Below, one piece after another: positions 1 to 64,000 of a DNA stretch of 64,000 bases. This DNA comes from Streptomyces platensis (GTDB lineage Bacteria; Actinomycetota; Actinomycetes; Streptomycetales; Streptomycetaceae), in NCBI RefSeq assembly GCF_008704855.1, contig NZ_CP023691.1, positions 5,270,001 through 5,334,000 of the forward strand, read 5' to 3'. The translations under genes and the position numbers were made by a program. Each line of letters opens with the position of its first letter. Positions within the stretch are counted from its first letter, which is position 1. The notes below the pieces were generated by a model. That model searched no databases, had not been told where the DNA came from, and saw nothing but the letters and a program-made list of their open reading frames with translations.

Positions 1-8
1 GGCAGTCT

Positions 9-1010
9 GTGCCCATGCGTTCGCTTCTGTGCGCGGCCGGTGCCGCGGGAATCCTGTGGTCGGCGGCCGTCGTGCCCGCGGCCGCCGACGAGCCCGACGG
101 CTTCACCATCGGCGATCCCCGGATCACCGAGGCCAGCGGCCTGGCCGCCAGCCGGACGCACCCCGGGATCTACTGGACCCACAACGACAGCGACGACGGC
201 CCGTACATCTACGCCGTCGACGGCAAGTCCGGCCGTACGGTCGCCCGGATCACGCTGCGCGGCATCGGTACGCCGCGCGATGTCGAGGCGATCTCGGTCG
301 GCCCGGACGGTGACCTCTACGTCGGCGACATCGGCGACAACCTCGGCGGCAGCTGGAGCCACGTCTGGATCTACCGCTTTCCCGAACCGAAGCGGCTGCG
401 CGATGCCACCGTCACCGCCACCCAGTTCGATGTGAAGTACGCCGACGGGCCGCGGGACGCCGAGGCGCTGATGGTGCATCCCAAGACCGGCCGGGTCTAT
501 ATCGCCAGCAAGAAGCAGGGCGGCGGTGGCGCGCTCTACGAGGGCCCGCGGCGGCTCACCACCTCCGGCGTCAACACCTTCCGCAAGGTCGCCCCGGTCG
601 ATCTGTGGGTGACCGACGGCGCGTTCTCCCCCGACGGCAGCCGGCTGGTGCTGCGCAGCTACTTCGGCGCCCGGATCTACCGCTGGCAGGACGGCCGCCC
701 GAAGGACCTCGGCAGCGTGGGCGTACCGGTGCAGCAGCAGGGCGAGGCGGTCACCTTCACCGCGGACGGCCGCACCCTGATGTACGGCTCCGAGGGCGCC
801 GACAGCGCGGTGGAGCCGGTCGGGCTGAGCGATGAGCAGCTGCCGGACACGGCCAAGGACGACCCGGCGAACGGTGACGGCGCCAATGGGAAGGGCGGGA
901 AGGGGAGTTCGGCGACGGAGCTGGACCCCGGCTTCATCAAGGGGGCCATGGTCCTCGCCCTGGCCACGGGGCTGGTCGTCGCGCTCCGCAGGCTGCTGCG
1001 GAGGCGGTAG
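9..1010 (+). CDS. Exported, C-terminally anchored beta-propeller-like protein
   Basis: A 333-residue protein. Residues 1-26 look like a Sec signal peptide (Arg, then a Leu/Ala/Val-rich core ending in AAA). The body has repeated short blocks such as GPDGDLYVGDIGDN, HPKTGRVYIAS and SPDGSRLVLRSY, typical of WD40/NHL-like or phytase-like propellers. The C-terminus is a low-complexity Gly/Asn/Asp linker, one membrane span (about 311-326) and an Arg-rich tail, so the propeller would face outside. No enzymatic motif is recognised. The start is uncertain: GTG at 9 and ATG at 15 both precede the signal peptide, and no in-frame stop separates them from the window edge, so the gene could begin slightly upstream. 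Confidence 0.75.
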   Translation: MPMRSLLCAAGAAGILWSAAVVPAAADEPDGFTIGDPRITEASGLAASRTHPGIYWTHNDSDDGPYIYAVDGKSGRTVARITLRGIGTPRDVEAISVGPDGDLYVGDIGDNLGGSWSHVWIYRFPEPKRLRDATVTATQFDVKYADGPRDAEALMVHPKTGRVYIASKKQGGGGALYEGPRRLTTSGVNTFRKVAPVDLWVTDGAFSPDGSRLVLRSYFGARIYRWQDGRPKDLGSVGVPVQQQGEAVTFTADGRTLMYGSEGADSAVEPVGLSDEQLPDTAKDDPANGDGANGKGGKGSSATELDPGFIKGAMVLALATGLVVALRRLLRRR

Positions 1011-1059
1011 GCCCCTTCCGGCGGCGTGGGCGGATCCACCGGGCGCGCCTGGGTCCCCG

Positions 1060-1488
1060 TCAGGCTCCCGCCGGGCCGTCCCCCTCGGTCAGCCGCAGCT
1101 CGTAATGGAGCGTCCGCTGCTTCTTCAGCCGGTGCACGAGCGGCACCACCAGCCCGTGAAGCAGCGGATATTTCCGGGTCAGCGAGCGTTCGGCCCGCCG
1201 GTACTCCCGGGTCTGCGGATCCAGCAGCCGCACCCGCGCCTTGACGGCGGGTCCGGTGGGCCGCCCCCGCCAGGTGGAGGGGCGGATCTCCACCTCCGGG
1301 AAGTTGCGCATCCGCTTGGTCTTCCAGGCGTCGCCGTACGTGCGGAAGTAGGCGTGGTCGCCGTCGACGGCGATATTCATCGGGGTGCCGACGCCGGTGC
1401 CGTCCCGCTTGTACGAGGTCAGCAGAATCGCCCCCTGCCGCTCGAAGGGGGCGAGGCCGGGGCTCGGGGGATTCGTCATGGCTCCCAT
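1060..1488 (-). CDS. PPOX-class F420-dependent oxidoreductase
   Basis: A small single-domain flavin/deazaflavin split-barrel protein of 142 residues. It contains TSYKRDGTGVGTPMNIAVDG and the following AYFRTYGDAWKTKRMRNFPEVEI block, the usual signature of the PPOX-class F420-dependent family in actinomycetes. Members reduce or oxidise diverse substrates with F420 or FMN, and the substrate here cannot be inferred. ATG at 1488 is preferred (AGGACGG about 10 bases upstream); ATG at 1479 is the alternative. It lies 28 bases downstream of the TetR gene on the same strand and is probably co-transcribed with it, so the regulator may respond to a compound this enzyme handles. Confidence 0.8.
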   Translation of the reverse strand: MGAMTNPPSPGLAPFERQGAILLTSYKRDGTGVGTPMNIAVDGDHAYFRTYGDAWKTKRMRNFPEVEIRPSTWRGRPTGPAVKARVRLLDPQTREYRRAERSLTRKYPLLHGLVVPLVHRLKKQRTLHYELRLTEGDGPAGA

Positions 1489-1516
1489 ACAGGCACATCC
1501 GTCCTGTTTCGTCACC

Positions 1517-2287
1517 TCATGGTGCGTCCGTTCGGGCGGTACGGGCGGCGATGAGCGCCGCGAATCCGTCCAGGAGTGCGGACAGCCCCAGCTCGAAGAC
1601 GGGGGAGTCGTCACCGGCGAAGGTGTTCTCGTCCAGGGCGGCGAGGGCGGGGTAGCGGCCGCTCAGCATCGCCTTGGACAGCACCGGCTCCTGTGACTGC
1701 CAGAAGTCCGCATCGCTGATGCCGGTCCGCTTCTCGGCGAGCGTGGAGTTGAGCTCGGTGCGGGAAATGCCGGCGAGGAAGCCGCCGAAGGACACCAGGA
1801 CGTGGATCTTCTCGCGGTCGGTCAGACCGGTGCCGGCCAGGGCGCGCACCGAGTACTCCAGGGAGTCCAGGGCGTTGGGGCCGAGCAGTGGGCGGGCCTG
1901 GTCGACCTGGAGCAGCCAGGGGTGCCGGTGGTACTGCCGCCGGCTGGCGTGGGCGAGGGCCTCCATCGCGGGGCGCCAGCCGGCGGCCGGGTCGGGGTGG
2001 GCGTCGGCGTCGAACTCCGCGACCTTGTCCAGCATCAGGTCGAGGAGTTCGGCCTTGCCCGGGACGTAGCGGTAGAGGGACATGGTGCCGACGCCGAGGT
2101 CGGTGGCGACCCGGCGCATGGACAGCGCACCGAGCCCTTCGGCATCGGCGACCGCCACCGCCGTGGTGACGATGCGGTCGAGGGTGAGGCCCGGCTTGGG
2201 TCCGCGGCTGGGCCGGTCGCCGAGGCCCCAGAGCAGCTCCAGGCTGCGCGAGACATCGCCGCTGCCGCTGTGTTCTGTCGTCGTCAT
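1517..2287 (-). CDS. TetR-family regulator of the DrrAB-type exporter
   Basis: 256 residues. The N-terminal HTH (about 35-85) contains [20 protein letters not shown] and [19 protein letters not shown], typical of the TetR group with a TetR_C_1 ligand domain. The remaining helical region is the expected size for ligand binding and dimerisation. It is divergent from the ABC exporter genes with 95 bases between, and that gap holds two near-identical palindromes. The simplest model is autorepression plus repression of the exporter, relieved by a toxic ligand. The ATG at 2287 is the only well-placed start. The ligand is unknown. Confidence 0.87.
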
Positions 2288-2315
2288 CGTGCGGTCATCC
2301 TATGCCGCCGGGCAA

Positions 2316-2361
2316 AAACTGAGTACGGCGTACGCGCAATCGGGTACGGTGTACTCAGTTT
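2316..2361. promoter_or_regulatory. Double palindromic TetR operator in divergent promoter
   Basis: Two related palindromes, GAGTACGGCGTACGC (2321-2335) and GGGTACGGTGTACTC (2342-2356), have centres 21 bp apart (two helical turns). They sit inside a longer perfect inverted repeat with arms AAACTGAGTAC (2316-2326) and GTACTCAGTTT (2351-2361). The position between the TetR gene and the exporter operon, and the GTAC-N3-GTAC core, fit a TetR operator bound by two dimers. Assignment to the adjacent TetR is inference. Confidence 0.75.
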
Positions 2362-2382
2362 CCGATCCGGAGGGGAGCGGCG

Positions 2383-3423
2383 ATGGCCGTCAGCATGAGC
2401 GGGACAGGGCGCGGGACGCGGAGAGAGACGGGGCCGGCCGGGCGGATGCCGCCCGATGTGGCGGTGCTCGCGGAGGGACTGGAGAAGCGGTACGGCGACA
2501 AGCGGGCGCTGGACGGCCTCGACCTCACCGTCCGCCGCGGCACGGTGCACGGCCTGCTCGGACCGAACGGTGCCGGCAAGACCACGGTCGTCCGCATCCT
2601 GGCCACCCTGCTGCGCCCGGACGGCGGCCGGGCGGCGGTCGCCGGGCACGAGGTGACGCGGGAGCCGGACCGGGTACGCGCCAGGATCGGTCTGGCCGGT
2701 CAATACGCCGCCGTGGACGGGATCCTGACCGGACGGCAGAACCTGGAGATGTTCGGCAGGCTCTTCCACCTCGGCGCCCGCCGGTCCCGGGCCCGGGCCA
2801 CCGAGCTGCTGGAACAGTTCGGACTGGGCGGCGCGGCCGGGAAATCCGTCAAGGGCTACAGCGGCGGGATGCGCCGCCGCCTCGACCTCGCCGCGAGCCT
2901 GATCCTCGCCCCCGAGGTGCTGTTCCTGGACGAGCCGACCACCGGCCTCGACCCCCGCAGCCGCAACGAGGTCTGGGAGGCGGTCCGCCGGCTCGCCGCG
3001 GCCGGCACCACCGTGCTGCTGACCACCCAATACCTCGACGAGGCGGACCGGCTGGCCGACCGGATCTCCGTCGTCGAGCACGGCCGGACGATCGCCGACG
3101 GCACACCCGCCGCACTGAAACGGCAGGTCGGCGGGGAGAGCCTGCATGTGGTGCTGCACGACCCGGCCGACCTCCCGCACGCGGTACGGGCCGTGGCGCG
3201 GGTCGCCGCGGACGGCGTACGGCCCACGGCGGACGAGGCGGAGCGGCGGGTCGGGGCCCCGGTGACGGCAGGCGTGGCGGCCCTGACCGAGGTCGCGCGC
3301 ACCCTCCAGGACGCGGGCGTCGGCGTCGAGGACATCGGGCTGCGCCGCCCGACGCTCGACGAGGTCTTTCTGCGGCTCACCGGACGCCCGGCGGCCAGGA
3401 CCGGCGAGGAGGCGTCCGCATGA
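2383..3423 (+). CDS. DrrA-type ABC exporter ATP-binding protein
   Basis: 346 residues with a complete nucleotide-binding domain: Walker [10 protein letters not shown] (about 64-72), Q-loop in [10 protein letters not shown], signature YSGGM, Walker B LFLDEP, and TTQYLDEAD in the switch region, where Gln replaces the usual His as in daunorubicin-resistance DrrA proteins. The C-terminal extension (about 250-346) is also typical of that group. ATP hydrolysis would drive the membrane partner encoded immediately downstream; stop and start overlap by ATGA. A strong ribosome site, GGAGGGGA, ends 6 bases before the ATG. Regulation is probably by the divergent TetR through the operators in front. The substrate is probably a hydrophobic drug or lipid, but it is not determinable. 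Confidence 0.9.
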
Positions 3424-4283
3424 GCGCAGGAACCGTGCTGCACATCCCGCACGACGGCCGCCCCGGCCCGGCCGGCCCGGACGACGGCCCCGCGCGCCGC
3501 CTCTACTGGGCCGTCGCCGACTGCCTGACCATCGTCCGCCGGGATCTGACCCATCTCGTCCGGCAGCCCGTCATCATCGCCTGGCAGCTGGGCTTCCCGA
3601 TCGTCTCCGTGGTGCTCTTCGTTTATGTCTTCGGCAGCGCGATGCATGTCGGCGGCGGGGTGGACTACCCGACGTTCGCGATGCCCGGCATCTTCGCGAT
3701 GACGATTTCCTTCGGTTTCATGAACACCGCGATGGCCGTCGTCGTCGACCGGGACCGCGGTGTCACCGACCGCTTCCGTTCCCTGCCGATGGCACCGTCG
3801 GCAGTGGTCAGCGGGCGCGGGGTCTCCGATCTCATCGGCGCGAGCGTCGATCTCGTGGCGCTGGCCGTGATCGCCGTGATCGTCGGCTGGCGCTCCCACG
3901 GCAGTCCGGCCGCCACCCTCGCCGCCTTCGGGCTGCTGCTGCTTCTGCGCTTCGCCCTCATCTGGATCGGTGTCTATCTCGGCCTGCTGGTGCCCGGTCA
4001 GGAAACGGCCGGCGGCCTCTACGCCGTCGCCATGCCGTTCGGCATGATCTCCAGCGTCTTCACCCCGCCGTCGATGATGCCGGACTGGCTGGGCGCGATC
4101 GCCCTGTGGAACCCTGTCTCCTCGACGGCCGGCGCCATCCGGGAGCTCTTCGGCAACCCGGCCACCACGGGCGGCAGTTGGGTGGAACAGCATGCGGTGC
4201 TGATGGCGGTGCTCTGGCCGGTCGCCCTCACCGCGGTCTTCCTGCCGCTGGCGGTACGGCGCTTCCAGCGGCTGAGCCGCTGA
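3420..4283 (+). CDS. DrrB-type ABC-2 exporter permease
   Basis: 287 residues with about six hydrophobic spans, including [20 protein letters not shown], then [20 protein letters not shown], and [15 protein letters not shown]. The [17 protein letters not shown] motif between spans 2 and 3 is characteristic of ABC-2 permeases of the DrrB/NodJ group. It overlaps the ATPase gene by four bases, so the two are translationally coupled and form one exporter. The gene ends just before a strong terminator. Confidence 0.9.
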
Positions 4284-4305
4284 GCCGGGACCGTACCGCA
4301 CCGCG

Positions 4306-4339
4306 CACGGGCCCCGGCGGTCGTCCGCCGGGGCCCGTG
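4306..4339. terminator. Bidirectional terminator between drrB-like gene and serC
   Basis: A perfect 15-bp inverted repeat (arms 4306-4320 and 4325-4339, CACGGGCCCCGGCGG and its complement) with a 4-base TCGT loop. It lies between two convergent genes, so it can terminate transcription from both sides. It has no U-tract, as is common in Streptomyces. Confidence 0.85.
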
Positions 4340-4357
4340 ATGCGCGAAGGCAGCCGG

Positions 4358-5485
<1,128 letters not shown>

Positions 5486-5582
5486 CTAATCCGTCGCGCT
5501 GCGGCCTTCGGCGGCGCGTCCAGCGGGTGAGATGCGGCCCGCCCATACGGTGGACGGCCGGGCGGCGGGCCCTCCGGCCCGG

Positions 5583-6644
5583 CTACCCGGGCGGAGTGTC
5601 CGCGGCGTAGACGGCGGTGAGCGCGGCCGCGGCCTCGGCCATCACCCGGCGGGCCGCCGGCGGCGCGAGCACCTCGAGGGAATCGCCGAACTGGAGCAGC
5701 TGACGGACCGCGGGCAGGACGGGGAACGCCAGGTCGAGGGTGGCCCAGCCGCCGTCCCCGGTCCCGTCTCCGGAGCCGTCGTCGCCGTCACCCGCCCCGT
5801 CGCCGTCACCCGTACGGGGCGGCCCGGTCAGCGCCCCACCCAGGATCCGCACCGCCAGATCCAGCCGCTCGCGGCGGATCCGGGCGGTCACCCGTACCTC
5901 CGCGGGCCGGTCCTCCACCTGGCGCCGCAACTGCTGCCAGACCGCGGCCAGCTCGACGCCCGCGCGGCGCCGTACGGGGACCTCGGTGAGGGTCGCGGAC
6001 ACCACCCGGTCGGCCCGGAAGAGCTGCGGCCTGCCGCGCCGGTCCGCGACGAGATACCAGGTGCCTGCCTTGGCCACCAGCCCGTACGGGTCGACGGTGT
6101 AGGTCCGCGGCCGGGTCTCGCCGCTGTGGCGGTAGCGGATCCGCAGCCGCAGATCGGTGAAGACGGCCGAGTGCAGCACATCGAGCTCCACCGCGGGGCC
6201 GCGGCCGGAAGGCCCGCCGTCCGGGGCGGCGGCGGACGTCGGGCGGGGCGTCCACTTGTCCGGGTCGACCAGGATGCGGCGGCCGGTCAGCTCGGCGGCC
6301 GGGCGGTGTGGTGCGGGCAGCGCCGCCATCACCTTGCGCAGCGCCGAGCGGAGCGCGTCGTCCAGGCCGAGCGCGGAGTGGGCGCCCTGCGCGGCCAGGA
6401 TGAACAGGGCCCGCGCCTCGTCGGCGGTCATCCCCGTGACATCCGTACGGAAGCCGGGCAGCAGCGCGATCCCGCCGTGCCGCCCGCGCTCCGCGTAGAC
6501 CGGCACACCGGCCGCCGACAGCGCCTCGACATCGCGGTAGACGGTCCGGGCCGAGACCTCCAGCCGCTCGGCGAGCTCCGCGGCCGGCACCCGGCCGCGG
6601 GTCTGGAGGAGCAGGACGATCGAGAGCAGACGGGCCGACTTCAC
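5583..6644 (-). CDS. YafY-type HTH/WYL-domain transcriptional regulator
   Basis: 353 residues. The N-terminal HTH_11 domain (about 5-60: LLLQTRGRVPAAELAERLEV, then SARTVYRDVEAL) is followed by a WYL domain (about 150-230, with GTWYLVADRRG) and a WYL C-terminal extension (about 235-345) interrupted by a Gly/Asp-rich low-complexity insert near residue 290. The start is GTG at 6644, with an AT-rich TATAAAT stretch only about 10 bases upstream on its strand, suggesting a very short or absent 5' leader. It is divergent from the FAD oxidoreductase gene, which it probably controls. The effector is unknown. Confidence 0.87.
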   Translation of the reverse strand: MKSARLLSIVLLLQTRGRVPAAELAERLEVSARTVYRDVEALSAAGVPVYAERGRHGGIALLPGFRTDVTGMTADEARALFILAAQGAHSALGLDDALRSALRKVMAALPAPHRPAAELTGRRILVDPDKWTPRPTSAAAPDGGPSGRGPAVELDVLHSAVFTDLRLRIRYRHSGETRPRTYTVDPYGLVAKAGTWYLVADRRGRPQLFRADRVVSATLTEVPVRRRAGVELAAVWQQLRRQVEDRPAEVRVTARIRRERLDLAVRILGGALTGPPRTGDGDGAGDGDDGSGDGTGDGGWATLDLAFPVLPAVRQLLQFGDSLEVLAPPAARRVMAEAAAALTAVYAADTPPG

Positions 6645-6698
6645 ACCCGGATTTATATATGACGGCTGGTGTCAAGTTATCGCGGCAGAGTGCCGGAC
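6645..6698. promoter_or_regulatory. Divergent promoter with short dyad
   Basis: This AT-rich interval has ATTTATATAT at 6651-6660 and the dyad TGAC-N7-GTCA at 6660-6674. On the minus strand it also reads TTGACA followed by TATAAA, but the spacing (about 12) is too short for a standard promoter pair. The dyad is a plausible site for the WYL protein. The assignment rests only on position and symmetry. Confidence 0.4.
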
Positions 6699-8165
6699 AT
6701 GAAGATCAACGATCTCGTCCCGCCGTCCGCCCCCGCACTCGACCCCGCCGCCCTCGCCCCGCTCATGACCCATGTCCGGGGCCCGGTCCTGCTCCCCGGT
6801 GACGACGGCTACGACGCCGAGCGGTCCGGCTTCCAGCTGGCCCGCAGGCACCGGCCCGCCGTGATCGTCGGCGCGCAGTGCGCCGAGGACGTGGTCGCCG
6901 CGGTGCGCTTCGCCCGGGACCAGGGCCTGCCGGTCGCGGTGCAGGCCACCGGGCACGGGCTGTCCGCGGCCACCGAGGGCGGGCTGCTGATCAGTACGCG
7001 GCGGATGGCCGGGGTGCGGGTGGACGCGGCGGCCGGCACCGCACGGGTCGAGGCGGGCGTGGTCTGGGGCCAGGTCGTCGAGGCGGCGGCCCCGCACGGA
7101 CTCGCCCCGCTCAACGGCTCCTCTCCGGGCGTGGGCGTCATCTCGTACACCCTCGGCGGCGGCGTCGGGGTGCTGGCCCGGACATATGGCTTCGCCGCCG
7201 ACCAGGTGCGGTCCGTCGACCTGGTCACCGCCGACGCCCGGCTGCGCCAGGTCACCGCGGCCACCGACCCCGAGCTGTTCCGGGCGCTGCTCGGCGGCGG
7301 CCACGGTCTGGGCGTGGTGACCGCGATGGAGTTCGGACTGGTGCCGGTGGCCCGGCTCTACGGCGGACAGCTGGTGTTCGGCGGCGAGCAGCTCGACGGG
7401 GCGCCGGCCGCGTACCTGCGCTGGACCGAAACCGTGCCGGACGAGCTGACCTCCTCGCTCGCCCTGATCGCCTACCCGGACCTCCCCCAGCTGCCCGAGC
7501 CGCTGCGCGGCCGTTACCTGGCGCAGATCCGGATCGCCTATACGGGAAGCGCCGCGGAGGGCGAGCGGCTGGTGGCGCCGCTGCGGGCGGTGGGTCCACG
7601 GGTGAGCGACGACCTGCGCGAGATGCCGTACGCCGAGTCGCACACCATCCACCGCGACCCCACCGATCCACACGCCTACGACGGTGACAACGCGCTGCTC
7701 AGCGGGCTGGATGCGGCCGCGCTGCGTCGGGTGGCGGCGCTGACCGGACCGGCCGCCCCGGACATGTGCGTGGTCCAGCTGAACCATCTCGGCGGCGCGC
7801 TGGCCACCGGCGGCGCCGCGGCCGGCACCATCGGCCACCGGGACGCCCGGTACGCGCTGCGCGTGCTGTCGCCGCTGGCCGGCGCCACGGAGGACGGCCC
7901 CGGCAGCGACGAAGCCGCCCTGGCGGCCGTACGGGCACTGCACGCCGAGGCACTGGCGGCCGTCGCGCCCTGGCGGCTCGGCCGGAGCGTGAACTTCCTC
8001 TTCGGCCCGCACGGGGACCGCCCGGACGCCGCCGAGGTGGCGCGCAGCATCCATGACACCGACGCGCACCACCGGCTGACCGGGCTCAAGGCCCGCCACG
8101 ACCCGGCGAACCTCTTCCGCTTCCACCCCGCCGCCACCCCGGCCCCGGCCGCCGTTCCCGTCTGA
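6699..8165 (+). CDS. FAD-binding (PCMH/BBE-type) oxidoreductase
   Basis: About 488 residues. A PCMH FAD-binding domain (about 40-210) has the motif AVQATGHGLSAATEGGLLIS, whose His is in the position used for covalent FAD attachment in berberine-bridge-like enzymes, and GGGVGVLARTYGFAADQV. The C-terminus ends with an RFHPAA-like segment; BBE proteins usually close with NP-LFR-x-NQNI, and here DPANLFRFHPAA is seen. ATG at 6699 (MKINDL) is preferred over the upstream in-frame GTG, which would overlap the promoter. It is divergent from the WYL regulator. The reaction is unknown; the family oxidises alcohols, sugars and polyketide-like compounds. Confidence 0.85.
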   Translation: MKINDLVPPSAPALDPAALAPLMTHVRGPVLLPGDDGYDAERSGFQLARRHRPAVIVGAQCAEDVVAAVRFARDQGLPVAVQATGHGLSAATEGGLLISTRRMAGVRVDAAAGTARVEAGVVWGQVVEAAAPHGLAPLNGSSPGVGVISYTLGGGVGVLARTYGFAADQVRSVDLVTADARLRQVTAATDPELFRALLGGGHGLGVVTAMEFGLVPVARLYGGQLVFGGEQLDGAPAAYLRWTETVPDELTSSLALIAYPDLPQLPEPLRGRYLAQIRIAYTGSAAEGERLVAPLRAVGPRVSDDLREMPYAESHTIHRDPTDPHAYDGDNALLSGLDAAALRRVAALTGPAAPDMCVVQLNHLGGALATGGAAAGTIGHRDARYALRVLSPLAGATEDGPGSDEAALAAVRALHAEALAAVAPWRLGRSVNFLFGPHGDRPDAAEVARSIHDTDAHHRLTGLKARHDPANLFRFHPAATPAPAAVPV

Positions 8166-8237
8166 CGGCACGGAAACTCTCCCGGCGATCGGGCCTGCCG
8201 ACCCCCATGAACCCGCCCCAGTGGGCAGGCTGGAGAC

Positions 8238-11180
8238 ATGGCTGATCGTACGGAGACGGAGAAGCGGAATCTGGCGAAGGAGTTGGCGGCCGCGGTACGG
8301 GGGGAGGTCTCGTTCGCCGCGGCCGACCGGGCACTGGTGACGATGGACGCGTCCAATTACCGGCGGGTGCCCAGAGCGGTGGTCGCGCCCCTGGACGCCG
8401 AGGATGTCGCCGCGGCGCTGCGGGTGTGCCGGGAGCACGGGGTGCCGGTGGTGCCGCGCGGCGCCGGGACCAGCATCGCGGGGCAGGCGACCGGCGTCGG
8501 GGTGGTGCTGGACTTCACCCGGCACATGCGGCGGATCGTGTCCCTCGACCCCGCCGCCCGCACCGCCGTCGTCCAGCCCGGCGTCATCCTGGACGACCTG
8601 CGGGCGGCGGCCGGAACGCACGGCCTGACCTTCGGCCCCGACCCCTCCACCCACAGCCGCTGCACCCTCGGCGGCATGATCGGCAACAACTCCTGCGGCT
8701 CGCACTCGGTGGCCTGGGGCACCACCGCCGACAGCGTCCGCGAGCTGGAGCTGCTGACGTACGGCGGCGAGCGGGTACGGGCCGGCCGCGGCACCGGCCC
8801 CACCGGCGCCCCCACCGGACTGCCCCCGCGCCTCAGGGACGGCGTAAAAGCCCTGGTCGACGCGGAATTGGCGCTCCTCCGCACCGGCTACCCCGACCTC
8901 CCCCGCCGGATCTCCGGCTACGCCCTGGACGCGCTGCTCCCGGAGAACGGCACCGACCTGGCCCGCGCCCTCACCGGCAGCGAGGGCACCCTGGGGGTCC
9001 TGACCGAGGCGACCGTACGCCTCGTGGAGACCCCCGCCGCCCGGGTCCTCGCCGTCCTCGCCTACCCGGACGAGAGCGCCGCCGCCGAGGCCGCGCACAC
9101 CCTCCTCCCGCACCGGCCGATGACCGTCGAGGGGATGGCCGCCGATTTGGTGGGCGACGCCGCCGGGCTGCCCAAAGGCGGCGCCTGGCTGTTCGTCGAG
9201 ATGGGCGGCGCGAGCCCCGGCGAGGCGGCGGCCCGCGCCGAAGCGCTCTGCCGGGCGGCCGCCGCCGACGGCAGCACCGACCACACCGTCGTCACCGACC
9301 CGGCCGGACAGCGCGCGCTCTGGCGGATCCGCGAGGACGCCTCGGGCACGGCCACCCGGCTGTCGGACGGCAGCGAGGCCTGGCCCGGCTGGGAGGACTG
9401 CGCCGTCCCGCCCGACCGACTCGGCCCGTATCTCCGCGACTTCCGCGCCCTGCTCACCCAGCACGGCCTGCGCGGCACCCCCTACGGCCACTTCGGTGAC
9501 GGCTGCATCCACATCCGTATCGACTTCGACCTGCTGACCGCCCCCGGCATCCGCCGCTTCCGGGACTTCTCCCACGACCTGGGCGATCTGGTCGTCGCGC
9601 ACGGCGGTTCGCTCTCCGGCGAACACGGCGACGGCCAGGCCCGCGCCGAACTGCTCCCGAAGATGTACGGCCCCGAACTCGTCGGCGTCTTCGAACAGTT
9701 CAAAGCCCTCTGGGACCCGGCCGCCGGCCTCAACCCCGGCATGCTGGTCCACCCCGCCCGCCTCGATGAGAACCTCCGCTTCGCGCCGCTGCCCAAGGGC
9801 CCGGTCCCGGTCGAGTTCGGCTATCCGCACGACAACGGCGACTTCTCCGCGGCCGTACGGCGCTGCGTCGGCGTCGCCAAATGCCGCAACACCACTACGG
9901 GGCCGGGCTCGGCGGACGTCATGTGCCCCTCCTTCCGCGCCACCGGCGAGGAGCAGCACTCCACCCGCGGCCGGGCCCGCCTGCTGCACGAGATGCTGGC
10001 CGGCGAGGTCATCACGGACGGCTGGCAGTCGCCCGAGGTGCGCGACGCCCTCGACCTCTGCCTCTCCTGCAAGGGCTGCCGCAGCGACTGCCCCGTGGGC
10101 GTCGACATGGCCACCTACAAGGCGGAATTCCTGCACCACCACTACGAAGGCCGCCTACGCCCCGCCGCCCACTACTCCATGGGCCGCCTCCCGCAGTGGC
10201 TGCACACCGCCGCCCCACTGGCCCCCGCCCTCAACGCCCTCGCCCGTACACCGCTGGCCACCGTCGCCAAACGCCTCGGCGGAATCGCCCCCGAGCGGCC
10301 GATTCCCGCACTGGCCACTGAGACCTTCACCCGCTGGTGGTGGCGCCGCCGGAAGACGACGGCCGGGAACGAGGCGCCGTCCGACGCCCGCACCGTCATC
10401 CTCTGGCCCGACACCTTCACCAACCACCTCTCCCCGGAGGTCGGCCGCGCCGCGGTCCGCGTCCTGGAAGCGGCCGGCCTGCGCCCCCTCCTCCCACCCA
10501 CCGCCCCGCTACGCCAGCCCGGCGGCGCCTTCCCCCAGCCCGCGCTGCCCCGCCTCCACCGCCCGCCCCTGTGCTGCGGTCTCACCTACATCTCTACCGG
10601 ACAACTCGACCAGGCCCGCCGCGTCATGCGCCGCACCGTCGACGTCCTGAGCCCCCTCCTCCAAGACGGCCACCCCTTGGTCGTCCTCGAACCGAGCTGC
10701 GCCGCCGCCCTCCGCACCGACCTGCCGGAACTGCTCGCCGACGATCCCCGGGCGGCCCGCCTGGCCCGCTCCGTCCGTACCTTCGCCCAAGCCCTGGAAG
10801 AACTGGCCCCCGACTGGCAACCCCCACGCATCGACCGCCCCATCGCCGGCCAGACCCACTGCCACCAACACGCAGTCCTGGGCGACACCGCCGACCGCCA
10901 CCTCCGCGCCCGCGCCGGCCTCACGGGAACGTTGACCGGCGGCTGCTGCGGCCTGGCCGGCAACTTCGGCTTCGAACGCGGCCACTACGACGTCTCGGTG
11001 TCCTGCGCCGAGGACCAACTCCTCCCCGCGGTCCGGGAATCACCCGAGGAAGCGGAAATCCTCGCCGACGGCTTCTCGTGCCGCACCCAGCTGGAGCAGC
11101 TGGGGGAACGGCGGGGACGGCACTTGGCTGAGGTTTTGGCGGAGGGGTTGAGGGAGGAGCCGGGCGAGGACGGGGGCTGA
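8238..11180 (+). CDS. FAD/[4Fe-4S] D-lactate dehydrogenase-like oxidoreductase (Dld/GlcD-GlpC fusion)
   Basis: 980 residues with two fused parts. Residues about 25-470 are a GlcD-like FAD domain (VVPRGAGTSIAGQATG; STHSRCTLGGMIGNNSCGSH; late GSLSGEHGDGQARAELLPKM). Residues about 530-950 are an iron-sulfur part with Cys at about 543, 549 and 564, the cluster motif CLSCKGCRSDC (about 607-617), and two CCG-type domains containing CCG at about 779 and 902. This layout matches large D-2-hydroxyacid (D-lactate) dehydrogenases that pass electrons to the respiratory chain. It begins 72 bases after the FAD oxidoreductase stop and may share its transcript. The last 30 codons switch from C-rich to G-rich sequence, possibly a recent 3' change. 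Confidence 0.88.
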   Translation: MADRTETEKRNLAKELAAAVRGEVSFAAADRALVTMDASNYRRVPRAVVAPLDAEDVAAALRVCREHGVPVVPRGAGTSIAGQATGVGVVLDFTRHMRRIVSLDPAARTAVVQPGVILDDLRAAAGTHGLTFGPDPSTHSRCTLGGMIGNNSCGSHSVAWGTTADSVRELELLTYGGERVRAGRGTGPTGAPTGLPPRLRDGVKALVDAELALLRTGYPDLPRRISGYALDALLPENGTDLARALTGSEGTLGVLTEATVRLVETPAARVLAVLAYPDESAAAEAAHTLLPHRPMTVEGMAADLVGDAAGLPKGGAWLFVEMGGASPGEAAARAEALCRAAAADGSTDHTVVTDPAGQRALWRIREDASGTATRLSDGSEAWPGWEDCAVPPDRLGPYLRDFRALLTQHGLRGTPYGHFGDGCIHIRIDFDLLTAPGIRRFRDFSHDLGDLVVAHGGSLSGEHGDGQARAELLPKMYGPELVGVFEQFKALWDPAAGLNPGMLVHPARLDENLRFAPLPKGPVPVEFGYPHDNGDFSAAVRRCVGVAKCRNTTTGPGSADVMCPSFRATGEEQHSTRGRARLLHEMLAGEVITDGWQSPEVRDALDLCLSCKGCRSDCPVGVDMATYKAEFLHHHYEGRLRPAAHYSMGRLPQWLHTAAPLAPALNALARTPLATVAKRLGGIAPERPIPALATETFTRWWWRRRKTTAGNEAPSDARTVILWPDTFTNHLSPEVGRAAVRVLEAAGLRPLLPPTAPLRQPGGAFPQPALPRLHRPPLCCGLTYISTGQLDQARRVMRRTVDVLSPLLQDGHPLVVLEPSCAAALRTDLPELLADDPRAARLARSVRTFAQALEELAPDWQPPRIDRPIAGQTHCHQHAVLGDTADRHLRARAGLTGTLTGGCCGLAGNFGFERGHYDVSVSCAEDQLLPAVRESPEEAEILADGFSCRTQLEQLGERRGRHLAEVLAEGLREEPGEDGG

Positions 11181-11215
11181 GGAGGCGGGGGTCGGGGGCC
11201 CGAGCCGTATCGGCC

Positions 11216-11842
11216 TCAGCGCAACGCCTCCAGCGCCTTCAGAACGAGCGCCCGCGCCTCCGACCCGTACACGGCCATGCTGCGGAGCTGATCGAACGCC
11301 TTTAGATACTGGGCGATTTCGGAGGGCTGGGTGAGCTTCACCTCTGCGGAAAGCAACTCGACCGACACCAGGTTGTCGTCGTACACATGGAACGTCTCGC
11401 GCGGCCACTGCACCCGCTCCTGCGTCGCCATCGGGATGATCCCGAGTGACACAGACGGCAGGGCGGCGGTGGCGAGCAGGTAGTCCAACTGGGCAGTCAT
11501 CACCTCCGTGTTTGCGAGTTGGTGGTGCAGCACTACTTCTTCGATGAGCAGTTCGAAACGGCGCTCCGGCTCATGAATGACGCGGGACCGTTCTACGCGG
11601 GCACGCGCAGCCTCCGCGCTGTCGTCGAAGGGGAGTTCCTGAAAGGCGGCGACGGTTCGCAGCACTGCTGCCGCGTAGCCCTCGGCCTGTAGTAGCCCGG
11701 GCATGAGGGTGGAGGAGTAGATACGGAACAGCCGGGTCTCCTGGAATAACTGGACCAAACTGTTCTGGAGCGGCTTCAGCCCGTCGCGCATCTGCTGGCG
11801 CCACTCGGTATGTGTGGATTCGGGGTTCGTTGAATGCGACAT
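11216..11842 (-). CDS. DUF5753-domain protein lacking the usual HTH
   Basis: About 208 residues, nearly all DUF5753 (FRIYSSTLMPGLLQAEGYAAAV through SLGIIPMATQERVQWP to the C-terminus). In the WhiJ-like family this domain normally follows an N-terminal XRE helix-turn-helix of about 70-80 residues; here the protein starts in the linker (THTEWRQQMRDGLKPLQ), so it has no visible DNA-binding part. It is the last gene of a three-gene run with the full-length XRE-DUF5753 gene 28 bases upstream. It could be a truncated paralogue or a partner that forms mixed dimers. ATG 11842 has a better-spaced AGGA than ATG 11851. Confidence 0.72.
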   Translation of the reverse strand: MSHSTNPESTHTEWRQQMRDGLKPLQNSLVQLFQETRLFRIYSSTLMPGLLQAEGYAAAVLRTVAAFQELPFDDSAEAARARVERSRVIHEPERRFELLIEEVVLHHQLANTEVMTAQLDYLLATAALPSVSLGIIPMATQERVQWPRETFHVYDDNLVSVELLSAEVKLTQPSEIAQYLKAFDQLRSMAVYGSEARALVLKALEALR

Positions 11843-11870
11843 TGTGTGCATCCTGGTGGTGTTGGGGGCG

Positions 11871-12722
11871 TCATGGCGAACAGAGCGACCGACGGGCTCT
11901 GCTGATCACGTTCTGTGCCTCGGTGCCGTAGACGGCGGAGTCCCGGAGCGTGTTCCAGACCTTCATGTAGGTGGCGACGTTGTGCGCGTCGTCCAGCCAC
12001 AGTTCCGCATGCCAGTCCTCAGTAATGGCCAGCCGGTCGTCCAGGACGCAGAATCCGTTGGCCGGGGCGAGCTTCAGCGGTGCCCCGAGGGGGACGATGC
12101 CCAGCGAGACGCTGTCCATGCCGATGACTCCGGCGAGTCGGTCGAGCTGGGCAGCGAGTACGGAGGGTGGGCAGATGAGAGCGTGTAGGGCTGCTTCCCA
12201 CATCAGGACGTGGAGCTTCTTTCCCGATTCGTAAAGCCATTCCTGTCGCTTCATCCGCGCTCTCACCGCTTCGTCTGCATCCGGCTTCGATTGCTGGAAT
12301 TCCGCGTAACGAATGAAGACGTGACGTGCGTATTCGGCGGTCTGCAACATGCCGGCGATAACGGCTTCCTCCCATATGTGGAGGACCTTTGAGCGTGCCA
12401 CCTCTGCGTTCCAGCTCTGCTGCACCGGAAAGTGTCCGGACGCCAACTGCCGGCGCCATGAACGGATGTGGGATTCGAAACCCGCAAGCCGGGCGAGCAG
12501 TTCGGCCGTAGCCTCCGGATGACCTGTCGCCCCGGCCCACGCCCGCACGTCTTCGGCGGTGGCTGTCTGATTTCCGTTCTCCAGCTTGTAGATCTTGGAG
12601 TGGACGCAGCCGAGGCGGGCGGCCAGCTGCGGACCGGTGAGCTTGCCCGTCGGGCAGGACTCCCGTAGTTCTCGGAGTCTGACCCCAAGGGCGGCCCGGG
12701 CCTGCTGATAGTCGGTGCTCAC
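11871..12722 (-). CDS. WhiJ-like XRE HTH regulator with DUF5753
   Basis: 283 residues. The N-terminal XRE HTH (about 10-65: LTGPQLAARLGCVHSKIYKL) is followed by DUF5753 (about 90-280: HIWEEAVIAGMLQTAEYARH; SVSLGIVPLGAPLKLAPANG; a C-terminal SAVYGTEAQ motif shared with the shorter paralogue downstream). Family members act in Streptomyces developmental control together with small acidic DUF397 or DUF6879 proteins. It lies 13 bases after the DUF6879 gene and 28 bases before the HTH-less paralogue, so the three are probably one operon. It likely binds the phased repeats upstream of that operon. Confidence 0.87.
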   Translation of the reverse strand: MSTDYQQARAALGVRLRELRESCPTGKLTGPQLAARLGCVHSKIYKLENGNQTATAEDVRAWAGATGHPEATAELLARLAGFESHIRSWRRQLASGHFPVQQSWNAEVARSKVLHIWEEAVIAGMLQTAEYARHVFIRYAEFQQSKPDADEAVRARMKRQEWLYESGKKLHVLMWEAALHALICPPSVLAAQLDRLAGVIGMDSVSLGIVPLGAPLKLAPANGFCVLDDRLAITEDWHAELWLDDAHNVATYMKVWNTLRDSAVYGTEAQNVISRARRSLCSP

Positions 12723-12735
12723 CGGTTCACACTCG

Positions 12736-13488
12736 CTACTCTGCGGCAGACACCTCCGCCGCGAACGTCTCGTACGGGATGGCGTGATGCCATGCGGCGT
12801 CGCGCACCTGGCAGTATCGGACGACCTCAGCCGGTTCGGTGATCAGCTCGACGTTCAGAAGCACGTCGGCATCGTCGAAGTTCAGCAGGGCGACCAATCG
12901 GGAGTCAAAGATCCAGAAATCCTCGGCGGGAAGGCGCAGACGTTCCGCGTCACGGCGCCACAGGTTGCGTACGTCCTCGCCGGTGGCGGCGTTGCACTGC
13001 GAGTAGCCGAGTAGGTAGAGCTGACCAGACGTCGGAGGGTTGTCGACAATGCGGACCCGGCCGACGTGCTTACCGGCCGCCGTCTGGGCGCGGATGTTCG
13101 TGCACCATGCGTCATCCAGGCTCCACGTCACGGTGCCCGTATCGAGGAACTTCCGGTAGTCCTCGTCCTCCTGGTCAGAGGCGTAGCCGCGGCGGGATTC
13201 GAGGTGCCATGCCGAATGCTCGAAGGCCTCGAAGAGCTTGCGGAACTCCTCCTGATCGATGATTTCCGGCACGTGATCGATCTCCTTCGGGCCCCAGTTC
13301 ACGAGCAGTTCGCGAGGAACGATGACCGCCGAATCCCCCGGGCTGAAGTGTTGGAGCTGTTCAAGGTCTAAGGCGTCGCTGAGCGGTGCTCCCTGGACGA
13401 TGATCTCGCCCGTTTCTACGTCCTCGTGCAGCGCGGGACAGTTGCCTTGCTTGCTGTCCGTGCCCCTGAAACGCAGGCGCCGTGCCAT
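12736..13488 (-). CDS. DUF6879 family protein with acidic N-terminal extension
   Basis: About 250 residues. Residues about 75-245 match DUF6879 (EFRKLFEAFEHSAWHLESRR; then DAERLRLPAEDFWIFDSRLV; YCQVRDAAWHHAIPY). Residues 1-65 form a separate acidic segment (CPALHEDVETGEIIVQGAPL) resembling small stand-alone proteins of WhiJ-type loci, so this may be a fusion. DUF6879 proteins are found beside DUF5753 regulators as presumed partners or modulators; the biochemical role is unknown. ATG at 13488 is chosen because GAGGGAGA lies 6 bases upstream; the open frame extends further up without codon bias. Confidence 0.8.
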   Translation of the reverse strand: MARRLRFRGTDSKQGNCPALHEDVETGEIIVQGAPLSDALDLEQLQHFSPGDSAVIVPRELLVNWGPKEIDHVPEIIDQEEFRKLFEAFEHSAWHLESRRGYASDQEDEDYRKFLDTGTVTWSLDDAWCTNIRAQTAAGKHVGRVRIVDNPPTSGQLYLLGYSQCNAATGEDVRNLWRRDAERLRLPAEDFWIFDSRLVALLNFDDADVLLNVELITEPAEVVRYCQVRDAAWHHAIPYETFAAEVSAAE

Positions 13489-13575
13489 GGCCGTCTCCCT
13501 CGTTTGGTGAAGGTTGCGAGCCTCCAGCATCACCGGGCTTCGGAGCGTCGCACCACAGGTTGCACTCCATAGCGT

Positions 13576-13623
13576 GAGAACAAGCGAGAACATTCGGCCA
13601 TTCTTCGAGAACATTGGAGAACA
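13576..13623. promoter_or_regulatory. Four phased GAGAACA repeats
   Basis: The heptamer GAGAACA occurs at 13576, 13586, 13607 and 13617; spacings are 10, 21 and 10 bp, so all copies face the same side of the helix. Three continue as GAGAACATT. The array lies between the divergent DUF6879/XRE operon and the small-gene cassette. This looks like an iterated operator, most simply for the adjacent XRE-DUF5753 protein (inference). Confidence 0.65.
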
Positions 13624-13664
13624 TTGCGTGGCGGCGCTTTCTCCCGATTCCTAACGTCCTGCTC

Positions 13665-13880
13665 ATGACCGCACCAACACGCGCAGCAGCAGTGGCAGGG
13701 GACCGTCAAGGCGACCGGACAAGCACTCCCGCTGGCGCGCCGAGGACGCATAGCTGCCCCGAGTGCGACGACCTGGAGCGCGGCAGGAGGCAGGCCGCCG
13801 CGGCCCGGGATCTCAGCAGGGTGACCGACTTCAACGTCCTCATCACGCGCCATCGCGCTCGGCATCGGGCGGCGACGTAG
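13665..13880 (+). CDS. Small CxxC protein of unknown function
   Basis: 71 residues starting at ATG 13665. The first half is Ala/Thr-rich and looks disordered. The second half, HSCPECDDLERGRRQAAAA then RDLSRVTDFNVLITRHRARH, has a CPEC pair and a basic, probably helical tail, and resembles small conserved Streptomyces proteins found next to DUF5753/DUF397 genes (recollection, not searched). It is first in a run of small same-strand genes divergent from the WhiJ-like operon. It has no membrane segment or signal peptide. An upstream in-frame ATG at 13614 would overlap the operator repeats and is unlikely. Confidence 0.55.
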   Translation: MTAPTRAAAVAGDRQGDRTSTPAGAPRTHSCPECDDLERGRRQAAAARDLSRVTDFNVLITRHRARHRAAT

Positions 13881-13889
13881 ACGGCATTC

Positions 13890-14084
13890 ATGAACGGGCC
13901 GGTGTCGGTACGGCAGCGCCTCGAACCGCTGATGTTCACGCCGCCGGCCCTGCCAAAACTCCCGCCCCGGCCGCCATTCCCTGGCAGGGCACGGCCGGAG
14001 CGGGTGGGCCCGCAAGGGGGCCCTCGCAAGTGCACGACGACGCGTGGACCGACCGCGCGGCGACTTGAGCACCCGAGGAGATGA
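13890..14084 (+). CDS. Small Pro/Arg-rich protein, doubtful
   Basis: 64 residues from ATG 13890, with a proline-rich centre (PPALPKLPPRPPFPG) and a basic C-terminus. The third codon position is about 78% G/C, lower than in confident genes here, and no good ribosome site is seen. Position argues for it: it begins 9 bases after the CxxC gene and its stop overlaps the GAGGAG of the next small gene, as in a tightly packed operon. No family is recognised. Confidence 0.35.
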   Translation: MNGPVSVRQRLEPLMFTPPALPKLPPRPPFPGRARPERVGPQGGPRKCTTTRGPTARRLEHPRR

Positions 14085-14086
14085 CC

Positions 14087-14194
14087 ATGCGCTACCGCCT
14101 CGACCCGGTCAAGTACGGCGGTGACGAGGACGACAACCAGGGAGGCAACCCCAACGGAGGCTGCGGTGACGGGCAGGGCTGTGGCCGCCAGTAG
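14087..14194 (+). CDS. 35-residue Gly/Cys-rich small peptide
   Basis: This short gene starts at ATG 14087 with a near-perfect ribosome site, GAGGAG at 14075-14080 and 6 bases of spacing (an in-frame ATG at 14081 abuts the site and is less likely). The product begins MRYRLDPVKYGG, continues with an acidic DEDDN run, and ends in a Gly/Asn-rich tail with two cysteines, GGCGDGQGCGRQ (Cys26 and Cys32). It contains no Ser or Thr, so it is not a lanthipeptide precursor. No radical-SAM, YcaO or cyclase gene is nearby. The leader-like basic/acidic N-terminus plus Cys/Gly tail resembles a peptide precursor or a small metal- or disulfide-binding protein, but this is speculative. Confidence 0.55.
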   Translation: MRYRLDPVKYGGDEDDNQGGNPNGGCGDGQGCGRQ

Positions 14195-14242
14195 GCCGGG
14201 CCGTAGTCCGGGGTTGTAGTCCGGGGCCGTAGGCCGTGGACC
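14191..14242 (+). repeat. Short tandem repeats of GTAGKCCGGG
   Basis: Four consecutive 12-14-base units begin at 14191, 14203, 14216 and 14229, each starting GTAG(G/T)CCG. The first overlaps the stop codon of the peptide gene. They lie between the peptide gene and the next gene. Their function is unknown; slippage-prone DNA or a regulatory array are both possible. Confidence 0.6.
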
Positions 14243-14325
14243 GGGCGCCCCCTGTCCCGTACCTCGGGTGGGGGCCGCCCTTCGGACCAGTGCGCGGAGC
14301 AGAACGTGTGAATCCAGGGAGTGAG

Positions 14326-14754
14326 ATGGCCGGACCCCACCACCACGCCTACGTCTGGCTAGGCAGCGGCGATGTCCTCGTGAAGCCGGGGGACGCGCAC
14401 CGACGGCCGGATCACCCGGAGTTCCGCTCCGCGCAGGTGATGCCGCTGGCGTGCGCGGACTGGCTGCTGAAGCCGGCCGGCCGGATCGAGGTGACGTTCG
14501 AGGAGCCGAAGGAGGCGGCGGACTGGTATGTCGCACAACTCGGCCACTACGCAGGGCTGTTCGTCGGCTCGTATCCGCCGGAGGCGTCGTACGAGGAGAT
14601 CGTACGGGCCCTGTCCGTAGGCGAGGACCGGGTCGGGGGCTGGTGGGTGAGTGGTGGGCGGTTTCTGTCGCTGAACCTGATCGCCTGTAGTCCGCACCGG
14701 GAGCGGCCGGAGAGGGGCTGTCCGCTGAGGTGGCCCCGGGGAGGTGATCCGTAA
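14326..14754 (+). CDS. Conserved-looking protein of unknown function in the small-gene cassette
   Basis: 142 residues from ATG 14326, with AGGGAG 5 bases upstream. The sequence is a compact soluble domain with many Trp residues (AYVWLGSGDVLVKPGDAH; PEFRSAQVMPLACADWLL; AADWYVAQLGHYAGLFVGSY; VGGWWVSGGRFLSLNLIAC) and codon bias matching genuine genes. No family is recognised. It has no signal peptide or membrane span. It is the largest product of the small-gene cassette and could be the partner or modifying protein for the peptide gene 130 bases upstream, though nothing in the sequence proves that. Alternative starts upstream lack a ribosome site. Confidence 0.65.
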   Translation: MAGPHHHAYVWLGSGDVLVKPGDAHRRPDHPEFRSAQVMPLACADWLLKPAGRIEVTFEEPKEAADWYVAQLGHYAGLFVGSYPPEASYEEIVRALSVGEDRVGGWWVSGGRFLSLNLIACSPHRERPERGCPLRWPRGGDP

Positions 14755-14843
14755 CCGTCCAGGGTGGGAGGACCGGGGCCCGGCGTGCGCCGGGGGGGCC
14801 GATGCCCGACGAGTCCTGGACGGGGGAGCAGGACCACAGCCCC

Positions 14844-15533
14844 TCAGGCCGCCACCCGCACCGCCTCCTCGTTCTTGGTTGCGGGGTGGGTGACCAGGAA
14901 GTTGCGGTGGATCTTGGGGCCCAGGGTGGCGCTGGTGAGGAAGAGGGCTGCTGCGACGACATAGGTGGCGTTGGGCAGGTAGGGGGTCAGGAGGAGTTGG
15001 GCGATCAGGGCGGCGGTGACCTTGATGAGTTTGACGGCCATCAGGCGTGGTGCGGAGAGGGTGGGCTGGGCCGCGGGGTGGGTGGTGCGGGCCCGGGTGC
15101 GGTGGGCGTGGCGGATCTGGGCGGGGATGCTGAGCAGCAGGAGCGCGAAGCCGATGGCCGGGAGGACCGGGGGGTGGGCGGTACCCGGGTCCAGCAGGCG
15201 GCCGAGCAGGTTGCTGGTACCGAAGGCGGCCGTGATGATGACGATCCTGGCCGTGATCAGCTGGGCTATGACCCGGCCGGGGCGCGCGCTCTCGTAGAGC
15301 TTGTGGGTGAAGTGGCGGTTGGCCCGCAAGAGGGAGGGCGGCAGGATCAGCAGGATGACGAGGGTGCGCAGGGCGTGTTCCCACGCCGGTGCGTCGCCTT
15401 CGCCGATCCAGGTGAACGCTATCCAGAACCCTGCGGCCAGATAGCGGATGCGCAGTTTGCGGGCGTCGGAAGCCGTTGCGGCGTCGGAAGTCGCCGTGTC
15501 GTCGGCAGCGGCGGTCTTGCGGTGAGCGTTCAT
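14844..15533 (-). CDS. Integral membrane protein of unknown function
   Basis: 229 residues with about five hydrophobic spans (IRYLAAGFWIAFTWIG; LVILLILPPSLL; IVIITAAFGTSNLLG; LPAIGFALLLLSIPAQI; YVVAAALFLTSATLG). The N-terminal 25 residues are Ala/Thr/Asp-rich and cytoplasmic-looking. No transporter or enzyme motif is seen. It is on the same strand as the TetR gene upstream but separated from it by a strong hairpin, so it is probably transcribed independently. Confidence 0.7.
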   Translation of the reverse strand: MNAHRKTAAADDTATSDAATASDARKLRIRYLAAGFWIAFTWIGEGDAPAWEHALRTLVILLILPPSLLRANRHFTHKLYESARPGRVIAQLITARIVIITAAFGTSNLLGRLLDPGTAHPPVLPAIGFALLLLSIPAQIRHAHRTRARTTHPAAQPTLSAPRLMAVKLIKVTAALIAQLLLTPYLPNATYVVAAALFLTSATLGPKIHRNFLVTHPATKNEEAVRVAA

Positions 15534-15575
15534 GAAGGGGGGTCCTTCGGGGAAGCGGGGAGGCGTTCACGGGGC

Positions 15576-15613
15576 GCTGTGGGGCGTCGGTGTACGTGCC
15601 GACGCCCCACAGC
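15576..15613 (-). terminator. Terminator downstream of the P450-locus TetR gene
   Basis: A perfect 15-bp inverted repeat (15576-15590 and 15599-15613, GCTGTGGGGCGTCGG and complement) with an 8-base loop. It lies between the TetR stop codon and the start of the membrane-protein gene, both on the minus strand. Confidence 0.8.
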
Positions 15614-15705
15614 AGGCTCAGTGACGTGCCGTCATCGCTGCCGGGGCCGGTGCGCTCCTGCGGGTGGCGGGCCGCTCGTGGGTACGGGGCACGCGGGGGT
15701 GTGGA

Positions 15706-16365
15706 TCACTCGGTGCCGGAAGGGGCCGCCCCACTGGCGTTGATGCCGGCGAAGAGCCACTTCAGGGCGTCACCGAAGAGTTCCTCGGGCACGCTGGCGG
15801 GGTCGATGCGCCGCTGGCGCACCAGGCCGGTGAAGAGGGCCGCCACCACCGTGGCCACGGCCTCGGCGGAGACCTCTGCGGGGGCGTCCTGCTGGGCCAG
15901 GGACGTGCTGATCACCTGTTGCAGTGCGCGGCGGGGCGTGCGCAGGTTGGCCGCCATGGTTTCCAGGACCTCGGGGTTGCGGACCGCGTAGAGCCAGAAC
16001 TCGGCCTGGAGCGGCGCGAAGTCGGTGTCCTTGTCGGCGACATCGATCAGCAGCCGGCCGAGTTCGGCGGCGGCTTCGCCGGTACCCGACGGGTGGCACT
16101 CCAGCATCTGGGCGGCCTCGGCGATGCGGTCGGTCTGGCGGTCGGCGAGCAGTTCGAGGAACAGCGCCTCCTTGCTGCCGAAGTTCGAGTACAGCGCACC
16201 GATGGAGAATCCGGCCGCCTCTGCGATCTCTTCCACGGAGGCACCGGTGAAGCCCTTGCGGGCGAAGACCCGGGCCGCCGCGTCCAGCAGGAGCGCACGG
16301 GTGCGGGCCTTGGCCTCCGCCCGGGTCAGGCGCCGCCGGGCGGGTTCAGCACTCTCAGCGTTCAT
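15706..16365 (-). CDS. TetR-family regulator divergent from the P450 operon
   Basis: 219 residues. The N-terminal TetR HTH (about 14-62: RALLLDAAARVFARKGFTGA then SVEEIAEAAGFSIGALYSNF) is near-canonical; the C-terminal ligand domain (about 85-200) is of TetR_C_6-like size. It is divergent from the ferredoxin/reductase/P450 genes, with a 181-base shared control region containing dyads. The likely role is repression of the P450 system until a substrate or product binds. Confidence 0.87.
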   Translation of the reverse strand: MNAESAEPARRRLTRAEAKARTRALLLDAAARVFARKGFTGASVEEIAEAAGFSIGALYSNFGSKEALFLELLADRQTDRIAEAAQMLECHPSGTGEAAAELGRLLIDVADKDTDFAPLQAEFWLYAVRNPEVLETMAANLRTPRRALQQVISTSLAQQDAPAEVSAEAVATVVAALFTGLVRQRRIDPASVPEELFGDALKWLFAGINASGAAPSGTE

Positions 16366-16546
16366 GTTGACGAGGTTATTCAGATAGGGATCACCATGTC
16401 AACGCTCGGATAGCGTGTACAGTCTGAATAGCAGCCACTATTTAAATGCTGCTCGCTATCGCAGTCCGGGGTCGTCGGCGGCCAGCCGTGCATGGCGCAG
16501 GCATCGCCGCAGTTCGCCCCTTGACCAGTGAGGAAAGGGAAGAGAG
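16366..16546. promoter_or_regulatory. Divergent control region with two wide dyads
   Basis: This region is AT-rich compared with its neighbours. Wide inverted pairs are present: TATTCAGA (16377-16384) with TCTGAATA (16423-16430), and GATAGCG (16409-16415) with CGCTATC (16454-16460). These could be half-sites for TetR dimers on the two promoters. The ferredoxin ribosome site AGGAAAGGGAAGAG sits just before ATG 16547. Confidence 0.5.
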
Positions 16547-16801
16547 ATGATCACGCAGCCCCCGCCGCAGCCCCTGCGGCTGGTGGTGGACCTCAACCGT
16601 TGCCAGAGCTACGGACAGTGCGTCTACGCCGCCCCGACGGTCTTCCGGTTCCACGGCGAGGAATCGCTGGAGTACGACTACGCGCCGGGCGACGGCGTCC
16701 GGCGCGAGGTGGAGCGCGCGGCGGCCGCCTGCCCGGTCCAGGCGATCACGCTCAGCGGTGCCACGGAGCCCGCGCCCGTCGCGTGCGGAGGCGGCCGGTG
16801 A
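16547..16801 (+). CDS. [3Fe-4S] P450-type ferredoxin
   Basis: 84 residues. CQSYGQC (Cys19 and Cys25, five residues apart) and the later ACPVQAI (Cys62) supply three cluster ligands, the pattern of single-cluster [3Fe-4S] ferredoxins that donate electrons to Streptomyces P450s. The C-terminus carries an extra Cys80. Its stop overlaps the GTG start of the reductase gene (GTGA), so the two are translationally coupled. It would shuttle electrons from the downstream FAD reductase to the P450 at the end of the operon. Confidence 0.93.
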   Translation: MITQPPPQPLRLVVDLNRCQSYGQCVYAAPTVFRFHGEESLEYDYAPGDGVRREVERAAAACPVQAITLSGATEPAPVACGGGR

Positions 16802-18171
16802 CCGCGGCGGGCGCAGCGGGGCTGCGTACCGGCCGGGTGGTGGTGGTCGGCGCCTCGCTGGCCGGGTTGCGCGCCGCCGAAGCCCTCCGCGACGAGGGGT
16901 TCACGGGGGAACTCACCTTGATCGGGGACGAGCCGCACGAGCCCTATGACCGGCCGCCGCTGTCGAAGGCGGTGCTGTCCGGCCGGCTGGACAGTGACCA
17001 CATCGCGCTGCCCCGGGTCCGTGACATCGGCGCCCGCTGGCTGCTGGGCACGCCCGCCACCGGGCTGGACGTACCCGGCCGCCGGGTGGAACTGGCCGAC
17101 GGCCGGAGCCTGGGGTACGACCGGCTGCTGATAGCCACCGGCACCCGGGCGCGCCGCTGGCCCGTCCAGGCCGGCGGCGGGCTGGAGGGTGTGCATGTGC
17201 TGCGTACCCGCGAGGACGCCGAGCGGCTGCGCGGCGCCCTGGCGGCCGGCCCGCGCCGGGTGCTGGTCGTCGGCGCCGGCTTCACGGGTGGCGAAGTGGC
17301 CTCCTCCTGCCGGGAGTTGGGGATCCCGGTGACGGTGACACAGCGCAGCGCGGCCCCGCTGGCCGGTGCGCTGGGCGGGGTGCTGGGCCGGGCCGCCGCC
17401 GAGTGGTACCGCGAGGTGGGGGTGGATCTGCGGCTGAACACCACGGTCCAGGCCCTGGAAGGTGACGCCTGCGGCCGGCTGCGCCGGGCGGTGCTGTCCG
17501 ACGGCACGGCGATGCCCGTCGAGGTGGCCGTGATCGCCACCGGCGCCGTGGCCAACACCGAGTGGCTGGCCGGCTCCGGGCTCGCCGCCGACCACCGGGG
17601 AGTGGTGAGCGAGGGCGACTGCCGGGCGGTGGCCGGCTCCGGCCGCCCGGTCGAGGACGTCTTCGTCGCCGGTGACGTCGCCCGCTGGCCGCACCCCCTC
17701 TACCCCGGGCAGCTGCTGCGCCTGGACCACTGGGACAACGCGGTCGCCCAGGCCCGCACCGCCGCATACAACCTCACCCGCGGCCCGGACGAACGGCGCG
17801 ACCACCAGCCGCTGCCCGCCTTCTGGTCCCAGCAGTTCGGCCGCTACCTCAAGTCCGTCGGAGTGCCGGCCGTCGCCGATCGGGTCGTGGTCACCCAAGG
17901 GGCCCTCGACCAGCGGCAGTTCGTCGCCGCATACGGGCTCAAGGGCAGGTTGGTCGGCGTCGTGTCGGTCGACTCCCCGCGGGTGCTGGACGGCTACGCG
18001 GCCCTCATCGAAGCCCGCGCGCCGTTCCCGCCCCGGCTGGGCGCCACGGACGGACCGGACCGGCTCGAACCCGTCGATGCCGGCTTCCCCGGCCGTGCTG
18101 CCGGCGGCCCCCAGGAGCACGACATCCGCACGCCCTCGGCCCTCGCGCCGGCCCAGACCGCACACCGGTGA
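16798..18171 (+). CDS. FAD-dependent ferredoxin reductase
   Basis: 457 residues of the putidaredoxin-reductase (CamA-like) group. The FAD motif is VVVGASLAGLRAAEAL (about 14-30), followed by DEPHEPYDRPPLSKAVLSG, the NAD(P)H motif VLVVGAGFTGGEVASS (about 155-170) and the second FAD contact VEDVFVAGDVARW. The C-terminal reductase domain includes FWSQQFGRYLKSVG. The start is GTG 16798, overlapping the ferredoxin stop. It transfers electrons from NAD(P)H to the ferredoxin. About 30 residues at the C-terminus are Pro/Ala-rich and probably disordered. Confidence 0.92.
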   Translation: MTAAGAAGLRTGRVVVVGASLAGLRAAEALRDEGFTGELTLIGDEPHEPYDRPPLSKAVLSGRLDSDHIALPRVRDIGARWLLGTPATGLDVPGRRVELADGRSLGYDRLLIATGTRARRWPVQAGGGLEGVHVLRTREDAERLRGALAAGPRRVLVVGAGFTGGEVASSCRELGIPVTVTQRSAAPLAGALGGVLGRAAAEWYREVGVDLRLNTTVQALEGDACGRLRRAVLSDGTAMPVEVAVIATGAVANTEWLAGSGLAADHRGVVSEGDCRAVAGSGRPVEDVFVAGDVARWPHPLYPGQLLRLDHWDNAVAQARTAAYNLTRGPDERRDHQPLPAFWSQQFGRYLKSVGVPAVADRVVVTQGALDQRQFVAAYGLKGRLVGVVSVDSPRVLDGYAALIEARAPFPPRLGATDGPDRLEPVDAGFPGRAAGGPQEHDIRTPSALAPAQTAHR

Positions 18172-18184
18172 ACGGAGACCTCTC

Positions 18185-19414
18185 ATGACGACTTCCACCG
18201 CACCTTCGGCAACGGACCTCTTCGCCCAGGCCATGCGGTACGACCACCGTGCCGACCCCTACCCGTACTACGCCCAGCTCCGCCGGGAGCCGGTCGTGCG
18301 TATGGACGACGGCTCCTGGCTGGTCAGCGGCCACCGGGAGATCCGGCAGCTGCTGCACGACCCGCGCAGCAGTGCCGACCGGCTCAACCCGCAGACCAAG
18401 GTCCCGAAGGCCGCCAGGGGTCTGCTCGTGCAGGACCCGCCCCTGCATGACCAGCTGCGTCGCGTGGTCTCCCAGGAGTTCATCCCCCGGATCACGGGCA
18501 TGCGGGACCACCTCGGCGCGCTGGTCTCCGGGCTTCTCGACGCCCAGGCCGGCGACCGCCCCGGCCGGCTCGACGTGGTCGCCGATCTCGCCTATCCGCT
18601 ACCGGTCACGGTGATCTGCGAACTGCTCGGCGTGCCCCGCGAGGACGAGCCCCTCTTCGGCAGCATCGCTCGCCGCCTCACCCGGGGCCTGGACCCCATC
18701 GACACCCAGACCGAGGAAGAACTCCGCGAACTCGACCAGGCACGCGGCGAGTTGATGCAGTACCTGGAAGGGGTCATCGCCCGGCGCCGCACCGAGCCCG
18801 GCACCGACCTGCTGTCCGGCCTGATGTTCCACCAGGATCCCGACGACGTGATGGGCCCGGTCCAGCTGCGCGTCACCCTCGGCCTGCTGCTGATCGCCGG
18901 TCACGAAACCACCGTCAACCTCATCGCCAACGGCACCCTCGCCCTGCTGCGCAACCCCGACGCCCTCGCCCGGCTGCGCGAAGACCCCGACCTGGCCACC
19001 CCGCTGGTGGAGGAGGTGCTGCGCTACGACCCGCCCGTGCAGATGTCCGGCCGCAGCGCCCTGGCCGACATCGACCTCGCCGGCACCACCATCCCCAAGG
19101 GCTCCCGCATCCGCCTGTTGCTCGCCGCGGGCAACCGCGACGCCACCCGCTTCGACGACCCCGACCGGTTCGTCCCCGACCGCCGGGACAACGCCCACCT
19201 CGGCTTCGGCGGCGGAATCCACTACTGCATCGGCGCCACCCTCGCCCGCGCCGAGGCGCAGATAGCGCTCACCGCCCTGGCCCGCAGGCTCCGCTCGCCG
19301 CGCCTGGTTGCCGACCCGCCGCCGTACCGGGAGAACGCCGTCCTGCGCGGCCCGGAACAGCTGCTGGTCGCCTTCGATCAGCTCGTCCCGGACGGCCCTC
19401 AGGGTGTGTCGTAG
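18185..19414 (+). CDS. Cytochrome P450
   Basis: 409 residues, standard bacterial length. The I-helix oxygen motif is AGHETT (in LGLLLIAGHETTVNLIANG), the K-helix ExxR is EEVLRYDP, and the heme-binding loop is FGGGIHYCIGATLARAE with the axial Cys. It starts 13 bases after the reductase gene at ATG 18185 with GGAGA upstream. Ferredoxin, reductase and P450 adjacent in one operon supply a complete class I electron chain. Its 3' end overlaps the convergent NTF2-like gene by 16 bases. The substrate is unknown. Confidence 0.95.
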   Translation: MTTSTAPSATDLFAQAMRYDHRADPYPYYAQLRREPVVRMDDGSWLVSGHREIRQLLHDPRSSADRLNPQTKVPKAARGLLVQDPPLHDQLRRVVSQEFIPRITGMRDHLGALVSGLLDAQAGDRPGRLDVVADLAYPLPVTVICELLGVPREDEPLFGSIARRLTRGLDPIDTQTEEELRELDQARGELMQYLEGVIARRRTEPGTDLLSGLMFHQDPDDVMGPVQLRVTLGLLLIAGHETTVNLIANGTLALLRNPDALARLREDPDLATPLVEEVLRYDPPVQMSGRSALADIDLAGTTIPKGSRIRLLLAAGNRDATRFDDPDRFVPDRRDNAHLGFGGGIHYCIGATLARAEAQIALTALARRLRSPRLVADPPPYRENAVLRGPEQLLVAFDQLVPDGPQGVS

Positions 19415-19935
19415 GGCGCCTCGCCGGTCTCCGTGGGCCGGGGAGGCACGCCCTGACCGGCCGGAGTGAACGCGTCGAGGGTGTCCTCGCCCATGGTCCA
19501 CCAGACGCCGAGTTGCTGGCGGGTCAGCCGCCAGCCGTCGGCGGTCCGGGTGTACTCCCAGGCGTAGGGGCCGCCCATGGCGTAGGGCGAGGCGGCCGTT
19601 CCGGGGCCGGTGACGGCTACGAACCACATGTAGCCGATGCCGGTCGCCCGGTCGCCTCGCACCTCGAAGTCCATGTTGAGGAGGTGGTGCTGCATGGTGG
19701 CGTACGGCGCCTCGGCCTCGATGACCTTGGCCAGGATCGCCTCACGGCCGTGGATGTGGTCCCACGGGCCGAACTCCAGGACCGCGTCCTCGGCCCAGCA
19801 CTCGATCCAGGTGCGCCAGTCCTTGCGGTCCAGCGCCCGCCAGCCGTGGATCATCAGCGCACGCAGGGACTCCTTGTCCTCCAGGTGCTGCAGGCGCCGG
19901 GCGAGGGTGTCGTCGTGGGCGGGGGTGGTGGGCAT
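19399..19935 (-). CDS. NTF2/SnoaL-like domain protein
   Basis: 178 residues. The SnoaL_4-like fold is indicated by LQHLEDKESLRALMIHGWRA, the following RKDWRTWIECWAEDAVLEFG, and TMQHHLLNMDFEVRGDRATG, as in small ring-modifying enzymes, dehydratases and dioxygenase beta-like subunits. The start is ATG 19935 with GAGGAG 5 bases upstream. It is convergent with and overlaps the P450 gene by 16 bases and is divergent from the MerR gene. It may act on the P450 substrate or product, or be controlled by the MerR regulator. Confidence 0.82.
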   Translation of the reverse strand: MPTTPAHDDTLARRLQHLEDKESLRALMIHGWRALDRKDWRTWIECWAEDAVLEFGPWDHIHGREAILAKVIEAEAPYATMQHHLLNMDFEVRGDRATGIGYMWFVAVTGPGTAASPYAMGGPYAWEYTRTADGWRLTRQQLGVWWTMGEDTLDAFTPAGQGVPPRPTETGEAPYDTP

Positions 19936-20132
19936 GAGGGCTCCTCGGAGGTGTGGGATGCGGCAACTCTGGGCCGCCGGCGGCCACTTCTCCAGGGCGG
20001 GCCGAGGCCGGGTGCCGCACACCCGGGCACGGGCGGATCGCCATCGCCCTCCGCGGTGGCCGTGGCCCGTCACCCGGATATCGGCCTGCCCATGAGCCCT
20101 CCGTCGCCTCTTGGACGGCGACGTCATCCATG

Positions 20133-20155
20133 ATTGGATAGTTCTACTGTCCAAT
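20133..20155. promoter_or_regulatory. Dyad upstream of MerR gene
   Basis: ATTGGATAG (20133-20141) and CTGTCCAAT (20147-20155) form a 9-bp inverted repeat with one mismatch and a 5-base spacer. It lies just upstream of the merR-like start, where MerR proteins typically bind their own promoter. Confidence 0.6.
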
Positions 20156-20170
20156 GGAGGGTGCACGAGC

Positions 20171-20806
20171 ATGCGGCTGGCGGAGCTGAGTGAGCGCAGC
20201 GGTGTGTCCACCGCCACGATCAAGTACTACCTGCGTGAAGGGCTGCTCCAGCCCGGGCGCCGGGTCTCCGCCACCCAGGCCGAATACGGGGAGGACCATC
20301 TGCGGCGGCTGCGCCTGGTGCGGGCGCTGATCCAGATCGGCGGGGTTCCGGTGGCCGCCGCGCGCGACGTGATCGCTGCCGCGGAGGACGAGTCGCTGGA
20401 CCACCACCTGCGGCTGGGCGCGGCGACCCGGGCGCTGCCCTGCGCCGAGCGGCCCGCCGGGGACGACCCGGCGGTGGAGACCGCCCGCCGGTCGGTGGCG
20501 GGGCTGCTGGAGCGGCTGGGCTGGTCCGCCGGCCGCGGCCCGGACCTGCGCAACCCCGCCCACCGGCGGCTCATCGACTCGGTCGCCGCGCTGGTCCGGC
20601 TCGGCTACCCCTGCGACACCGAGCAGTTGCTGCCGTACGCGCGGCTGGCAGCGCAACTGGCGGTCACCGACCTGGACATGGTCGAGCAGCAGCCGACCCC
20701 GACCGGGCAGATCGAGGCAGCCGTCGCGCTGACGGTGCTGTACGAACCGGTGCTGCTGAGCCTGCGGCGGATGGCCCACGCGGAGGAGTCGGCCCGGCGG
20801 TTCTGA
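20171..20806 (+). CDS. MerR-family transcriptional regulator
   Basis: 211 residues from ATG 20171. The MerR HTH is at 1-70 (MRLAELSERSGVSTATIKYY, then LREGLLQPGRRVSATQAEYG), with a longer-than-usual C-terminal effector domain (about 75-205). GGAGG lies 10 bases before the start. It is divergent from the NTF2-like gene and belongs to the P450 locus by position. No cysteine cluster for metal sensing is seen, so a small organic ligand is more likely. Confidence 0.87.
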   Translation: MRLAELSERSGVSTATIKYYLREGLLQPGRRVSATQAEYGEDHLRRLRLVRALIQIGGVPVAAARDVIAAAEDESLDHHLRLGAATRALPCAERPAGDDPAVETARRSVAGLLERLGWSAGRGPDLRNPAHRRLIDSVAALVRLGYPCDTEQLLPYARLAAQLAVTDLDMVEQQPTPTGQIEAAVALTVLYEPVLLSLRRMAHAEESARRF

Positions 20807-20840
20807 GGCGCCGCCTCCGCCCCGCCCGCAACCCGGTCCC

Positions 20841-21710
20841 TCACAAACCCCCGCCGTGCCGCCCCATCACCTCATGCGCCAGCCGGATCAGGTCCGGGAT
20901 CCGCGGATGTCCCGGGCCGTCGCGCCAGGCGATGACGACGGGGACGGATGGGGCGTCGGTGAGGGGGACGTAGGCCATGGCGGGGTGGGGGTGCATCTCG
21001 GCGGTGGCGGAGGTGGTGACGCCGACGGCGCGGCCGCCGGTGATGGCGGCCAGCCAGTCGTCGGTGTTGCCGATGGTGATCGTGGCGGCGGGGCGGGCCG
21101 ACGGGGGCCACAGGTCGAGGGAGGTGACACCGGAGACGGTGTTGACGGCGATGGTGCGGTCGGCCAGATCCGTGAGGGAGAGGGCGGTACGGCCGGCCAG
21201 CGGGTCGTCGGCGGGCAGGCCGGCCACTCTCGGCTCGGTGGTCAGCCGCTCGGTGACCAGGCCCGGGGCGCGGACCTCGCCGCGGAGCAGGGCCGCGTCC
21301 ACCTCGCCGCGGGCGAGACCGGCCGTGCGGTCGTCGATACGGAGGAGTTCGAGCGGGGTCGCCGGGTGCTCCTCGTGCCAGCGGCGCAGCAGCGCGGTGG
21401 TGTCCGTACCGGCGGCCGACCAGGCGTGGCCCAGCCGCAGCGGCCAGGCGGTGTGCCGGGCGTAGCCGAGCGCCCGGTCGAAGGCGGCCACCGCGACCGC
21501 GGCCCGGTCGCGAAAGGACAGCCCGTCGGGGGTGAGCGCGAGGTGATGGGTGGAGCGGTCGACGAGATGGACGCCGAGGGCCTGTTCCAGCTGGCGCAGG
21601 GTGCGGGAGACGGCGGGCTGGGTCAGATGCAGCCGCTCGGCGGCGCGGGTGATGCTGAGGGTGTCGGCGATGGCGAGAAAGCAGCGGAAATGACGCAGCT
21701 CGATGCTCAT
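20841..21710 (-). CDS. LysR-family regulator
   Basis: 289 residues. The N-terminal HTH at 1-60 (ELRHFRCFLAIADTLSITRA, then AERLHLTQPAVSRTLRQLEQ) is a textbook LysR domain, followed by a periplasmic-binding-like effector domain (about 90-285). It is divergent from the RhtA/EamA exporter gene with 69 bases between, the usual arrangement for a LysR regulator and its target. ATG 21710 is the natural start. Confidence 0.9.
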   Translation of the reverse strand: MSIELRHFRCFLAIADTLSITRAAERLHLTQPAVSRTLRQLEQALGVHLVDRSTHHLALTPDGLSFRDRAAVAVAAFDRALGYARHTAWPLRLGHAWSAAGTDTTALLRRWHEEHPATPLELLRIDDRTAGLARGEVDAALLRGEVRAPGLVTERLTTEPRVAGLPADDPLAGRTALSLTDLADRTIAVNTVSGVTSLDLWPPSARPAATITIGNTDDWLAAITGGRAVGVTTSATAEMHPHPAMAYVPLTDAPSVPVVIAWRDGPGHPRIPDLIRLAHEVMGRHGGGL

Positions 21711-21779
21711 GCGCGCGGAGCATAACAACAGGGGAAAAGGCATTTCACGGACCGGAACGGCGGGCCGTAGCGTGGTGGC

Positions 21780-22784
21780 GTGAATGCTTCGCCCGAGACT
21801 CCCGATGGCGGTACGCCCGCCACCCCCGCCCCTCCCGTCGACACCGCGCCCGCCCGTGACGGGGGGCTTGCGCACCCGATACCGCCCTCGCCCGAGGTGC
21901 TGACGGCGGAGGCGCAGGCCGGGAGAGCCGGCGGGGCCGGGGCGCGCGGGCGGATCGGGTCGGTGGCGCTGGTCATCGGCGGGATCGTCTCCCTTCAGTT
22001 CGGCTCGTCGGTGGCGGTGCTGCTCTTTCCGCGGGCCGGTGCGCTGGGCGTGGTCACCCTGCGGCTGGTGGTCGCCGCACTGGTGCTGCTGATCGTCTGC
22101 CGTCCCAAGCTGCGCGGTCATGCGCGGGGCGACTGGGCCACGGTGCTGGCCTTCGGCGTCGCACTGGCCGGGATGAACTCGCTCTTCTACCAGGCCATCG
22201 ACCGCATTCCGCTGGGTGCCGCGGTCACCCTGGAGTTCCTCGGGCCGCTCATCCTGTCGGTGGCGACCTCCCGCAGGCTGCTGAGCCTGGTGTGGGCGGC
22301 GCTGGCCCTGGGCGGCGTGGTGCTGCTGGGACGCGAGGGGCTCGACGGGCTCAACCTCACCGGAGCGGCGTTCGCGCTGGCGGCCGGCGGGCTGTGGGCC
22401 GCCTACATCCTGCTCTCCGCCCGTACGGGACAGCGCTTCCCGCAGGCGGACGGCCTGGCCCTGGCGATGACGGTCGCGGCGCTGCTCAGCCTGCCGTTCG
22501 GCATCGTCAGCGCGGGCTCCGCCCTGATCGACCCGGTCACCCTGGGGCTGGGCGCCGCGGTCGCCCTGATGTCGTCCGTCCTGCCCTACACCCTGGAACT
22601 GCTCGCCCTGCGCAAGCTGCCGGCCGCCGGTTTCGCGGTGATGATGAGCCTGGAGCCGGCCGCCGCGGCCACCGCCGGATTCCTCGTCCTGCACCAGGCC
22701 CTGGGCTGGGCCGAGGTGCTGGCCATCGGGCTGGTCGTGCTGGCGAGTGTGGGAGCCGTACGGAGCGCGGGGGCCCACAGCTGA
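21780..22784 (+). CDS. RhtA/EamA-type exporter
   Basis: 334 residues with ten predicted spans arranged as two EamA repeats (for example ALVIGGIVSLQFGSSVAVLL; LGAAVTLEFLGPLILSVATS; LPAAGFAVMMSLEPAAAATA). GAAVTLEFLGPL and MMSLEPAAAA are typical of the threonine/homoserine exporter RhtA group. An extra 55-residue Pro/Ala-rich N-terminus precedes the first span; the start is GTG 21780 unless an internal start is used. It probably exports an amino acid or metabolite under the divergent LysR protein. Confidence 0.87.
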   Translation: MNASPETPDGGTPATPAPPVDTAPARDGGLAHPIPPSPEVLTAEAQAGRAGGAGARGRIGSVALVIGGIVSLQFGSSVAVLLFPRAGALGVVTLRLVVAALVLLIVCRPKLRGHARGDWATVLAFGVALAGMNSLFYQAIDRIPLGAAVTLEFLGPLILSVATSRRLLSLVWAALALGGVVLLGREGLDGLNLTGAAFALAAGGLWAAYILLSARTGQRFPQADGLALAMTVAALLSLPFGIVSAGSALIDPVTLGLGAAVALMSSVLPYTLELLALRKLPAAGFAVMMSLEPAAAATAGFLVLHQALGWAEVLAIGLVVLASVGAVRSAGAHS

Positions 22785-22785
22785 A

Positions 22786-22814
22786 CCAGGGGGCGGCCCG
22801 CGGCGGCCCCCTGG
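22786..22814 (+). terminator. Terminator after the exporter gene
   Basis: CCAGGGGGC (22786-22794) pairs with GCCCCCTGG (22806-22814) across an 11-base GC-rich loop, immediately after the exporter stop codon. Confidence 0.65.
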
Positions 22815-22935
22815 GCCGCCGCCCCGCCCCCTGCTGCACGCCTCCCGCACGCCGCTTCGGGGTCATGCACACCGTCAGGACCCTTCAGTCGATGGCAGCC
22901 GGCCACCACCGCGCAGTTCGCGCCCTCGCAGGAAA

Positions 22936-22957
22936 AATCATGCAGGCGTGCTTGATT
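22936..22957. promoter_or_regulatory. Palindromic operator upstream of the catabolic operon
   Basis: AATCATGCA (22936-22944) and TGCTTGATT (22949-22957) form an imperfect palindrome with one mismatch, 99 bases before the first gene of the operon, in an AT-richer stretch continuing GTTTCTG. It is a candidate site for the TetR protein encoded at the end of the same operon. The rest of 22815-23055 shows no gene. Confidence 0.55.
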
Positions 22958-23055
22958 GTTTCTGTCGGCGCTGCCACGCTCGGACCCGTACCGCACCAAC
23001 GCCTGTCAACCCGCCCTGGCCGTAGGCCACATGGGGCCGATGAGGGGAGTGCCGC

Positions 23056-23859
23056 GTGTCCGATCCCGGCGCCGTACTGGCGGATCTCAGGGCGGAGAGT
23101 GAGCAGCTGGACGCGCTGGTCGCGGGGCTGTCGGCCGAGCGCTGGGCGGCCCCGACGCCCGCCGAGGGCTGGACGATCGCCCACCAGATCGCTCATCTGG
23201 CCTGGACCGACCGGCAGGCGCTGCTCTCGGCCACCGACCCGGAGGGGTTCGTGCGCGCCGCGCAGGAAGCCCTCGCCGCGCCGCTGACCTTTGTCGACGA
23301 GGCCGCCGAGGCCGGTGCGCGGACACCTCCCGCGGAGCTGCTCGCGGACTGGCGGGCCGGCCGTGAGGAGCTGCTCAGGGCGCTCAGGGAGCGGCCGGCC
23401 GGGGAGAAACTGCCCTGGTACGGCCCGCCGATGAGCGTGGCCTCGATGGCCACCGCGCGGCTGATGGAGACCTGGGCGCACGGGCAGGACATCGCCGACG
23501 CCCTGGGTGCCGTCCGGCCGCCCACCGCCCGGCTGCGGCATATCGCCCGGATCGGGGTGCGGACCCGCAACTTCGCCTATGCGACGCATCAACTCACCCC
23601 GCCCGACGAGGAGTTCCGGGTCGAGCTGCGGGCACCCGACGGCACGGTGTGGGAGTACGGGCCGCCGGAGGCCCCCCAGCGGGTGACCGGTACGGCGCTG
23701 GAGTTCTGTCTGCTGGTGACCCAGCGGGCGCACCGCGCCGATCTGCCGTCCGTACGGGCCGAGGGAGCGGACGCGGAGCGCTGGCTGGAGATCGCACAGG
23801 CCTTCGCGGGCCCGCCGGGCAAGGGGCGGGAGCCCTCCGGGAAAGCCGCCACCTCATGA
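23056..23859 (+). CDS. TIGR03084-family metal-binding protein (DinB/MDMPI-like)
   Basis: 267 residues from GTG 23056. The N-terminal DinB/maleylpyruvate-isomerase-like helical bundle ([34 protein letters not shown]) presents three His in positions expected to bind a divalent metal. The C-terminal half contains the [19 protein letters not shown] segment of the TIGR03084 family. Members may use mycothiol, but the reaction is unknown. It is the first gene of the catabolic operon and overlaps the AtuA-family gene by ATGA. Confidence 0.87.
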
Positions 23860-25586
23860 GCGACCGCGGCGCGATACGCCCCATAGGCGCCGACCCCGAC
23901 GTGCTCCGCGTCGGCAACGCCTCCGGCTTCTACGGCGACCGCTTCGACGCGCTGCGCGAGATGCTCACCGGCGGCCCGCTGGACGTGCTGACCGGCGACT
24001 ATCTCGCCGAGCTGACCATGCTGATCCTGGGCCGGGACCGGCTGAAGGACCCCACCCGCGGCTATGCCAGGACCTTTCTGCGGCAGCTGGAGGACGGGCT
24101 CGGGCTGGCCGTCGAGCGCGGCGTGCGGATCGTCGCCAACGCCGGCGGGCTGAACCCGGCCGGACTCGCCGACGCCGTACGGGAGTTGGCGGACAAGGCC
24201 GGGGTGCCCGTACGGGTGGCGCATGTGGAGGGCGACGATCTGCTGGCGCGCGGGGGGTGGGGCGAGGGAGTGCTGACCGCCAACGCCTACCTGGGCGGCG
24301 GGGGGATCGCCGCCTGTCTGCGGGCCGGTGCCGACGTGGTGGTGACCGGGCGGGTCACCGATGCCGCGCTGGTCAGCGGCGCGGCCCAGGCGCACTTCGG
24401 CTGGCGGCCGCAGGATCTGGACCAGCTGGCCGGTGCGGTGGCCGCCGGGCACGTCCTGGAATGCGGTACCCAGGCCACCGGCGGCAACTACTCCTTCTTC
24501 GACGCCCATGACGTGCTGCGGCCCGGCTTCCCGCTCGCCGAGATCGCCGCGGACGGCAGCGCGGTGATCACCAAACACCCGGGCACCGGCGGCGCGATCA
24601 CCCCCGGCACCGTCACCGCCCAGCTGCTGTACGAGACGGCCGGCGCCCGCTACGCCGGGCCGGATGTGACGGCCCGGCTGGACACCGTACGGCTGACCGA
24701 GGAGGCGCCGGACCGGGTCCGGATCGACGGTGTACGGGGCGAGGCGCCGCCGCCGACCCTCAAGACCGGGCTGACCCGCCTCGGCGGCTGGCGCAACGAG
24801 GTCACCTTTGTCCTGACCGGACTGGACGTTCCAAAGAAGGCCGCGCTGGTCCGCCGGCAGATGGAGGCGGCCCTCGACGCGGCGGAGCACCGCCCGGCCG
24901 AGGTGCGCTGGACGCTGGCCCGCACCGACCGGGACGACGCGGCGGTCCAGGAGGAGGCGAGCGCACTGCTGCGCCTGGTGGTGCGGGACCCCGACCAGGA
25001 CGTCGTCGGGCGGGTGGTCAGCGGCGCCGCGGTCGAGCTGGCACTGGCCAGCTACCCCGGCTTCCATGTCACCGCGCCACCCGGTAAGGGCACCCCGTAC
25101 GGGGTCTTCGAGGCGGTCGCGGTGGACGCGGCCGAGGTGCCGCACTGCGCCGTACTGCCGGACGGCACCCGCATCAGCGCCCAACCGGCGTCGGCCACCC
25201 AGGAGTTGGTGCGGCTGCCCGACCCGCCGCTCCCCGAGCCGCTGCCCGTCGGGGCCACCCGGCGGGGGCCGCTCGGCCTGGTAGCCGGAGCCCGCAGCGG
25301 CGACAAGGGCGGCTCGGCGAACGTCGGGGTGTGGGCCCGCACCGACCAGGCCTGGCGCTGGCTGGCCCACGAGCTGACCGTCGAGCGGTTCCGGCAACTG
25401 CTCCCCGAGACCGCTGACCTGCCGGTCGACCGGCACGTACTGCCGAATCTGCGGGCGCTCAACTTCGTCGTCGACGGGCTGCTCGGCGAGGGCGTCGCCG
25501 CGCAGGCCCGGTTCGATCCCCAGGCCAAGGCCGTGGGGGAGTGGCTGCGTTCGCGGCACATGGACATACCGGAGGTGTTGTGGTGA
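23856..25586 (+). CDS. AtuA-family protein (acyclic terpene utilisation family)
   Basis: 576 residues. It begins with the family N-terminus ([20 protein letters not shown]) and contains [20 protein letters not shown], then [17 protein letters not shown] and [15 protein letters not shown]. The last 110 residues ([20 protein letters not shown]) are the extra C-terminal domain seen in long AtuA proteins. AtuA belongs to the Pseudomonas citronellol/geranyl-CoA cluster; its biochemical role is not established. It is coupled by overlap to the genes on both sides (ATGA upstream, GTGA downstream), so it works with the carboxylase. Confidence 0.88.
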
Positions 25587-27181
25587 CCGTGCTCGGAACC
25601 GGGCTCGACCCGTCGGGCGCCGAGTACGCGGAGCGTCGTACGGCGATGCTCGCGAAGCTGGCGGAGATCGAGGAGGCGCACGCCAGGGCGACCGAGGGCG
25701 GCGGGGAGAAGTACGTCGCGCGGCACCGCAAGCGCGGCAAACTGCTCGCCCGGGAGCGGATCGAGCTGCTCCTCGACCCCGACACCCCCTTCCTGGAACT
25801 GTCGCCGCTCGCGGCCTGGGGCAGCGACTACCAGGTCGGCGCCTCGCTGGTCACCGGCATCGGGACCGTCGAGGGCGTGGAGTGCCTGATCACCGCCAAC
25901 GATCCGACGGTGCGCGGCGGCGCCAGCAACCCCTGGACGCTGAAGAAGTCCCTGCGGGCCCATGAGATCGCCTTCGCCAACCGCCTCCCGGTGATCTCGC
26001 TCGTGGAGTCCGGCGGCGCCGATCTGCCCAGCCAGAAGGAGATCTTCATCCCGGGCGGGGCGCTGTTCAAGGACCTCACCCGGCTGTCCGCGGCCGGTAT
26101 CCCGACCGTCGCCGTGGTGTTCGGCAACTCGACCGCGGGCGGTGCGTACGTCCCCGGGATGTCCGACCACGTGATCATGGTCAAGGAGCGCGCCAAGGTG
26201 TTCCTGGGCGGCCCGCCGCTGGTGAAGATGGCGACCGGCGAGGAGAGCGACGACGAGTCGCTGGGCGGTGCCGAGATGCACGCCCGCACCTCCGGGCTCG
26301 CGGACCACTTCGCGGTGGACGAGCCGGACGCGCTGCGCCAGGCCCGGCGGGTGGTCGCCCGCCTCAACCACCGCAAGGCGCACCCCGACCCGGGCCCGGC
26401 CGCCCCGCCCCGGTACGACGAGGACGAGCTGCTCGGCATCGTCCCCGGCGACCTCAAGGCCCCGTTCGACCCCCGCGAGGTCATCGCGCGGATCGTGGAC
26501 GGCTCGGACTTCGACGAGTTCAAACCGCTCTACGGACCGAGCCTGACCACCGGCTGGGCCGCGCTGCACGGCTACCCCGTCGGCATCCTCGCCAACGCCC
26601 AGGGCGTGCTCTTCAGCGAAGAGTCCCAGAAGGCCGCCCAGTTCATCCAGCTCGCCAACCAGCGCGACATCCCGCTCCTCTTCCTCCACAACACCACCGG
26701 CTACATGGTCGGCAAGGAGTACGAGCAGGGCGGCATCATCAAACACGGCGCGATGATGATCAACGCGGTGTCGAACTCGAAGGTCCCGCACCTCTCCGTC
26801 CTGATGGGTGCCTCCTACGGCGCCGGCCACTACGGCATGTGCGGCCGCGCCTACGACCCCCGCTTCCTGTTCGCCTGGCCGAGCGCCAAGTCCGCCGTCA
26901 TGGGACCGCAGCAGCTCGCCGGGGTGCTCTCGATCGTCGCCCGCGCTTCGGCCGCCGCCAAGGGGCAGCCGTACGACGACGAGGCGGACGCCGGGCTGCG
27001 CGCGATGGTCGAGCAGCAGATCGAATCGGAGTCGCTGCCGATGTTCCTGTCCGGGCGGCTCTACGACGACGGCGTCATCGACCCGCGCGACACCCGAACC
27101 GTCCTCGGCCTGTGCCTGTCCGCCCTCCACAACGCCCCGGTCGAGGGCGCGCGGGGCGGCTTCGGCGTCTTCCGGATGTGA
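25583..27181 (+). CDS. Acyl-CoA carboxylase carboxyltransferase (beta) subunit
   Basis: 532 residues of the MCC/geranyl-CoA carboxylase group. N-terminal half: RGKLLARERIELLLDPDTPF, VESGGADLPSQ and FGNSTAGGAYVPGMSDH. C-terminal half: FLHNTTGYMVGKEYEQGGII, then SVLMGASYGAGHYGMCGRAY and WPSAKSAVMGPQQLAGVL. It transfers the carboxyl group from biotin to a branched or terpenoid enoyl-CoA. Start GTG 25583 has GGAGG 7 bases upstream and overlaps the AtuA stop; GTG 25580 is a less likely alternative. The partner alpha subunit begins 7 bases after its stop. Confidence 0.93.
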   Translation: MTVLGTGLDPSGAEYAERRTAMLAKLAEIEEAHARATEGGGEKYVARHRKRGKLLARERIELLLDPDTPFLELSPLAAWGSDYQVGASLVTGIGTVEGVECLITANDPTVRGGASNPWTLKKSLRAHEIAFANRLPVISLVESGGADLPSQKEIFIPGGALFKDLTRLSAAGIPTVAVVFGNSTAGGAYVPGMSDHVIMVKERAKVFLGGPPLVKMATGEESDDESLGGAEMHARTSGLADHFAVDEPDALRQARRVVARLNHRKAHPDPGPAAPPRYDEDELLGIVPGDLKAPFDPREVIARIVDGSDFDEFKPLYGPSLTTGWAALHGYPVGILANAQGVLFSEESQKAAQFIQLANQRDIPLLFLHNTTGYMVGKEYEQGGIIKHGAMMINAVSNSKVPHLSVLMGASYGAGHYGMCGRAYDPRFLFAWPSAKSAVMGPQQLAGVLSIVARASAAAKGQPYDDEADAGLRAMVEQQIESESLPMFLSGRLYDDGVIDPRDTRTVLGLCLSALHNAPVEGARGGFGVFRM

Positions 27182-27188
27182 GGCAGAA

Positions 27189-29108
27189 GTGATCCGTTCC
27201 GTACTCGTCGCCAACCGCGGCGAAATAGCCCGGCGGGTCTTCCGCACGTGCCGTGAGCTGGGCATCTCCACCGTCGCCGTGCACTCCGACGCGGACACCG
27301 GCGCCCCGCACGTCCGGGAGGCGGACACCGCCGTACGGCTCCCGGGCGACGCCCCGGCCGACACCTACCTGCGCGCCGACCTGCTGGTGCGGGCCGCCCT
27401 GGCCGCGGGCGCCGACGCGGTCCACCCCGGCTACGGCTTCCTCTCCGAGAACGCCGGCTTCGCCACCGCGGTGACCGACGCGGGCCTGGCCTGGATCGGG
27501 CCGCCCCCCGCCGCCATCGAGGCCATGGCCTCCAAGACGCGGGCCAAGGAGCTGATGGCCGATGCCGGGGTGCCGCTGCTGGCCCCCGTCGACCCCGGCC
27601 AGGTCACCGCGGCCGAGCTGCCGCTGCTGGTGAAGGCGGCGGCGGGCGGCGGCGGCCGCGGGATGCGCGTCGTCACCGAACTCGACGCACTGGAAGCCGA
27701 GTTGAAGACGGCCGCGGCCGAGGCGGCAGCCGCCTTCGGGGACGGCGAGGTCTTCGTCGAGCCCTATGTCGTCGGCGGCCGCCATGTCGAGGTGCAGATC
27801 CTCGCCGACGGCCACGGCACGGTCTGGACCCTCGGCACCCGCGACTGCTCCCTCCAGCGCCGCCACCAGAAGGTCATCGAAGAGGCCCCGGCCCCCGGCC
27901 TGTCCGTGGAACTGCGCTCCACCCTCCACCAGGCCGCCGAGCGGGCCGCCCGCGCCATCGGCTACCGGGGCGCGGGCACCGTGGAGTTCCTGGTGGACCG
28001 CACCGGCCGGGCGTACTTCCTGGAGATGAACACCCGCCTCCAGGTCGAACACCCGGTCACCGAGGCCGTATACCGCCTCGACCTGGTCGCCCTCCAGCTG
28101 AGCATCGCCGAGGGCCAGCCCCTCGACACCACCCCGCCCCGCCCCCACGGGCACGCCGTCGAAGCGCGGCTCTACGCGGAGGACCCGGCGGCCGGCTGGC
28201 AGCCGCAGACCGGCACCCTGCACCGGCTGGCGCTGCCCGACGGCGTCCGGCTGGACTCCGGCGTGACCGACGGCGACACCATCGGCGTCCACTACGACCC
28301 GATGCTGGCCAAGGTCATCGCCTGGGCACCGAGCCGCGACGAGGCCGTACGCAAGCTGGCAGGCGCCCTGGAGCGGGCCCGGATCCACGGCCCCGTCACC
28401 AACCGCGACCTGCTCGTACGCTCCCTGCGCCACCCGGAGTTCACCGACCCCGCCACCCTGGACACCGGCTTCTACGACCGCCACCTCACCGCACTCACCA
28501 CACACGACGCCGACGGCGCCCCGGTCTTCGCCCTGGCCGCCGCCCTCGCCGACGCCCACGGCCGCTCCCGCTTCGGCGGCTTCCGCAACGTCCCCTCCGG
28601 CCCCCAGACCAAGACCTACGCCGGTACGGGCACCGAGCACACCATCCGCTACCGCCTCGGCCGCGACGGCCTGCGGGCCGATGACTTCCCCGGCGTACGG
28701 CTGCTCACCCTCGGCCCCGACGAGGTGGTGCTCGAAGTCGACGGACTACGGCGCCACTTCACGGTCTCCCGCTACGGCGACCGCGTCCATGTCGACGCCC
28801 CACCCACCCCGGGTGCGCCCACCACCCCCACCTCCCACACCTTCACCGCCCTGCCCCGTTTCCCCGACCCCACCGCCCGCACCGAACCCGGCTCCCTCCT
28901 GGCCCCCATGCCCGGCACCGTCGTACGGATCGCCGAGGGCCTCGCCGAGGGCGACCGGGTCCAGGCCGGCCAGCCCCTGCTGTGGCTGGAGGCCATGAAG
29001 ATGGAACACAAAATCACCGCCCCCGCCCCCGGCACCCTCACCACCCTCCCCATCACCCCAGGCCAACAGGTAGAACTCGGCACCCTCCTGGCCGTCGTCA
29101 CGGACTGA
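27189..29108 (+). CDS. Acyl-CoA carboxylase biotin carboxylase/carrier (alpha) subunit
   Basis: 639 residues. Biotin carboxylase N-domain (RSVLVANRGEIARRVFRTCR), ATP-grasp (KAAAGGGGRGMRVV; RDCSLQRRHQKVIEEAP; EMNTRLQVEHPVTE) and a C-terminal biotinyl domain with the biotinylation motif EAMKMEH (Lys about 604). It charges biotin with bicarbonate for the beta subunit. The start is GTG 27189. The last 60 codons and the following gap are very C-rich. The substrate is inferred as a methylcrotonyl-, geranyl- or other branched acyl-CoA from the AtuA neighbour; which one is not resolved. Confidence 0.94.
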   Translation: MIRSVLVANRGEIARRVFRTCRELGISTVAVHSDADTGAPHVREADTAVRLPGDAPADTYLRADLLVRAALAAGADAVHPGYGFLSENAGFATAVTDAGLAWIGPPPAAIEAMASKTRAKELMADAGVPLLAPVDPGQVTAAELPLLVKAAAGGGGRGMRVVTELDALEAELKTAAAEAAAAFGDGEVFVEPYVVGGRHVEVQILADGHGTVWTLGTRDCSLQRRHQKVIEEAPAPGLSVELRSTLHQAAERAARAIGYRGAGTVEFLVDRTGRAYFLEMNTRLQVEHPVTEAVYRLDLVALQLSIAEGQPLDTTPPRPHGHAVEARLYAEDPAAGWQPQTGTLHRLALPDGVRLDSGVTDGDTIGVHYDPMLAKVIAWAPSRDEAVRKLAGALERARIHGPVTNRDLLVRSLRHPEFTDPATLDTGFYDRHLTALTTHDADGAPVFALAAALADAHGRSRFGGFRNVPSGPQTKTYAGTGTEHTIRYRLGRDGLRADDFPGVRLLTLGPDEVVLEVDGLRRHFTVSRYGDRVHVDAPPTPGAPTTPTSHTFTALPRFPDPTARTEPGSLLAPMPGTVVRIAEGLAEGDRVQAGQPLLWLEAMKMEHKITAPAPGTLTTLPITPGQQVELGTLLAVVTD

Positions 29109-29362
29109 CCACGACGCACCCGGCGGCTTTTGTCACCCCTCCCCCCCACCGGGGTGGAGCCCGCCACGAGACGCGAGGTGGCGGGGCCGGAGGGGCCTGG
29201 TGTGTGGACGTAAAGCGAAGCAGTCCACACACCAGGCCCCGGAGGCCCCGACACCGGCCGCCCCACACACCCGGGCCCCACCCCAAACACCCCCCACCGC
29301 CGAAGGCGGGAAACGGCGCCGCACAAAACAACGCACCGCAACCGACGACACGAGGAGACCCC
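29109..29362. other. Structured gap inside the catabolic operon
   Basis: 254 bases without a gene between the carboxylase and dehydrogenase genes. They hold a CCCGCCAC/GTGGCGGG hairpin (29160-29167 with 29178-29185) followed by the constant-loop hairpin copy A, then a C/A-rich tract. The hairpins could attenuate transcription of the distal operon. Confidence 0.6.
29192..29240. repeat. Constant-loop hairpin, copy A
   Basis: Arms GGGGCCTGGTGTGTGGAC (29192-29209) and its exact complement (29223-29240), 18 bp, enclose a 13-base loop GTAAAGCGAAGCA. The same loop occurs in copies B and C near 33.6-33.8 kb with different but equally perfect stems. Outside the perfect stem a facing GGA/GGA interruption and more GC pairs continue the structure. 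Confidence 0.85.
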
Positions 29363-30526
29363 ATGGGCACCCCCACGATCGAGTCCGAGGAACACCGCGC
29401 CCTGCGCAAAGCGGTCGCCGCCCTCGGCAGCCGCTACGGCCGGGAATACTTCGCCCGCGTCGTGGCGGAGGGCGCACACACCGACGACCTCTGGTCGGAG
29501 GCCGCACGGCTCGGCTACCTCGGCGTCAACCTCCCCGAGGAGCACGGCGGCGGAGGCGGCGGCATCGTCGAACTCTCCATAGTCCTGGAGGAGTTGGGCG
29601 CCGCAGGCTGCCCCCTGCTCATGATGGTCGTCTCGCCGGCCATCTGCGGCACGGTCATCGCCCGTTTCGGCACCGAGGAGCAGAAGCGGACCTGGCTCCC
29701 GGGCCTCGCCGACGGCTCCCGCAAGATGGCCTTCGGCATCACCGAACCCGATGCCGGCTCCAACTCGCACCGCATCACGACCACCGCCCGCAAGGACGGC
29801 GAGGACTGGGTCCTCAACGGCCGCAAGGTGTTCATCTCGGGCGTCGATATCGCCGACGCGACCCTGATCGTCGGCCGCACCGAGGACGCCCGGACGGGCC
29901 GCCTCAAGCCCTGCCTGTTCATCGTGCCGCGCGACACCCCCGGCTTCGGCCGCAGCCCGATCGCGATGGAACTCTCCGCCCCGGAGAAGCAGTTCGAACT
30001 GACCCTGGACGAGGTGCGGCTGCCCGCGGACGCGCTGGTCGGCGATGAGGACGCCGGGCTGCTCCAGCTGTTCGCCGGGCTCAACCCGGAGCGGATCATG
30101 ACCGCCGCCTTCGCCCTCGGCATGGGCCGCTACGCGCTGGGGCGGGCCGTCGACTACGCCGGTACCCGCCAGGTGTGGAAGGAGCCCATCGGCGCCCACC
30201 AGGCTGTCGCCCATCCGCTCGCCCAGGCTCATATCGAGCTGGAGCTCGCCCGGCTGATGATGCAGAAGGCGGCCCATCTCTACGACGCGGGCGACGATCT
30301 GGGTGCGGGTGAGGCCGCCAACATGGCCAAGTACGCGGCGGCCGAGGCCGCGGTGCACGCCGTCGACCAGGCCGTCCACACTCTCGGCGGCAACGGCCTC
30401 ACCCAGGAGTACGGCCTCGGCTCGATGATCACCGCGGCCCGGGTGGCGAGGATCGCGCCGGTCAGCCGCGAGATGATCCTCAACTTTGTCTCGCACCAGT
30501 CCCTGGGGCTGCCCAAGTCGTACTGA
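29363..30526 (+). CDS. Acyl-CoA dehydrogenase
   Basis: 387 residues, normal length. Conserved stretches: GYLGVNLPEEHGGGGGG, MAFGITEPDAGSNSHRI (FAD/substrate loop), WVLNGRKVFISG, and DQAVHTLGGNGLTQEYGLGS with the FAD-binding end. It oxidises acyl-CoA to enoyl-CoA, upstream of the carboxylase step in branched-chain catabolism. ATG 29363 has GAGGAGA upstream. It is followed by a TnpB element in place of the expected acyl-CoA ligase gene. Confidence 0.93.
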   Translation: MGTPTIESEEHRALRKAVAALGSRYGREYFARVVAEGAHTDDLWSEAARLGYLGVNLPEEHGGGGGGIVELSIVLEELGAAGCPLLMMVVSPAICGTVIARFGTEEQKRTWLPGLADGSRKMAFGITEPDAGSNSHRITTTARKDGEDWVLNGRKVFISGVDIADATLIVGRTEDARTGRLKPCLFIVPRDTPGFGRSPIAMELSAPEKQFELTLDEVRLPADALVGDEDAGLLQLFAGLNPERIMTAAFALGMGRYALGRAVDYAGTRQVWKEPIGAHQAVAHPLAQAHIELELARLMMQKAAHLYDAGDDLGAGEAANMAKYAAAEAAVHAVDQAVHTLGGNGLTQEYGLGSMITAARVARIAPVSREMILNFVSHQSLGLPKSY

Positions 30527-30578
30527 GGGCGGGACTGCGCTTGTCAAGGAAGCGGAGTCGTTTGCGGAGCCTGCTGCG

Positions 30579-30601
30579 TTGTCAGTGGTTCGCGCTAGCG
30601 T
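30579..30601 (+). promoter_or_regulatory. RecA-NDp (DNA-damage, PafBC-type) promoter of tnpB
   Basis: TTGTCAGTG (30579-30587), eight bases, then TAGCGT (30596-30601). This fits the actinobacterial LexA-independent damage-promoter consensus TTGTCRGTG-N8-TANNNT. The ribosome site GGGAGGAGG (30616-30624) and the ATG (30632) follow at sensible distances. Confidence 0.75.
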
Positions 30602-30631
30602 GGTCGCATCATTGTGGGAGGAGGTCTTTCC

Positions 30632-31840
30632 ATGCTGTCGGGCCGCAGGTACCGGCTTGAACTGACGGCTGAACAGTCCAAGCAGTGCCAAGAGTTCGGT
30701 GACATCTGTCGCGCCGTGTGGAACACCGGCCTCGAACAGCGCAGGGAGTACCGTCGGCGCGGCGTGTGGATGGACTATGTACCGCAGACTGCTGAACTCG
30801 CTGAGGCCAAGCCCGACCATCCGTGGTTGAAGACCGCGCCTGCACAAGTGCTCCAGCAGACTCTCCGGGACTTGGACCGTGCGTGCCGTGAACACGGCAC
30901 GTTAAGTGTCCGGTGGCGTTCGAAGATGCGGTGGTCTCCGTCTTTCCGGTTCCCAGCCGGGAAGAGCATTGCGGTGGAACGGCTGGGCCGCAAGTGGGGG
31001 CGTGTCAAGCTTCTCAAGCTGGGCTGGGTCCGGTTCCGCTGGTCTCGTCCTCTTGGCGGTGAGATCCGTTCGGCGACTGTCAGCCGGAAGGGCGGACAGT
31101 GGTTTGTGTCCTTTCTCGTGGACGAAGGGCGCGAGGCGCCGCAGAAGCATGCGCTGCCGGACACCGCTGTCGGCATCGATCGGGGCGTGACGGTGGCGGC
31201 CGTCACCAGCGATGGAACCTTCCACGACCGGCAGTTCATCGCTCCTGGCGAGACGGTGCGATACCGCAGGTTGCAGCAGAAGCTGGCGCGGCAGAAGAAG
31301 GGTTCTACGAACCGTCGCAAGACTGTTGCGGCGTTGGGCCGGATCGCGGGCAGGGCTGCCGATCGGCGCACTGACTTTTGCGCCTACACCGCGAATCGCA
31401 TCACAGCCCGCAAGGCTCTTGTGGTCCTCGAAGACCTGCGTACCCGGAACATGACCGCTAGCGCGTCGGGATCACTTGACCAGCCGGGCCGTAACGTCCG
31501 GCAGAAAGCCGGACTCAACCGAGCGATCCTCGACAAGGGCTGGCACAAGTTCGAACGAGCCTTACGCAACGCCGCTCGCCACACGGGCAGCCAGATTCTT
31601 CTCGTCAACGCCGCCTACACCTCGCAGACGTGTAACCGGTGCGGGCATGTGGATGCGAAGAGCCGCAAGAGCCAAGCGGCCTTCGAGTGCACCGCCTGCG
31701 GACACCGGGACCACGCTGATGTGAACGCGGCCAAGAATCAAAGGGACGCGGGGCTCGCGTTCCCAGCCTGTGGAGACCTCGGCACCAGCCGGTCCCCGAA
31801 GCAGGAACCTGTAAGCCGGGCGACCGGCCGAAACCCCTGA
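30632..31840 (+). CDS. tnpB: TnpB RNA-guided nuclease homologue
   Basis: 402 residues. The N-terminal OrfB HTH-like region (RRYRLELTAEQSKQCQEFGD) precedes a split RuvC nuclease domain: RuvC-I GIDRGVTV (Asp183), RuvC-II VVLEDLRT (Glu267), zinc ribbon CNRC (334/337) and CTAC (353/356), and RuvC-III HADVNAAKN (Asp363). All catalytic and zinc residues are intact, so it is likely functional. TnpB cuts DNA guided by an RNA made from its own right end and helps IS200/IS605 elements persist. The promoter upstream is of the DNA-damage type. It is inserted in the catabolic operon in the same direction. Confidence 0.93.
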   Translation: MLSGRRYRLELTAEQSKQCQEFGDICRAVWNTGLEQRREYRRRGVWMDYVPQTAELAEAKPDHPWLKTAPAQVLQQTLRDLDRACREHGTLSVRWRSKMRWSPSFRFPAGKSIAVERLGRKWGRVKLLKLGWVRFRWSRPLGGEIRSATVSRKGGQWFVSFLVDEGREAPQKHALPDTAVGIDRGVTVAAVTSDGTFHDRQFIAPGETVRYRRLQQKLARQKKGSTNRRKTVAALGRIAGRAADRRTDFCAYTANRITARKALVVLEDLRTRNMTASASGSLDQPGRNVRQKAGLNRAILDKGWHKFERALRNAARHTGSQILLVNAAYTSQTCNRCGHVDAKSRKSQAAFECTACGHRDHADVNAAKNQRDAGLAFPACGDLGTSRSPKQEPVSRATGRNP

Positions 31841-31880
31841 GAAGGGGAATCCCCGCCACCCATGGCGAGGAGGACGCCAA
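31740..31880 (+). ncRNA. Putative omega (guide) RNA of TnpB
   Basis: In IS200/IS605 elements the guide-RNA scaffold overlaps the 3' end of tnpB and the right end, and the guide is the flanking DNA. Here two hairpins (31834-31847 and 31851-31870) end exactly where host sequence begins; the guide would start GTTGCCGGACGAGTCG at 31881. The 5' limit is a guess. Confidence 0.45.
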
Positions 31881-32012
31881 GTTGCCGGACGAGTCGCCCC
31901 GTACAAAAAGGTGCGCCGCGTGGAATTCCTGGCCGGCGTGCCGCGCGCCACCACCGGAAAGATCCTGCGGCGCGAACTCCGCGCCAGGGAAAGGAGCTCG
32001 ACGCCCCGATGA
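31881..32012 (+). pseudogene. 3' remnant of an AMP-dependent acyl-CoA ligase (4-coumarate/cinnamate:CoA ligase type)
   Basis: The frame ending at TGA 32010-32012 reads VAGRVAPYKKVRRVEFLAGV followed by PRATTGKILRREL, the unmistakable C-terminal signature of adenylate-forming ligases with the catalytic PxxxTGKILRR lysine. Only the last 43 codons remain; more than 450 codons are missing and the break coincides with the right end of the TnpB element. The stop overlaps the start of the enoyl-CoA hydratase gene by ATGA, as in an intact operon. No 5' part is found in the window. From memory, S. coelicolor has a CoA ligase (SCO4383) at this position in a similar operon. Confidence 0.88.
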
Positions 32013-32794
32013 CCGACGCCCCGAAGACGGATGCCCCCGCGGCACCCCTGGTCCCGCGCTCCCACGAGCGCGGCATCACCACCCTCACCCTGGACTCCCC
32101 GCACAACCGCAACGCCCTCTCCACCCGCCTGGTCGCCGAACTGCACCAGGCGCTCACGGACGCCGCGGCCGACGACGACACCCGCGCCGTCGTCCTCACC
32201 CACACCGGCGGCACGTTCTGCGCCGGCGCGGACCTCTCCGAAGCCACCTCGGGCACCGCGAAGGACGGCCCGCTGGGCCTGGCCCGGCTGCTGCGCGCGA
32301 TCGTGGCGCTGCCCAAACCGGTCGTCGCCCGGGTCACCGGACACGTCCGGGCCGGCGGCCTGGGCCTGCTCGGCGCCTGCGACATCTCCGCGGCCGGACC
32401 GGACGCCACCTTCGCCTTCACCGAGGCCCGCCTCGGCCTCGCCCCCGCCGTCATCTCGCTGCCGCTGCTGCCGCGGCTGGACCCCCGCGCCGCCGGCCGC
32501 TACTACCTGACCGGCGAGAAGTTCGACGCGGCCGAGGCGGCCCGGATCGGCCTGGTCACCCTCGCCGCCGACGACGTCGACACCGGCCTCGCCCCCCTGC
32601 TGGACGGCCTGCGCAAGGGCTCCCCACAGGGCCTGGCCGCATCGAAGAAGCTGGTCACCGCCCAGGTGCTGGACACCTTCGACCGCGACACCGACACGCT
32701 CGCCGAACAGTCCGCCCAGCTCTTCGGCTCCACCGAGGCCCGCGAGGGCATGACCGCCTTCCTGGAACGACGGGCCCCCGCATGGGCGCGCTGA
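32009..32794 (+). CDS. Enoyl-CoA hydratase/isomerase family protein
   Basis: 261 residues. Crotonase-fold motifs: ITTLTLDSPHNRNALSTRLV, then GGTFCAGADLSEATSG (oxyanion hole), ARVTGHVRAGGLGLLGACDI, and FAFTEARLGLAPAVISLPL. A full-length hydratase with normal start ATG 32009 overlapping the truncated ligase. It hydrates unsaturated acyl-CoA in the operon's pathway. Because the ligase gene upstream is destroyed, its transcription now depends on read-through across the TnpB element or on the tnpB promoter. It overlaps the TetR gene by 13 bases. Confidence 0.92.
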   Translation: MTDAPKTDAPAAPLVPRSHERGITTLTLDSPHNRNALSTRLVAELHQALTDAAADDDTRAVVLTHTGGTFCAGADLSEATSGTAKDGPLGLARLLRAIVALPKPVVARVTGHVRAGGLGLLGACDISAAGPDATFAFTEARLGLAPAVISLPLLPRLDPRAAGRYYLTGEKFDAAEAARIGLVTLAADDVDTGLAPLLDGLRKGSPQGLAASKKLVTAQVLDTFDRDTDTLAEQSAQLFGSTEAREGMTAFLERRAPAWAR

Positions 32795-33405
32795 CCCCCG
32801 CCCGCGGCCCCAAACAGCCCCAACAGGAACGCAGCCGCGCCACCCGCCTCAAACTCCTGGAGGCCGCGATCTCCTGCCTGGCGGAACGCGGCTGGAGCGG
32901 CAGCACGGTCGCGGTGGTCGCCGAGCGGGCCGGCGTCTCCCGCGGCGCCGCCCAGCACCACTTCCGCACCCGCGAGGACCTCTTCACGGCGGCCGTCGAA
33001 CACGTCGCCGAGAAGCGGCAGTCCGCCGTCGCGGCGGTCGCACACAAGCTGCCTCCGGCGGGGTCCGTCGCCCGCACCTGGGTCATCGTCGAGGAGCTGG
33101 TCGGCCTCTACACGGGCCCGCTGTTCCGCGCCGCGCTGCATCTGTGGGTCGCCGCCTCCGACGAAGAGCCCTTGCGTGACCGCGTCACGGCCCTGGAGGC
33201 CCGGGTCGGCCGGGAGGCCCACCGCACGGCGGTGGCGCTCCTGGACGCCGACGAATCCGCCCCCGGCGTACGGGAGACCGTCCAGGGCCTGCTCGACATG
33301 GCCCGGGGCCTCGGTCTCGCCAACCTGCTGACGGACGACTCCGCCCGTCGGGCCAAGGTCGTCGAGGAGTGGGCGAAGATCATCGACGACCTCCTTAGCC
33401 GATAG
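32782..33405 (+). CDS. TetR-family regulator of the catabolic operon
   Basis: 207 residues from ATG 32782. The HTH (about 20-68: RLKLLEAAISCLAERGWSGS, then TVAVVAERAGVSRGAAQHHF) is typical, followed by a C-terminal ligand domain. The gene overlaps the hydratase gene and ends the operon, so it is probably an autoregulatory repressor sensing an acyl-CoA. The palindrome at 22936-22957 upstream of the first gene is the likely target. Disruption by the TnpB element may alter its dosage. Confidence 0.87.
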   Translation: MGALTPARGPKQPQQERSRATRLKLLEAAISCLAERGWSGSTVAVVAERAGVSRGAAQHHFRTREDLFTAAVEHVAEKRQSAVAAVAHKLPPAGSVARTWVIVEELVGLYTGPLFRAALHLWVAASDEEPLRDRVTALEARVGREAHRTAVALLDADESAPGVRETVQGLLDMARGLGLANLLTDDSARRAKVVEEWAKIIDDLLSR

Positions 33406-33547
33406 GGGGCCTTCCCACGTTTTCGGCTTTCCCGCCGTGGTTGTTGCTCGCCGTTCCGCTGCGCTTTGCCTCGGTCGATGTTTTCGGCTTGCTCGCCGTT
33501 GCGCCTGCGGCGGGCGTTGCCGCTGCGCGGGGCTGTTGGGGTGCGGT

Positions 33548-33622
33548 GACGGGTCTGCGCGGGTGGGGGTTTCCGGACTGCTTCGCTTTACGTCCGGAAA
33601 CCCCCACCCGCGCAGACCCGTC
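33548..33622. repeat. Constant-loop hairpin, copy B
   Basis: A perfect 31-bp inverted repeat, arms 33548-33578 and 33592-33622, around the 13-base loop TGCTTCGCTTTAC (the complement of the copy A and C loop). The stem sequence is unrelated to A and C but fully complementary. It is also a strong terminator candidate for the TetR gene. Confidence 0.88.
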
Positions 33623-33767
33623 CCCTCCCGTTGGAGGGTGGGAAAGACGGTCGGTGGGGGCACATGTCGGTGGTCCGGTGCGCCTCGCCGATCGCAGTGA
33701 ACTGGCTACGAATGGCCAGCCCCCACCCACCGTCACTCACTCCCCCAACGGGAGGGGACGGGCCGGA

Positions 33768-33816
33768 GGGGCCGGTGTGTGGGACGTAAAGCGAAGCAGT
33801 CCCACACACCGGCCCC
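33768..33816. repeat. Constant-loop hairpin, copy C
   Basis: Arms GGGGCCGGTGTGTGGGAC (33768-33785) and its complement (33799-33816), 18 bp, around the loop GTAAAGCGAAGCA (33786-33798). The stem is close to copy A but differs by paired changes that keep complementarity, and it has the same GGA/GGA interruption outside. Confidence 0.88.
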
Positions 33817-33947
33817 GGAGGTCCGTCACCGCACCCACAAACCACCTGGCCCGCCGCAGGCGCAACGGCGAGGTCCCAGACGACGGGACAGCCGAAAACG
33901 TGGGCCGAAGGCAAAGCGCAGCGGACCGGCCGGACAGTCGAAAAGAC

Positions 33948-35051
33948 CTACCGAGGCGCGATGTCGTCATAGCCCGCGATCTCCCGCGGGCTACGCGCAT
34001 TGGGGCCCACGTATCGGGCCGACGGCCGCACCAGTCGGCCCGTCCGCTTCTGTTCCAGGATGTGCGCGCTCCAGCCCGCCGTGCGGGCGCAGGTGAACAT
34101 GGAGGTGAACATGTGCGCGGGAACCTCGGCGAAGTCGAGGACGATGGCGGCCCAGAACTCGACGTTGGTGGCCAGCACCCGGTCGGGGCGGCGGCTGCGG
34201 AGCTCCTGGAGGGCGGCCTTCTCCAGTGCCTCGGCGACCTCGAAGCGGGGGGCGCCCAGTTCCTTGGCGGTGCGCCGCAGCACCCGGGCGCGGGGGTCCT
34301 CGGCGCGGTAGACCCGGTGGCCGAAGCCCATCAGCCGGCCGCCCTTGTCCAGCGCCTGCCGGACGTAGGCCGACGCGTCGCCGGTCCGCTCGACGTCCTC
34401 GATCATGCCGAGGACGCGGGAGGGCGCACCGCCGTGCAGCGGGCCGGACATCGCGCCGACCGCACCGGACAGTGCGGCCGCCACATCCGCGCCGGTGGAG
34501 GCGATGGAGCGGGCGGTGAACGTGGAGGGGTTCATGCCGTGCTCGGCGGCCGAGGTCCAGTAGGCGTCGACGGCCTTGACGTGCTGCGGGTCCGGCTCAC
34601 CGCGCCAGCGCCGCATGAAGCGCTCCACGATGGTCTCCGCCTTGTCGATCTCCTTCTGCGGCACCATCGGCAGGCCCGGCCCGCGGGCGGACTGGGCCAC
34701 GTACGACAGCGCCATCACCGCGGCACGGGCGAGGTCGTCCCGGGCCGTCCGCTCGTCGATGTCCAGCAGCGGCTTGAGGCCCCATACGGGCGCGAGCATG
34801 GCGAGCGCCGACTGCACATCGACCCGGATGTCACCGGAGTGCACCGGGATGGGGAAGGGCTCCGCGGGCGGCAGTCCGGGGTTGAACGCCCCGTCGACCA
34901 GCAGCCCCCAGACGTTTCCGAAGGACACCTTGCCGACGAGATCTTCGATGTCCACACCGCGGTAGCGGAGCGAACCGCCTTCCTTATCCGGCTCGGCGAT
35001 CTCCGTCTCGAACGCGATGATTCCTTCGAGCCCGGGTACGAAGTCGGACAT
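33948..35051 (-). CDS. Citrate synthase 2 (CitA/PrpC-like)
   Basis: 367 residues, short bacterial form. Conserved active-site segments: GPLHGGAPSRVLGM (His), GFGHRVYRAEDPRARVLR (His), and the Asp-containing WAAIVLDFAEVP. It condenses oxaloacetate with acetyl-CoA (or propionyl-CoA for methylcitrate synthases; the two are hard to separate by eye). ATG 35051 has GAGGAG upstream. It is divergent from pdxH and convergent with the catabolic operon across the big inverted repeat. Confidence 0.93.
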   Translation of the reverse strand: MSDFVPGLEGIIAFETEIAEPDKEGGSLRYRGVDIEDLVGKVSFGNVWGLLVDGAFNPGLPPAEPFPIPVHSGDIRVDVQSALAMLAPVWGLKPLLDIDERTARDDLARAAVMALSYVAQSARGPGLPMVPQKEIDKAETIVERFMRRWRGEPDPQHVKAVDAYWTSAAEHGMNPSTFTARSIASTGADVAAALSGAVGAMSGPLHGGAPSRVLGMIEDVERTGDASAYVRQALDKGGRLMGFGHRVYRAEDPRARVLRRTAKELGAPRFEVAEALEKAALQELRSRRPDRVLATNVEFWAAIVLDFAEVPAHMFTSMFTCARTAGWSAHILEQKRTGRLVRPSARYVGPNARSPREIAGYDDIAPR

Positions 35052-35472
35052 CAGGCAGCTCCTCAAGATGGGGACGGCAAACGGTCCGTGACCAGCTGCC
35101 GTGCGGTCGAGTCTCTGGTGTGCGGTGCCGGTGCGGCTCCGCGGCTGCGCCGGCAGCTCGCGGTCCGTACCGGTCACCCCGGTGATGCCCCGCCAGGGCG
35201 TGGGTCACGCGACGGTCGTGCCCGCAGTGGTCGGGCCGCGGGCGGGCAGGTGCGCTGGTGCGCCCCGTCAGGCCGGACGGACACGATAGCTCTCCCCGCC
35301 CGGGGGTCACAGGGGGTCTGCCCCTGATTGTGGCGGGTCCCTCACCTGCGCGGAGGGGTGCGACCCGCGCACCGGTCGATCTGCTGTCGGGAGGGTTACG
35401 GCCGGTCGACGAGGGGCAGACTTCCGCCCCTCCCGGCTGACCGCGTCAGACCGGGTGTTGCAAGATGAGGCC
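35052..35472. promoter_or_regulatory. Divergent control region citrate synthase/pdxH
   Basis: 421 bases without a convincing gene. Seen: an imperfect GC-rich dyad around 35135-35165, and GAGGGGC (35411-35417) paired with GCCCCTC (35426-35432) about 45 bases before the pdxH start. No clear -35/-10 pair was recognised. Confidence 0.4.
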
Positions 35473-36144
35473 GTGCACCCCGCCGACGCGCCTCATGCCG
35501 AGACCCCCGACCCCTCCTCCATGCGTGCCCACTACCGCGCCGAGGGGCTCGTCGAGTCCGACCTCGCCGCCAGCCCGTACGACCAGTTCGCGCGCTGGTT
35601 CAAGGACGCGACAGTGGCCGGTCTGCACGAGCCGAACGCGATGGTCGTCTCGACCGTGGACCCGGCGGGCCGGCCGAGTTCACGGACCGTCCTGCTGAAG
35701 GCGTTCGATGGCCGCGGCTTCGTGTTCTTCACGAACTACAACAGCCGGAAGGGGCGGGAACTGGCCGAAAATCCGGCCATCTCGCTGCTGTTCCCCTGGC
35801 ATCCGCTCGCCCGCCAGGTCGTGGTGACCGGCACCGCGGAGCGCATCGGCCGGGACGAGACCGCCGCCTACTTCCGCACCCGCCCGCACGGCTCCCAGCT
35901 GGGCGCCTGGGCCAGCGACCAGTCCGCCCGGGTCGCCTCGCGCGACGAACTGGAGCGTGCCTACGAGGAATTGGCGGCCCGCTATCCGGAGGGCGAGCAG
36001 GTGCCGGCGCCGCCGCACTGGGGCGGCTACCGGATCGCCGCCGAGACGGTCGAGTTCTGGCAGGGCCGGCTCAACCGGCTGCACGACCGGCTGCGGTACG
36101 TGCGGGCGGGCGCCGGCTGGAGCGTGGAGCGCCTGGCGCCCTGA
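35473..36144 (+). CDS. pdxH: Pyridoxamine 5'-phosphate oxidase
   Basis: About 223 residues. The FMN-binding core [20 protein letters not shown] continues [21 protein letters not shown]-terminal [20 protein letters not shown] and RLHDRL are the classic PdxH dimerisation domain. It oxidises PNP or PMP to PLP in the salvage or final step. The start is uncertain: GTG 35473 or GTG 35455; neither has a strong ribosome site. The neighbours (SIS, DtxR, citrate synthase) fit a conserved Streptomyces core segment. Confidence 0.94.
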
Positions 36145-36565
36145 GGGCGGGTGCCGCCGGGGCCCGCAGGGTTGTGCGCCTGTCGTGTTGCGCAGACGCA
36201 GACGACCCGCGGGCTCGTTCCTCCGCGCTGTGTCGCGCGAAGGGCCGGTCGGACGAACCGGCAGCCCGCGGGTCGGGTGACTGCTTGGGATTGGCCGGCT
36301 GCGCATCTCAAGGATGCGCTGGTCCGGCGCTGCACTGCGGTGAAGCGACGGGCCGCTAGCCCGCAGCCACCTCACGCGTCCGGTGCGAAATCATCTGCCG
36401 AACCACCTCCCTTCTCGTGTGCTCAACACACTAGGAAGACGTCCGGCCGCACACAAGGGAATTTCCCCTTGGCAACGATTTCCGCGAATCCCGTGTGTGC
36501 TGTGTCACGTTCCAGTTGAATGTTCCCAGGTGGAGCATGTGTGGCCGCGTTCGTGAGGGGTGCCA
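36145..36565. other. Intergenic region before the PAS gene
   Basis: 421 bases with no gene of convincing codon bias. A dyad GACCCGCGGGCT (36204-36215) / AGCCCGCGGGTC (36263-36274) encloses a smaller GCCGGT/ACCGGC stem and may terminate pdxH. An AT-richer part at 36415-36500 probably holds the PAS gene promoter. Confidence 0.45.
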
Positions 36566-38104
36566 GTGACTGCTTCGTCAGCTTCTTCCGCCGCGTCGGC
36601 CTCGGCGCGCTGCGCCGCCGACGAGACCGAGGACTCGGGTCTGCTCGCCGCGCTGCTGGACGGTATGGACGCCGCCCTGGTCGCGTTCGCCGCGGACGGC
36701 ACGGTCACCCACTGGAACCACGAGGCCGAGCGCATTCTGGGCTGGACCACTGCCGAGGTCGTCGGCCGTACGGGCCTGACCGGCTGGGCGGTCCGCAAGG
36801 AGGACGCCGACGGGATCGAGGCCGCACTGGCGGCCGCGATGCGCTCCCCGGGCCGCCAGGTCCATGAGTTCGCCCTGCTGACCAAGGACGGCCACCGCGT
36901 ACTCGTCCGCACCCAGTCCTCCGCGGTCCGCGCCCCCGGCGGCCGGGTCGCGGGGGTGTACTGCGCCTTCAGCGAGGTGCACACCCAGCTGGACCTGGAG
37001 CGGTCCATCGCGCTCAGCGAGGCGCTGTTCGAGGACGCGTCGTGGGGCGTGGTGCTGATCGACGCCGATCTGCGGCCCGCGGTCGTCAACGCGCACGCCG
37101 CCCGTGCCCTCGGCGTGGGGCGCACGGCCCTGCTGGGCCGCCCCCTGGGCGAGCTGCTGGCGCAGGGTGTCGAGGAGCTGGAGTGCGCCCTTCAGCACGT
37201 CCTCGCCGAGGGCGCGCCGCCGGCCGTCAGCGAGCTGTGGGTGACGCTGCGCGCCGAGGAGGCCGAGGTGCCGCGCCGGTGCTGGCGCAGCGGCTTCGTC
37301 CGGCTGGCCTCGCCGCTGGCGGAGGAGCCGGTACCGCTGGGCGTGGCCTGGCTCTTCCAGGACGTCACGGCCACCAAGCGCGCCGAGCAGGAGAACTCCC
37401 TGCTGCGCTTCCGTGCCCAGCAGCTCCACCGCGCCGGCCGGGCGGCCGCGGACTGCCCGGACCCGGCCGAGGCCGCCGCGGTCCACCTCGACTTCGCCCT
37501 GGCGGGCTTCGCCGACCACGGCCTGGTCGACCTCGCCGCGACACCCGCGCCCGCACCGTTCGGGACGGTCGCCGAGGGCGATGCGCTCGACGCGTACGAG
37601 ACGGAGGGCGCGGCGGGCGCGTGGAGCGCGGAGCCCGCGGCGGGCGCGGCGGGTGGTGCCGAGCCGGGGTCCGGGGCCGGGGAGACCGCTGCCACCGGCA
37701 CGGACGCCGGGCGCCGTACGGCGGCGGGCACGCCCCGGCTGGTGCGGGCGCTGGCCTCCCCGGCCGGTTCGCCCGGCCCGTCCGGGACGCCGGCGGCGAC
37801 CGGCATTCCCGTGCCCTATATGCCGGGCCATCCGGCGCTCCAGGCGTACGAGCGGCGCGGTTCGGTGCGGACCAGCGCCGGGCCCGCCTCGCCCGAGGGC
37901 TGGGCTGCGGCCCGTCGTTGGCCGGACGGCACGGTGCACGGGCTGTGCGTGGTGCTGTGCAGCCGCGGCCGCCGGCTCGGCGTCGCCACCTTTCTGCGGG
38001 CGCCCGCCCGCCGCCCGTTCGACCGCGCGGACGCGGACTACGCCGAGGAGGTCGCGGCCCGGATCGCGGCGGCCCTGGATCTCGCGGGTGCGGCCTCGCG
38101 CTGA
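36566..38104 (+). CDS. PAS-domain sensory protein with GAF-like C-terminus
   Basis: About 512 residues. PAS 1 (about 25-130: LLDGMDAALVAFAADGTVTH, then WNHEAERILGWTTAEVVG) and PAS 2 (about 145-265: SWGVVLIDADLRPAVVNAHA; WLFQDVTATKRAEQE) precede a long low-complexity Ala/Gly/Pro linker (about 330-415) and a GAF-like end (about 430-510: RRPFDRADADYAEEVAARIA). No kinase, phosphatase or HTH output is visible, so it may signal by protein contact. GTG 36566 has GAGGGG 5 bases upstream and is preferred over GTG 36560. It is convergent with the SIS gene. Confidence 0.82.
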   Translation: MTASSASSAASASARCAADETEDSGLLAALLDGMDAALVAFAADGTVTHWNHEAERILGWTTAEVVGRTGLTGWAVRKEDADGIEAALAAAMRSPGRQVHEFALLTKDGHRVLVRTQSSAVRAPGGRVAGVYCAFSEVHTQLDLERSIALSEALFEDASWGVVLIDADLRPAVVNAHAARALGVGRTALLGRPLGELLAQGVEELECALQHVLAEGAPPAVSELWVTLRAEEAEVPRRCWRSGFVRLASPLAEEPVPLGVAWLFQDVTATKRAEQENSLLRFRAQQLHRAGRAAADCPDPAEAAAVHLDFALAGFADHGLVDLAATPAPAPFGTVAEGDALDAYETEGAAGAWSAEPAAGAAGGAEPGSGAGETAATGTDAGRRTAAGTPRLVRALASPAGSPGPSGTPAATGIPVPYMPGHPALQAYERRGSVRTSAGPASPEGWAAARRWPDGTVHGLCVVLCSRGRRLGVATFLRAPARRPFDRADADYAEEVAARIAAALDLAGAASR

Positions 38105-38117
38105 GCGCGCCGGCCGC

Positions 38118-38885
38118 TCACTGCCGGTAGAAGATCCGGTCCGCGTAGGCGCTCATCACCCCGGCGTTCCAGTCGTGCCCGCCGTCGACGTTCCCGGAGC
38201 GCAGCAGCGGCGGTTCGATGCCCCGTTCGGCGAGGGTGCCCGCGGCCGTCGCCACCACGGCCTGCATGATCGCGCTGGTGACGACGGTGGACGCGGGGGC
38301 GAACGGCGCGTCGATGCCCTTCAGCGTCAGCTCCGCGTCACCGACCGGGATCCGGCTGTCCAGCACGAGATCGCAGTGGTCCTTGAGGAAGTCCCCGGAG
38401 GCGTGCCGGGACGTGGTGGCCTCCGCGTACGCCATCGACGTCACACCGATGACCTTGATGCCGAGTGCGCGGGCGTGCCGAGCCATTTCGACCGGCAGCG
38501 CATTGCGCCCGGAGAGCGAGATGATCACCAGCACATCGCCGGGCTCCAGCGGGCTGGTGTCCAATACGGCCCCGGCCAGCCCGTCGACCCGTTCCAGCGC
38601 GCTGCCGAGGGTCGCGGGCCGCACGTCCACGCCGACCACGCCCGGGACGGAGAGCAGATTCATGATCGCCAGGCCGCCCGCGCGGTAGACGGTGTCCTGG
38701 GCGGGGAGCGAGGAGTGCCCGGCACCGAAGGAGAAGACCCGGCCGCCCGCCGCGACGGTGTCCGCGATCAGCGTTCCGGCGGCGGTGATCCGGTCGCCCT
38801 CCTCGTCGCGGACCCGCCGCAGCAGGTCGATCGCGGCGTCGAAGTACTTCCCGGCCAGCCGGTCGCTCCGGTCGCTCTCAGCCAT
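38118..38885 (-). CDS. SIS-domain sugar-phosphate isomerase/binding protein
   Basis: 255 residues of the UPF0309-like SIS family. GGRVFSFGAGHSSLPAQDTV (about 47-66) and LVIISLSGRNALPVEMARHA (about 118-137) are the phosphosugar-binding segments. It may act on an amino-sugar phosphate or as a regulator; the substrate is unknown. ATG 38885 is the natural start. It is divergent from the DtxR gene. Confidence 0.9.
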   Translation of the reverse strand: MAESDRSDRLAGKYFDAAIDLLRRVRDEEGDRITAAGTLIADTVAAGGRVFSFGAGHSSLPAQDTVYRAGGLAIMNLLSVPGVVGVDVRPATLGSALERVDGLAGAVLDTSPLEPGDVLVIISLSGRNALPVEMARHARALGIKVIGVTSMAYAEATTSRHASGDFLKDHCDLVLDSRIPVGDAELTLKGIDAPFAPASTVVTSAIMQAVVATAAGTLAERGIEPPLLRSGNVDGGHDWNAGVMSAYADRIFYRQ

Positions 38886-39008
38886 TGCCGCGGGCCCCTC
38901 TCGTCGGATCTCGGCGCATTTGATCAGTGGCGCGGATCACGTTGCGGTCTGGACCAGTGCCCTGTCAATACGGCCGGGACGGCCCGGTGCGTGGACGAGG
39001 CGGCACCG

Positions 39009-39031
39009 TTGTCAGTGGGATGCGTCAGAAT
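39009..39031 (+). promoter_or_regulatory. RecA-NDp-like promoter upstream of the DtxR gene
   Basis: TTGTCAGTG (39009-39017), eight bases, then CAGAAT (39026-39031), 40 bases before the start codon. The -35 block is identical to the tnpB promoter; the -10 deviates (C for T at its first base). It could be a damage-responsive or ordinary promoter. Confidence 0.45.
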
Positions 39032-39070
39032 TGAGTCCAGGGCCACCGCACCACACATCGAGGGGCACGC

Positions 39071-39763
39071 ATGTCCGGACTGATCGACACCACGGAGATG
39101 TATCTCCGCACCATCCTCGAGCTGGAAGAGGAGGGTGTGGTGCCCATGCGCGCCCGCATCGCGGAGCGGCTCGAACAGAGCGGCCCGACGGTGAGCCAGA
39201 CGGTGGCGCGCATGGAGCGAGACGGCCTGCTTCAGGTCGCGGGCGACCGTCATCTGGAGCTGACGGAGGAGGGCCGCCGGCTGGCGACGCGGGTGATGCG
39301 CAAGCACCGCCTCGCCGAGTGCCTGCTCGTCGACGTCATCGGGCTCGAATGGGAGCAGGTGCACGCCGAGGCGTGCCGCTGGGAGCATGTGATGAGCGAG
39401 GCGGTCGAGCGCCGCGTCGTGGAACTGCTGCGGCATCCCACGGAGTCCCCGTACGGCAACCCCATCCCGGGGCTGGAGGAGCTGGGCGAGAAGACCGGGG
39501 GCGACCCGTTCCTGGACGCCGGCATGGTGAGCCTGATGGACCTGGACGCCGGGGCCGAGGGGAAGACCGCCGTGGTGCGCCGGATCGGCGAGCCGATCCA
39601 GGCGGACGCCCAGCTGATGTACACGCTGCGGCGGGCCGGTGTGCAGCCGGGCGCCGTGGTGAGCGTGACGGAGTCGCCGGCCGGGGTGCTGGTCGGCAGC
39701 AGCGGCGAGGCCGCCGAGCTGGACTCCGAGATCGCCTCGCATGTCTTTGTCGCCAAGCGCTGA
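39071..39763 (+). CDS. DtxR-family iron-dependent regulator (DmdR/IdeR-like)
   Basis: 230 residues. HTH at 1-70 (DTTEMYLRTILELEEEGVVP, then RARIAERLEQSGPTVSQTVA). The metal residues fall at the same numbers as in DtxR: Met10, His79, Glu83, His98, Cys102, Glu105, His106, so both metal sites are present. The C-terminal SH3-like domain is complete. It represses siderophore and iron-uptake genes when iron is bound. From memory the S. coelicolor orthologue is dmdR1 (SCO4394). No obvious iron box was spotted in this window. Confidence 0.93.
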   Translation: MSGLIDTTEMYLRTILELEEEGVVPMRARIAERLEQSGPTVSQTVARMERDGLLQVAGDRHLELTEEGRRLATRVMRKHRLAECLLVDVIGLEWEQVHAEACRWEHVMSEAVERRVVELLRHPTESPYGNPIPGLEELGEKTGGDPFLDAGMVSLMDLDAGAEGKTAVVRRIGEPIQADAQLMYTLRRAGVQPGAVVSVTESPAGVLVGSSGEAAELDSEIASHVFVAKR

Positions 39764-40219
39764 CTCGGTTTCGGCTGGTTTCCTTTTCGCACGTCCGCCC
39801 ATATCTCGCCCACGAGCCCGCTGAGCTGCGCCGACGCGCCGTTCGGCGGGCTCGGCCCGTTCCTGCCCGCTGAACGGACTTGTGCGAATCCGTGCGATAC
39901 CGCCGGTCTCGTGCCACCCTGACGCATGGCCATGCATCGGCCTGTCCTGGCCAGGGAGGGGGCTCGGATGCATCCACATGTGCGGGAGACAGTCAGGGCC
40001 CCGGCGCTGCGAGCAGCCGGGGCCCTGCCTCCCCATGTCCCCCACCCCAGACCCGGAGCCCCGAGCTCCCAGGGTCTGTCCCCACGGGCCCCCTTCCCGG
40101 TAGGGCCCGCCTCCCGGCAAATGTCTCCCCGTGGCGGACGCGGCCAATCCTTGAGCGAGGTCACTCGAACGAGGGGTGTTTCGCGTCGGAACGGTGCGTT
40201 CGAATAGGGGTTCGATAGT
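39764..40219. other. Structured intergenic region before the alpha/beta-hydrolase gene
   Basis: 456 bases without a reliable gene. An AGGGCCCCGG/CCGGGGCCCT hairpin with an inner GCTG/CAGC (39995-40026) is followed by further inverted pairs (AGACCC/GGGTCT near 40050-40075; CCACGGG/CCCGTGG near 40082-40134). It probably holds the DtxR-gene terminator and a folded leader of the next gene. Confidence 0.55.
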
Positions 40220-41134
40220 GTGGAGCTGCTCAAGGGACGATTGGGGGTGCCAGGGCACATGGTGCGGCGCATCGATGTAGCAGGGGCCGGCGGCGTGCGA
40301 CTCGCCGCCTGGGAGTTCACCGACCCGCCCAAGATCGGCGGCGGGCTGGAGGAGGGCGAGCAGCGGCCGGGCGTACTGCTGCTCCACGGCCTGATGGGGC
40401 GCGCCTCGCACTGGGCGGCCACCGCACGCCGCCTGAGTGCCCGTCACCGCCCGGTCGCGCTGGATCAGCGTGGCCACGGCCGCAGCGAGAAGCCCGCCGA
40501 GGGGCCGTTCGACCGCGAGGCGTATGTCGATGACGCCATCGCCGCCATCGAGCAGCTCGGCCTCGCCCCGGTCGCCCTGGTCGGGCATGCCATGGGCGCC
40601 CTGACGGCCTGGCAGTTAGCGGCCCGGCGCCCGGATCTGGTCAGTGCGCTGGTCATCTGCGATATGCGGGCATCGGCGCTCGGCGCGGCCTCGCAGCGCG
40701 AATGGACCGAGTGGTTCCGGTCCTGGCCGGTGCCGTTCGCCACCCTCGCGGATGTCCGTAAGTGGTTCGGCGAGGACGATCCGACCCTGGAGCGGCCCAG
40801 ACCCGCCCGTGGGGAGTTCTTCGCCGAGGTGATGGCCGAGCGCGCCGACGGCTGGCGGCCCGTCTTCTCCCGCCGGCAGATGCTCAGCGCCCGGGAGACC
40901 TGGGTGCATGACGCCCACTGGGAGGAGCTCGCCCAGGTACCGTGTCCGGCCCTCGTGGTCCGCGGCCTCGATGCCGAACTCGGCCGCGCCGAGGCCCAGG
41001 AGATGGTCCGCGTGCTGCCCCGCGGCGCCTACGCCGAGATCCCCGACGCCGGACATCTGCTCCCGTGGGAACAGCCCGACGCCTGGTGCGCCGCCATCGA
41101 ACCGTTCCTCCATGCCGCCACGATGCCGGCGTAA
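40220..41134 (+). CDS. Alpha/beta-hydrolase-fold protein lacking the nucleophile Ser
   Basis: 304 residues from GTG 40220. The fold is clear: oxyanion HG in LLLHGLMGRASHW, VALDQRGHGRSEKP, the nucleophile-elbow position VALVGHAMGALTAWQLA, and the late acid and His (LVVRGLDAELGRAE; IPDAGHLLPWEQPDAW). The elbow reads G-H-A-M-G: Ala (codon GCC) replaces the Ser expected in GxSxG, so ordinary esterase or hydrolase chemistry is unlikely. Cofactor-free dioxygenase or decarboxylase-like, or non-catalytic, roles are possible. A folded leader precedes it. Confidence 0.85.
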   Translation: MELLKGRLGVPGHMVRRIDVAGAGGVRLAAWEFTDPPKIGGGLEEGEQRPGVLLLHGLMGRASHWAATARRLSARHRPVALDQRGHGRSEKPAEGPFDREAYVDDAIAAIEQLGLAPVALVGHAMGALTAWQLAARRPDLVSALVICDMRASALGAASQREWTEWFRSWPVPFATLADVRKWFGEDDPTLERPRPARGEFFAEVMAERADGWRPVFSRRQMLSARETWVHDAHWEELAQVPCPALVVRGLDAELGRAEAQEMVRVLPRGAYAEIPDAGHLLPWEQPDAWCAAIEPFLHAATMPA

Positions 41135-41142
41135 CGGCCCGC

Positions 41143-41180
41143 TGCCGTGCGCCACGGCCCTGAGGGCGTGGCGCACGGCA
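41143..41180. terminator. Bidirectional terminator
   Basis: TGCCGTGCGCCAC (41143-41155) plus GCCC pairs with GGGC plus GTGGCGCACGGCA (41164-41180) around a TGA loop, with one bulged G. It lies between the convergent hydrolase and lipoprotein genes. Confidence 0.85.
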
Positions 41181-41197
41181 TCCGGCCTGCCGTCGGC

Positions 41198-41812
41198 TCA
41201 GCCGGCGTTGTCGAACTTCCAGACCAGCGGCGAGCCGCTCTGGCCCTCACCCGCCCAGTGGACCTCCACGGACTTCGCGCCCTGGGGGATCATGTAGGTC
41301 TGGCAGATGGTGTGGCTCTGCCCCGCCTTCCAGTTCTCTATGTCCAGGGTGTCCTCACAGCCCGGACCGTCCTCGGCGGCACCGATCAGCAGACCGCCGC
41401 GCTGGCCGTCCGCGTAGATCTCGGACTCGTCGGCCACATCGGGCGATTCCTTGACGACGCCGCCGCCCTTGTTCGTGTACTTCACCCACGCGGTGGCCGC
41501 CACCAGGCCCTTGGCCCGCTTCGGGTCCGAGACCAGCTTCTTGGTCTCGGCCTCGGTGCTCACCTGCACCTTCTGCGCGGCGACCTCGTAAGTGATGGTC
41601 CCGCTGTCTTCCTTGAACTTCCCCGTACCGCCCTGACCGGCCTTCAGTTCACCGCTGTCCGCCGGGGCCGACGATCCCTTTTCCGTCTTGGTCTTGGGTG
41701 CGTCGTCGGTGGCGATGGCGCTCTTCTTGTTGCCGCCGCAGGCGGTCAGTGCCAGCGCCAGTACGGCGACGGGCGCGGCGGCGCGCAGCAAAGCGGTCTT
41801 CTTGTGCAGCAC
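41198..41812 (-). CDS. Secreted lipoprotein of unknown function
   Basis: 204 residues. A lipoprotein signal peptide (KKTALLRAAAPVAVLALALT) ends at the lipobox LTAC, then GGNKK; about 40 Ser/Thr/Lys/Asp-rich residues precede a beta-rich domain with two Cys (about 147 and 164) that could form a disulfide. GTG 41812 has AGGAGA 6 bases upstream. The domain is reminiscent of DUF4352-type immunoglobulin-like lipoproteins, but this is not firm. Anchored outside the membrane; role unknown. Confidence 0.8.
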   Translation of the reverse strand: MLHKKTALLRAAAPVAVLALALTACGGNKKSAIATDDAPKTKTEKGSSAPADSGELKAGQGGTGKFKEDSGTITYEVAAQKVQVSTEAETKKLVSDPKRAKGLVAATAWVKYTNKGGGVVKESPDVADESEIYADGQRGGLLIGAAEDGPGCEDTLDIENWKAGQSHTICQTYMIPQGAKSVEVHWAGEGQSGSPLVWKFDNAG

Positions 41813-42247
41813 AGCATTCTCCTGACAGACGTTTCCCCCGTCGCACCATTCAGTTCCCATGGATGCGCGAGCGGCCCCATGGGTGTGCGAACGGCTGTGT
41901 CAGCGGAGCATAGGAGGGGGCTTTCGGATTTGTCGAAACATTGCCGTGCGAGGGGCTCGCGACCGTCACCGGTGATTCGCGTGAAATTCCCGAAAAAGCT
42001 GGGGTGTTCTGCCGAGTGTTTGTCCAATTGGCGGTGAATTCAACGCGATTGATATACGGCATCAATTGCGGGAGAAATCTTCGAAAGCGGGGGTGGGGGT
42101 GCGGGGGTGGGGATTCCGGCTTCCGGCCGCCGGCTTTCGGCGGCCGGATGCGGGTTGTGGGCAGCGCGGGGTGGCACGGGGCGGCGGGCGTGGGCTGCCC
42201 GTCATGCCGCGGCGTGGGTGACCGAGCAGCCCGTAACCGTGGCCCGG
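41813..42247. other. Intergenic region with G-run cluster
   Basis: 435 bases without a gene. It is AT-richer near 41900-42080 (probable promoter of the lipoprotein gene), then has four close G-runs at 42089-42112 that fit a G-quadruplex pattern, then GC-rich sequence to the next stop codon. Confidence 0.5.
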
Positions 42248-43561
42248 TCAGTCCCGGGTGCGGGTGAAGTCGCCGCGCTGGACCCGCCCGGCGAGGGAGT
42301 CGTCGGCGCCGCTCAGCAGGGAGCCGTAGCCGGTGGCCGCCCAGAGGCTGGCCTCGGCGGGGACCTCGAAGTACGGCACCGGGCGGCCGTCTTGCCGGTC
42401 GGTCAGCACCTCCGGGGCACGCCGGGTGCGGATCGCGCGCAGACAGGTCTCGCAGGCGGCCACCCGCAGTTGCTCGCGCCGGCCCAGCGGCCGCCAGGGT
42501 ATGCGGCGGACGGCCGGGCCGTGCAGGGGATGGAAGAAGCACAGCGGGAGCGCCTCCGCGGCCCCGGAGAGGGCCGCCCGGCCCTCGGCGACCAGCGCGA
42601 AGACCCCTGCCAGATCCGGGACTCCCCGCGCCCGGTCCAGGACCGTGCCGGCCGCGGCATACGCGTCGAGTGCCCGCTCGACCGCTGCCGGGGCGCCCTG
42701 TGCGGTGCGCGCCTCCTCGCCCAGCCGGACGACCTCCTCGGCCGCCCGGTCCCGCAGCCCCGCCTCGTCCGCCTGCCGGGCGGCGGCGAAGACCGAGCGC
42801 GGCAGCGCGAACGGCGTCGAGAGGTCCCGCAGCCGCGACCGGCGCCGCAGCAACAGCCCCACCGCGGCCAGCAACAGCACCGGCCCGACGGCGAGGGACA
42901 GGAGCCGCACGAGAGGGGAGCCGCGCCCGGACGCGGCCTTCGCGCCCGCGCCGTCCGCCGTGGTCCGCGTCGGCGCCGGTGCACCGAGATCGGCGGTGGC
43001 CCGCTCGTACACCGCATCGCCGTTGCCGGCCTCGATGATGTCGATCGCGCGGGCGACCCGCTTCGCCGGGCCCGCGCCCTTCATGTCCTTCTGGAAGAAG
43101 ACCGCGGCCGCGGCGTGGAACGACTGATGCGCGTCCGAGGGCCATTCGCGGGCGGAGATGTCCCCGGGCTGTTCCCCGAGGGTGATGAGGATGGCCGGGC
43201 CGCCGCCCATCCGGTCATGGACCACCTCGGCGAGCTGCTCCGGCTTGCCGCCCCAGCTGTCGCCCTCCACCAGCGGCACCAGCGCGACCCGGATCGGCAG
43301 ATGGGTCCGCCGGATCCGCGCGGCCAGCTCCCGCTGCTGTTCCGCGTCGACGGCCGAGGCGAGGGACGGGTCGACATGGACGGGGGAGCGGCGCAGCGCG
43401 TCGGCGATCTTCTGCCCCGGGCTCTCGGCGGCCGCGGCGGGCGGTGCGGTGCAGCACAGCAGCGCGACGGACGCGACGGCGACGGCGAGGGCCCTGCGCA
43501 GTCGCTGGGAGGTGGCGGCGGCCCGCTGCGGGCCTGCGGGGTGGAGGAGGTCAGTGCACAC
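42248..43561 (-). CDS. Exported TPM-like membrane protein with C-terminal Cys/His motif
   Basis: 437 residues. Signal peptide near 15-45 (LRRALAVAVASVALLCCTAP), one TPM-like extracellular domain (about 45-190: ALRRSPVHVDPSLASAVD; LPIRVALVPLVEGDSW; QLAEVVHDRMGGGPAILITL), a transmembrane span near 220-240, and a cytoplasmic part containing CFFHPLHGPAVRRIP and CETC. The same domain order occurs in the upstream gene, which it overlaps by 11 bases, so the pair is co-translated. The Cys/His pattern may bind zinc. GTG 43561 is the only early start. Confidence 0.78.
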   Translation of the reverse strand: MCTDLLHPAGPQRAAATSQRLRRALAVAVASVALLCCTAPPAAAAESPGQKIADALRRSPVHVDPSLASAVDAEQQRELAARIRRTHLPIRVALVPLVEGDSWGGKPEQLAEVVHDRMGGGPAILITLGEQPGDISAREWPSDAHQSFHAAAAVFFQKDMKGAGPAKRVARAIDIIEAGNGDAVYERATADLGAPAPTRTTADGAGAKAASGRGSPLVRLLSLAVGPVLLLAAVGLLLRRRSRLRDLSTPFALPRSVFAAARQADEAGLRDRAAEEVVRLGEEARTAQGAPAAVERALDAYAAAGTVLDRARGVPDLAGVFALVAEGRAALSGAAEALPLCFFHPLHGPAVRRIPWRPLGRREQLRVAACETCLRAIRTRRAPEVLTDRQDGRPVPYFEVPAEASLWAATGYGSLLSGADDSLAGRVQRGDFTRTRD

Positions 43562-45692
43562 CGAAGTACTCCCGTACATCGCGGGTGAGTTGATCGATTC
43601 CGACGCCGTCGCCGAGCGCGGCCAGTGGTCCGGGCAGAGTGCCGTACGGGACGTATCCGCCGCGTCCGCCGCTCCCCGAGGAGCGCAGCCGCAGCACCGG
43701 GCCGGGCGTCACCCGGCACGCCTCGCACACCGGCAGCGACCGCGCCGGGCCTCCGTCGGCGGGCCGGGTCGTCGCGCGTCGGCGGGCCGCGCCGTGCAAC
43801 GGGTTGCGGTGGCAGACCTGCCGCGCGGCGGCCGGTTCCCCGAGCGCGGTTCGTCCGGCGCGGGCCAGCACCACGGCACAGGCGAGGCCGACGGGGCCGG
43901 CGTCGGCGTCGATCCGGCCGTCGCTGTCGCCGTCGATCAGCAGCGCCGCGGCGTCCAGGCACTCCCAGGCCCGGCGCCGGGCCTCCTCGGGCGGCGCGGC
44001 CGAAGACTCCAACGCGGCGGTGAGGGCGTCGAGATCCTGCCGGGCGGTGCGCCGCAGCCAGGCCAGAGTGGGCCGGTCCGGCGCCGCGGGTGCCGCGGCG
44101 CCGCCCGCTCCCGGGGCCGCCGGCCTCCTGCGCCGGACCAGCCGGCGGACGACGGCTCGGGCCGCCGCCACCAGCCCGAAGACCAGACCTGCGGCGAACG
44201 TGCCGATCACCATGCCGGGTTCGAAGTCCCCGGTGAACAGACCGGGCAGCGCCTTCTCCTCGACCGGGTCGTCGGCGGGCGGCGGCTCGTAGGGCCTGCC
44301 GCCCGTCTTGGCCCGCGGGGCCTTGTCGACATACGTGAGCAGCTCGTCGAGATGACGGCCCAGCTGCTCCTCGGCGGGCCCGGTGTAGGTGAGGTCGCGC
44401 GGGCGGTCGACGAGATAGCTGTCATCGACGCGGGGGCTGTAGTTGACGAGTTCGATGCCGCCGGTCGATGGGTCGGCGAACACCATCAGGGCATCGCGGC
44501 GCAGCCGGTCGTGCACCTGCTTGGCCAGCAGTTCCGTGCTGCCCCCGGACTCGTCGTCCGGCGGGGTGGGCAGGGCGGCGATCACCACCGGAACGTCCAG
44601 CTCCCGCAGCCGCTTACGGAGCCGGTCGCGCTCGGCGCCGTCCAGCGTGGACCGGCTTTCCGGGTCGAGGTAGAGCGGGTCGCGGCGCAGCCCGGCGGAC
44701 ACCCGGTCGATCCGGGCCCGCATATCGGCGGCCGTGGGACGGGAGCCGTCGCCACTGGTCGTGTCGTCGAAGACCTGGGACGCGGTGAAGGCGATCAGCC
44801 CGCTCAGCACGGCGGCTCCCGCCATCAGGGGCAGCAGCCGCGCACGGGGGAACGGTCCGGGGCCGGCGACCGGCCGCTGCCGGGCGCTCCCCGCCGCCTT
44901 GCCGGTCTTCTTGCCCCCGCCGGTCTTCTTGCCGCCGCCCTGGGCACCACCGCGCGCACCGCGCGCCGTCGGTACGCGCACCCCTCCGCCCGCCGCCGCG
45001 GCCCGCCGCACCCGGCGCCGCTGGAGGGCATGGACCGTCACCAGCAGCACGGACAACGGAATGCCGAGAACGGCGATGCCGGTCACAAAGCTCTGGTTCT
45101 CGCGCTCGGTGGTGTCGGTGTGCAGACCGGGACCGTCGTCCAGCCCCTCGTCCTCGTGTGCGGCGCGGGCCTCCTCGGCGCGCTGATGCGCCTGCCCGGA
45201 GGTGACCACCTCGACGAAGTGCCGGAACACCTCGCGGGGAGTGGCGTCGTACGGCATCGCGTACACCGATTCGGAGACGGCGTCCGCCGTGCCGGGCAGG
45301 TCCACGCCATAGGTCTGCGCCGCCTCCAGGCCCGAGTCGCTCAGGGCGACATACAGGCCCCGGCGCCCCAGCCGGTCATGGACACCGGCGAGCAGGCCGT
45401 CCGCGTCGGCGCCGTAGGAGGACTGCGGCAGGACCATCACGTACGTCGGCACGCCCAGCCGCCGGGCCTCGCGGGCGAAGGCGGGCGCGGTCGAGCGGGG
45501 GACCTCGCGCGGGATCTGGTCACTGACATGGACCGGGCTCTCGCGGAGCTGCGCGGCGAGGTATGCGTACTGCGTCGGGTCGCCGGGCGCGTGCGGGCCG
45601 GCCGGCGCCGCCTGCACCGCCCCGGCGCAGAACAGCACCGCCAACCAGCCCGTCACCAGCACCCATCCGGTGCGCCGCACCGCCCCCACCAC
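43551..45692 (-). CDS. Large TPM-like membrane protein with two extracellular repeats
   Basis: 713 residues. Signal peptide 1-28, first TPM-like repeat (LRESPVHVSDQIPREVPRST to VHDRLGRRGLYVALSDSG), a span near 205-225, a Lys/Gly-rich linker, a second span, a second repeat (LRRDPLYLDPESRSTLDGAE to VHDRLRRDALMVFADPSTGG), a further span, then a cytoplasmic tail with CHRNPLHGAARRR and CEAC. Both repeats and the tail match the downstream protein, so the pair contains three copies of the domain. It starts with consecutive GTG codons at 45692/45689. Function unknown. Confidence 0.8.
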   Translation of the reverse strand: MVGAVRRTGWVLVTGWLAVLFCAGAVQAAPAGPHAPGDPTQYAYLAAQLRESPVHVSDQIPREVPRSTAPAFAREARRLGVPTYVMVLPQSSYGADADGLLAGVHDRLGRRGLYVALSDSGLEAAQTYGVDLPGTADAVSESVYAMPYDATPREVFRHFVEVVTSGQAHQRAEEARAAHEDEGLDDGPGLHTDTTERENQSFVTGIAVLGIPLSVLLVTVHALQRRRVRRAAAAGGGVRVPTARGARGGAQGGGKKTGGGKKTGKAAGSARQRPVAGPGPFPRARLLPLMAGAAVLSGLIAFTASQVFDDTTSGDGSRPTAADMRARIDRVSAGLRRDPLYLDPESRSTLDGAERDRLRKRLRELDVPVVIAALPTPPDDESGGSTELLAKQVHDRLRRDALMVFADPSTGGIELVNYSPRVDDSYLVDRPRDLTYTGPAEEQLGRHLDELLTYVDKAPRAKTGGRPYEPPPADDPVEEKALPGLFTGDFEPGMVIGTFAAGLVFGLVAAARAVVRRLVRRRRPAAPGAGGAAAPAAPDRPTLAWLRRTARQDLDALTAALESSAAPPEEARRRAWECLDAAALLIDGDSDGRIDADAGPVGLACAVVLARAGRTALGEPAAARQVCHRNPLHGAARRRATTRPADGGPARSLPVCEACRVTPGPVLRLRSSGSGGRGGYVPYGTLPGPLAALGDGVGIDQLTRDVREYFGVH

Positions 45693-45794
45693 CCCTCGTC
45701 CAGGTCGTGGATGACGCTACCGCCACCGCGCGCCGGCCGGTTCGGCCTGTGGATAACTCCCCGGCGAGGCCACCGCCGCCCGGCCGGCGCGCGC

Positions 45795-47432
45795 TCAGCC
45801 CTTGCTGACGGCCGCCAGAATCTCCGGCAACCGCCGGGCGGCCCGCGGCGCCATCACCCGCAGCCCCAGCTCCGCGATGCCCACGCCGTAGACCGCACCG
45901 ACCGGCAGCAGCACCCACAACAGGTGGTGCAGACCGGCGACATGGAGCCAGATCGTCAGCGCCAGCAGCGGTGCGCACAGCACGGCACCCACCACGACCC
46001 CGCCGAAGAGGCTGAACCAGGCGATCGCGCCCTGTCCCGGCGCGACGTTCTTGGTGCCCTCCGAGGGGATCGAGTACGGGAAGAACACCGACGACAGCGC
46101 CCCGGTGGCCAGCAGCGCGCCCAGCACCGCCAGCGAGAGTCCGTACACCTCCAGGAAGGCCGACCAAGGCCCGATGAGCGCCGCGCTGCCGACGACGACC
46201 AGCGTGACGTACGGGATGGCCACCAGCGCCAGCGCCAGCGCGCGGGCCCGCAGCTCCTGGTAGGCGTCGCGCGGGGTCGAGATCGTCGAGGCGACCATCC
46301 AGAACGCCGAGGTGTCCTGCCCGAACTGGTTGTACATCTGCATGCCGAGCAGCGTGGCGGCCGAGAACGCGGTGTAGATGCTGCCGTTGCCCTGGAGGGA
46401 CGAGATGACCGGCACCAGCAGTCCGGCACCGAGCGCGGTCGACCACGCCATCTTCGACTTCGGGTCGCGCCAGCCGTAGCGCAGCGTACGGAGGATGACC
46501 GTGCCGGTGCGCCCGCGCGACAGCAGCCGCGCCAGGCCCCGCTCCCCGCCGTCGGCCCGCCGTGCGCTGTCCTTCTCCACCGCCTGGAGGGTGGAGGAGT
46601 CCGGGGACGTCATCAGGGTGGTCAGGGTGCGCTGCCACCACCACAGCAGCAGGACCAGCGCCAGCACCGTCAGCCCAAGGCCGGTCAGCGCCCGCCCGTA
46701 TGCCCCGTGTCCGGCGTCGTCGACGGCGGCCACCGCCGAGACCGGCGGCACCCAGCGCAGGATGTCGCCCAGCGGCTCCAGTACGGCCAGACCGTCCGGC
46801 CGCCCCAGTTTCTGGGCGGCGATGTTGACGCCCTGGCCACCGAGGGCGATGAACAGGCCGCTCAGCACGGCGAGATCGCGGCCCCGCCGGCTGGTCAGCA
46901 GCCGTACCGAGGCGGTGGCGACGGCCCGCGCCAGCGACACACACACCAGCACCACCAGGACCACGGCCACCACGCCGACGGCCGCGGCGGCCGCCCCGTC
47001 GGCGACCGCGATCACCGAACCGGTCACCAGCGCGAGGGTGACGACCGGGCCGATGCCCACGAGCGAGGTCACCAGCAGCGAGACGATCAGCGGCCGCGGC
47101 CGCAGCGGCAGCATGACCAGCCGGGTCGGATCGAGGGTCTCGTCACTCGCCGGGAAGAACAGCGGCATCGCCGCCCAGCCCAGGGTGAGCATCCCGGTCA
47201 GCAGCACGACCAGCGCGCCGACATGGGCGTTGCCGCGCAGCGCGATCAGCCCCGTCACCACACCCGCGGCGAACAGCAGGCCCACCAGGACGGAGGAGAC
47301 ATACGCCAGCGTGCGCCCGGTCGACTGGCGCAGCCCGTTGCGCAGCAGCGTCAGCTTCAGCCGCACGAAGACGGCGGTCAGGGACGGCGCGGCGGCCGGT
47401 CGTACGGGCGCCGCGGCGGATTCGGTGCTCAT
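45795..47432 (-). CDS. ABC-2-type exporter permease
   Basis: 545 residues with about twelve hydrophobic spans (for example YVSSVLVGLLFAAGVVTGLI; LVSLARAVATASVRLLTSR-like region; AVLGALLATGALSSVFFPY). There is no ATPase domain; its partner is encoded just upstream with a four-base overlap (ATGA, 47429-47432). It is on the same strand as the TPM-like genes downstream and may be transcribed with them. Substrate unknown. Confidence 0.88.
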   Translation of the reverse strand: MSTESAAAPVRPAAAPSLTAVFVRLKLTLLRNGLRQSTGRTLAYVSSVLVGLLFAAGVVTGLIALRGNAHVGALVVLLTGMLTLGWAAMPLFFPASDETLDPTRLVMLPLRPRPLIVSLLVTSLVGIGPVVTLALVTGSVIAVADGAAAAAVGVVAVVLVVLVCVSLARAVATASVRLLTSRRGRDLAVLSGLFIALGGQGVNIAAQKLGRPDGLAVLEPLGDILRWVPPVSAVAAVDDAGHGAYGRALTGLGLTVLALVLLLWWWQRTLTTLMTSPDSSTLQAVEKDSARRADGGERGLARLLSRGRTGTVILRTLRYGWRDPKSKMAWSTALGAGLLVPVISSLQGNGSIYTAFSAATLLGMQMYNQFGQDTSAFWMVASTISTPRDAYQELRARALALALVAIPYVTLVVVGSAALIGPWSAFLEVYGLSLAVLGALLATGALSSVFFPYSIPSEGTKNVAPGQGAIAWFSLFGGVVVGAVLCAPLLALTIWLHVAGLHHLLWVLLPVGAVYGVGIAELGLRVMAPRAARRLPEILAAVSKG

Positions 47433-48313
47433 CGGGCGCCGCCACCGCCCAGCCAGTCCAGGTTCGCTCCCGCGCCCCGGTCACCCGCGCCGACGAGTTC
47501 GAGGAACGCGTCCTGGAGGGAGGGCGCCGCGCCGCGCACCTCCGCGAGCGGGCCGTCCGCCCTGATCTGCCCGGCAGCGATCACCGCGACCCAGTCACAG
47601 AGCGACTCGACCAGCTCCATCACATGGCTGGAGAAGATCACCGTCGCACCGGAGGTGGTGTAGCGCTCCAGTACGCCGCGGATGGTCTGCGCCGACACCG
47701 GGTCGACGCCTTCGAAGGGCTCGTCGAGGAAGAGGACCTCGGGGTTGTGCAGCAGCGCCGCGGCCAGCCCGATCTTCTTGCGCATACCGGTGGAGTAGTC
47801 CACCACCAGCTTGTGCTGCGAGCCGGCCAGATCGAGCACGTCCAGCAGCTGAGCGGCCCGCTTGTCGACCTCGTCGCCCGGCAGTCCGCGCAACCGCCCT
47901 ATGTAGCCGAGGAGTTCGCGGCCCGACAGCCGCTCGAAGAGCCGCAGCCCCTCGGGCAGCACCCCGATCCGGGACTTGACGGACACCGGGTCCTGCCAGA
48001 CGTCGTGTCCGACGATCTCGACCACCCCGGCGTCCGGCCGCAGCAGGCCCGTCACCATGGAGAGGGTGGTGGTCTTGCCCGCGCCGTTGGGGCCGACCAG
48101 TCCGATGAAGCGGCCGGCGGGCAGCGTCAGATCGATGCCGTTGACGGCGATCTGCTCGCCGAACTTCTTCCACAGGCCCTGGATGCGGACGGCGGGCGGA
48201 CCGGCCGCACCGCCCCCGGGGGCCGCGGCCGGCCCGTCCGGAGAAGTGGCCGTGGTGCGCTGCGGTGGTGCCGCTGCGCCCCGCTCCTCGATGTGTTCCG
48301 GCTCGTTCGCCAC
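47429..48313 (-). CDS. ABC exporter ATP-binding protein
   Basis: 294 residues from GTG 48313. Walker [13 protein letters not shown], signature YSTGMRKKIGLAAAL (a degenerate STGM form of LSGGQ), Walker [14 protein letters not shown], and H-loop SSHVMELVE are all present. The N-terminal 35 residues are Pro/Ala-rich. It overlaps the permease gene and forms one exporter with it. Confidence 0.9.
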   Translation of the reverse strand: MANEPEHIEERGAAAPPQRTTATSPDGPAAAPGGGAAGPPAVRIQGLWKKFGEQIAVNGIDLTLPAGRFIGLVGPNGAGKTTTLSMVTGLLRPDAGVVEIVGHDVWQDPVSVKSRIGVLPEGLRLFERLSGRELLGYIGRLRGLPGDEVDKRAAQLLDVLDLAGSQHKLVVDYSTGMRKKIGLAAALLHNPEVLFLDEPFEGVDPVSAQTIRGVLERYTTSGATVIFSSHVMELVESLCDWVAVIAAGQIRADGPLAEVRGAAPSLQDAFLELVGAGDRGAGANLDWLGGGGAR

Positions 48314-48444
48314 CGGTCCTGCCCTTCGACGTCCCCGCAGGGGCCGGTCCCGGCCCCCGTCCGGCATCCCACGATACGGGCGGATTCCGGGTCGGGGCGG
48401 GACTGTGGACAGCCTGGGGACAAGGGGAGCGGACCGGTCCGGGA

Positions 48445-49140
48445 TCAGCGTGCCCGGAGGGCGGCCGCGTCCCGTGCGCAGGCATAGGCGAGCGGGCTGA
48501 TCAGGTCCTCCGCGTCCGGCAGCCAGCGGTTGGCGGGGGTGGGGCGGCGCGCCCACTGCACCATGCCGTGCGCGCCCACCCGGGTCGGCGGTGCGGCGAT
48601 GTACTCGCCCTCGCCGCGGCAGATCAGATCGAGCGCGGCCGGCGCCCAGCCCAGGGTGCGTACGAGGGCGGGCACCTTCACCGAGGCGCCGGGGAGCACG
48701 AGGAAGAGCATCCGGCGGGCGGGGGTACGGGTGACCGGGCCGAGGGCCAGTCCCATCCGCTCCATACGGGCCAGCGCCAGACAGCCCGCGGTCTCGGGCA
48801 CGTCGAGCGCCTCGAAGGTCCGGCCCGTGGGCAGCAGGATCGAGGCGTGCGGCTGCTTGCTCCACATCCGGCGGACGGCGGTCGCGCTGCCGCTGGCCTG
48901 TCCGGCCCAGCCGGGTCCGGTGGGGTGCGCGCCGGGTGCGGCGCAGTCGGCGGCGTCGCACGAGCAGCGCGGGGTCTTACCGTCGTGCTCCAGCCATGCG
49001 CCGGGGAACACGTCCCAATGCCGTTCTTCCGCGTAACGCACCGCAGTGTCTATCAGCTGCTCGCCGCGCTGTAGGGGAATGTGCGGGGCTTCTGTGACTC
49101 CGATGGTTTTTTCCACGCTGAGGACAACTTCTGTCGTCAC
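48445..49140 (-). CDS. Stand-alone bifunctional primase/polymerase (prim-pol)-like protein
   Basis: 231 residues from GTG 49140. Prim-pol N-terminal features: ERHWDVFPGAWLEHDGKTPR, then CSCDAADCAAPGAHPTGPGW (Cys/His zinc-like knuckle), SILLPTGRTFEALDVPETAG and GEGEYIAAPPTRVGAHGMVQ. There is no helicase or other domain. The acidic metal motif usually seen as DxD is here D-V-P-E, so catalysis is doubtful. Similar small proteins are widespread in Streptomyces, perhaps regulatory rather than replicative. It faces the NsdA-like gene across a promoter region. Confidence 0.78.
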   Translation of the reverse strand: MTTEVVLSVEKTIGVTEAPHIPLQRGEQLIDTAVRYAEERHWDVFPGAWLEHDGKTPRCSCDAADCAAPGAHPTGPGWAGQASGSATAVRRMWSKQPHASILLPTGRTFEALDVPETAGCLALARMERMGLALGPVTRTPARRMLFLVLPGASVKVPALVRTLGWAPAALDLICRGEGEYIAAPPTRVGAHGMVQWARRPTPANRWLPDAEDLISPLAYACARDAAALRAR

Positions 49141-49566
49141 CAAGGGTTACGGCTCAGGGGTGGACCTCGGGGCGCATCGTTCTCGCACGTGGGGCGCATG
49201 GGTGCACCGGTGGGGGCGCGTATGCGGGCGGGGCCCGAGGAGCGGGTAGCCACCTGCGTGACGGGCGGAGGGACCGCCCGGCGGCAGTCCGCGGTGCACC
49301 CGGGGGGAGCCCGGCACGGCGGCGCCGCGATCTGTGCACGACACCGCGCAGCCTTCCCACCCGTGAACGGCGCTTGGCGTCGAGGAGGCACCGGACCTGG
49401 CGCAAAAGTGCTCAGGACCGAGCATCCTCGGAACAGCGCATATCACAACGATCCCAGCTATCGCGCATATTCAGGATCTCTCGGATATCCGGCATATACC
49501 TGGGGAATCGATCACGGGTAACGGCGTTCGGCGGTGAACGCACAGCGGTACTCAGGGGGTACAAGC
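49141..49566. promoter_or_regulatory. AT-rich divergent promoter region (prim-pol/NsdA-like)
   Basis: 426 bases with no convincing gene. 49441-49505 is the most AT-rich part of its surroundings and contains GCATAT at 49465 and 49492 and the palindrome GGATATCC (49483-49490). AGGGGGT lies 7 bases before the NsdA-like ATG 49567. Confidence 0.5.
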
Positions 49567-50961
49567 ATGGCCGCCAGGCCACTCGTCGCACGGCAGCCCA
49601 ACGAACGGCTCCAGGCGCTGATCCAGGAAGCCGCCTGTTCCAACGCGGGCCTCGCCCGCCGCGTCAACATGTGCGGTGCGGAACACGGCCTCGACCTCCG
49701 TTATGACAAGACCTCCGTGGCCAGATGGCTGCGCGGCCAGCAACCACGGGGCCGCGCCCCGGCCGTCATCGCGGAGGCGCTGGGGCGCAAGCTGGCGCGC
49801 ACGGTCACCATCGACGAGATCGGGATGGCCGACGGCAAGAACCTCGCGTCCGGGGTGGGGTTGCAGTTCTCGCCGACCGTCCTCGGGGCGATCGAGCAGG
49901 TCTGTGAGCTGTGGCGCAGCGATGTCGGCCGGCGCGACTTCCTCAGTGGCTCCACGGTCGCGGCGTCCGCCCTGGTGGAGCCCAGCCGCGACTGGCTGAT
50001 CACCGGGGCGGACACCCAGGTCGCCCGGAACGCCGGTGCCCGGGTCGGGATCTCGGACGTCGAGGCGGTCCGCGCGATGACCACGGCGCTCAGCGAACTC
50101 GACCATCGTTTCGGCGCCGGACATGTCAGGCCGGTCGTCGTGCACTACCTCAACAGCGTGGTCTCCGGGCTGCTGGCCGGTTCGTACCGGGAGTCCGTCG
50201 GCCGCGAACTCTTCGCCGCCGTCGCGCGGTTGACCGAACTGGGCGGCTACATGGCCGTCGACACCGGTCAGCCCGGCCTCGCCCAGCGCTACTACATCCA
50301 GGCGCTGCGGCTGGCCCAGGCGGCCGGTGACCGCGGCTACGGCGGCTATGTCCTCGCCGCGAGCATGAGTCATCTCGCCGCCTCGCTCGGCAATCCACGG
50401 GAGATCGCCCAGCTCGCGCGCGCCGCGCAGGAGGGCGCCCGCGGCCGTGTCACCCCGCGCGCGGAGGCGATGTTCTGCGCCGCGGAGGCGCGCGGACACG
50501 CGCTGATGGGCGACGGGCGGGCCTTCGAGGTGGTGGCGGGCCGGGCGGTCGCCGCCCTGGAGCGCGCCGAGGCGGCTGCCGACGCGGGTGACGATCCGAT
50601 CTGGATCTCCCATTTCGACCCGGCCTACCTGGCCGATGAACTCGCCCACTGCCACCGCGACTTGGGGCAGCCGGGGCCCGCCGCGCAGCGGGCGCAGGAG
50701 GCGCTGGACGGGCATCCGGCCGGCCGGGCCCGGCGCCGGGCCATCGGTCTGCTGCTGCTGGCCGGCGCCCAGGTGCAGCAGCGCGAGGTGGAACAGGCCT
50801 GCCACACGGGCACCCAGGCGGTGGACCTGCTGAGCGGGCTGCGTTCGGACCGTGGCGCGGAGTATCTGGAGGACTTTCAGCTGCGTTTGGAGCCTTATCG
50901 GGACGAACCGGTGGTGCGGGAGTTCAGTGCGCGGCTGGAATTGCGGGCCACGGCGGCGTGA
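49567..50961 (+). CDS. NsdA-like regulator with TPR region
   Basis: 464 residues. The N-terminal segment (RLQALIQEAACSNAGLARRV; YDKTSVARWLRGQQPRG) is XRE-like. The C-terminal region of about 330 residues is a helical TPR-like array (for example GLAQRYYIQALRLAQAAGDR; LADELAHCHRDLGQPGPAAQ). This layout matches NsdA and related negative regulators of Streptomyces differentiation and antibiotic production. ATG 49567 is preferred over GTG 49534. Confidence 0.82.
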   Translation: MAARPLVARQPNERLQALIQEAACSNAGLARRVNMCGAEHGLDLRYDKTSVARWLRGQQPRGRAPAVIAEALGRKLARTVTIDEIGMADGKNLASGVGLQFSPTVLGAIEQVCELWRSDVGRRDFLSGSTVAASALVEPSRDWLITGADTQVARNAGARVGISDVEAVRAMTTALSELDHRFGAGHVRPVVVHYLNSVVSGLLAGSYRESVGRELFAAVARLTELGGYMAVDTGQPGLAQRYYIQALRLAQAAGDRGYGGYVLAASMSHLAASLGNPREIAQLARAAQEGARGRVTPRAEAMFCAAEARGHALMGDGRAFEVVAGRAVAALERAEAAADAGDDPIWISHFDPAYLADELAHCHRDLGQPGPAAQRAQEALDGHPAGRARRRAIGLLLLAGAQVQQREVEQACHTGTQAVDLLSGLRSDRGAEYLEDFQLRLEPYRDEPVVREFSARLELRATAA

Positions 50962-51168
50962 TCAGCGCCTCACCACAGGGGCGACGACTGCTATGTCGTG
51001 TGACGTCGGGTTTTGTCGTGGCGCGACGGAAAGCCCAGGCAGCGGGGCCTGCCCCAGGGTTCCGGGGAGCGGGCAGGGGCGGTGACCAGGCGACGTGGTC
51101 GAACGTTGCTGCGACCCGGTAGCGTGCAGCCGACGATTCCGTAGGTCTGCACGTTGGTAGGAGTCACG

Positions 51169-52998
51169 GTGACGCAGAGCGGACAGGGTCACGACCCGCA
51201 GAATTCTGCGGCCGGTCCCGCGCGAGAGGGCATTGTGCTGCCCGCCAACGGTGAGCCGTGGGTGCCCGACCAGCAGGCCGCACCGCCGGCCGGCCAGCCG
51301 TGGGGCCAGCCCTGGGGACCCGGCCAGCAGGCCGCCGCCCCGCAGCCGTACGGCGAGGCGCCCGCCCAGGGCCGGCCCGCCCCGCAGCAGGGTTACGGCC
51401 AGGGCCCGCAGCAGGACTACGCCCCGGCGCAGGCCCCGCAGCCGCAGGGCCCGGTGCCGCAGCAGCCGCAGGGCGGCGAGGGCTTCCCGGCGCCGCCCCA
51501 GGGGCAGCAGCAGCCGCCGGCCATGCCGCCCTCGGCACCGCAGCAGGCGCCCCAGCAGCAGCCGCAGCCCGGCTTCGACGCCGAGGCGACGGCGCTGCTG
51601 CCGCCCGGCGCGCAGCCCGGCCAGGGTGCGCCCGGCGCGCTGCCGCCCGAGGGCCCGCAGTCGTACGGCCGGCAGATCCCGCAGCAGCCCTACGGTCAGC
51701 AGGCCCAGCAGTCGTACGGCCAGCAGCCGCCGCAGGCCCAGCAGCCCCAGCAGCCTCAACAGCAGTACGGGCAGCAGCCCCTGGGCCCGTCCGGAGAGCT
51801 GGTGCGGGCGACCCCGCAGACCGGTGCGCCGCTGCCGCCCGCCTCCGGCGACGCGGAAGCCACCGCGCTGATTCCGCCCGTCGGCGGCCCGGGCAGCGCA
51901 CCGCTGCCGCCCGAGGCGGCCTCGCGCCCCGAGACGCCCGACGAGTCCACGACCATGCTGCGCGCGATCAAGCCGAACCAGGGCGGTGCCCAGGGCCGGC
52001 CGATGCCGCAGTCCCAGCCGATGCCCGGCGCCCAGGGCGCGGGCGACGCCGAGGCGACCCAGCTCATCGCCCCGGTGGGCGCCGGCGGTCCGCCCCCGCC
52101 GCCCGGCGCGCCGTACGGCGTGCGCCCCGGCGCGCCCGGTGACCGCCCCACCCCTTCCGAGTTCGACGGCCTGTTCCGCGACGGGCCGGGCGCACCGGGC
52201 CAGGCCGGACCGGCCGCCGCCCCGGACTCCACCGCGCAGCTGCCGCGTTTCGAGGACCCGGGCCGCCCGCCGTACGGGCAGCAGGGCCAGGGCTACGGAC
52301 AGCAGTTCCCGCCCGGCGGCTACGACCAGCCGGCCTCCTACGACGACGGCGGCAGCGGACGCCGCCGGCTCGCCCCGGTTGCGATCGTCGGCATCATCAT
52401 CGTGGCGCTCGCGGGCGCCGGCCTCGGCCTCGGCTGGGCGCTGAGCGGCGGCAGCAGCGAGGAGACCACCAAGAAGCAGGACTCCGGGGCCGACACGACC
52501 AAGGCAGCCAAGGAGCCGGAAAAGCAGAAGCCGACCACCGACCCGGCCGAGTCCCAGGCCAAGGGGCTGGACGCGCTGCTGGGCGACAGCAACAACAGCC
52601 GCTCCTCGGTGATCAATGCCGTCAACGGCATCAAGACCTGCCACAACCTCGGTGGCGCGGCCAAGGACCTGCGGGCCGCGGCCGGGCAGCGCAACGACCT
52701 GGTGAAGCGGCTCCAGCAGCTGCCGGTCGACAAGATCCCGAACCATGACCGGCTGACCGCCGCGCTGACCAAGGCCTGGCAGTCCTCGGCGTCCGCGGAC
52801 AACCACTACGCGGCCTGGGCCGGCCAGGTCGGCGGCAAGAAGGGCTGCCACAAGGGCAAGGCCCGGGTCACCCGGCAGACCGCCCAGGGCAACGCGGCCA
52901 GCGGGCAGGCCACCCTCGCCAAGAAGCAGGCGGCGCAGATCTGGAACCCGCTCGCCAAGAAGTACGGGCTGACGGAGCGCCGTCCCGAGCAGCTCTGA
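51169..52998 (+). CDS. Membrane protein with Pro/Gln-rich region and repeated Thr motifs
   Basis: 609 residues from GTG 51169 (TAGGAG 5 bases upstream). Residues about 30-395 are Pro/Gln/Gly/Ala-rich and disordered, with spaced motifs DAEATALLPP, DAEATALIPP, DESTTMLR and DAEATQLIAP; then one membrane span (RRLAPVAIVGIIIVALAGAG) and an outer domain of about 150 residues with two Cys. The Thr motifs have Leu or Ile at +3, the FHA-domain recognition pattern when phosphorylated. It may be a kinase substrate that recruits FHA proteins; this is inference. Confidence 0.8.
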   Translation: MTQSGQGHDPQNSAAGPAREGIVLPANGEPWVPDQQAAPPAGQPWGQPWGPGQQAAAPQPYGEAPAQGRPAPQQGYGQGPQQDYAPAQAPQPQGPVPQQPQGGEGFPAPPQGQQQPPAMPPSAPQQAPQQQPQPGFDAEATALLPPGAQPGQGAPGALPPEGPQSYGRQIPQQPYGQQAQQSYGQQPPQAQQPQQPQQQYGQQPLGPSGELVRATPQTGAPLPPASGDAEATALIPPVGGPGSAPLPPEAASRPETPDESTTMLRAIKPNQGGAQGRPMPQSQPMPGAQGAGDAEATQLIAPVGAGGPPPPPGAPYGVRPGAPGDRPTPSEFDGLFRDGPGAPGQAGPAAAPDSTAQLPRFEDPGRPPYGQQGQGYGQQFPPGGYDQPASYDDGGSGRRRLAPVAIVGIIIVALAGAGLGLGWALSGGSSEETTKKQDSGADTTKAAKEPEKQKPTTDPAESQAKGLDALLGDSNNSRSSVINAVNGIKTCHNLGGAAKDLRAAAGQRNDLVKRLQQLPVDKIPNHDRLTAALTKAWQSSASADNHYAAWAGQVGGKKGCHKGKARVTRQTAQGNAASGQATLAKKQAAQIWNPLAKKYGLTERRPEQL

Positions 52999-53037
52999 GC
53001 CGGGCCGGGGCGGGCGCCGTCGGGCGGCCCGTCCCGC

Positions 53038-54384
53038 TCAGCTGTCCGTGCGCCGCCGTTCCAGCGTCTTGGTGACGTTCACAAAACCGTGCTGGGCGGA
53101 CACCAACTCGCCGTCCCGCACGACCTGGTAGGTCACCGTCCCGTTCACGATGCGGGGGAAGTCCTGGACGGCGAGCATGTCGTCCTCGCGCCAGCGCAGC
53201 TTCGGGGTCAGCCCGCCGGTGTCGACGGCGCGGTCACCGCGGTCCAGCGCGGTCTGGAGGGCGTGCGGGGTGATGTCCTCGACGCCCCGGTCATCGAGCT
53301 GCTCGATCATCGACCGCAGCACCGTGTAGGCGATCCAGGTGGTCTGCGCGCCCTGGTCGGCGGGGTCGATGCGGTTGTCGTTGAACGCGAAGTCGTTGAT
53401 GACCTTGCGCATCGGCGCCCAGCGGGAATCTCCGGCGGCCGGATACCAGCCGGTGATCTCGGCACCTTCCAGCGGCCCGGACCTGCCGCCCGTACGGTTC
53501 ACCAGCGCCTGGCCGACGCTGCCGAGCACGGAGGCGACCCGCACCCGGGGGCTGTCCTCCTGGAGCCGCCGGAACGAGTCGAAGAACGCATCGGTGTGAT
53601 CGCCGAGCGAGGCGGTCACACAGGCCCCCTCCGCTTTACCGCCGGCCTTCGACTTGCCGTAGACGGCGGGGTCGGCACCCACGCCGTCCAGGGCGCGGTT
53701 CACCGCGGACGAGTAGTCGGTGCCGTCCTCGGGCGCCTTGATGTCCTTGGCCGGGTGCCGACTGCCGTTCTCCAGGCCGGAGTTGAGCAGGGACGGCATC
53801 TGGTCGCCCTGGATGGTGTCCGGGCGGACCAGCGCGACACGCCGGCAGCCGCGCGCCAACTGGCGGCCGTTCCCGGCGAGCAGGGAGGCCTGCCCGCCGT
53901 TGACGGGGTAGGACAGCGGGCTCTCGAACTCCTCGTCCGAGGCGCCGTAGCCGCCAATGAAGGGGACGCCCTTGACCTCCAGCGGCGACATGAACGAGCG
54001 GCCGAACTGGCTGTAGGAGCCGACCACGGCGACCGCGCCGCGGTCCACCGCGCGCTGGGCGCACTGCGCGGCGGCCACCGAGTCATTGCGCTCGTTGCAG
54101 GTCAGCACCCGTAGGTGGTGCCCCCTGATGCCGCCCCGGGAATTGACCCAGCGGGCGTAGGCCTGCGCCATGGCCGGCATGCCCGGCATATTGGTCGCCT
54201 TGGTGCCCTCGGGGGCCCAGGTCATGACCGTGACCGGGTCCTTCTCCCCGGAATCCCCCGAGGCTCCGGGGAGGGAGCCGCAGCCCGAGAGCAGCGACGC
54301 GATGACCGCCGTACATGCCACCGCCGCACCGACGGCGGGGGCGTGAGAAGAAGGGCGGGGGAAGGAGCGTCGCCGTCCGGTCAT
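53038..54384 (-). CDS. ABC-type substrate-binding lipoprotein (branched-chain amino acid-like)
   Basis: 448 residues. The lipoprotein signal ends at the lipobox LLSGC. The mature part is a type-I periplasmic-binding fold of the Leu/Ile/Val group: MAQAYARWVNSRGGIRGHHL, then VAVVGSYSQFGRSFMSPLEV and FNDNRIDPADQGAQTTWIAY. No permease or ATPase genes are adjacent, so the transporter is elsewhere or it acts as a sensor. ATG 54384 gives the standard signal peptide. Confidence 0.87.
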   Translation of the reverse strand: MTGRRRSFPRPSSHAPAVGAAVACTAVIASLLSGCGSLPGASGDSGEKDPVTVMTWAPEGTKATNMPGMPAMAQAYARWVNSRGGIRGHHLRVLTCNERNDSVAAAQCAQRAVDRGAVAVVGSYSQFGRSFMSPLEVKGVPFIGGYGASDEEFESPLSYPVNGGQASLLAGNGRQLARGCRRVALVRPDTIQGDQMPSLLNSGLENGSRHPAKDIKAPEDGTDYSSAVNRALDGVGADPAVYGKSKAGGKAEGACVTASLGDHTDAFFDSFRRLQEDSPRVRVASVLGSVGQALVNRTGGRSGPLEGAEITGWYPAAGDSRWAPMRKVINDFAFNDNRIDPADQGAQTTWIAYTVLRSMIEQLDDRGVEDITPHALQTALDRGDRAVDTGGLTPKLRWREDDMLAVQDFPRIVNGTVTYQVVRDGELVSAQHGFVNVTKTLERRRTDS

Positions 54385-54471
54385 GACACCGCAGCCTTCC
54401 GTCCTGCCAGGAACGGCCGAGTGACGACAAGGCAACGGATGGTGACGTGAAGGTGAACTCCGGGGGCCCGC

Positions 54472-54499
54472 TTGAGATCATCCGCACGGAACGTACGAT
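54472..54499 (+). promoter_or_regulatory. Promoter for a probable leaderless transcript
   Basis: TTGAGA (54472-54477), 16 bases, TACGAT (54494-54499). Transcription would start about 54506-54508, at the GTG start codon 54508. Confidence 0.6.
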
Positions 54500-54507
54500 C
54501 CAATACT

Positions 54508-55014
54508 GTGCAAGGTTCGGAGAAGTCTTCCCGTCGCGGCCGCCGCTCGACCACCATGGGCGGCATGCCACTCAACGACATGCCGTGGTGGCGCTGGCGC
54601 AGCAATGTGCGTTCCGCGCTGCACATGCTCTCCGACCCCGCCTTCCAGCAGGAGACCTGGCTGGCCGGCCGCCCCGGGTACGGAGACGTCACCGACGCCG
54701 TCTACCGGCTCGTCGAGGACACCTGGCTGGACAACTGGTCCGCCGAGAAGTACGTCGGCACGATCTTCCGGGACGCCCAGGAGGCGCAGCTCGTCGATGC
54801 CGCCGTGCTGCGGGTGCTGCGGATCATGCACCAGGTCGGTGCGGACGCCCCGGTCACCGCGTACATGGCGCACCAGGGCTGGCCGGAGGCCGTACGGGCG
54901 GCCCGTGAGGCCCATGTACAGCTGGCGACGGCGGACGGCGAGGACCCCGATGCCGCGCCGCGCTCGCTGGAGGTGCTGGCCATCATGACCGGTCAGGCGG
55001 ACGCCCCGGCCTGA
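54508..55014 (+). CDS. Conserved small Streptomyces protein of unknown function
   Basis: 168 residues if started at GTG 54508; ATG 54556 or 54565 would also give a family-like product. The core is MPWWRWRSNVRSALHMLSDP, followed by DVTDAVYRLVEDTWLDNWSA and EKYVGTIFRDAQEAQLVDAA, an alpha-helical, Trp-rich soluble domain with no known motif. The predicted promoter places the RNA start at the GTG, so it is probably leaderless. It precedes purU by 32 bases and may be co-transcribed with it. Confidence 0.72.
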   Translation: MQGSEKSSRRGRRSTTMGGMPLNDMPWWRWRSNVRSALHMLSDPAFQQETWLAGRPGYGDVTDAVYRLVEDTWLDNWSAEKYVGTIFRDAQEAQLVDAAVLRVLRIMHQVGADAPVTAYMAHQGWPEAVRAAREAHVQLATADGEDPDAAPRSLEVLAIMTGQADAPA

Positions 55015-55046
55015 CCTGCTCGGCAGGTGTGCGACCCTATGAGGTC

Positions 55047-55937
55047 ATGAGCGAGTCGCAGCCCACCCAGCCCGGTCAGCACGATCGGAACGATCAGTAC
55101 GTCCTCACCCTGTCCTGCCCCGACAAGCAGGGCATCGTGCACGCCGTGTCCAGCTACCTCTTCATCACCGGCTGCAACATTGAGGACAGCCAGCAGTTCG
55201 GCGACCACGACACCGGGCTGTTCTTCATGCGGGTCCACTTCAGCGCCGACAGCTCGGTGAGCGTCGACAAGCTGCGGGCCAGCTTCGCGGCGGTGGGCGA
55301 CTCCTTCGGCATGGACTGGCAGATCCACCGGGCCGACGAGAAGATGCGGGTCGTCCTGATGGTGTCCAAGTTCGGGCACTGCCTCAACGACCTGCTGTTC
55401 CGTTCCCGGATCGGCGCGCTGCCGGTGGAGATCGCGGCCGTGGTCTCCAACCACACGGACTTCGCCGAGCTGGTCGCCTCGTACGACATCCCCTTCCACC
55501 ACATTCCGGTCACCCGCGACACCAAGGCGCAGGCCGAGGCGCAGCTGCTGGAGCTGGTGGCGGCGGAGAACGTCGAGCTGGTGGTCCTCGCCCGCTATAT
55601 GCAGGTGCTCTCCGACGATCTGTGCAAGGCGCTGTCCGGCCGGATCATCAACATCCACCACTCCTTCCTCCCGAGCTTCAAGGGCGCCAAGCCGTACCAC
55701 CAGGCGCACGCCCGCGGGGTGAAGCTCATCGGTGCCACCGCGCACTATGTGACCGCCGATCTCGACGAGGGCCCGATCATCGAGCAGGAGGTCGAGCGGG
55801 TCGGCCACGAGGTCACGCCGGACCAGCTCGTGGCGATCGGCCGCGACGTGGAGTGCCAGGCCCTCGCACGCGCCGTGAAGTGGCACAGCGAACGCCGCGT
55901 ACTGCTGAACGGCAGCCGCACGGTCGTCTTCGCCTGA
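55047..55937 (+). CDS. purU: Formyltetrahydrofolate deformylase
   Basis: 296 residues. N-terminal ACT-type domain (QYVLTLSCPDKQGIVHAVSS) and a C-terminal formyl transferase-like domain with the catalytic Asn-His-Asp set: RIINIHHSFLPSF, then GATAHYVTADLDEGPIIEQ. It hydrolyses 10-formyl-THF to formate and THF, balancing one-carbon and glycine metabolism. ATG 55047 is chosen; GTG 55029 would add six residues. Confidence 0.95.
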   Translation: MSESQPTQPGQHDRNDQYVLTLSCPDKQGIVHAVSSYLFITGCNIEDSQQFGDHDTGLFFMRVHFSADSSVSVDKLRASFAAVGDSFGMDWQIHRADEKMRVVLMVSKFGHCLNDLLFRSRIGALPVEIAAVVSNHTDFAELVASYDIPFHHIPVTRDTKAQAEAQLLELVAAENVELVVLARYMQVLSDDLCKALSGRIINIHHSFLPSFKGAKPYHQAHARGVKLIGATAHYVTADLDEGPIIEQEVERVGHEVTPDQLVAIGRDVECQALARAVKWHSERRVLLNGSRTVVFA

Positions 55938-56054
55938 GCACGCTTCCCCCCACTCGGGAATACCCTCCACCCCCGTCCCGTTGTGGGCCCCGAGGGGGCG
56001 CTCGGAACCCCTACGGGACCTGTTCGACGCCCCTTGGTGGATGTCCCCTACAAG

Positions 56055-56137
56055 CGGGACAGCCACAACGGGACAGCTACAGCCGGGACAGCCACAAACG
56101 GCACAGCTACAGCCGTGACAGCTACAGCCGGGACAGC
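56055..56137. repeat. 14-15-bp tandem repeat at the 3' end of the anti-sigma-like gene
   Basis: About 5.5 copies of a unit near CGGGACAGCYACARC run from 56055 to 56137. The stop codon of the minus-strand gene (56122-56124) lies inside a unit, so repeat expansion probably defined its C-terminus. Confidence 0.8.
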
Positions 56138-57453
56138 GACGCGGTCGCGAAGAGCACCTCGCGGATCGCGTCGCGTTCGCCGTCCTGGCCCGCGGCGGCC
56201 TCCTCGGGGGAGATATGGCCCGCGGCCAGCTGGCAGAACTCGGCGCTGTCCAGGGCGATGTGCGCGACGGTGCGTTCCGGGGTGCCCAGGGCGGCCGGTG
56301 AGTCCAGCGCTATGTACCAGTGGCCGCCGCCGTTGCCCTCGACCTCCAGATGGAGCGTACGGCCCGGGGCGCCCGCCTCGACCAGCCGCTGCGGCGGCGC
56401 GGCGAGCCCGGCCCGGCGGCGGTCGGCCAGCGCACTGGGCAGCAGCCGGGCGGCGAGGTCGACCATCTGGTGGAGATGCCCGGCGGCCGGGGGCACATAC
56501 GGGTAGTCCACGGCCTCCGCGATATCGCCGGCATGCACCCAGCACTCGAAGGCGCGGTCCAGGAACGAGTCGCGCAGCGCGAGCCGGAAGTCGCCGTACG
56601 GGACGGCGAGTTCGGCGACCCTGCTGCCGGCGAACGACACCTGCCGCATCAGTGCATAGCTCTGGTCGCGCCACGGGGCGTGGACGGTGAGCGGACGCTG
56701 GGTCTCATCCGCCGCGCGCCAGAACGTTTCCGTACGGATGAGGGGGTCCGGGGTGCCGGGCGGGGCGGCGGTGCCGAGCGGATCGGTCAGCCCGAGGGCC
56801 GTCGCGACCAGGCCGTCCACCGCCATCAGATGACCCATGACACCGGCGACGGTGGACTCCCGCTCGACCGGGCGGTCGCCCTCGAACCAGCGCAGCCGCA
56901 CCGGAGCGCGCCACTCCGCCTCGCCCATGTCATGCAGCAGCGCGTCCAGCTTGGCGGTCTCCGCGTCGTACGGCGCCGCCCAGTCGGGCACCGGGATGCG
57001 GGCCGGCCGCCGGCCCAGAGCGCCCTCCAGTACGCGGGAGCGCAGCAGCGGATCGAGGTCGAGGCTGTCGGCGGGGTGCAGCAGCCCGACGGCATCGCGC
57101 AGCCGCAGTGCCTCGTCCGCACAGGAGGCGCAGTCGGTCAGATGTGTCTCGACGGCGGCCGTCTCCTCCGCGGAGCAGGCCGCCAGCGCCCAGGCGCCGA
57201 GCAGCGACTTGAGGACCCGGTGCGGCCGGGCGGGATCCGGGTCCGGGAGCGGCTGGAGCGCCGGCGGCTCGGACCCGGGCCCGGCGTCCGGGAGGGCCTC
57301 GACGGTGTCGCTCGCCGGGTCGTGGACGGGGACCGGCGGGGTGTCCGGAAGGGGGCCGTGGTCCTCGGCCGCGGAGCGCGGGGACGGTATCCGCGGCCGC
57401 TCACCGGGGCTGCCGGGCAGCTCGCGGCCGTCCCACTCGTCGGGGCCCGTCAC
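56122..57453 (-). CDS. Zinc-finger (zf-HC2) plus maleylpyruvate-isomerase-like (MDMPI) protein
   Basis: 443 residues from GTG 57453. A disordered acidic N-terminus (1-75), then an anti-sigma-type zinc finger HLTDCASC (His-x3-Cys-x2-Cys, about 105-112), then a MDMPI N-terminal-like helical domain (about 165-300: TVAGVMGHLMAVDGLVATAL; LDRAFECWVHAGDIAEAV) and a C-terminal domain. It has no membrane span and no sigma-factor gene adjacent. Its 3' end runs into short tandem repeats. A role as a redox or mycothiol-responsive anti-sigma factor is possible but not shown. Confidence 0.78.
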   Translation of the reverse strand: MTGPDEWDGRELPGSPGERPRIPSPRSAAEDHGPLPDTPPVPVHDPASDTVEALPDAGPGSEPPALQPLPDPDPARPHRVLKSLLGAWALAACSAEETAAVETHLTDCASCADEALRLRDAVGLLHPADSLDLDPLLRSRVLEGALGRRPARIPVPDWAAPYDAETAKLDALLHDMGEAEWRAPVRLRWFEGDRPVERESTVAGVMGHLMAVDGLVATALGLTDPLGTAAPPGTPDPLIRTETFWRAADETQRPLTVHAPWRDQSYALMRQVSFAGSRVAELAVPYGDFRLALRDSFLDRAFECWVHAGDIAEAVDYPYVPPAAGHLHQMVDLAARLLPSALADRRRAGLAAPPQRLVEAGAPGRTLHLEVEGNGGGHWYIALDSPAALGTPERTVAHIALDSAEFCQLAAGHISPEEAAAGQDGERDAIREVLFATASLSRL

Positions 57454-57590
57454 CGCGACCGTCCATGGCCCGGACCGGGTGGTGCGGAGGATCCCGGGCC
57501 GGTGTGCTGGGAGTGCGACGGCAGTGGGCCGCGGGGCGCGTGCGGCCCCGGTGGCGCGGTGGGCGCCGCGGGGGAGGAGCGTGGGCCGCG

Positions 57591-58247
57591 GGCACCTACG
57601 GCCTTTCCCTGGCCCTCATCTCCGTCGGCTTCCTGGCGATGCTCGGGTCGATGATCCTGCTGCCGCTGTACCTCCAGAACATGCGCGGACTCAGCCCGCT
57701 GGAGACCGGCCTGCTGGTCATGCCGGGCGGTCTGGCCATGGGAGTGCTGGGACCGACCGTGGGGAAGCTGTTCGACCGGTTCGGCAGCCGGCCGCTGGTG
57801 CTGCCCGGCTCGATCGGCATGGTGCTCTCCCTCGGCGGCTTCACCCAGGTCTCGATGACGATGCCGTACTGGCAGGTGCTGGGACTGCACACGCTGCTGA
57901 TGGTGAGCCTGGCGGCGACGTTCACCCCCGTCTTCACGCTGGGCATGGGCGCGCTGCCGCCACATCTGTACTCCCACGGCAGCTCGATGCTCGGGACGTT
58001 GCAGCAGGTCGCCGCGGCGTTCGGGACCGCGCTGGTGGTGACCGTGATGTCCGCGCGCAGCGGTCAGCTGGTCGCCGACGGCGTGGCCGCCGCGCCCGCG
58101 GCACTGAGCGGGATGCGGCTGGCCTTCGGCGTCGCCGCCGGCCTCACCGTCGTGACGATCCTCGTGGCCGCGAAACTGCCGCCCCGGATCGCCGCCACCG
58201 AAGCCCCGGAGCACGACAGCGCCGCGGAGCAGCCCATCGGGTCATGA
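57591..58247 (+). pseudogene. 3' fragment of a DHA2/EmrB-type MFS transporter
   Basis: About 218 codons in frame corresponding to the last six spans of a 14-TM drug exporter (LALISVGFLAMLGSMILLPL; LGTLQQVAAAFGTALVVTVM). The first half is absent, and the upstream in-frame sequence (57465-57590) has no transporter similarity or ribosome site. It abuts the zinc-finger/MDMPI gene, suggesting a deletion joined them. Confidence 0.78.
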
Positions 58248-58290
58248 GGGCCGGCGGAGCTCGGCCCCCCGGGCTCCGCACACCGCAGCG

Positions 58291-58309
58291 CGGGCCGCCC
58301 GACGGCCCG
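58291..58309. terminator. Hairpin between convergent genes
   Basis: CGGGCCG (58291-58297) and CGGCCCG (58303-58309) with a 5-base loop lie between the MFS fragment and the membrane-protein gene. Confidence 0.55.
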
Positions 58310-58317
58310 TACGCCCC

Positions 58318-59355
58318 TCACAGCCACCCTTCCCGTCCCACCGCCGCCGCCCGGATACCCTCCGGGCGGCGGCCGTCGTACGGGCCGAAGCCGCGGCCGG
58401 TGGCCAGGACGACGACCGAGGTCATGGCGGCCAGGCCGTAGGCCGTCGTGGCCATCGAGAGGGCGCCCTCGGTGGTCTCGAAGGAGCGGTTGAAGAAGTC
58501 GGACACGGTCAGCCAGACCACCGTCCGTACGGTCATGTACAGCTCCAGCGCCGCGAACACCAGGAGCGCGCCCCGGACTTCCCGGCGCCCCCGTAGGGCC
58601 AGCACCCCGAGGATCAGCAGGACGAGCACCGAGCCGACGGTGGTGAACTCGGCGGACGCCGCGAGATCGAGGGCGCCGAGCACCGAACCGTCGACCACCC
58701 CGCGCAGATAGCGGCCGGTGTCCGTCCCGGTGGCCGTCATGTCGCGGACCGCCCAGCCGAGTTCGGCCAGCGCCATGACCACGAACAGCACCCCGCAGAT
58801 CCGGGACAGGCGGCGCCACTGGGCATCGGGACCGGCCGCGGGCGGCGGGGCGTCCTCCCGCCGCTCGGTGGCCGGGAACATCGAGAACAGCACGACCAGC
58901 GCCACCACCACCCCCAGCCCGCGGGTGGCGAGCGCCCAGCTGCCCAGCGGGTCGTTGGTGTACTGGTGGCGGTAGGCGGCATGCAGCAGGCCCACGCCCT
59001 CGCGCAGCGAGAGGGCGAGCAGTACGAAACCGGACAGCAGCGCCGCGGAGCGTGCCACCCGCCGCTGGGCCAGCATGAGGACGGCGATCACCAGGAACGC
59101 GGCGGTGAAGGCCCATTCGTACGGGCCGAGGATCTGGGTCGTGGGGGAGGCGCCCGGATTGAACAGGCCCTCGACGAAGTCCCAGGTGCTGCCGTTTCCT
59201 TGGGTGATGCCGAAGACCGTCCAGGCACCCAGCACCGCGGCGTACAGCGTCAGGCACAGCCCGGTCGCGAGATAGGCGCCGCTGTGCTCCGGGGCGGCCC
59301 GGCGCGGATCGGGACCCGGACGGACATCCACCGTTCCACCGTCCTGCATCACCAT
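58318..59355 (-). CDS. Integral membrane protein of unknown function
   Basis: 345 residues with about eight spans (YLATGLCLTLYAAVLGAWTV; WAFTAAFLVIAVLMLAQRRV; VGSVLVLLILGVLALRGRR), His and Tyr between spans, and a C-terminal GRGFGPYDGRRP. No recognised transporter motif. ATG 59355 (or 59349) follows a GGGGGTC. It is divergent from the protein kinase gene with about 400 bases between. Confidence 0.75.
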   Translation of the reverse strand: MVMQDGGTVDVRPGPDPRRAAPEHSGAYLATGLCLTLYAAVLGAWTVFGITQGNGSTWDFVEGLFNPGASPTTQILGPYEWAFTAAFLVIAVLMLAQRRVARSAALLSGFVLLALSLREGVGLLHAAYRHQYTNDPLGSWALATRGLGVVVALVVLFSMFPATERREDAPPPAAGPDAQWRRLSRICGVLFVVMALAELGWAVRDMTATGTDTGRYLRGVVDGSVLGALDLAASAEFTTVGSVLVLLILGVLALRGRREVRGALLVFAALELYMTVRTVVWLTVSDFFNRSFETTEGALSMATTAYGLAAMTSVVVLATGRGFGPYDGRRPEGIRAAAVGREGWL

Positions 59356-59758
59356 GACCGACCCCCGATCCGCCTCTCGTGGCCGCCGTACCGGCAGTTC
59401 CCGTACAACAGCCTCACTGTGTCAAGGACGGCGGGAGAGCCGGTGGAGGTTCCACCCCGTGTCGTCCGGCTCCCGCCCGGCTGATCAGCGCAACTGCCGC
59501 GCCGTGCCCGCGAGGGAATCCCGCTCCCTGGGGTCAGGTATACCCGGTCGTCGGTCACCATCTGGCCCCGGAACATGGCCTCTTGGGCTGATTCCGGAAC
59601 CCGACAGGTTGCCCAAGGCGGCCACGGCACTTGCCACGACTGCATCCATGCGGGCAGTGGATCTCAGCGGACCAGGTCAGCGGCAGGGTGTGCATGACCA
59701 TGGCCGGACGAGGGGTGCTGCCCCTGCCCGAAGGGCGGCCGTGCGGCAAGATGGGGCC
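59356..59758. other. Intergenic region before the protein kinase gene
   Basis: 403 bases. Reading frames here lack codon bias. The first part should carry the promoter of the divergent membrane-protein gene. No terminator or operator was recognised. Confidence 0.4.
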
Positions 59759-61681
59759 ATGGGGATCTTCGGGGGCGAGGGCCGACTGATCGGTGGCCGG
59801 TACCGCCTGGGAATACGGCTGGGCCGCGGCGGAATGGGAACGGTCTGGCGGGCCACCGACGAAGTGCTGGGGCGTCAAGTCGCGGTGAAAGAACTGCACT
59901 TGGACGAGGGAACGGCCGAACGCGAGGCGCTGGTGCAGCGTGAGCGGGCGATGCGCGAGGCGCGGACCGTCGCGCAGATCAAGCATCCCAATGTGATCGT
60001 CGTGCATGACGTCGTCGAGCAGGACGGCCGGCCGTGGATCGTGATGGAGCTGGTGGAGGGCGCGTCGCTGGCCGACCGGCTGCAGAGCGGCGGACCGGTC
60101 GCGCCGCGCGAGGCGGCCCGGATCGGCGTCGCGCTGCTGGGCGCGCTGCGCGCCGCGCACACCCGCGGGGTGCTGCACCGCGACATCAAGCCCGCCAACG
60201 TCCTGATGGAGTCGGGCACCGGCAGGGTCGTGCTCACCGACTTCGGTATCGCCCAGGTGCCCGGCGTCACGACGCTGACCGACGCCGGCGGCTTCGTCGG
60301 CTCGCCCGAATACACCGCGCCGGAGCGGATGGCCGGGCACGGCACCGGCCCCGAGGCCGACCTCTGGTCGCTCGGGGTGCTGCTGTGCGCGGCGCTCAGC
60401 GGTGCCTCGCCGTTCCACCGCGACTCGTTGGGCGGGGTGCTGCACGCGGTGGTGTACGACGAGATCGAACTCCCGGAAGCCGCCCGCCCGTTGCACGCCG
60501 TGGTCCACGGCCTGCTGGACCGGGAGCCGGAGCGGAGGCTGGGCGTCGCGGAGACGGAGCGGCTGTTGCGCGGCTATCTCCAGTCGGGCCGCGCCCCGGA
60601 ACGCGGGACGGGCGGGCCGCCGGGGCACGGCTCCGGTCGCGGCCACAGCGGTCACGGGGACCACGGCGGTCACGGCGCCAGTGCCACGGGCCTCGCGGCC
60701 GAGGCCGGCGGCCCGCTCCCCGGGGGCCCGAACATCCCGCGCTACCACGGGCCCGACGTCCACGCCCCCCTGCACGATGACCCCGGCGGCGGTCTGCCCG
60801 GTGAACCCCCGCCCGGCGAGCACCCGTCGAGCGAGGACCCGCCGGTCGCGGGTACGCCGCCCCCGGGCCCGGCCGCTCAAGGCCGTGCCCCCGGGGGCGC
60901 CGGAAGACCCGGCGGCCGTACGGGCGGCCGCACCCCGGGCATGCCGATCCGGGACGCGCTCGACGACCGGGCACTGGCCGCGGCCGCCCGCCCGCACACC
61001 GGCCGCGCCCGCACCGCCCTGCTGGTCGCGCTCGCGGCGGTGGTGATCGGCGGCGCCGGTGCGGGCATCGCCGTACTGCTGATGAACCAGGGCGGAGCCG
61101 ACGGCGGCACCGGCACGGGCGGCAAGCCCAGCCGGTCCCAGCAGGCCTCGGACACCGGGCCCTCGAAGGGCGGCGACTCCGGCACCGCGGAACCCACCGT
61201 CACCGCGCCACCGGCCTCCGGGGGCGCCGCGAGGATCCCGGCCGGCTACCGCCTCGTCCGCGACCCGGCCGGTTTCGCACTCGCCGTCCCCGAGGGCTTC
61301 ACCCGGTCCTACGAGAACGACCGGGTCTACTACTACTCCCAGGGCAAGCGGTTCCGGATCGGCGTGCAGCTTCAGCAGCCGGTGCCGGAGGGACCGCTGG
61401 GCGCGATGCGCGCGGCGCACGCCAAGGGCCCCGCCGATTACCGTGGTTACCGCCAGGGGCAGGTCACCGAGACCACCCACAACGGGCTCCAGGCCGGGCT
61501 CTGGGAGTTCGTCTGGGACGGCAGTGCCCAGGACGGCGGCGCGCGGTACACCTACGACCTCAGCTGGGACGAGGGCGGCCGGATGGTCGATGTGTGGATC
61601 TCCTCTCCGCTCGCCTCGCGCACCGAGGCCAAGCGGCACTTCGACACCGCCGTCGACGCGTTCCGGCTGTCCGGGACGTGA
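59759..61681 (+). CDS. Membrane Ser/Thr protein kinase
   Basis: 640 residues. Catalytic domain about 14-280: P-loop GRGGMGTV, VAVKEL (Lys44), HRDIKPANV (about 140-148), DFGIAQV, APERM. A Gly/His-rich and Pro-rich juxtamembrane region follows (about 285-410), then one span (TALLVALAAVVIGGAGAGIA, about 420-442) and an extracellular beta-rich domain of about 170 residues with no PASTA repeat. It would phosphorylate cytoplasmic targets in response to an outside cue. Confidence 0.92.
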   Translation: MGIFGGEGRLIGGRYRLGIRLGRGGMGTVWRATDEVLGRQVAVKELHLDEGTAEREALVQRERAMREARTVAQIKHPNVIVVHDVVEQDGRPWIVMELVEGASLADRLQSGGPVAPREAARIGVALLGALRAAHTRGVLHRDIKPANVLMESGTGRVVLTDFGIAQVPGVTTLTDAGGFVGSPEYTAPERMAGHGTGPEADLWSLGVLLCAALSGASPFHRDSLGGVLHAVVYDEIELPEAARPLHAVVHGLLDREPERRLGVAETERLLRGYLQSGRAPERGTGGPPGHGSGRGHSGHGDHGGHGASATGLAAEAGGPLPGGPNIPRYHGPDVHAPLHDDPGGGLPGEPPPGEHPSSEDPPVAGTPPPGPAAQGRAPGGAGRPGGRTGGRTPGMPIRDALDDRALAAAARPHTGRARTALLVALAAVVIGGAGAGIAVLLMNQGGADGGTGTGGKPSRSQQASDTGPSKGGDSGTAEPTVTAPPASGGAARIPAGYRLVRDPAGFALAVPEGFTRSYENDRVYYYSQGKRFRIGVQLQQPVPEGPLGAMRAAHAKGPADYRGYRQGQVTETTHNGLQAGLWEFVWDGSAQDGGARYTYDLSWDEGGRMVDVWISSPLASRTEAKRHFDTAVDAFRLSGT

Positions 61682-61811
61682 CCGCGGGCCTTCCGGTCGT
61701 CCCAGACCAGCGCCCTTGCGGCCAGCGGACACTGGCACGATTGTGCGTGCCGCGTGAAAACTCATTACTGCCGGGTACACAAAGCGCCGGGGGAGGAATA
61801 CGCTCGCCCGC

Positions 61812-63512
61812 ATGACGGACTCGCAGGACACCGGAACAGCCGCCTCCGCCGCGGAGGCCCCCGCCGAGGCCCCCACGGACGCCCCCGCGGCCGCCGTGGC
61901 CACCGCGCCCGACGGGGCCCCCGCCGCCGGCAACCCGGTCGCCCCCACCCCCGCGGGCGCCCGCACCGCGGCGGAGGTGGTCACCCCCGAGATCGCCGCC
62001 CGGCTCACCCGCGGTGTGGTGGCTGGGGGAGGCCGGACCGCCAACCACACCCCCTTCACCGGGGAGAAGCTGGCCGATCTGCCGGAGTCCACCCCCGAGG
62101 ACGTCGCCACCGCCTTCGAGCGCGCCCGAGCCGCCCAGGAGCGCTGGGCCAAGGTCCCGGTCAAGCAGCGCGCCGCGGTCCTGCTCCGCTTCCACGACCT
62201 GGTGCTGCGCCGCCAGGCCGAGGTGCTCGACCTGATCCAGCTGGAGACCGGCAAGGCGCGGCTGCACGCCCATGAGGAGATCCAGGCGGTCGCCGTCACC
62301 GCCCGCCACTACGGCCGCAAGGCGCACGCCTACCTCAGGCCCAAGGCCCGCACCGGCGTCGTACCGACCCTCACCAAGGTCACCGAACTCCGCCAGCCCC
62401 GGGGCGTGGTCGGGCAGATAGCCCCCTGGAACTACCCCTTCGAGCTCTCCGTCGGCGACGCCCTGCCGGCCTTCGTCGCGGGCAACGCCGTCGTCATGAA
62501 GCCCGACACGGAGACCGCGCTGACCGCGCTGTGGGCCCGTGAGCAGCTCATCGAGGCCGGGCTGCCGGAGGACGTCTGGCAGGTCGTGATCGGCGAGGGC
62601 CCGGTCGTCGGCCCCGCCGTCGTCGCGCACGCCGACTACGTCTCCTTCACCGGCTCGACCCGTACGGGCCGCGAGGTCGCCCAGGGCGCCGCCGCCCGGC
62701 TGGTCGGCGTCTCCCTCGAACTCGGCGGCAAGAACGCCATGGTGGTGCTCCAGGACGCCGACGTGGAAAAGGCCGCCGCGGGCGCCGTCCGCGGCTGCTT
62801 CGCCTCCGCCGGACAGCTGTGCATCTCCATCGAGCGGCTCTACGTCCACGAGTCCATCGCCGACGACTTCCTCCAGCGGTTCGCCGCCCGGACGAAGGCG
62901 ATGCGGCTGGGCAACGCCCTCGCCTACGGAGCCGACATGGGCTCCCTGGTCGGCGAGCGCCAGCTGGAGACCGTCACCCGCCATGTCGAGGAGGCCGTCG
63001 CCAAGGGCGCCGAGCTGGTGGCCGGCGGCCGCCCCCGCCCCGACATCGGCCCGCTGTTCTACGAGCCGACCATCCTCGACGGCGTCCAGGCCCCGATGGC
63101 GGTCTGCGGCGAGGAGACCTTCGGCCCGGTCGTCTCGATCTACCGCTTCCGCGACGAGGACGAGGCGGTGGCGCTCGCCAATGCCACCCCGTACGGACTC
63201 AATTCCAGCGTCTGGACCAAGGACGGCCGCCGCGGCCGCGCGGTCGCCGCCCGGCTGCGGACCGGCACCGTCAACGTCAATGAGTCCTACGCCGCCGGCT
63301 ACGCCAGCGTGCAGGCACCCATGGGCGGTATGGGCGACTCGGGGCTGGGCCGCCGGCACGGCTCCGAGGGCATCCTCAAGTACACCGAGGCGCAGACCGT
63401 CGCCCACCAGCGGCTGATGCCGCTCGCCCCGTCCTTCGGCATGACCGACGAGAAGTACGCACAGTTCATGAGCCGCAGCCTGCGCGCGATGAAGGCGTTC
63501 CGGCTCCGCTAA
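61812..63512 (+). CDS. Succinate-semialdehyde (aldehyde) dehydrogenase
   Basis: 566 residues, longer than usual by about 60 Ala/Pro-rich N-terminal residues. NAD(P)-binding and catalytic signatures: GQIAPWNYPFELSVGDALPA, FTGSTRTGREVA, VSLELGGKNAMVVL (Glu) and GQLCISIERLYV (catalytic Cys). The family matches GabD2-type succinate-semialdehyde dehydrogenases, which feed GABA and related carbon into the TCA cycle. ATG 61812 may be preceded by other start choices, since the Ala-rich N-terminus is unusual. A GMC oxidoreductase gene follows 21 bases downstream. Confidence 0.9.
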   Translation: MTDSQDTGTAASAAEAPAEAPTDAPAAAVATAPDGAPAAGNPVAPTPAGARTAAEVVTPEIAARLTRGVVAGGGRTANHTPFTGEKLADLPESTPEDVATAFERARAAQERWAKVPVKQRAAVLLRFHDLVLRRQAEVLDLIQLETGKARLHAHEEIQAVAVTARHYGRKAHAYLRPKARTGVVPTLTKVTELRQPRGVVGQIAPWNYPFELSVGDALPAFVAGNAVVMKPDTETALTALWAREQLIEAGLPEDVWQVVIGEGPVVGPAVVAHADYVSFTGSTRTGREVAQGAAARLVGVSLELGGKNAMVVLQDADVEKAAAGAVRGCFASAGQLCISIERLYVHESIADDFLQRFAARTKAMRLGNALAYGADMGSLVGERQLETVTRHVEEAVAKGAELVAGGRPRPDIGPLFYEPTILDGVQAPMAVCGEETFGPVVSIYRFRDEDEAVALANATPYGLNSSVWTKDGRRGRAVAARLRTGTVNVNESYAAGYASVQAPMGGMGDSGLGRRHGSEGILKYTEAQTVAHQRLMPLAPSFGMTDEKYAQFMSRSLRAMKAFRLR

Positions 63513-63533
63513 CCACAGCAGCAGGGAGAGCCA

Positions 63534-64000
63534 GTGCCCCAGGAGAACTCTGCCCGGAACCCGGACGCGAACGGCGGCCGGGACGACCGGGACACCGGCG
63601 GCGTCCAGGACACCGACGGCGCTCAGGACACCCAGAACGCTGACGGCTACGACTACGACGTGCTCGTCGTCGGCTCCGGCTTCGGCGGCTCGGTCTCCGC
63701 ACTGCGGCTGACCGAGAAGGGCTATCGCGTCGGCGTCCTCGAAGCCGGCCGCCGCTTCACCCGGCAGACCCTGCCGAAGAACTCCTGGGACATCCGCAAC
63801 TACCTGTGGGCGCCGGCGCTCGGCTGCTACGGCATCCAGCGGGTGCATCTGCTCGGCAACGTCATGGTGCTGGCAGGGGCGGGCGTCGGCGGCGGCTCGC
63901 TCAACTACGCCAACACCCTCTACGTCCCCCCGAAGCCGTTCTTCGAGGACCGGCAGTGGGGCGATATCACCGACTGGCAGGAGGAGTTGGCCCCCTTCTA
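63534..64000 (+). CDS. GMC/cholesterol-oxidase-like FAD oxidoreductase, 5' part
   Basis: The first 155 codons from GTG 63534 (GGGAG upstream); the gene continues past the window end. After 35 Asp/Gly/Asn-rich residues comes [20 protein letters not shown], the FAD-binding GxGxxG motif, then [20 protein letters not shown] and [19 protein letters not shown], which together match cholesterol oxidase/GMC-type proteins. It lies 21 bases after the aldehyde dehydrogenase gene and is probably co-transcribed. Confidence 0.85.

What the first reader, a model, noticed from the sequence alone, without database searches (positions are those of the whole stretch)
30579..30632. TnpB gene placed under a DNA-damage (RecA-NDp/PafBC-type) promoter
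TTGTCAGTG-N8-TAGCGT matches the actinobacterial LexA-independent damage-promoter consensus and is positioned correctly for the tnpB ribosome site and ATG. An RNA-guided nuclease induced by DNA damage would be made when repair by homologous recombination is active, which would favour re-copying of the element at cut sites. If other TnpB elements share this, it would be a general coupling.
Basis: partly seen in the sequence, partly recalled or inferred. Interest (0 to 1): 0.68.

Follow-up and report, generated by a model that had tools for sequence, protein, structure and literature searches.

The report
DNA-damage promoter drives TnpB nuclease
A gene for an RNA-guided DNA-cutting enzyme carried by a small mobile element in a soil bacterium sits behind the same kind of switch that marks the cell's DNA-repair genes, and several distant versions of such elements in other actinobacteria carry that switch too, which suggests that these elements time their cutting to moments of DNA damage and repair.

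Summary
TTGTCAGTG-N8-TAGCGT lies at 30579-30601, 30 nt before the tnpB ATG. TTGTCRGTG-N8-TAnnnT occurs 32 times in this 8.5-Mb Streptomyces-like genome, 0 times read backwards; in 61 Streptomyces genomes 1507 against 6. Other copies precede recA, uvrB, uvrC, ruvC, UDG, rarA, MGMT, dnaX and a UvrD-like helicase, and the host has pafB-pafC: by sequence, tnpB sits in the PafBC/RecA-NDp damage regulon. The motif is inside the element: relatives at other sites keep it 48-54 bp before the start, its fixed bases 99% conserved while synonymous sites differ by about half. It also precedes distant TnpBs (24 of 177 regions exact, 27 within one mismatch; reversed control 0 and 0), one of them nearest IS607-type, and TnpBs on Streptomyces and mycobacterial plasmids. 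Two families about 27% identical share left end plus promoter. Limits: no expression data; most sampled regions lack the motif; this genome has no detected tnpA and this copy's left-end hairpin is gone, so re-copying after excision does not apply here. Most likely: damage induces TnpB and its guide RNA together with RecA, favouring conversion of empty sites. No held paper contains both TnpB and PafBC.

The parts
30527..30578 (+). remnant of the element's left end, between the acyl-CoA dehydrogenase stop codon and the promoter; lacks the left-end hairpin of relatives
   Evidence: upstream sequences of 13 clade members laid side by side, read by eye; S. inhibens copy L066 has the same left junction
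30579..30601 (+). RecA-NDp / PafBC-type promoter: TTGTCAGTG (30579-30587), 8-bp spacer, -10 TAGCGT (30596-30601)
30616..30624 (+). Shine-Dalgarno-like GGGAGGAGG, 7 nt before the ATG
   Evidence: sequence
30632..31840 (+). tnpB, 402 aa, RNA-guided endonuclease TnpB family, residues D183, E267, D363 and two CxxC pairs present
31841..31880 (+). right end, ending GAGGACGCCAA (relatives: GAGGA-GTCAA); expected 3' part of the omegaRNA
   Evidence: side-by-side reading; omegaRNA role inferred
31881..31900 (+). flank next to the right end: expected guide sequence
   Evidence: inferred from known TnpB elements; junction
31881..32012 (+). last 43 codons of a deleted AMP-dependent synthetase gene
   Evidence: in-frame match by eye to the end of the intact synthetase of L309 (L309 AMP-binding); the 43-aa piece alone gave no Pfam hit

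Best explanation
The 30579-30601 site is a PafBC-dependent (RecA-NDp) promoter carried inside a solo-tnpB IS200/IS605-type element. On DNA damage PafBC should direct RNA polymerase to it, as at recA, giving TnpB and, from the 3' end of the same mRNA, its omegaRNA. Shown here by sequence: promoter class, host regulon, host PafB/PafC, conservation inside the element, recurrence in several TnpB lineages, sharing of left end plus promoter. Inferred: transcription, induction, omegaRNA supply and purpose. The likely purpose is timing: guided cuts at unoccupied insertion sites fall when RecA and repair enzymes are raised, so that the break is repaired from an occupied chromosome or plasmid copy (homing). 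For this copy only cutting/homing could still operate, as no tnpA was found and its left end is damaged. The confidence is for the damage-promoter reading; the homing purpose alone I put at about 0.45.
For: 32 exact sites against 0 reversed in this genome; 1507 against 6 in 61 Streptomyces genomes. Of 17 downstream proteins scanned out of 30 read, 10 are DNA repair or replication proteins, RecA included. PafC and a PafB-like protein beside PafA. Fixed motif bases 0.99 conserved in 13 copies, against 0.66 on either side, with about half of synonymous sites different among three copies. 24 of 177 tnpB regions exact and 27 within one mismatch, reversed control 0 and 0. Exact motif before tnpB in 5 of 16 plasmid regions read, two of them mycobacterial. 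In S. coelicolor a gene with a RecA-NDp promoter rose 5-fold after UV (PMC5087735, passages). PafBC activates RecA-NDp promoters (PMC6789036, PMC8223512, passages).
Against: No expression data for any tnpB with this motif. 150 of 177 sampled regions lack it within one mismatch; 25 of 30 first L054-family loci and 28 of 30 L039-type loci lack the exact motif; 6 of 6 phage regions lack it; 5 of 18 solo members of the window's clade lack it. A Streptomyces paper says an initial search suggested the mycobacterial motif is not conserved in S. venezuelae (PMC9380542, passages). NCBIfam gave no hit for the PafB- and PafC-like proteins. For homing in particular: no tnpA, damaged left end, and the TAM of the site is unknown.
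Confidence: 0.75

Rival explanations
1. Chance match: the string resembles the consensus but is not a promoter of this kind.
For: Any 64-kb window has some promoter-like strings; the 3-mismatch scan found a second, weaker site.
Against: Reversed controls are nearly empty and the motif is kept at one place in copies at other sites.
Confidence: 0.03
2. The motif is a real promoter kept mainly because it is quiet: selection is for low TnpB in undamaged cells, and induction by damage is a by-product without use to the element.
For: A self-targeting nuclease is costly, and 4 of 9 TnpB clusters at 50% identity hold a member with the motif while the rest use other promoters.
Against: Many quiet promoters exist; repeated use of this particular class, and its sharing between families with the left end, would then be a coincidence.
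Confidence: 0.15
3. The conserved bases serve the left end (binding or folding for transposition) and not transcription.
For: In the window's clade they lie inside the left end, next to a conserved small inverted repeat.
Against: The same 12 bases with the same spacing precede recA and repair genes here. In the L054 and L039 families they keep a place of about 21-33 bp before the start codon. Copies with tnpA beside them lack the motif (4 of 4).
Confidence: 0.04
4. This TnpB has become a host gene of the damage response, not an element's homing tool.
For: Intact catalytic residues and dN/dS about 0.14 against two other copies, in an element without tnpA and without its left-end hairpin.
Against: The gene is patchy (11 of 392 Streptomyces genomes at E<=1e-70), lies at different sites, and the copy at the same site in S. 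inhibens looks frameshifted. The low dN/dS is between copies at other sites, so it reports on the family more than on this copy.
Confidence: 0.08

Closest known systems
RecA-NDp / PafBC regulon (mycobacteria; SCO6735 in S. coelicolor)
   Same: Same motif and spacing; here before recA and other repair genes (PMC5087735 and PMC8223512, passages).
   Different: Known examples are host genes; here the controlled gene is the nuclease of a mobile element.
ISDra2 of Deinococcus radiodurans (tnpA-tnpB)
   Same: IS200/IS605 element with TnpB; its transposition is raised by irradiation (PMC2806898, passages).
   Different: There the authors find no irradiation-induced transposase expression and credit single-stranded DNA; here a transcriptional link is predicted, and for tnpB alone.
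TnpB gene drive in plasmids
   Same: Cutting of empty sites so that occupied copies take over (PMC11870625, passages).
   Different: No damage control in what I saw: 'SOS' and 'promoter' occur 0 times in that text.
SOS-controlled prophages and integrative elements (recalled)
   Same: Mobile DNA that listens to host DNA damage.
   Different: Those use LexA or phage repressors; this would use the LexA-independent PafBC activator, for an RNA-guided nuclease.

Membership tests
RecA-NDp / PafBC-type promoter | TTGTCRGTG-N8-TAnnnT | tested here: met
   (consensus from the finding and recalled)
RecA-NDp / PafBC-type promoter | same motif before recA and repair genes in the same genome | tested here: met
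   10 of 17 scanned, of 30 read, of 32 sites; the 17 were chosen by me after reading the translations
RecA-NDp / PafBC-type promoter | host has PafB and PafC | tested here: met
   HTH_PafC, WYL, WCX beside the Pup ligase; PafB by position and domains only; no NCBIfam hit for either
RecA-NDp / PafBC-type promoter | damage-induced and pafBC-dependent transcription | not testable with these tools
   needs RNA work
LexA/SOS gene | LexA box near the promoter | tested here: not met
   no GAACN4GTTC in 30401-30700
TnpB RNA-guided nuclease | family profile and domains | tested here: met
   NF040570 248.5 bits, cut-off 100; three Pfam domains
TnpB RNA-guided nuclease | RuvC acidic residues and zinc-binding cysteines | tested here: met
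   D183, E267, D363, CNRCG 334, CTACG 353, matched to solved TnpB-like chains
TnpB RNA-guided nuclease | omegaRNA and TAM | tested here: inconclusive
   right-end ending conserved by eye; the left flank is deleted, so no TAM; RNA not tested
IS200/IS605 element, complete | tnpA present | tested here: not met
   no PF01797 match in the genome
IS200/IS605 element, complete | left-end hairpin | tested here: not met
   seen in several relatives, missing in the window copy (by eye)

The most novel reading that the evidence does not exclude
A PafBC-type damage promoter is a portable control module that several actinobacterial TnpB lineages (IS605-like and one nearest IS607; Streptomyces, other actinomycete families, mycobacterial plasmids, perhaps Rhodococcus) have gained separately, in part by sharing left ends, so that RNA-guided homing is switched on together with recombination: damage-timed gene drives.
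Probability: 0.5. Interest if true: 0.83.

Novelty: new variant of a known kind. Interest (0 to 1): 0.72.

Why it matters
How TnpB nucleases are controlled in their natural hosts is little known (my judgement). A damage promoter would help to explain how a self-targeting nuclease is tolerated, would couple guided breaks with recombination, and can be tested at once with reporters. The counts also point to a sizeable RecA-NDp regulon across Streptomyces (1507 sites in 61 genomes), where a paper reports that an initial search did not find the motif conserved in one species (PMC9380542, passages).

Tried and rejected
Chance match: rejected by reversed-pattern controls. LexA control: no box. Catalytically dead regulator (TldR-like, recalled): RuvC residues intact. 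Phage TnpBs: of the 30 listed phage hits (longer lists were cut) I read 6 regions, and none has a match with 2 or fewer mismatches in the 700 bp upstream. A census of L041's family could not be made (searches failed). The empty-site comparison showed a deleted synthetase but gave no TAM. PMC8151990 (passages) reports 'nine transposases and a resolvase' over-expressed in a recA mutant with mitomycin C; the passage does not name their families, so I did not use it. One scan meant to confirm enoyl-CoA hydratase in L266 gave no hit (the stretch was my guess); that naming stays by eye.

Bias and dropped rows: the 177 regions include families searched because one member had the motif, so 24 of 177 is not a frequency. 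Less biased: 89 loci taken from the roughly 130 places listed (several are pieces of one gene; the places not fetched are mainly fragments), 4 with an exact motif and 0 reversed or on the other strand. In one search, 210 loci matched, 203 remained after removing near-identical ones, and 177 had a start known within 25 residues and at least 100 bp upstream; 175 went into the tree. Two-mismatch matches: 10 forward and 3 reversed. The tree is FastTree with long branches, so the number of separate gains is unsure (12 changes, 10 forced by well-supported branches). Boundaries were read by eye.

Full report
WHAT IS THERE. The window is 5270001-5334000 of an 8.5-Mb single-contig genome; I take it for a Streptomyces because its nearest named match, S. 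inhibens, shares the gene and its left junction. At 30579-30601 lies TTGTCAGTGGTTCGCGCTAGCGT, then a ribosome site and tnpB, 30632-31840, 402 aa. The protein matches NCBIfam guided_TnpB at 248.5 bits (cut-off 100) and three Pfam domains. D183, E267, D363 and two CxxC pairs are present. It is the only PF07282 match in the genome, and PF01797 (Y1 transposase) has none.

IS IT MORE THAN CHANCE. Exact TTGTCRGTG-N8-TAnnnT: 32 sites in this genome, 0 for the pattern read backwards. In 61 Streptomyces genomes: 1507 (median 22, range 11-44; summed) against 6 reversed. For 30 of the 32 sites a downstream frame was picked by a crude rule, and several picks are poor. I scanned 17 of the 30 proteins, chosen after reading them. 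Ten are RecA, UvrB, UvrC, RuvC, UDG, MgsA/RarA, MGMT, AlkZ-like glycosylase, DnaX and a UvrD-like helicase; of the other 7, two had no hit and five had families without a clear repair role. A PafC (HTH_PafC) and a second WYL/WCX protein in the place of PafB lie near the Pup ligase PafA. So the motif marks a PafBC-type damage regulon, and tnpB has the same element as recA (TTGTCAGTGGCAGGCGTTAGCGT). In S. coelicolor, SCO6735, with a RecA-NDp promoter, rose 5-fold after UV (PMC5087735, passages). PMC9380542 (passages) says an initial search suggested that the mycobacterial motif is not conserved in S. venezuelae; my counts disagree for the genus, though I cannot say whether that species is among the 61.

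THE PROMOTER BELONGS TO THE ELEMENT. Relatives of 63-91% identity carry the motif 52-55 bp before the start, and L073 carries it with one mismatch at 48 bp. All but S. inhibens have different flanks. In 13 copies the 11 strictly fixed positions are 0.99 conserved, the spacer 0.76, the 45 bp before and the 37 bp after 0.66 each. The window and two S. himastatinicus copies differ at about half of synonymous sites (dS 0.79-0.88, dN 0.11-0.13). In the 22 members of this clade, 13 of 18 without a tnpA signature near them carry the motif (12 exact, 1 with one mismatch), against 0 of 4 with tnpA upstream. Outside these 22, mycobacterial plasmid tnpA-tnpB pairs (56-60% identical) have a one-mismatch site at the annotated tnpA start in 4 of 5 and a two-mismatch site in the fifth, so the tnpA rule may not hold there.

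IT RECURS IN OTHER TnpB LINEAGES. Of 89 loci, 4 have the exact motif upstream (L034, L039, L041, L054), L141 has it with one mismatch, and 0 have it reversed or on the other strand. Only L034 belongs to the window's clade. With the families of L054 and L039 added, 24 of 177 regions are exact and 27 within one mismatch; reversed control 0 and 0. They lie in 4 of 9 single-linkage clusters at 50% identity and 5 of 14 at 60%. A FastTree of 175 needs 12 changes of the label. L041's TnpB is nearest IS607_TnpB (341 bits, just under the cut-off of 350). Two exact carriers, L186 and L202, come from another family of the class, coded f19. Of 16 plasmid regions read out of 62 listed hits, 5 are exact before tnpB (Streptomyces sp. 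Caat 7-52; NBC_01006 and NBC_01343, which share one insertion site; Mycolicibacterium sp. TY81; M. aubagnense). Two have one mismatch there (M. avium pHP17a, R. opacus), 4 have one mismatch at tnpA, 3 have two mismatches, 2 have none. Eight L054-family members have CTGTCAGTC-N8-TAnnTT, two bases off, at the same place. Against generality: 150 of 177 regions lack a match within one mismatch, 25 of 30 and 28 of 30 loci of two families lack the exact motif, and 6 of 6 phage regions lack it.

THE MODULE IS SHARED. The left end of L072 without the motif matches 7 of the 9 motif-bearing L054-family regions (76-90% over 33-68 bp), and no motif-less region at E<=1e-3. L034's left end also matches 7 of the 9, and one motif-less region, L057. 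The left end of L156 also matches 5 motif-less and 3 two-mismatch regions, in its first 60 bp only, away from the promoter. L054's TnpB is 27% identical to the window's. So left end and promoter seem to have been exchanged between elements.

THE WINDOW COPY. In relatives the acyl-CoA dehydrogenase is followed by a synthetase (L267, L269, L271, L276), by what looks like enoyl-CoA hydratase (L266, L282), or by something else (L264, L265, L268), among 9 relatives printed of 28 with a full-length match. The synthetase of L309, the same place as L267, is AMP-binding; in the window the neighbours are acyl-CoA dehydrogenase and enoyl-CoA hydratase. In the window the right end meets the synthetase in frame at 31881 and 43 codons remain. 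The left flank is the dehydrogenase end, and the left-end hairpin is missing. Simplest reading: insertion into the synthetase gene, then a deletion from the dehydrogenase end into the left end. S. inhibens has the same left junction and a tnpB that looks frameshifted.

HOW IT WOULD WORK. By sequence: promoter class, regulon, regulator genes, intact nuclease. From papers: PafBC activates RecA-NDp promoters (PMC6789036, PMC8223512, passages); single-stranded DNA triggers PafBC (PMC11804915, title and start of abstract in listings, passages); TnpB makes omegaRNA from its own mRNA (PMC10278001, abstract); TnpB clears element-free plasmids (PMC11870625, passages). Inferred: damage raises TnpB and omegaRNA together with RecA, so that guided breaks at empty sites meet active recombination. 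ISDra2 differs: radiation acts through single-stranded DNA, with no sign of induced transposase expression (PMC2806898, passages).

NOVELTY. In the held library of 5.39 million papers none contains both 'TnpB' and 'PafBC'. The listings (cut at 10-20 papers where longer) showed no title or abstract on damage-promoter control of tnpB. Most subscription journals are outside it. Each part is known; the coupling is the new variant.

Noticed in passing
L256 1027-1799 (G010:C2, L041 region): A CRISPR-like array of 13 repeats with 61-bp period lies beside a TnpB gene nearest IS607-type that also has an exact RecA-NDp motif upstream.
   Followed up: partly
window 39009-39031: TTGTCAGTG-N8-CAGAAT, one base off the motif, 39 bp before an ORF at 39071-39763 that looks like a DtxR/IdeR-type metal regulator (by eye).
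   Followed up: no
L295-L297, L299 (mycobacterial plasmids): TTGTCGGTTGTGGGTGTTACGTT, one base off the motif, overlaps the annotated start of tnpA in tnpA-tnpB elements, so the true tnpA start may lie further in and the whole operon may be damage-controlled.
   Followed up: partly
L162, L163, L230, L234, L242, L243, L249, L251: Eight L054-family tnpBs share CTGTCAGTC-N8-TAGGTT or TACGTT at the motif's place, perhaps a diverged form or a different regulator's site.
   Followed up: no
window 31881-32012: Remnant of an AMP-dependent synthetase gene next to the tnpB right end; the rest of the gene is deleted here.
   Followed up: yes
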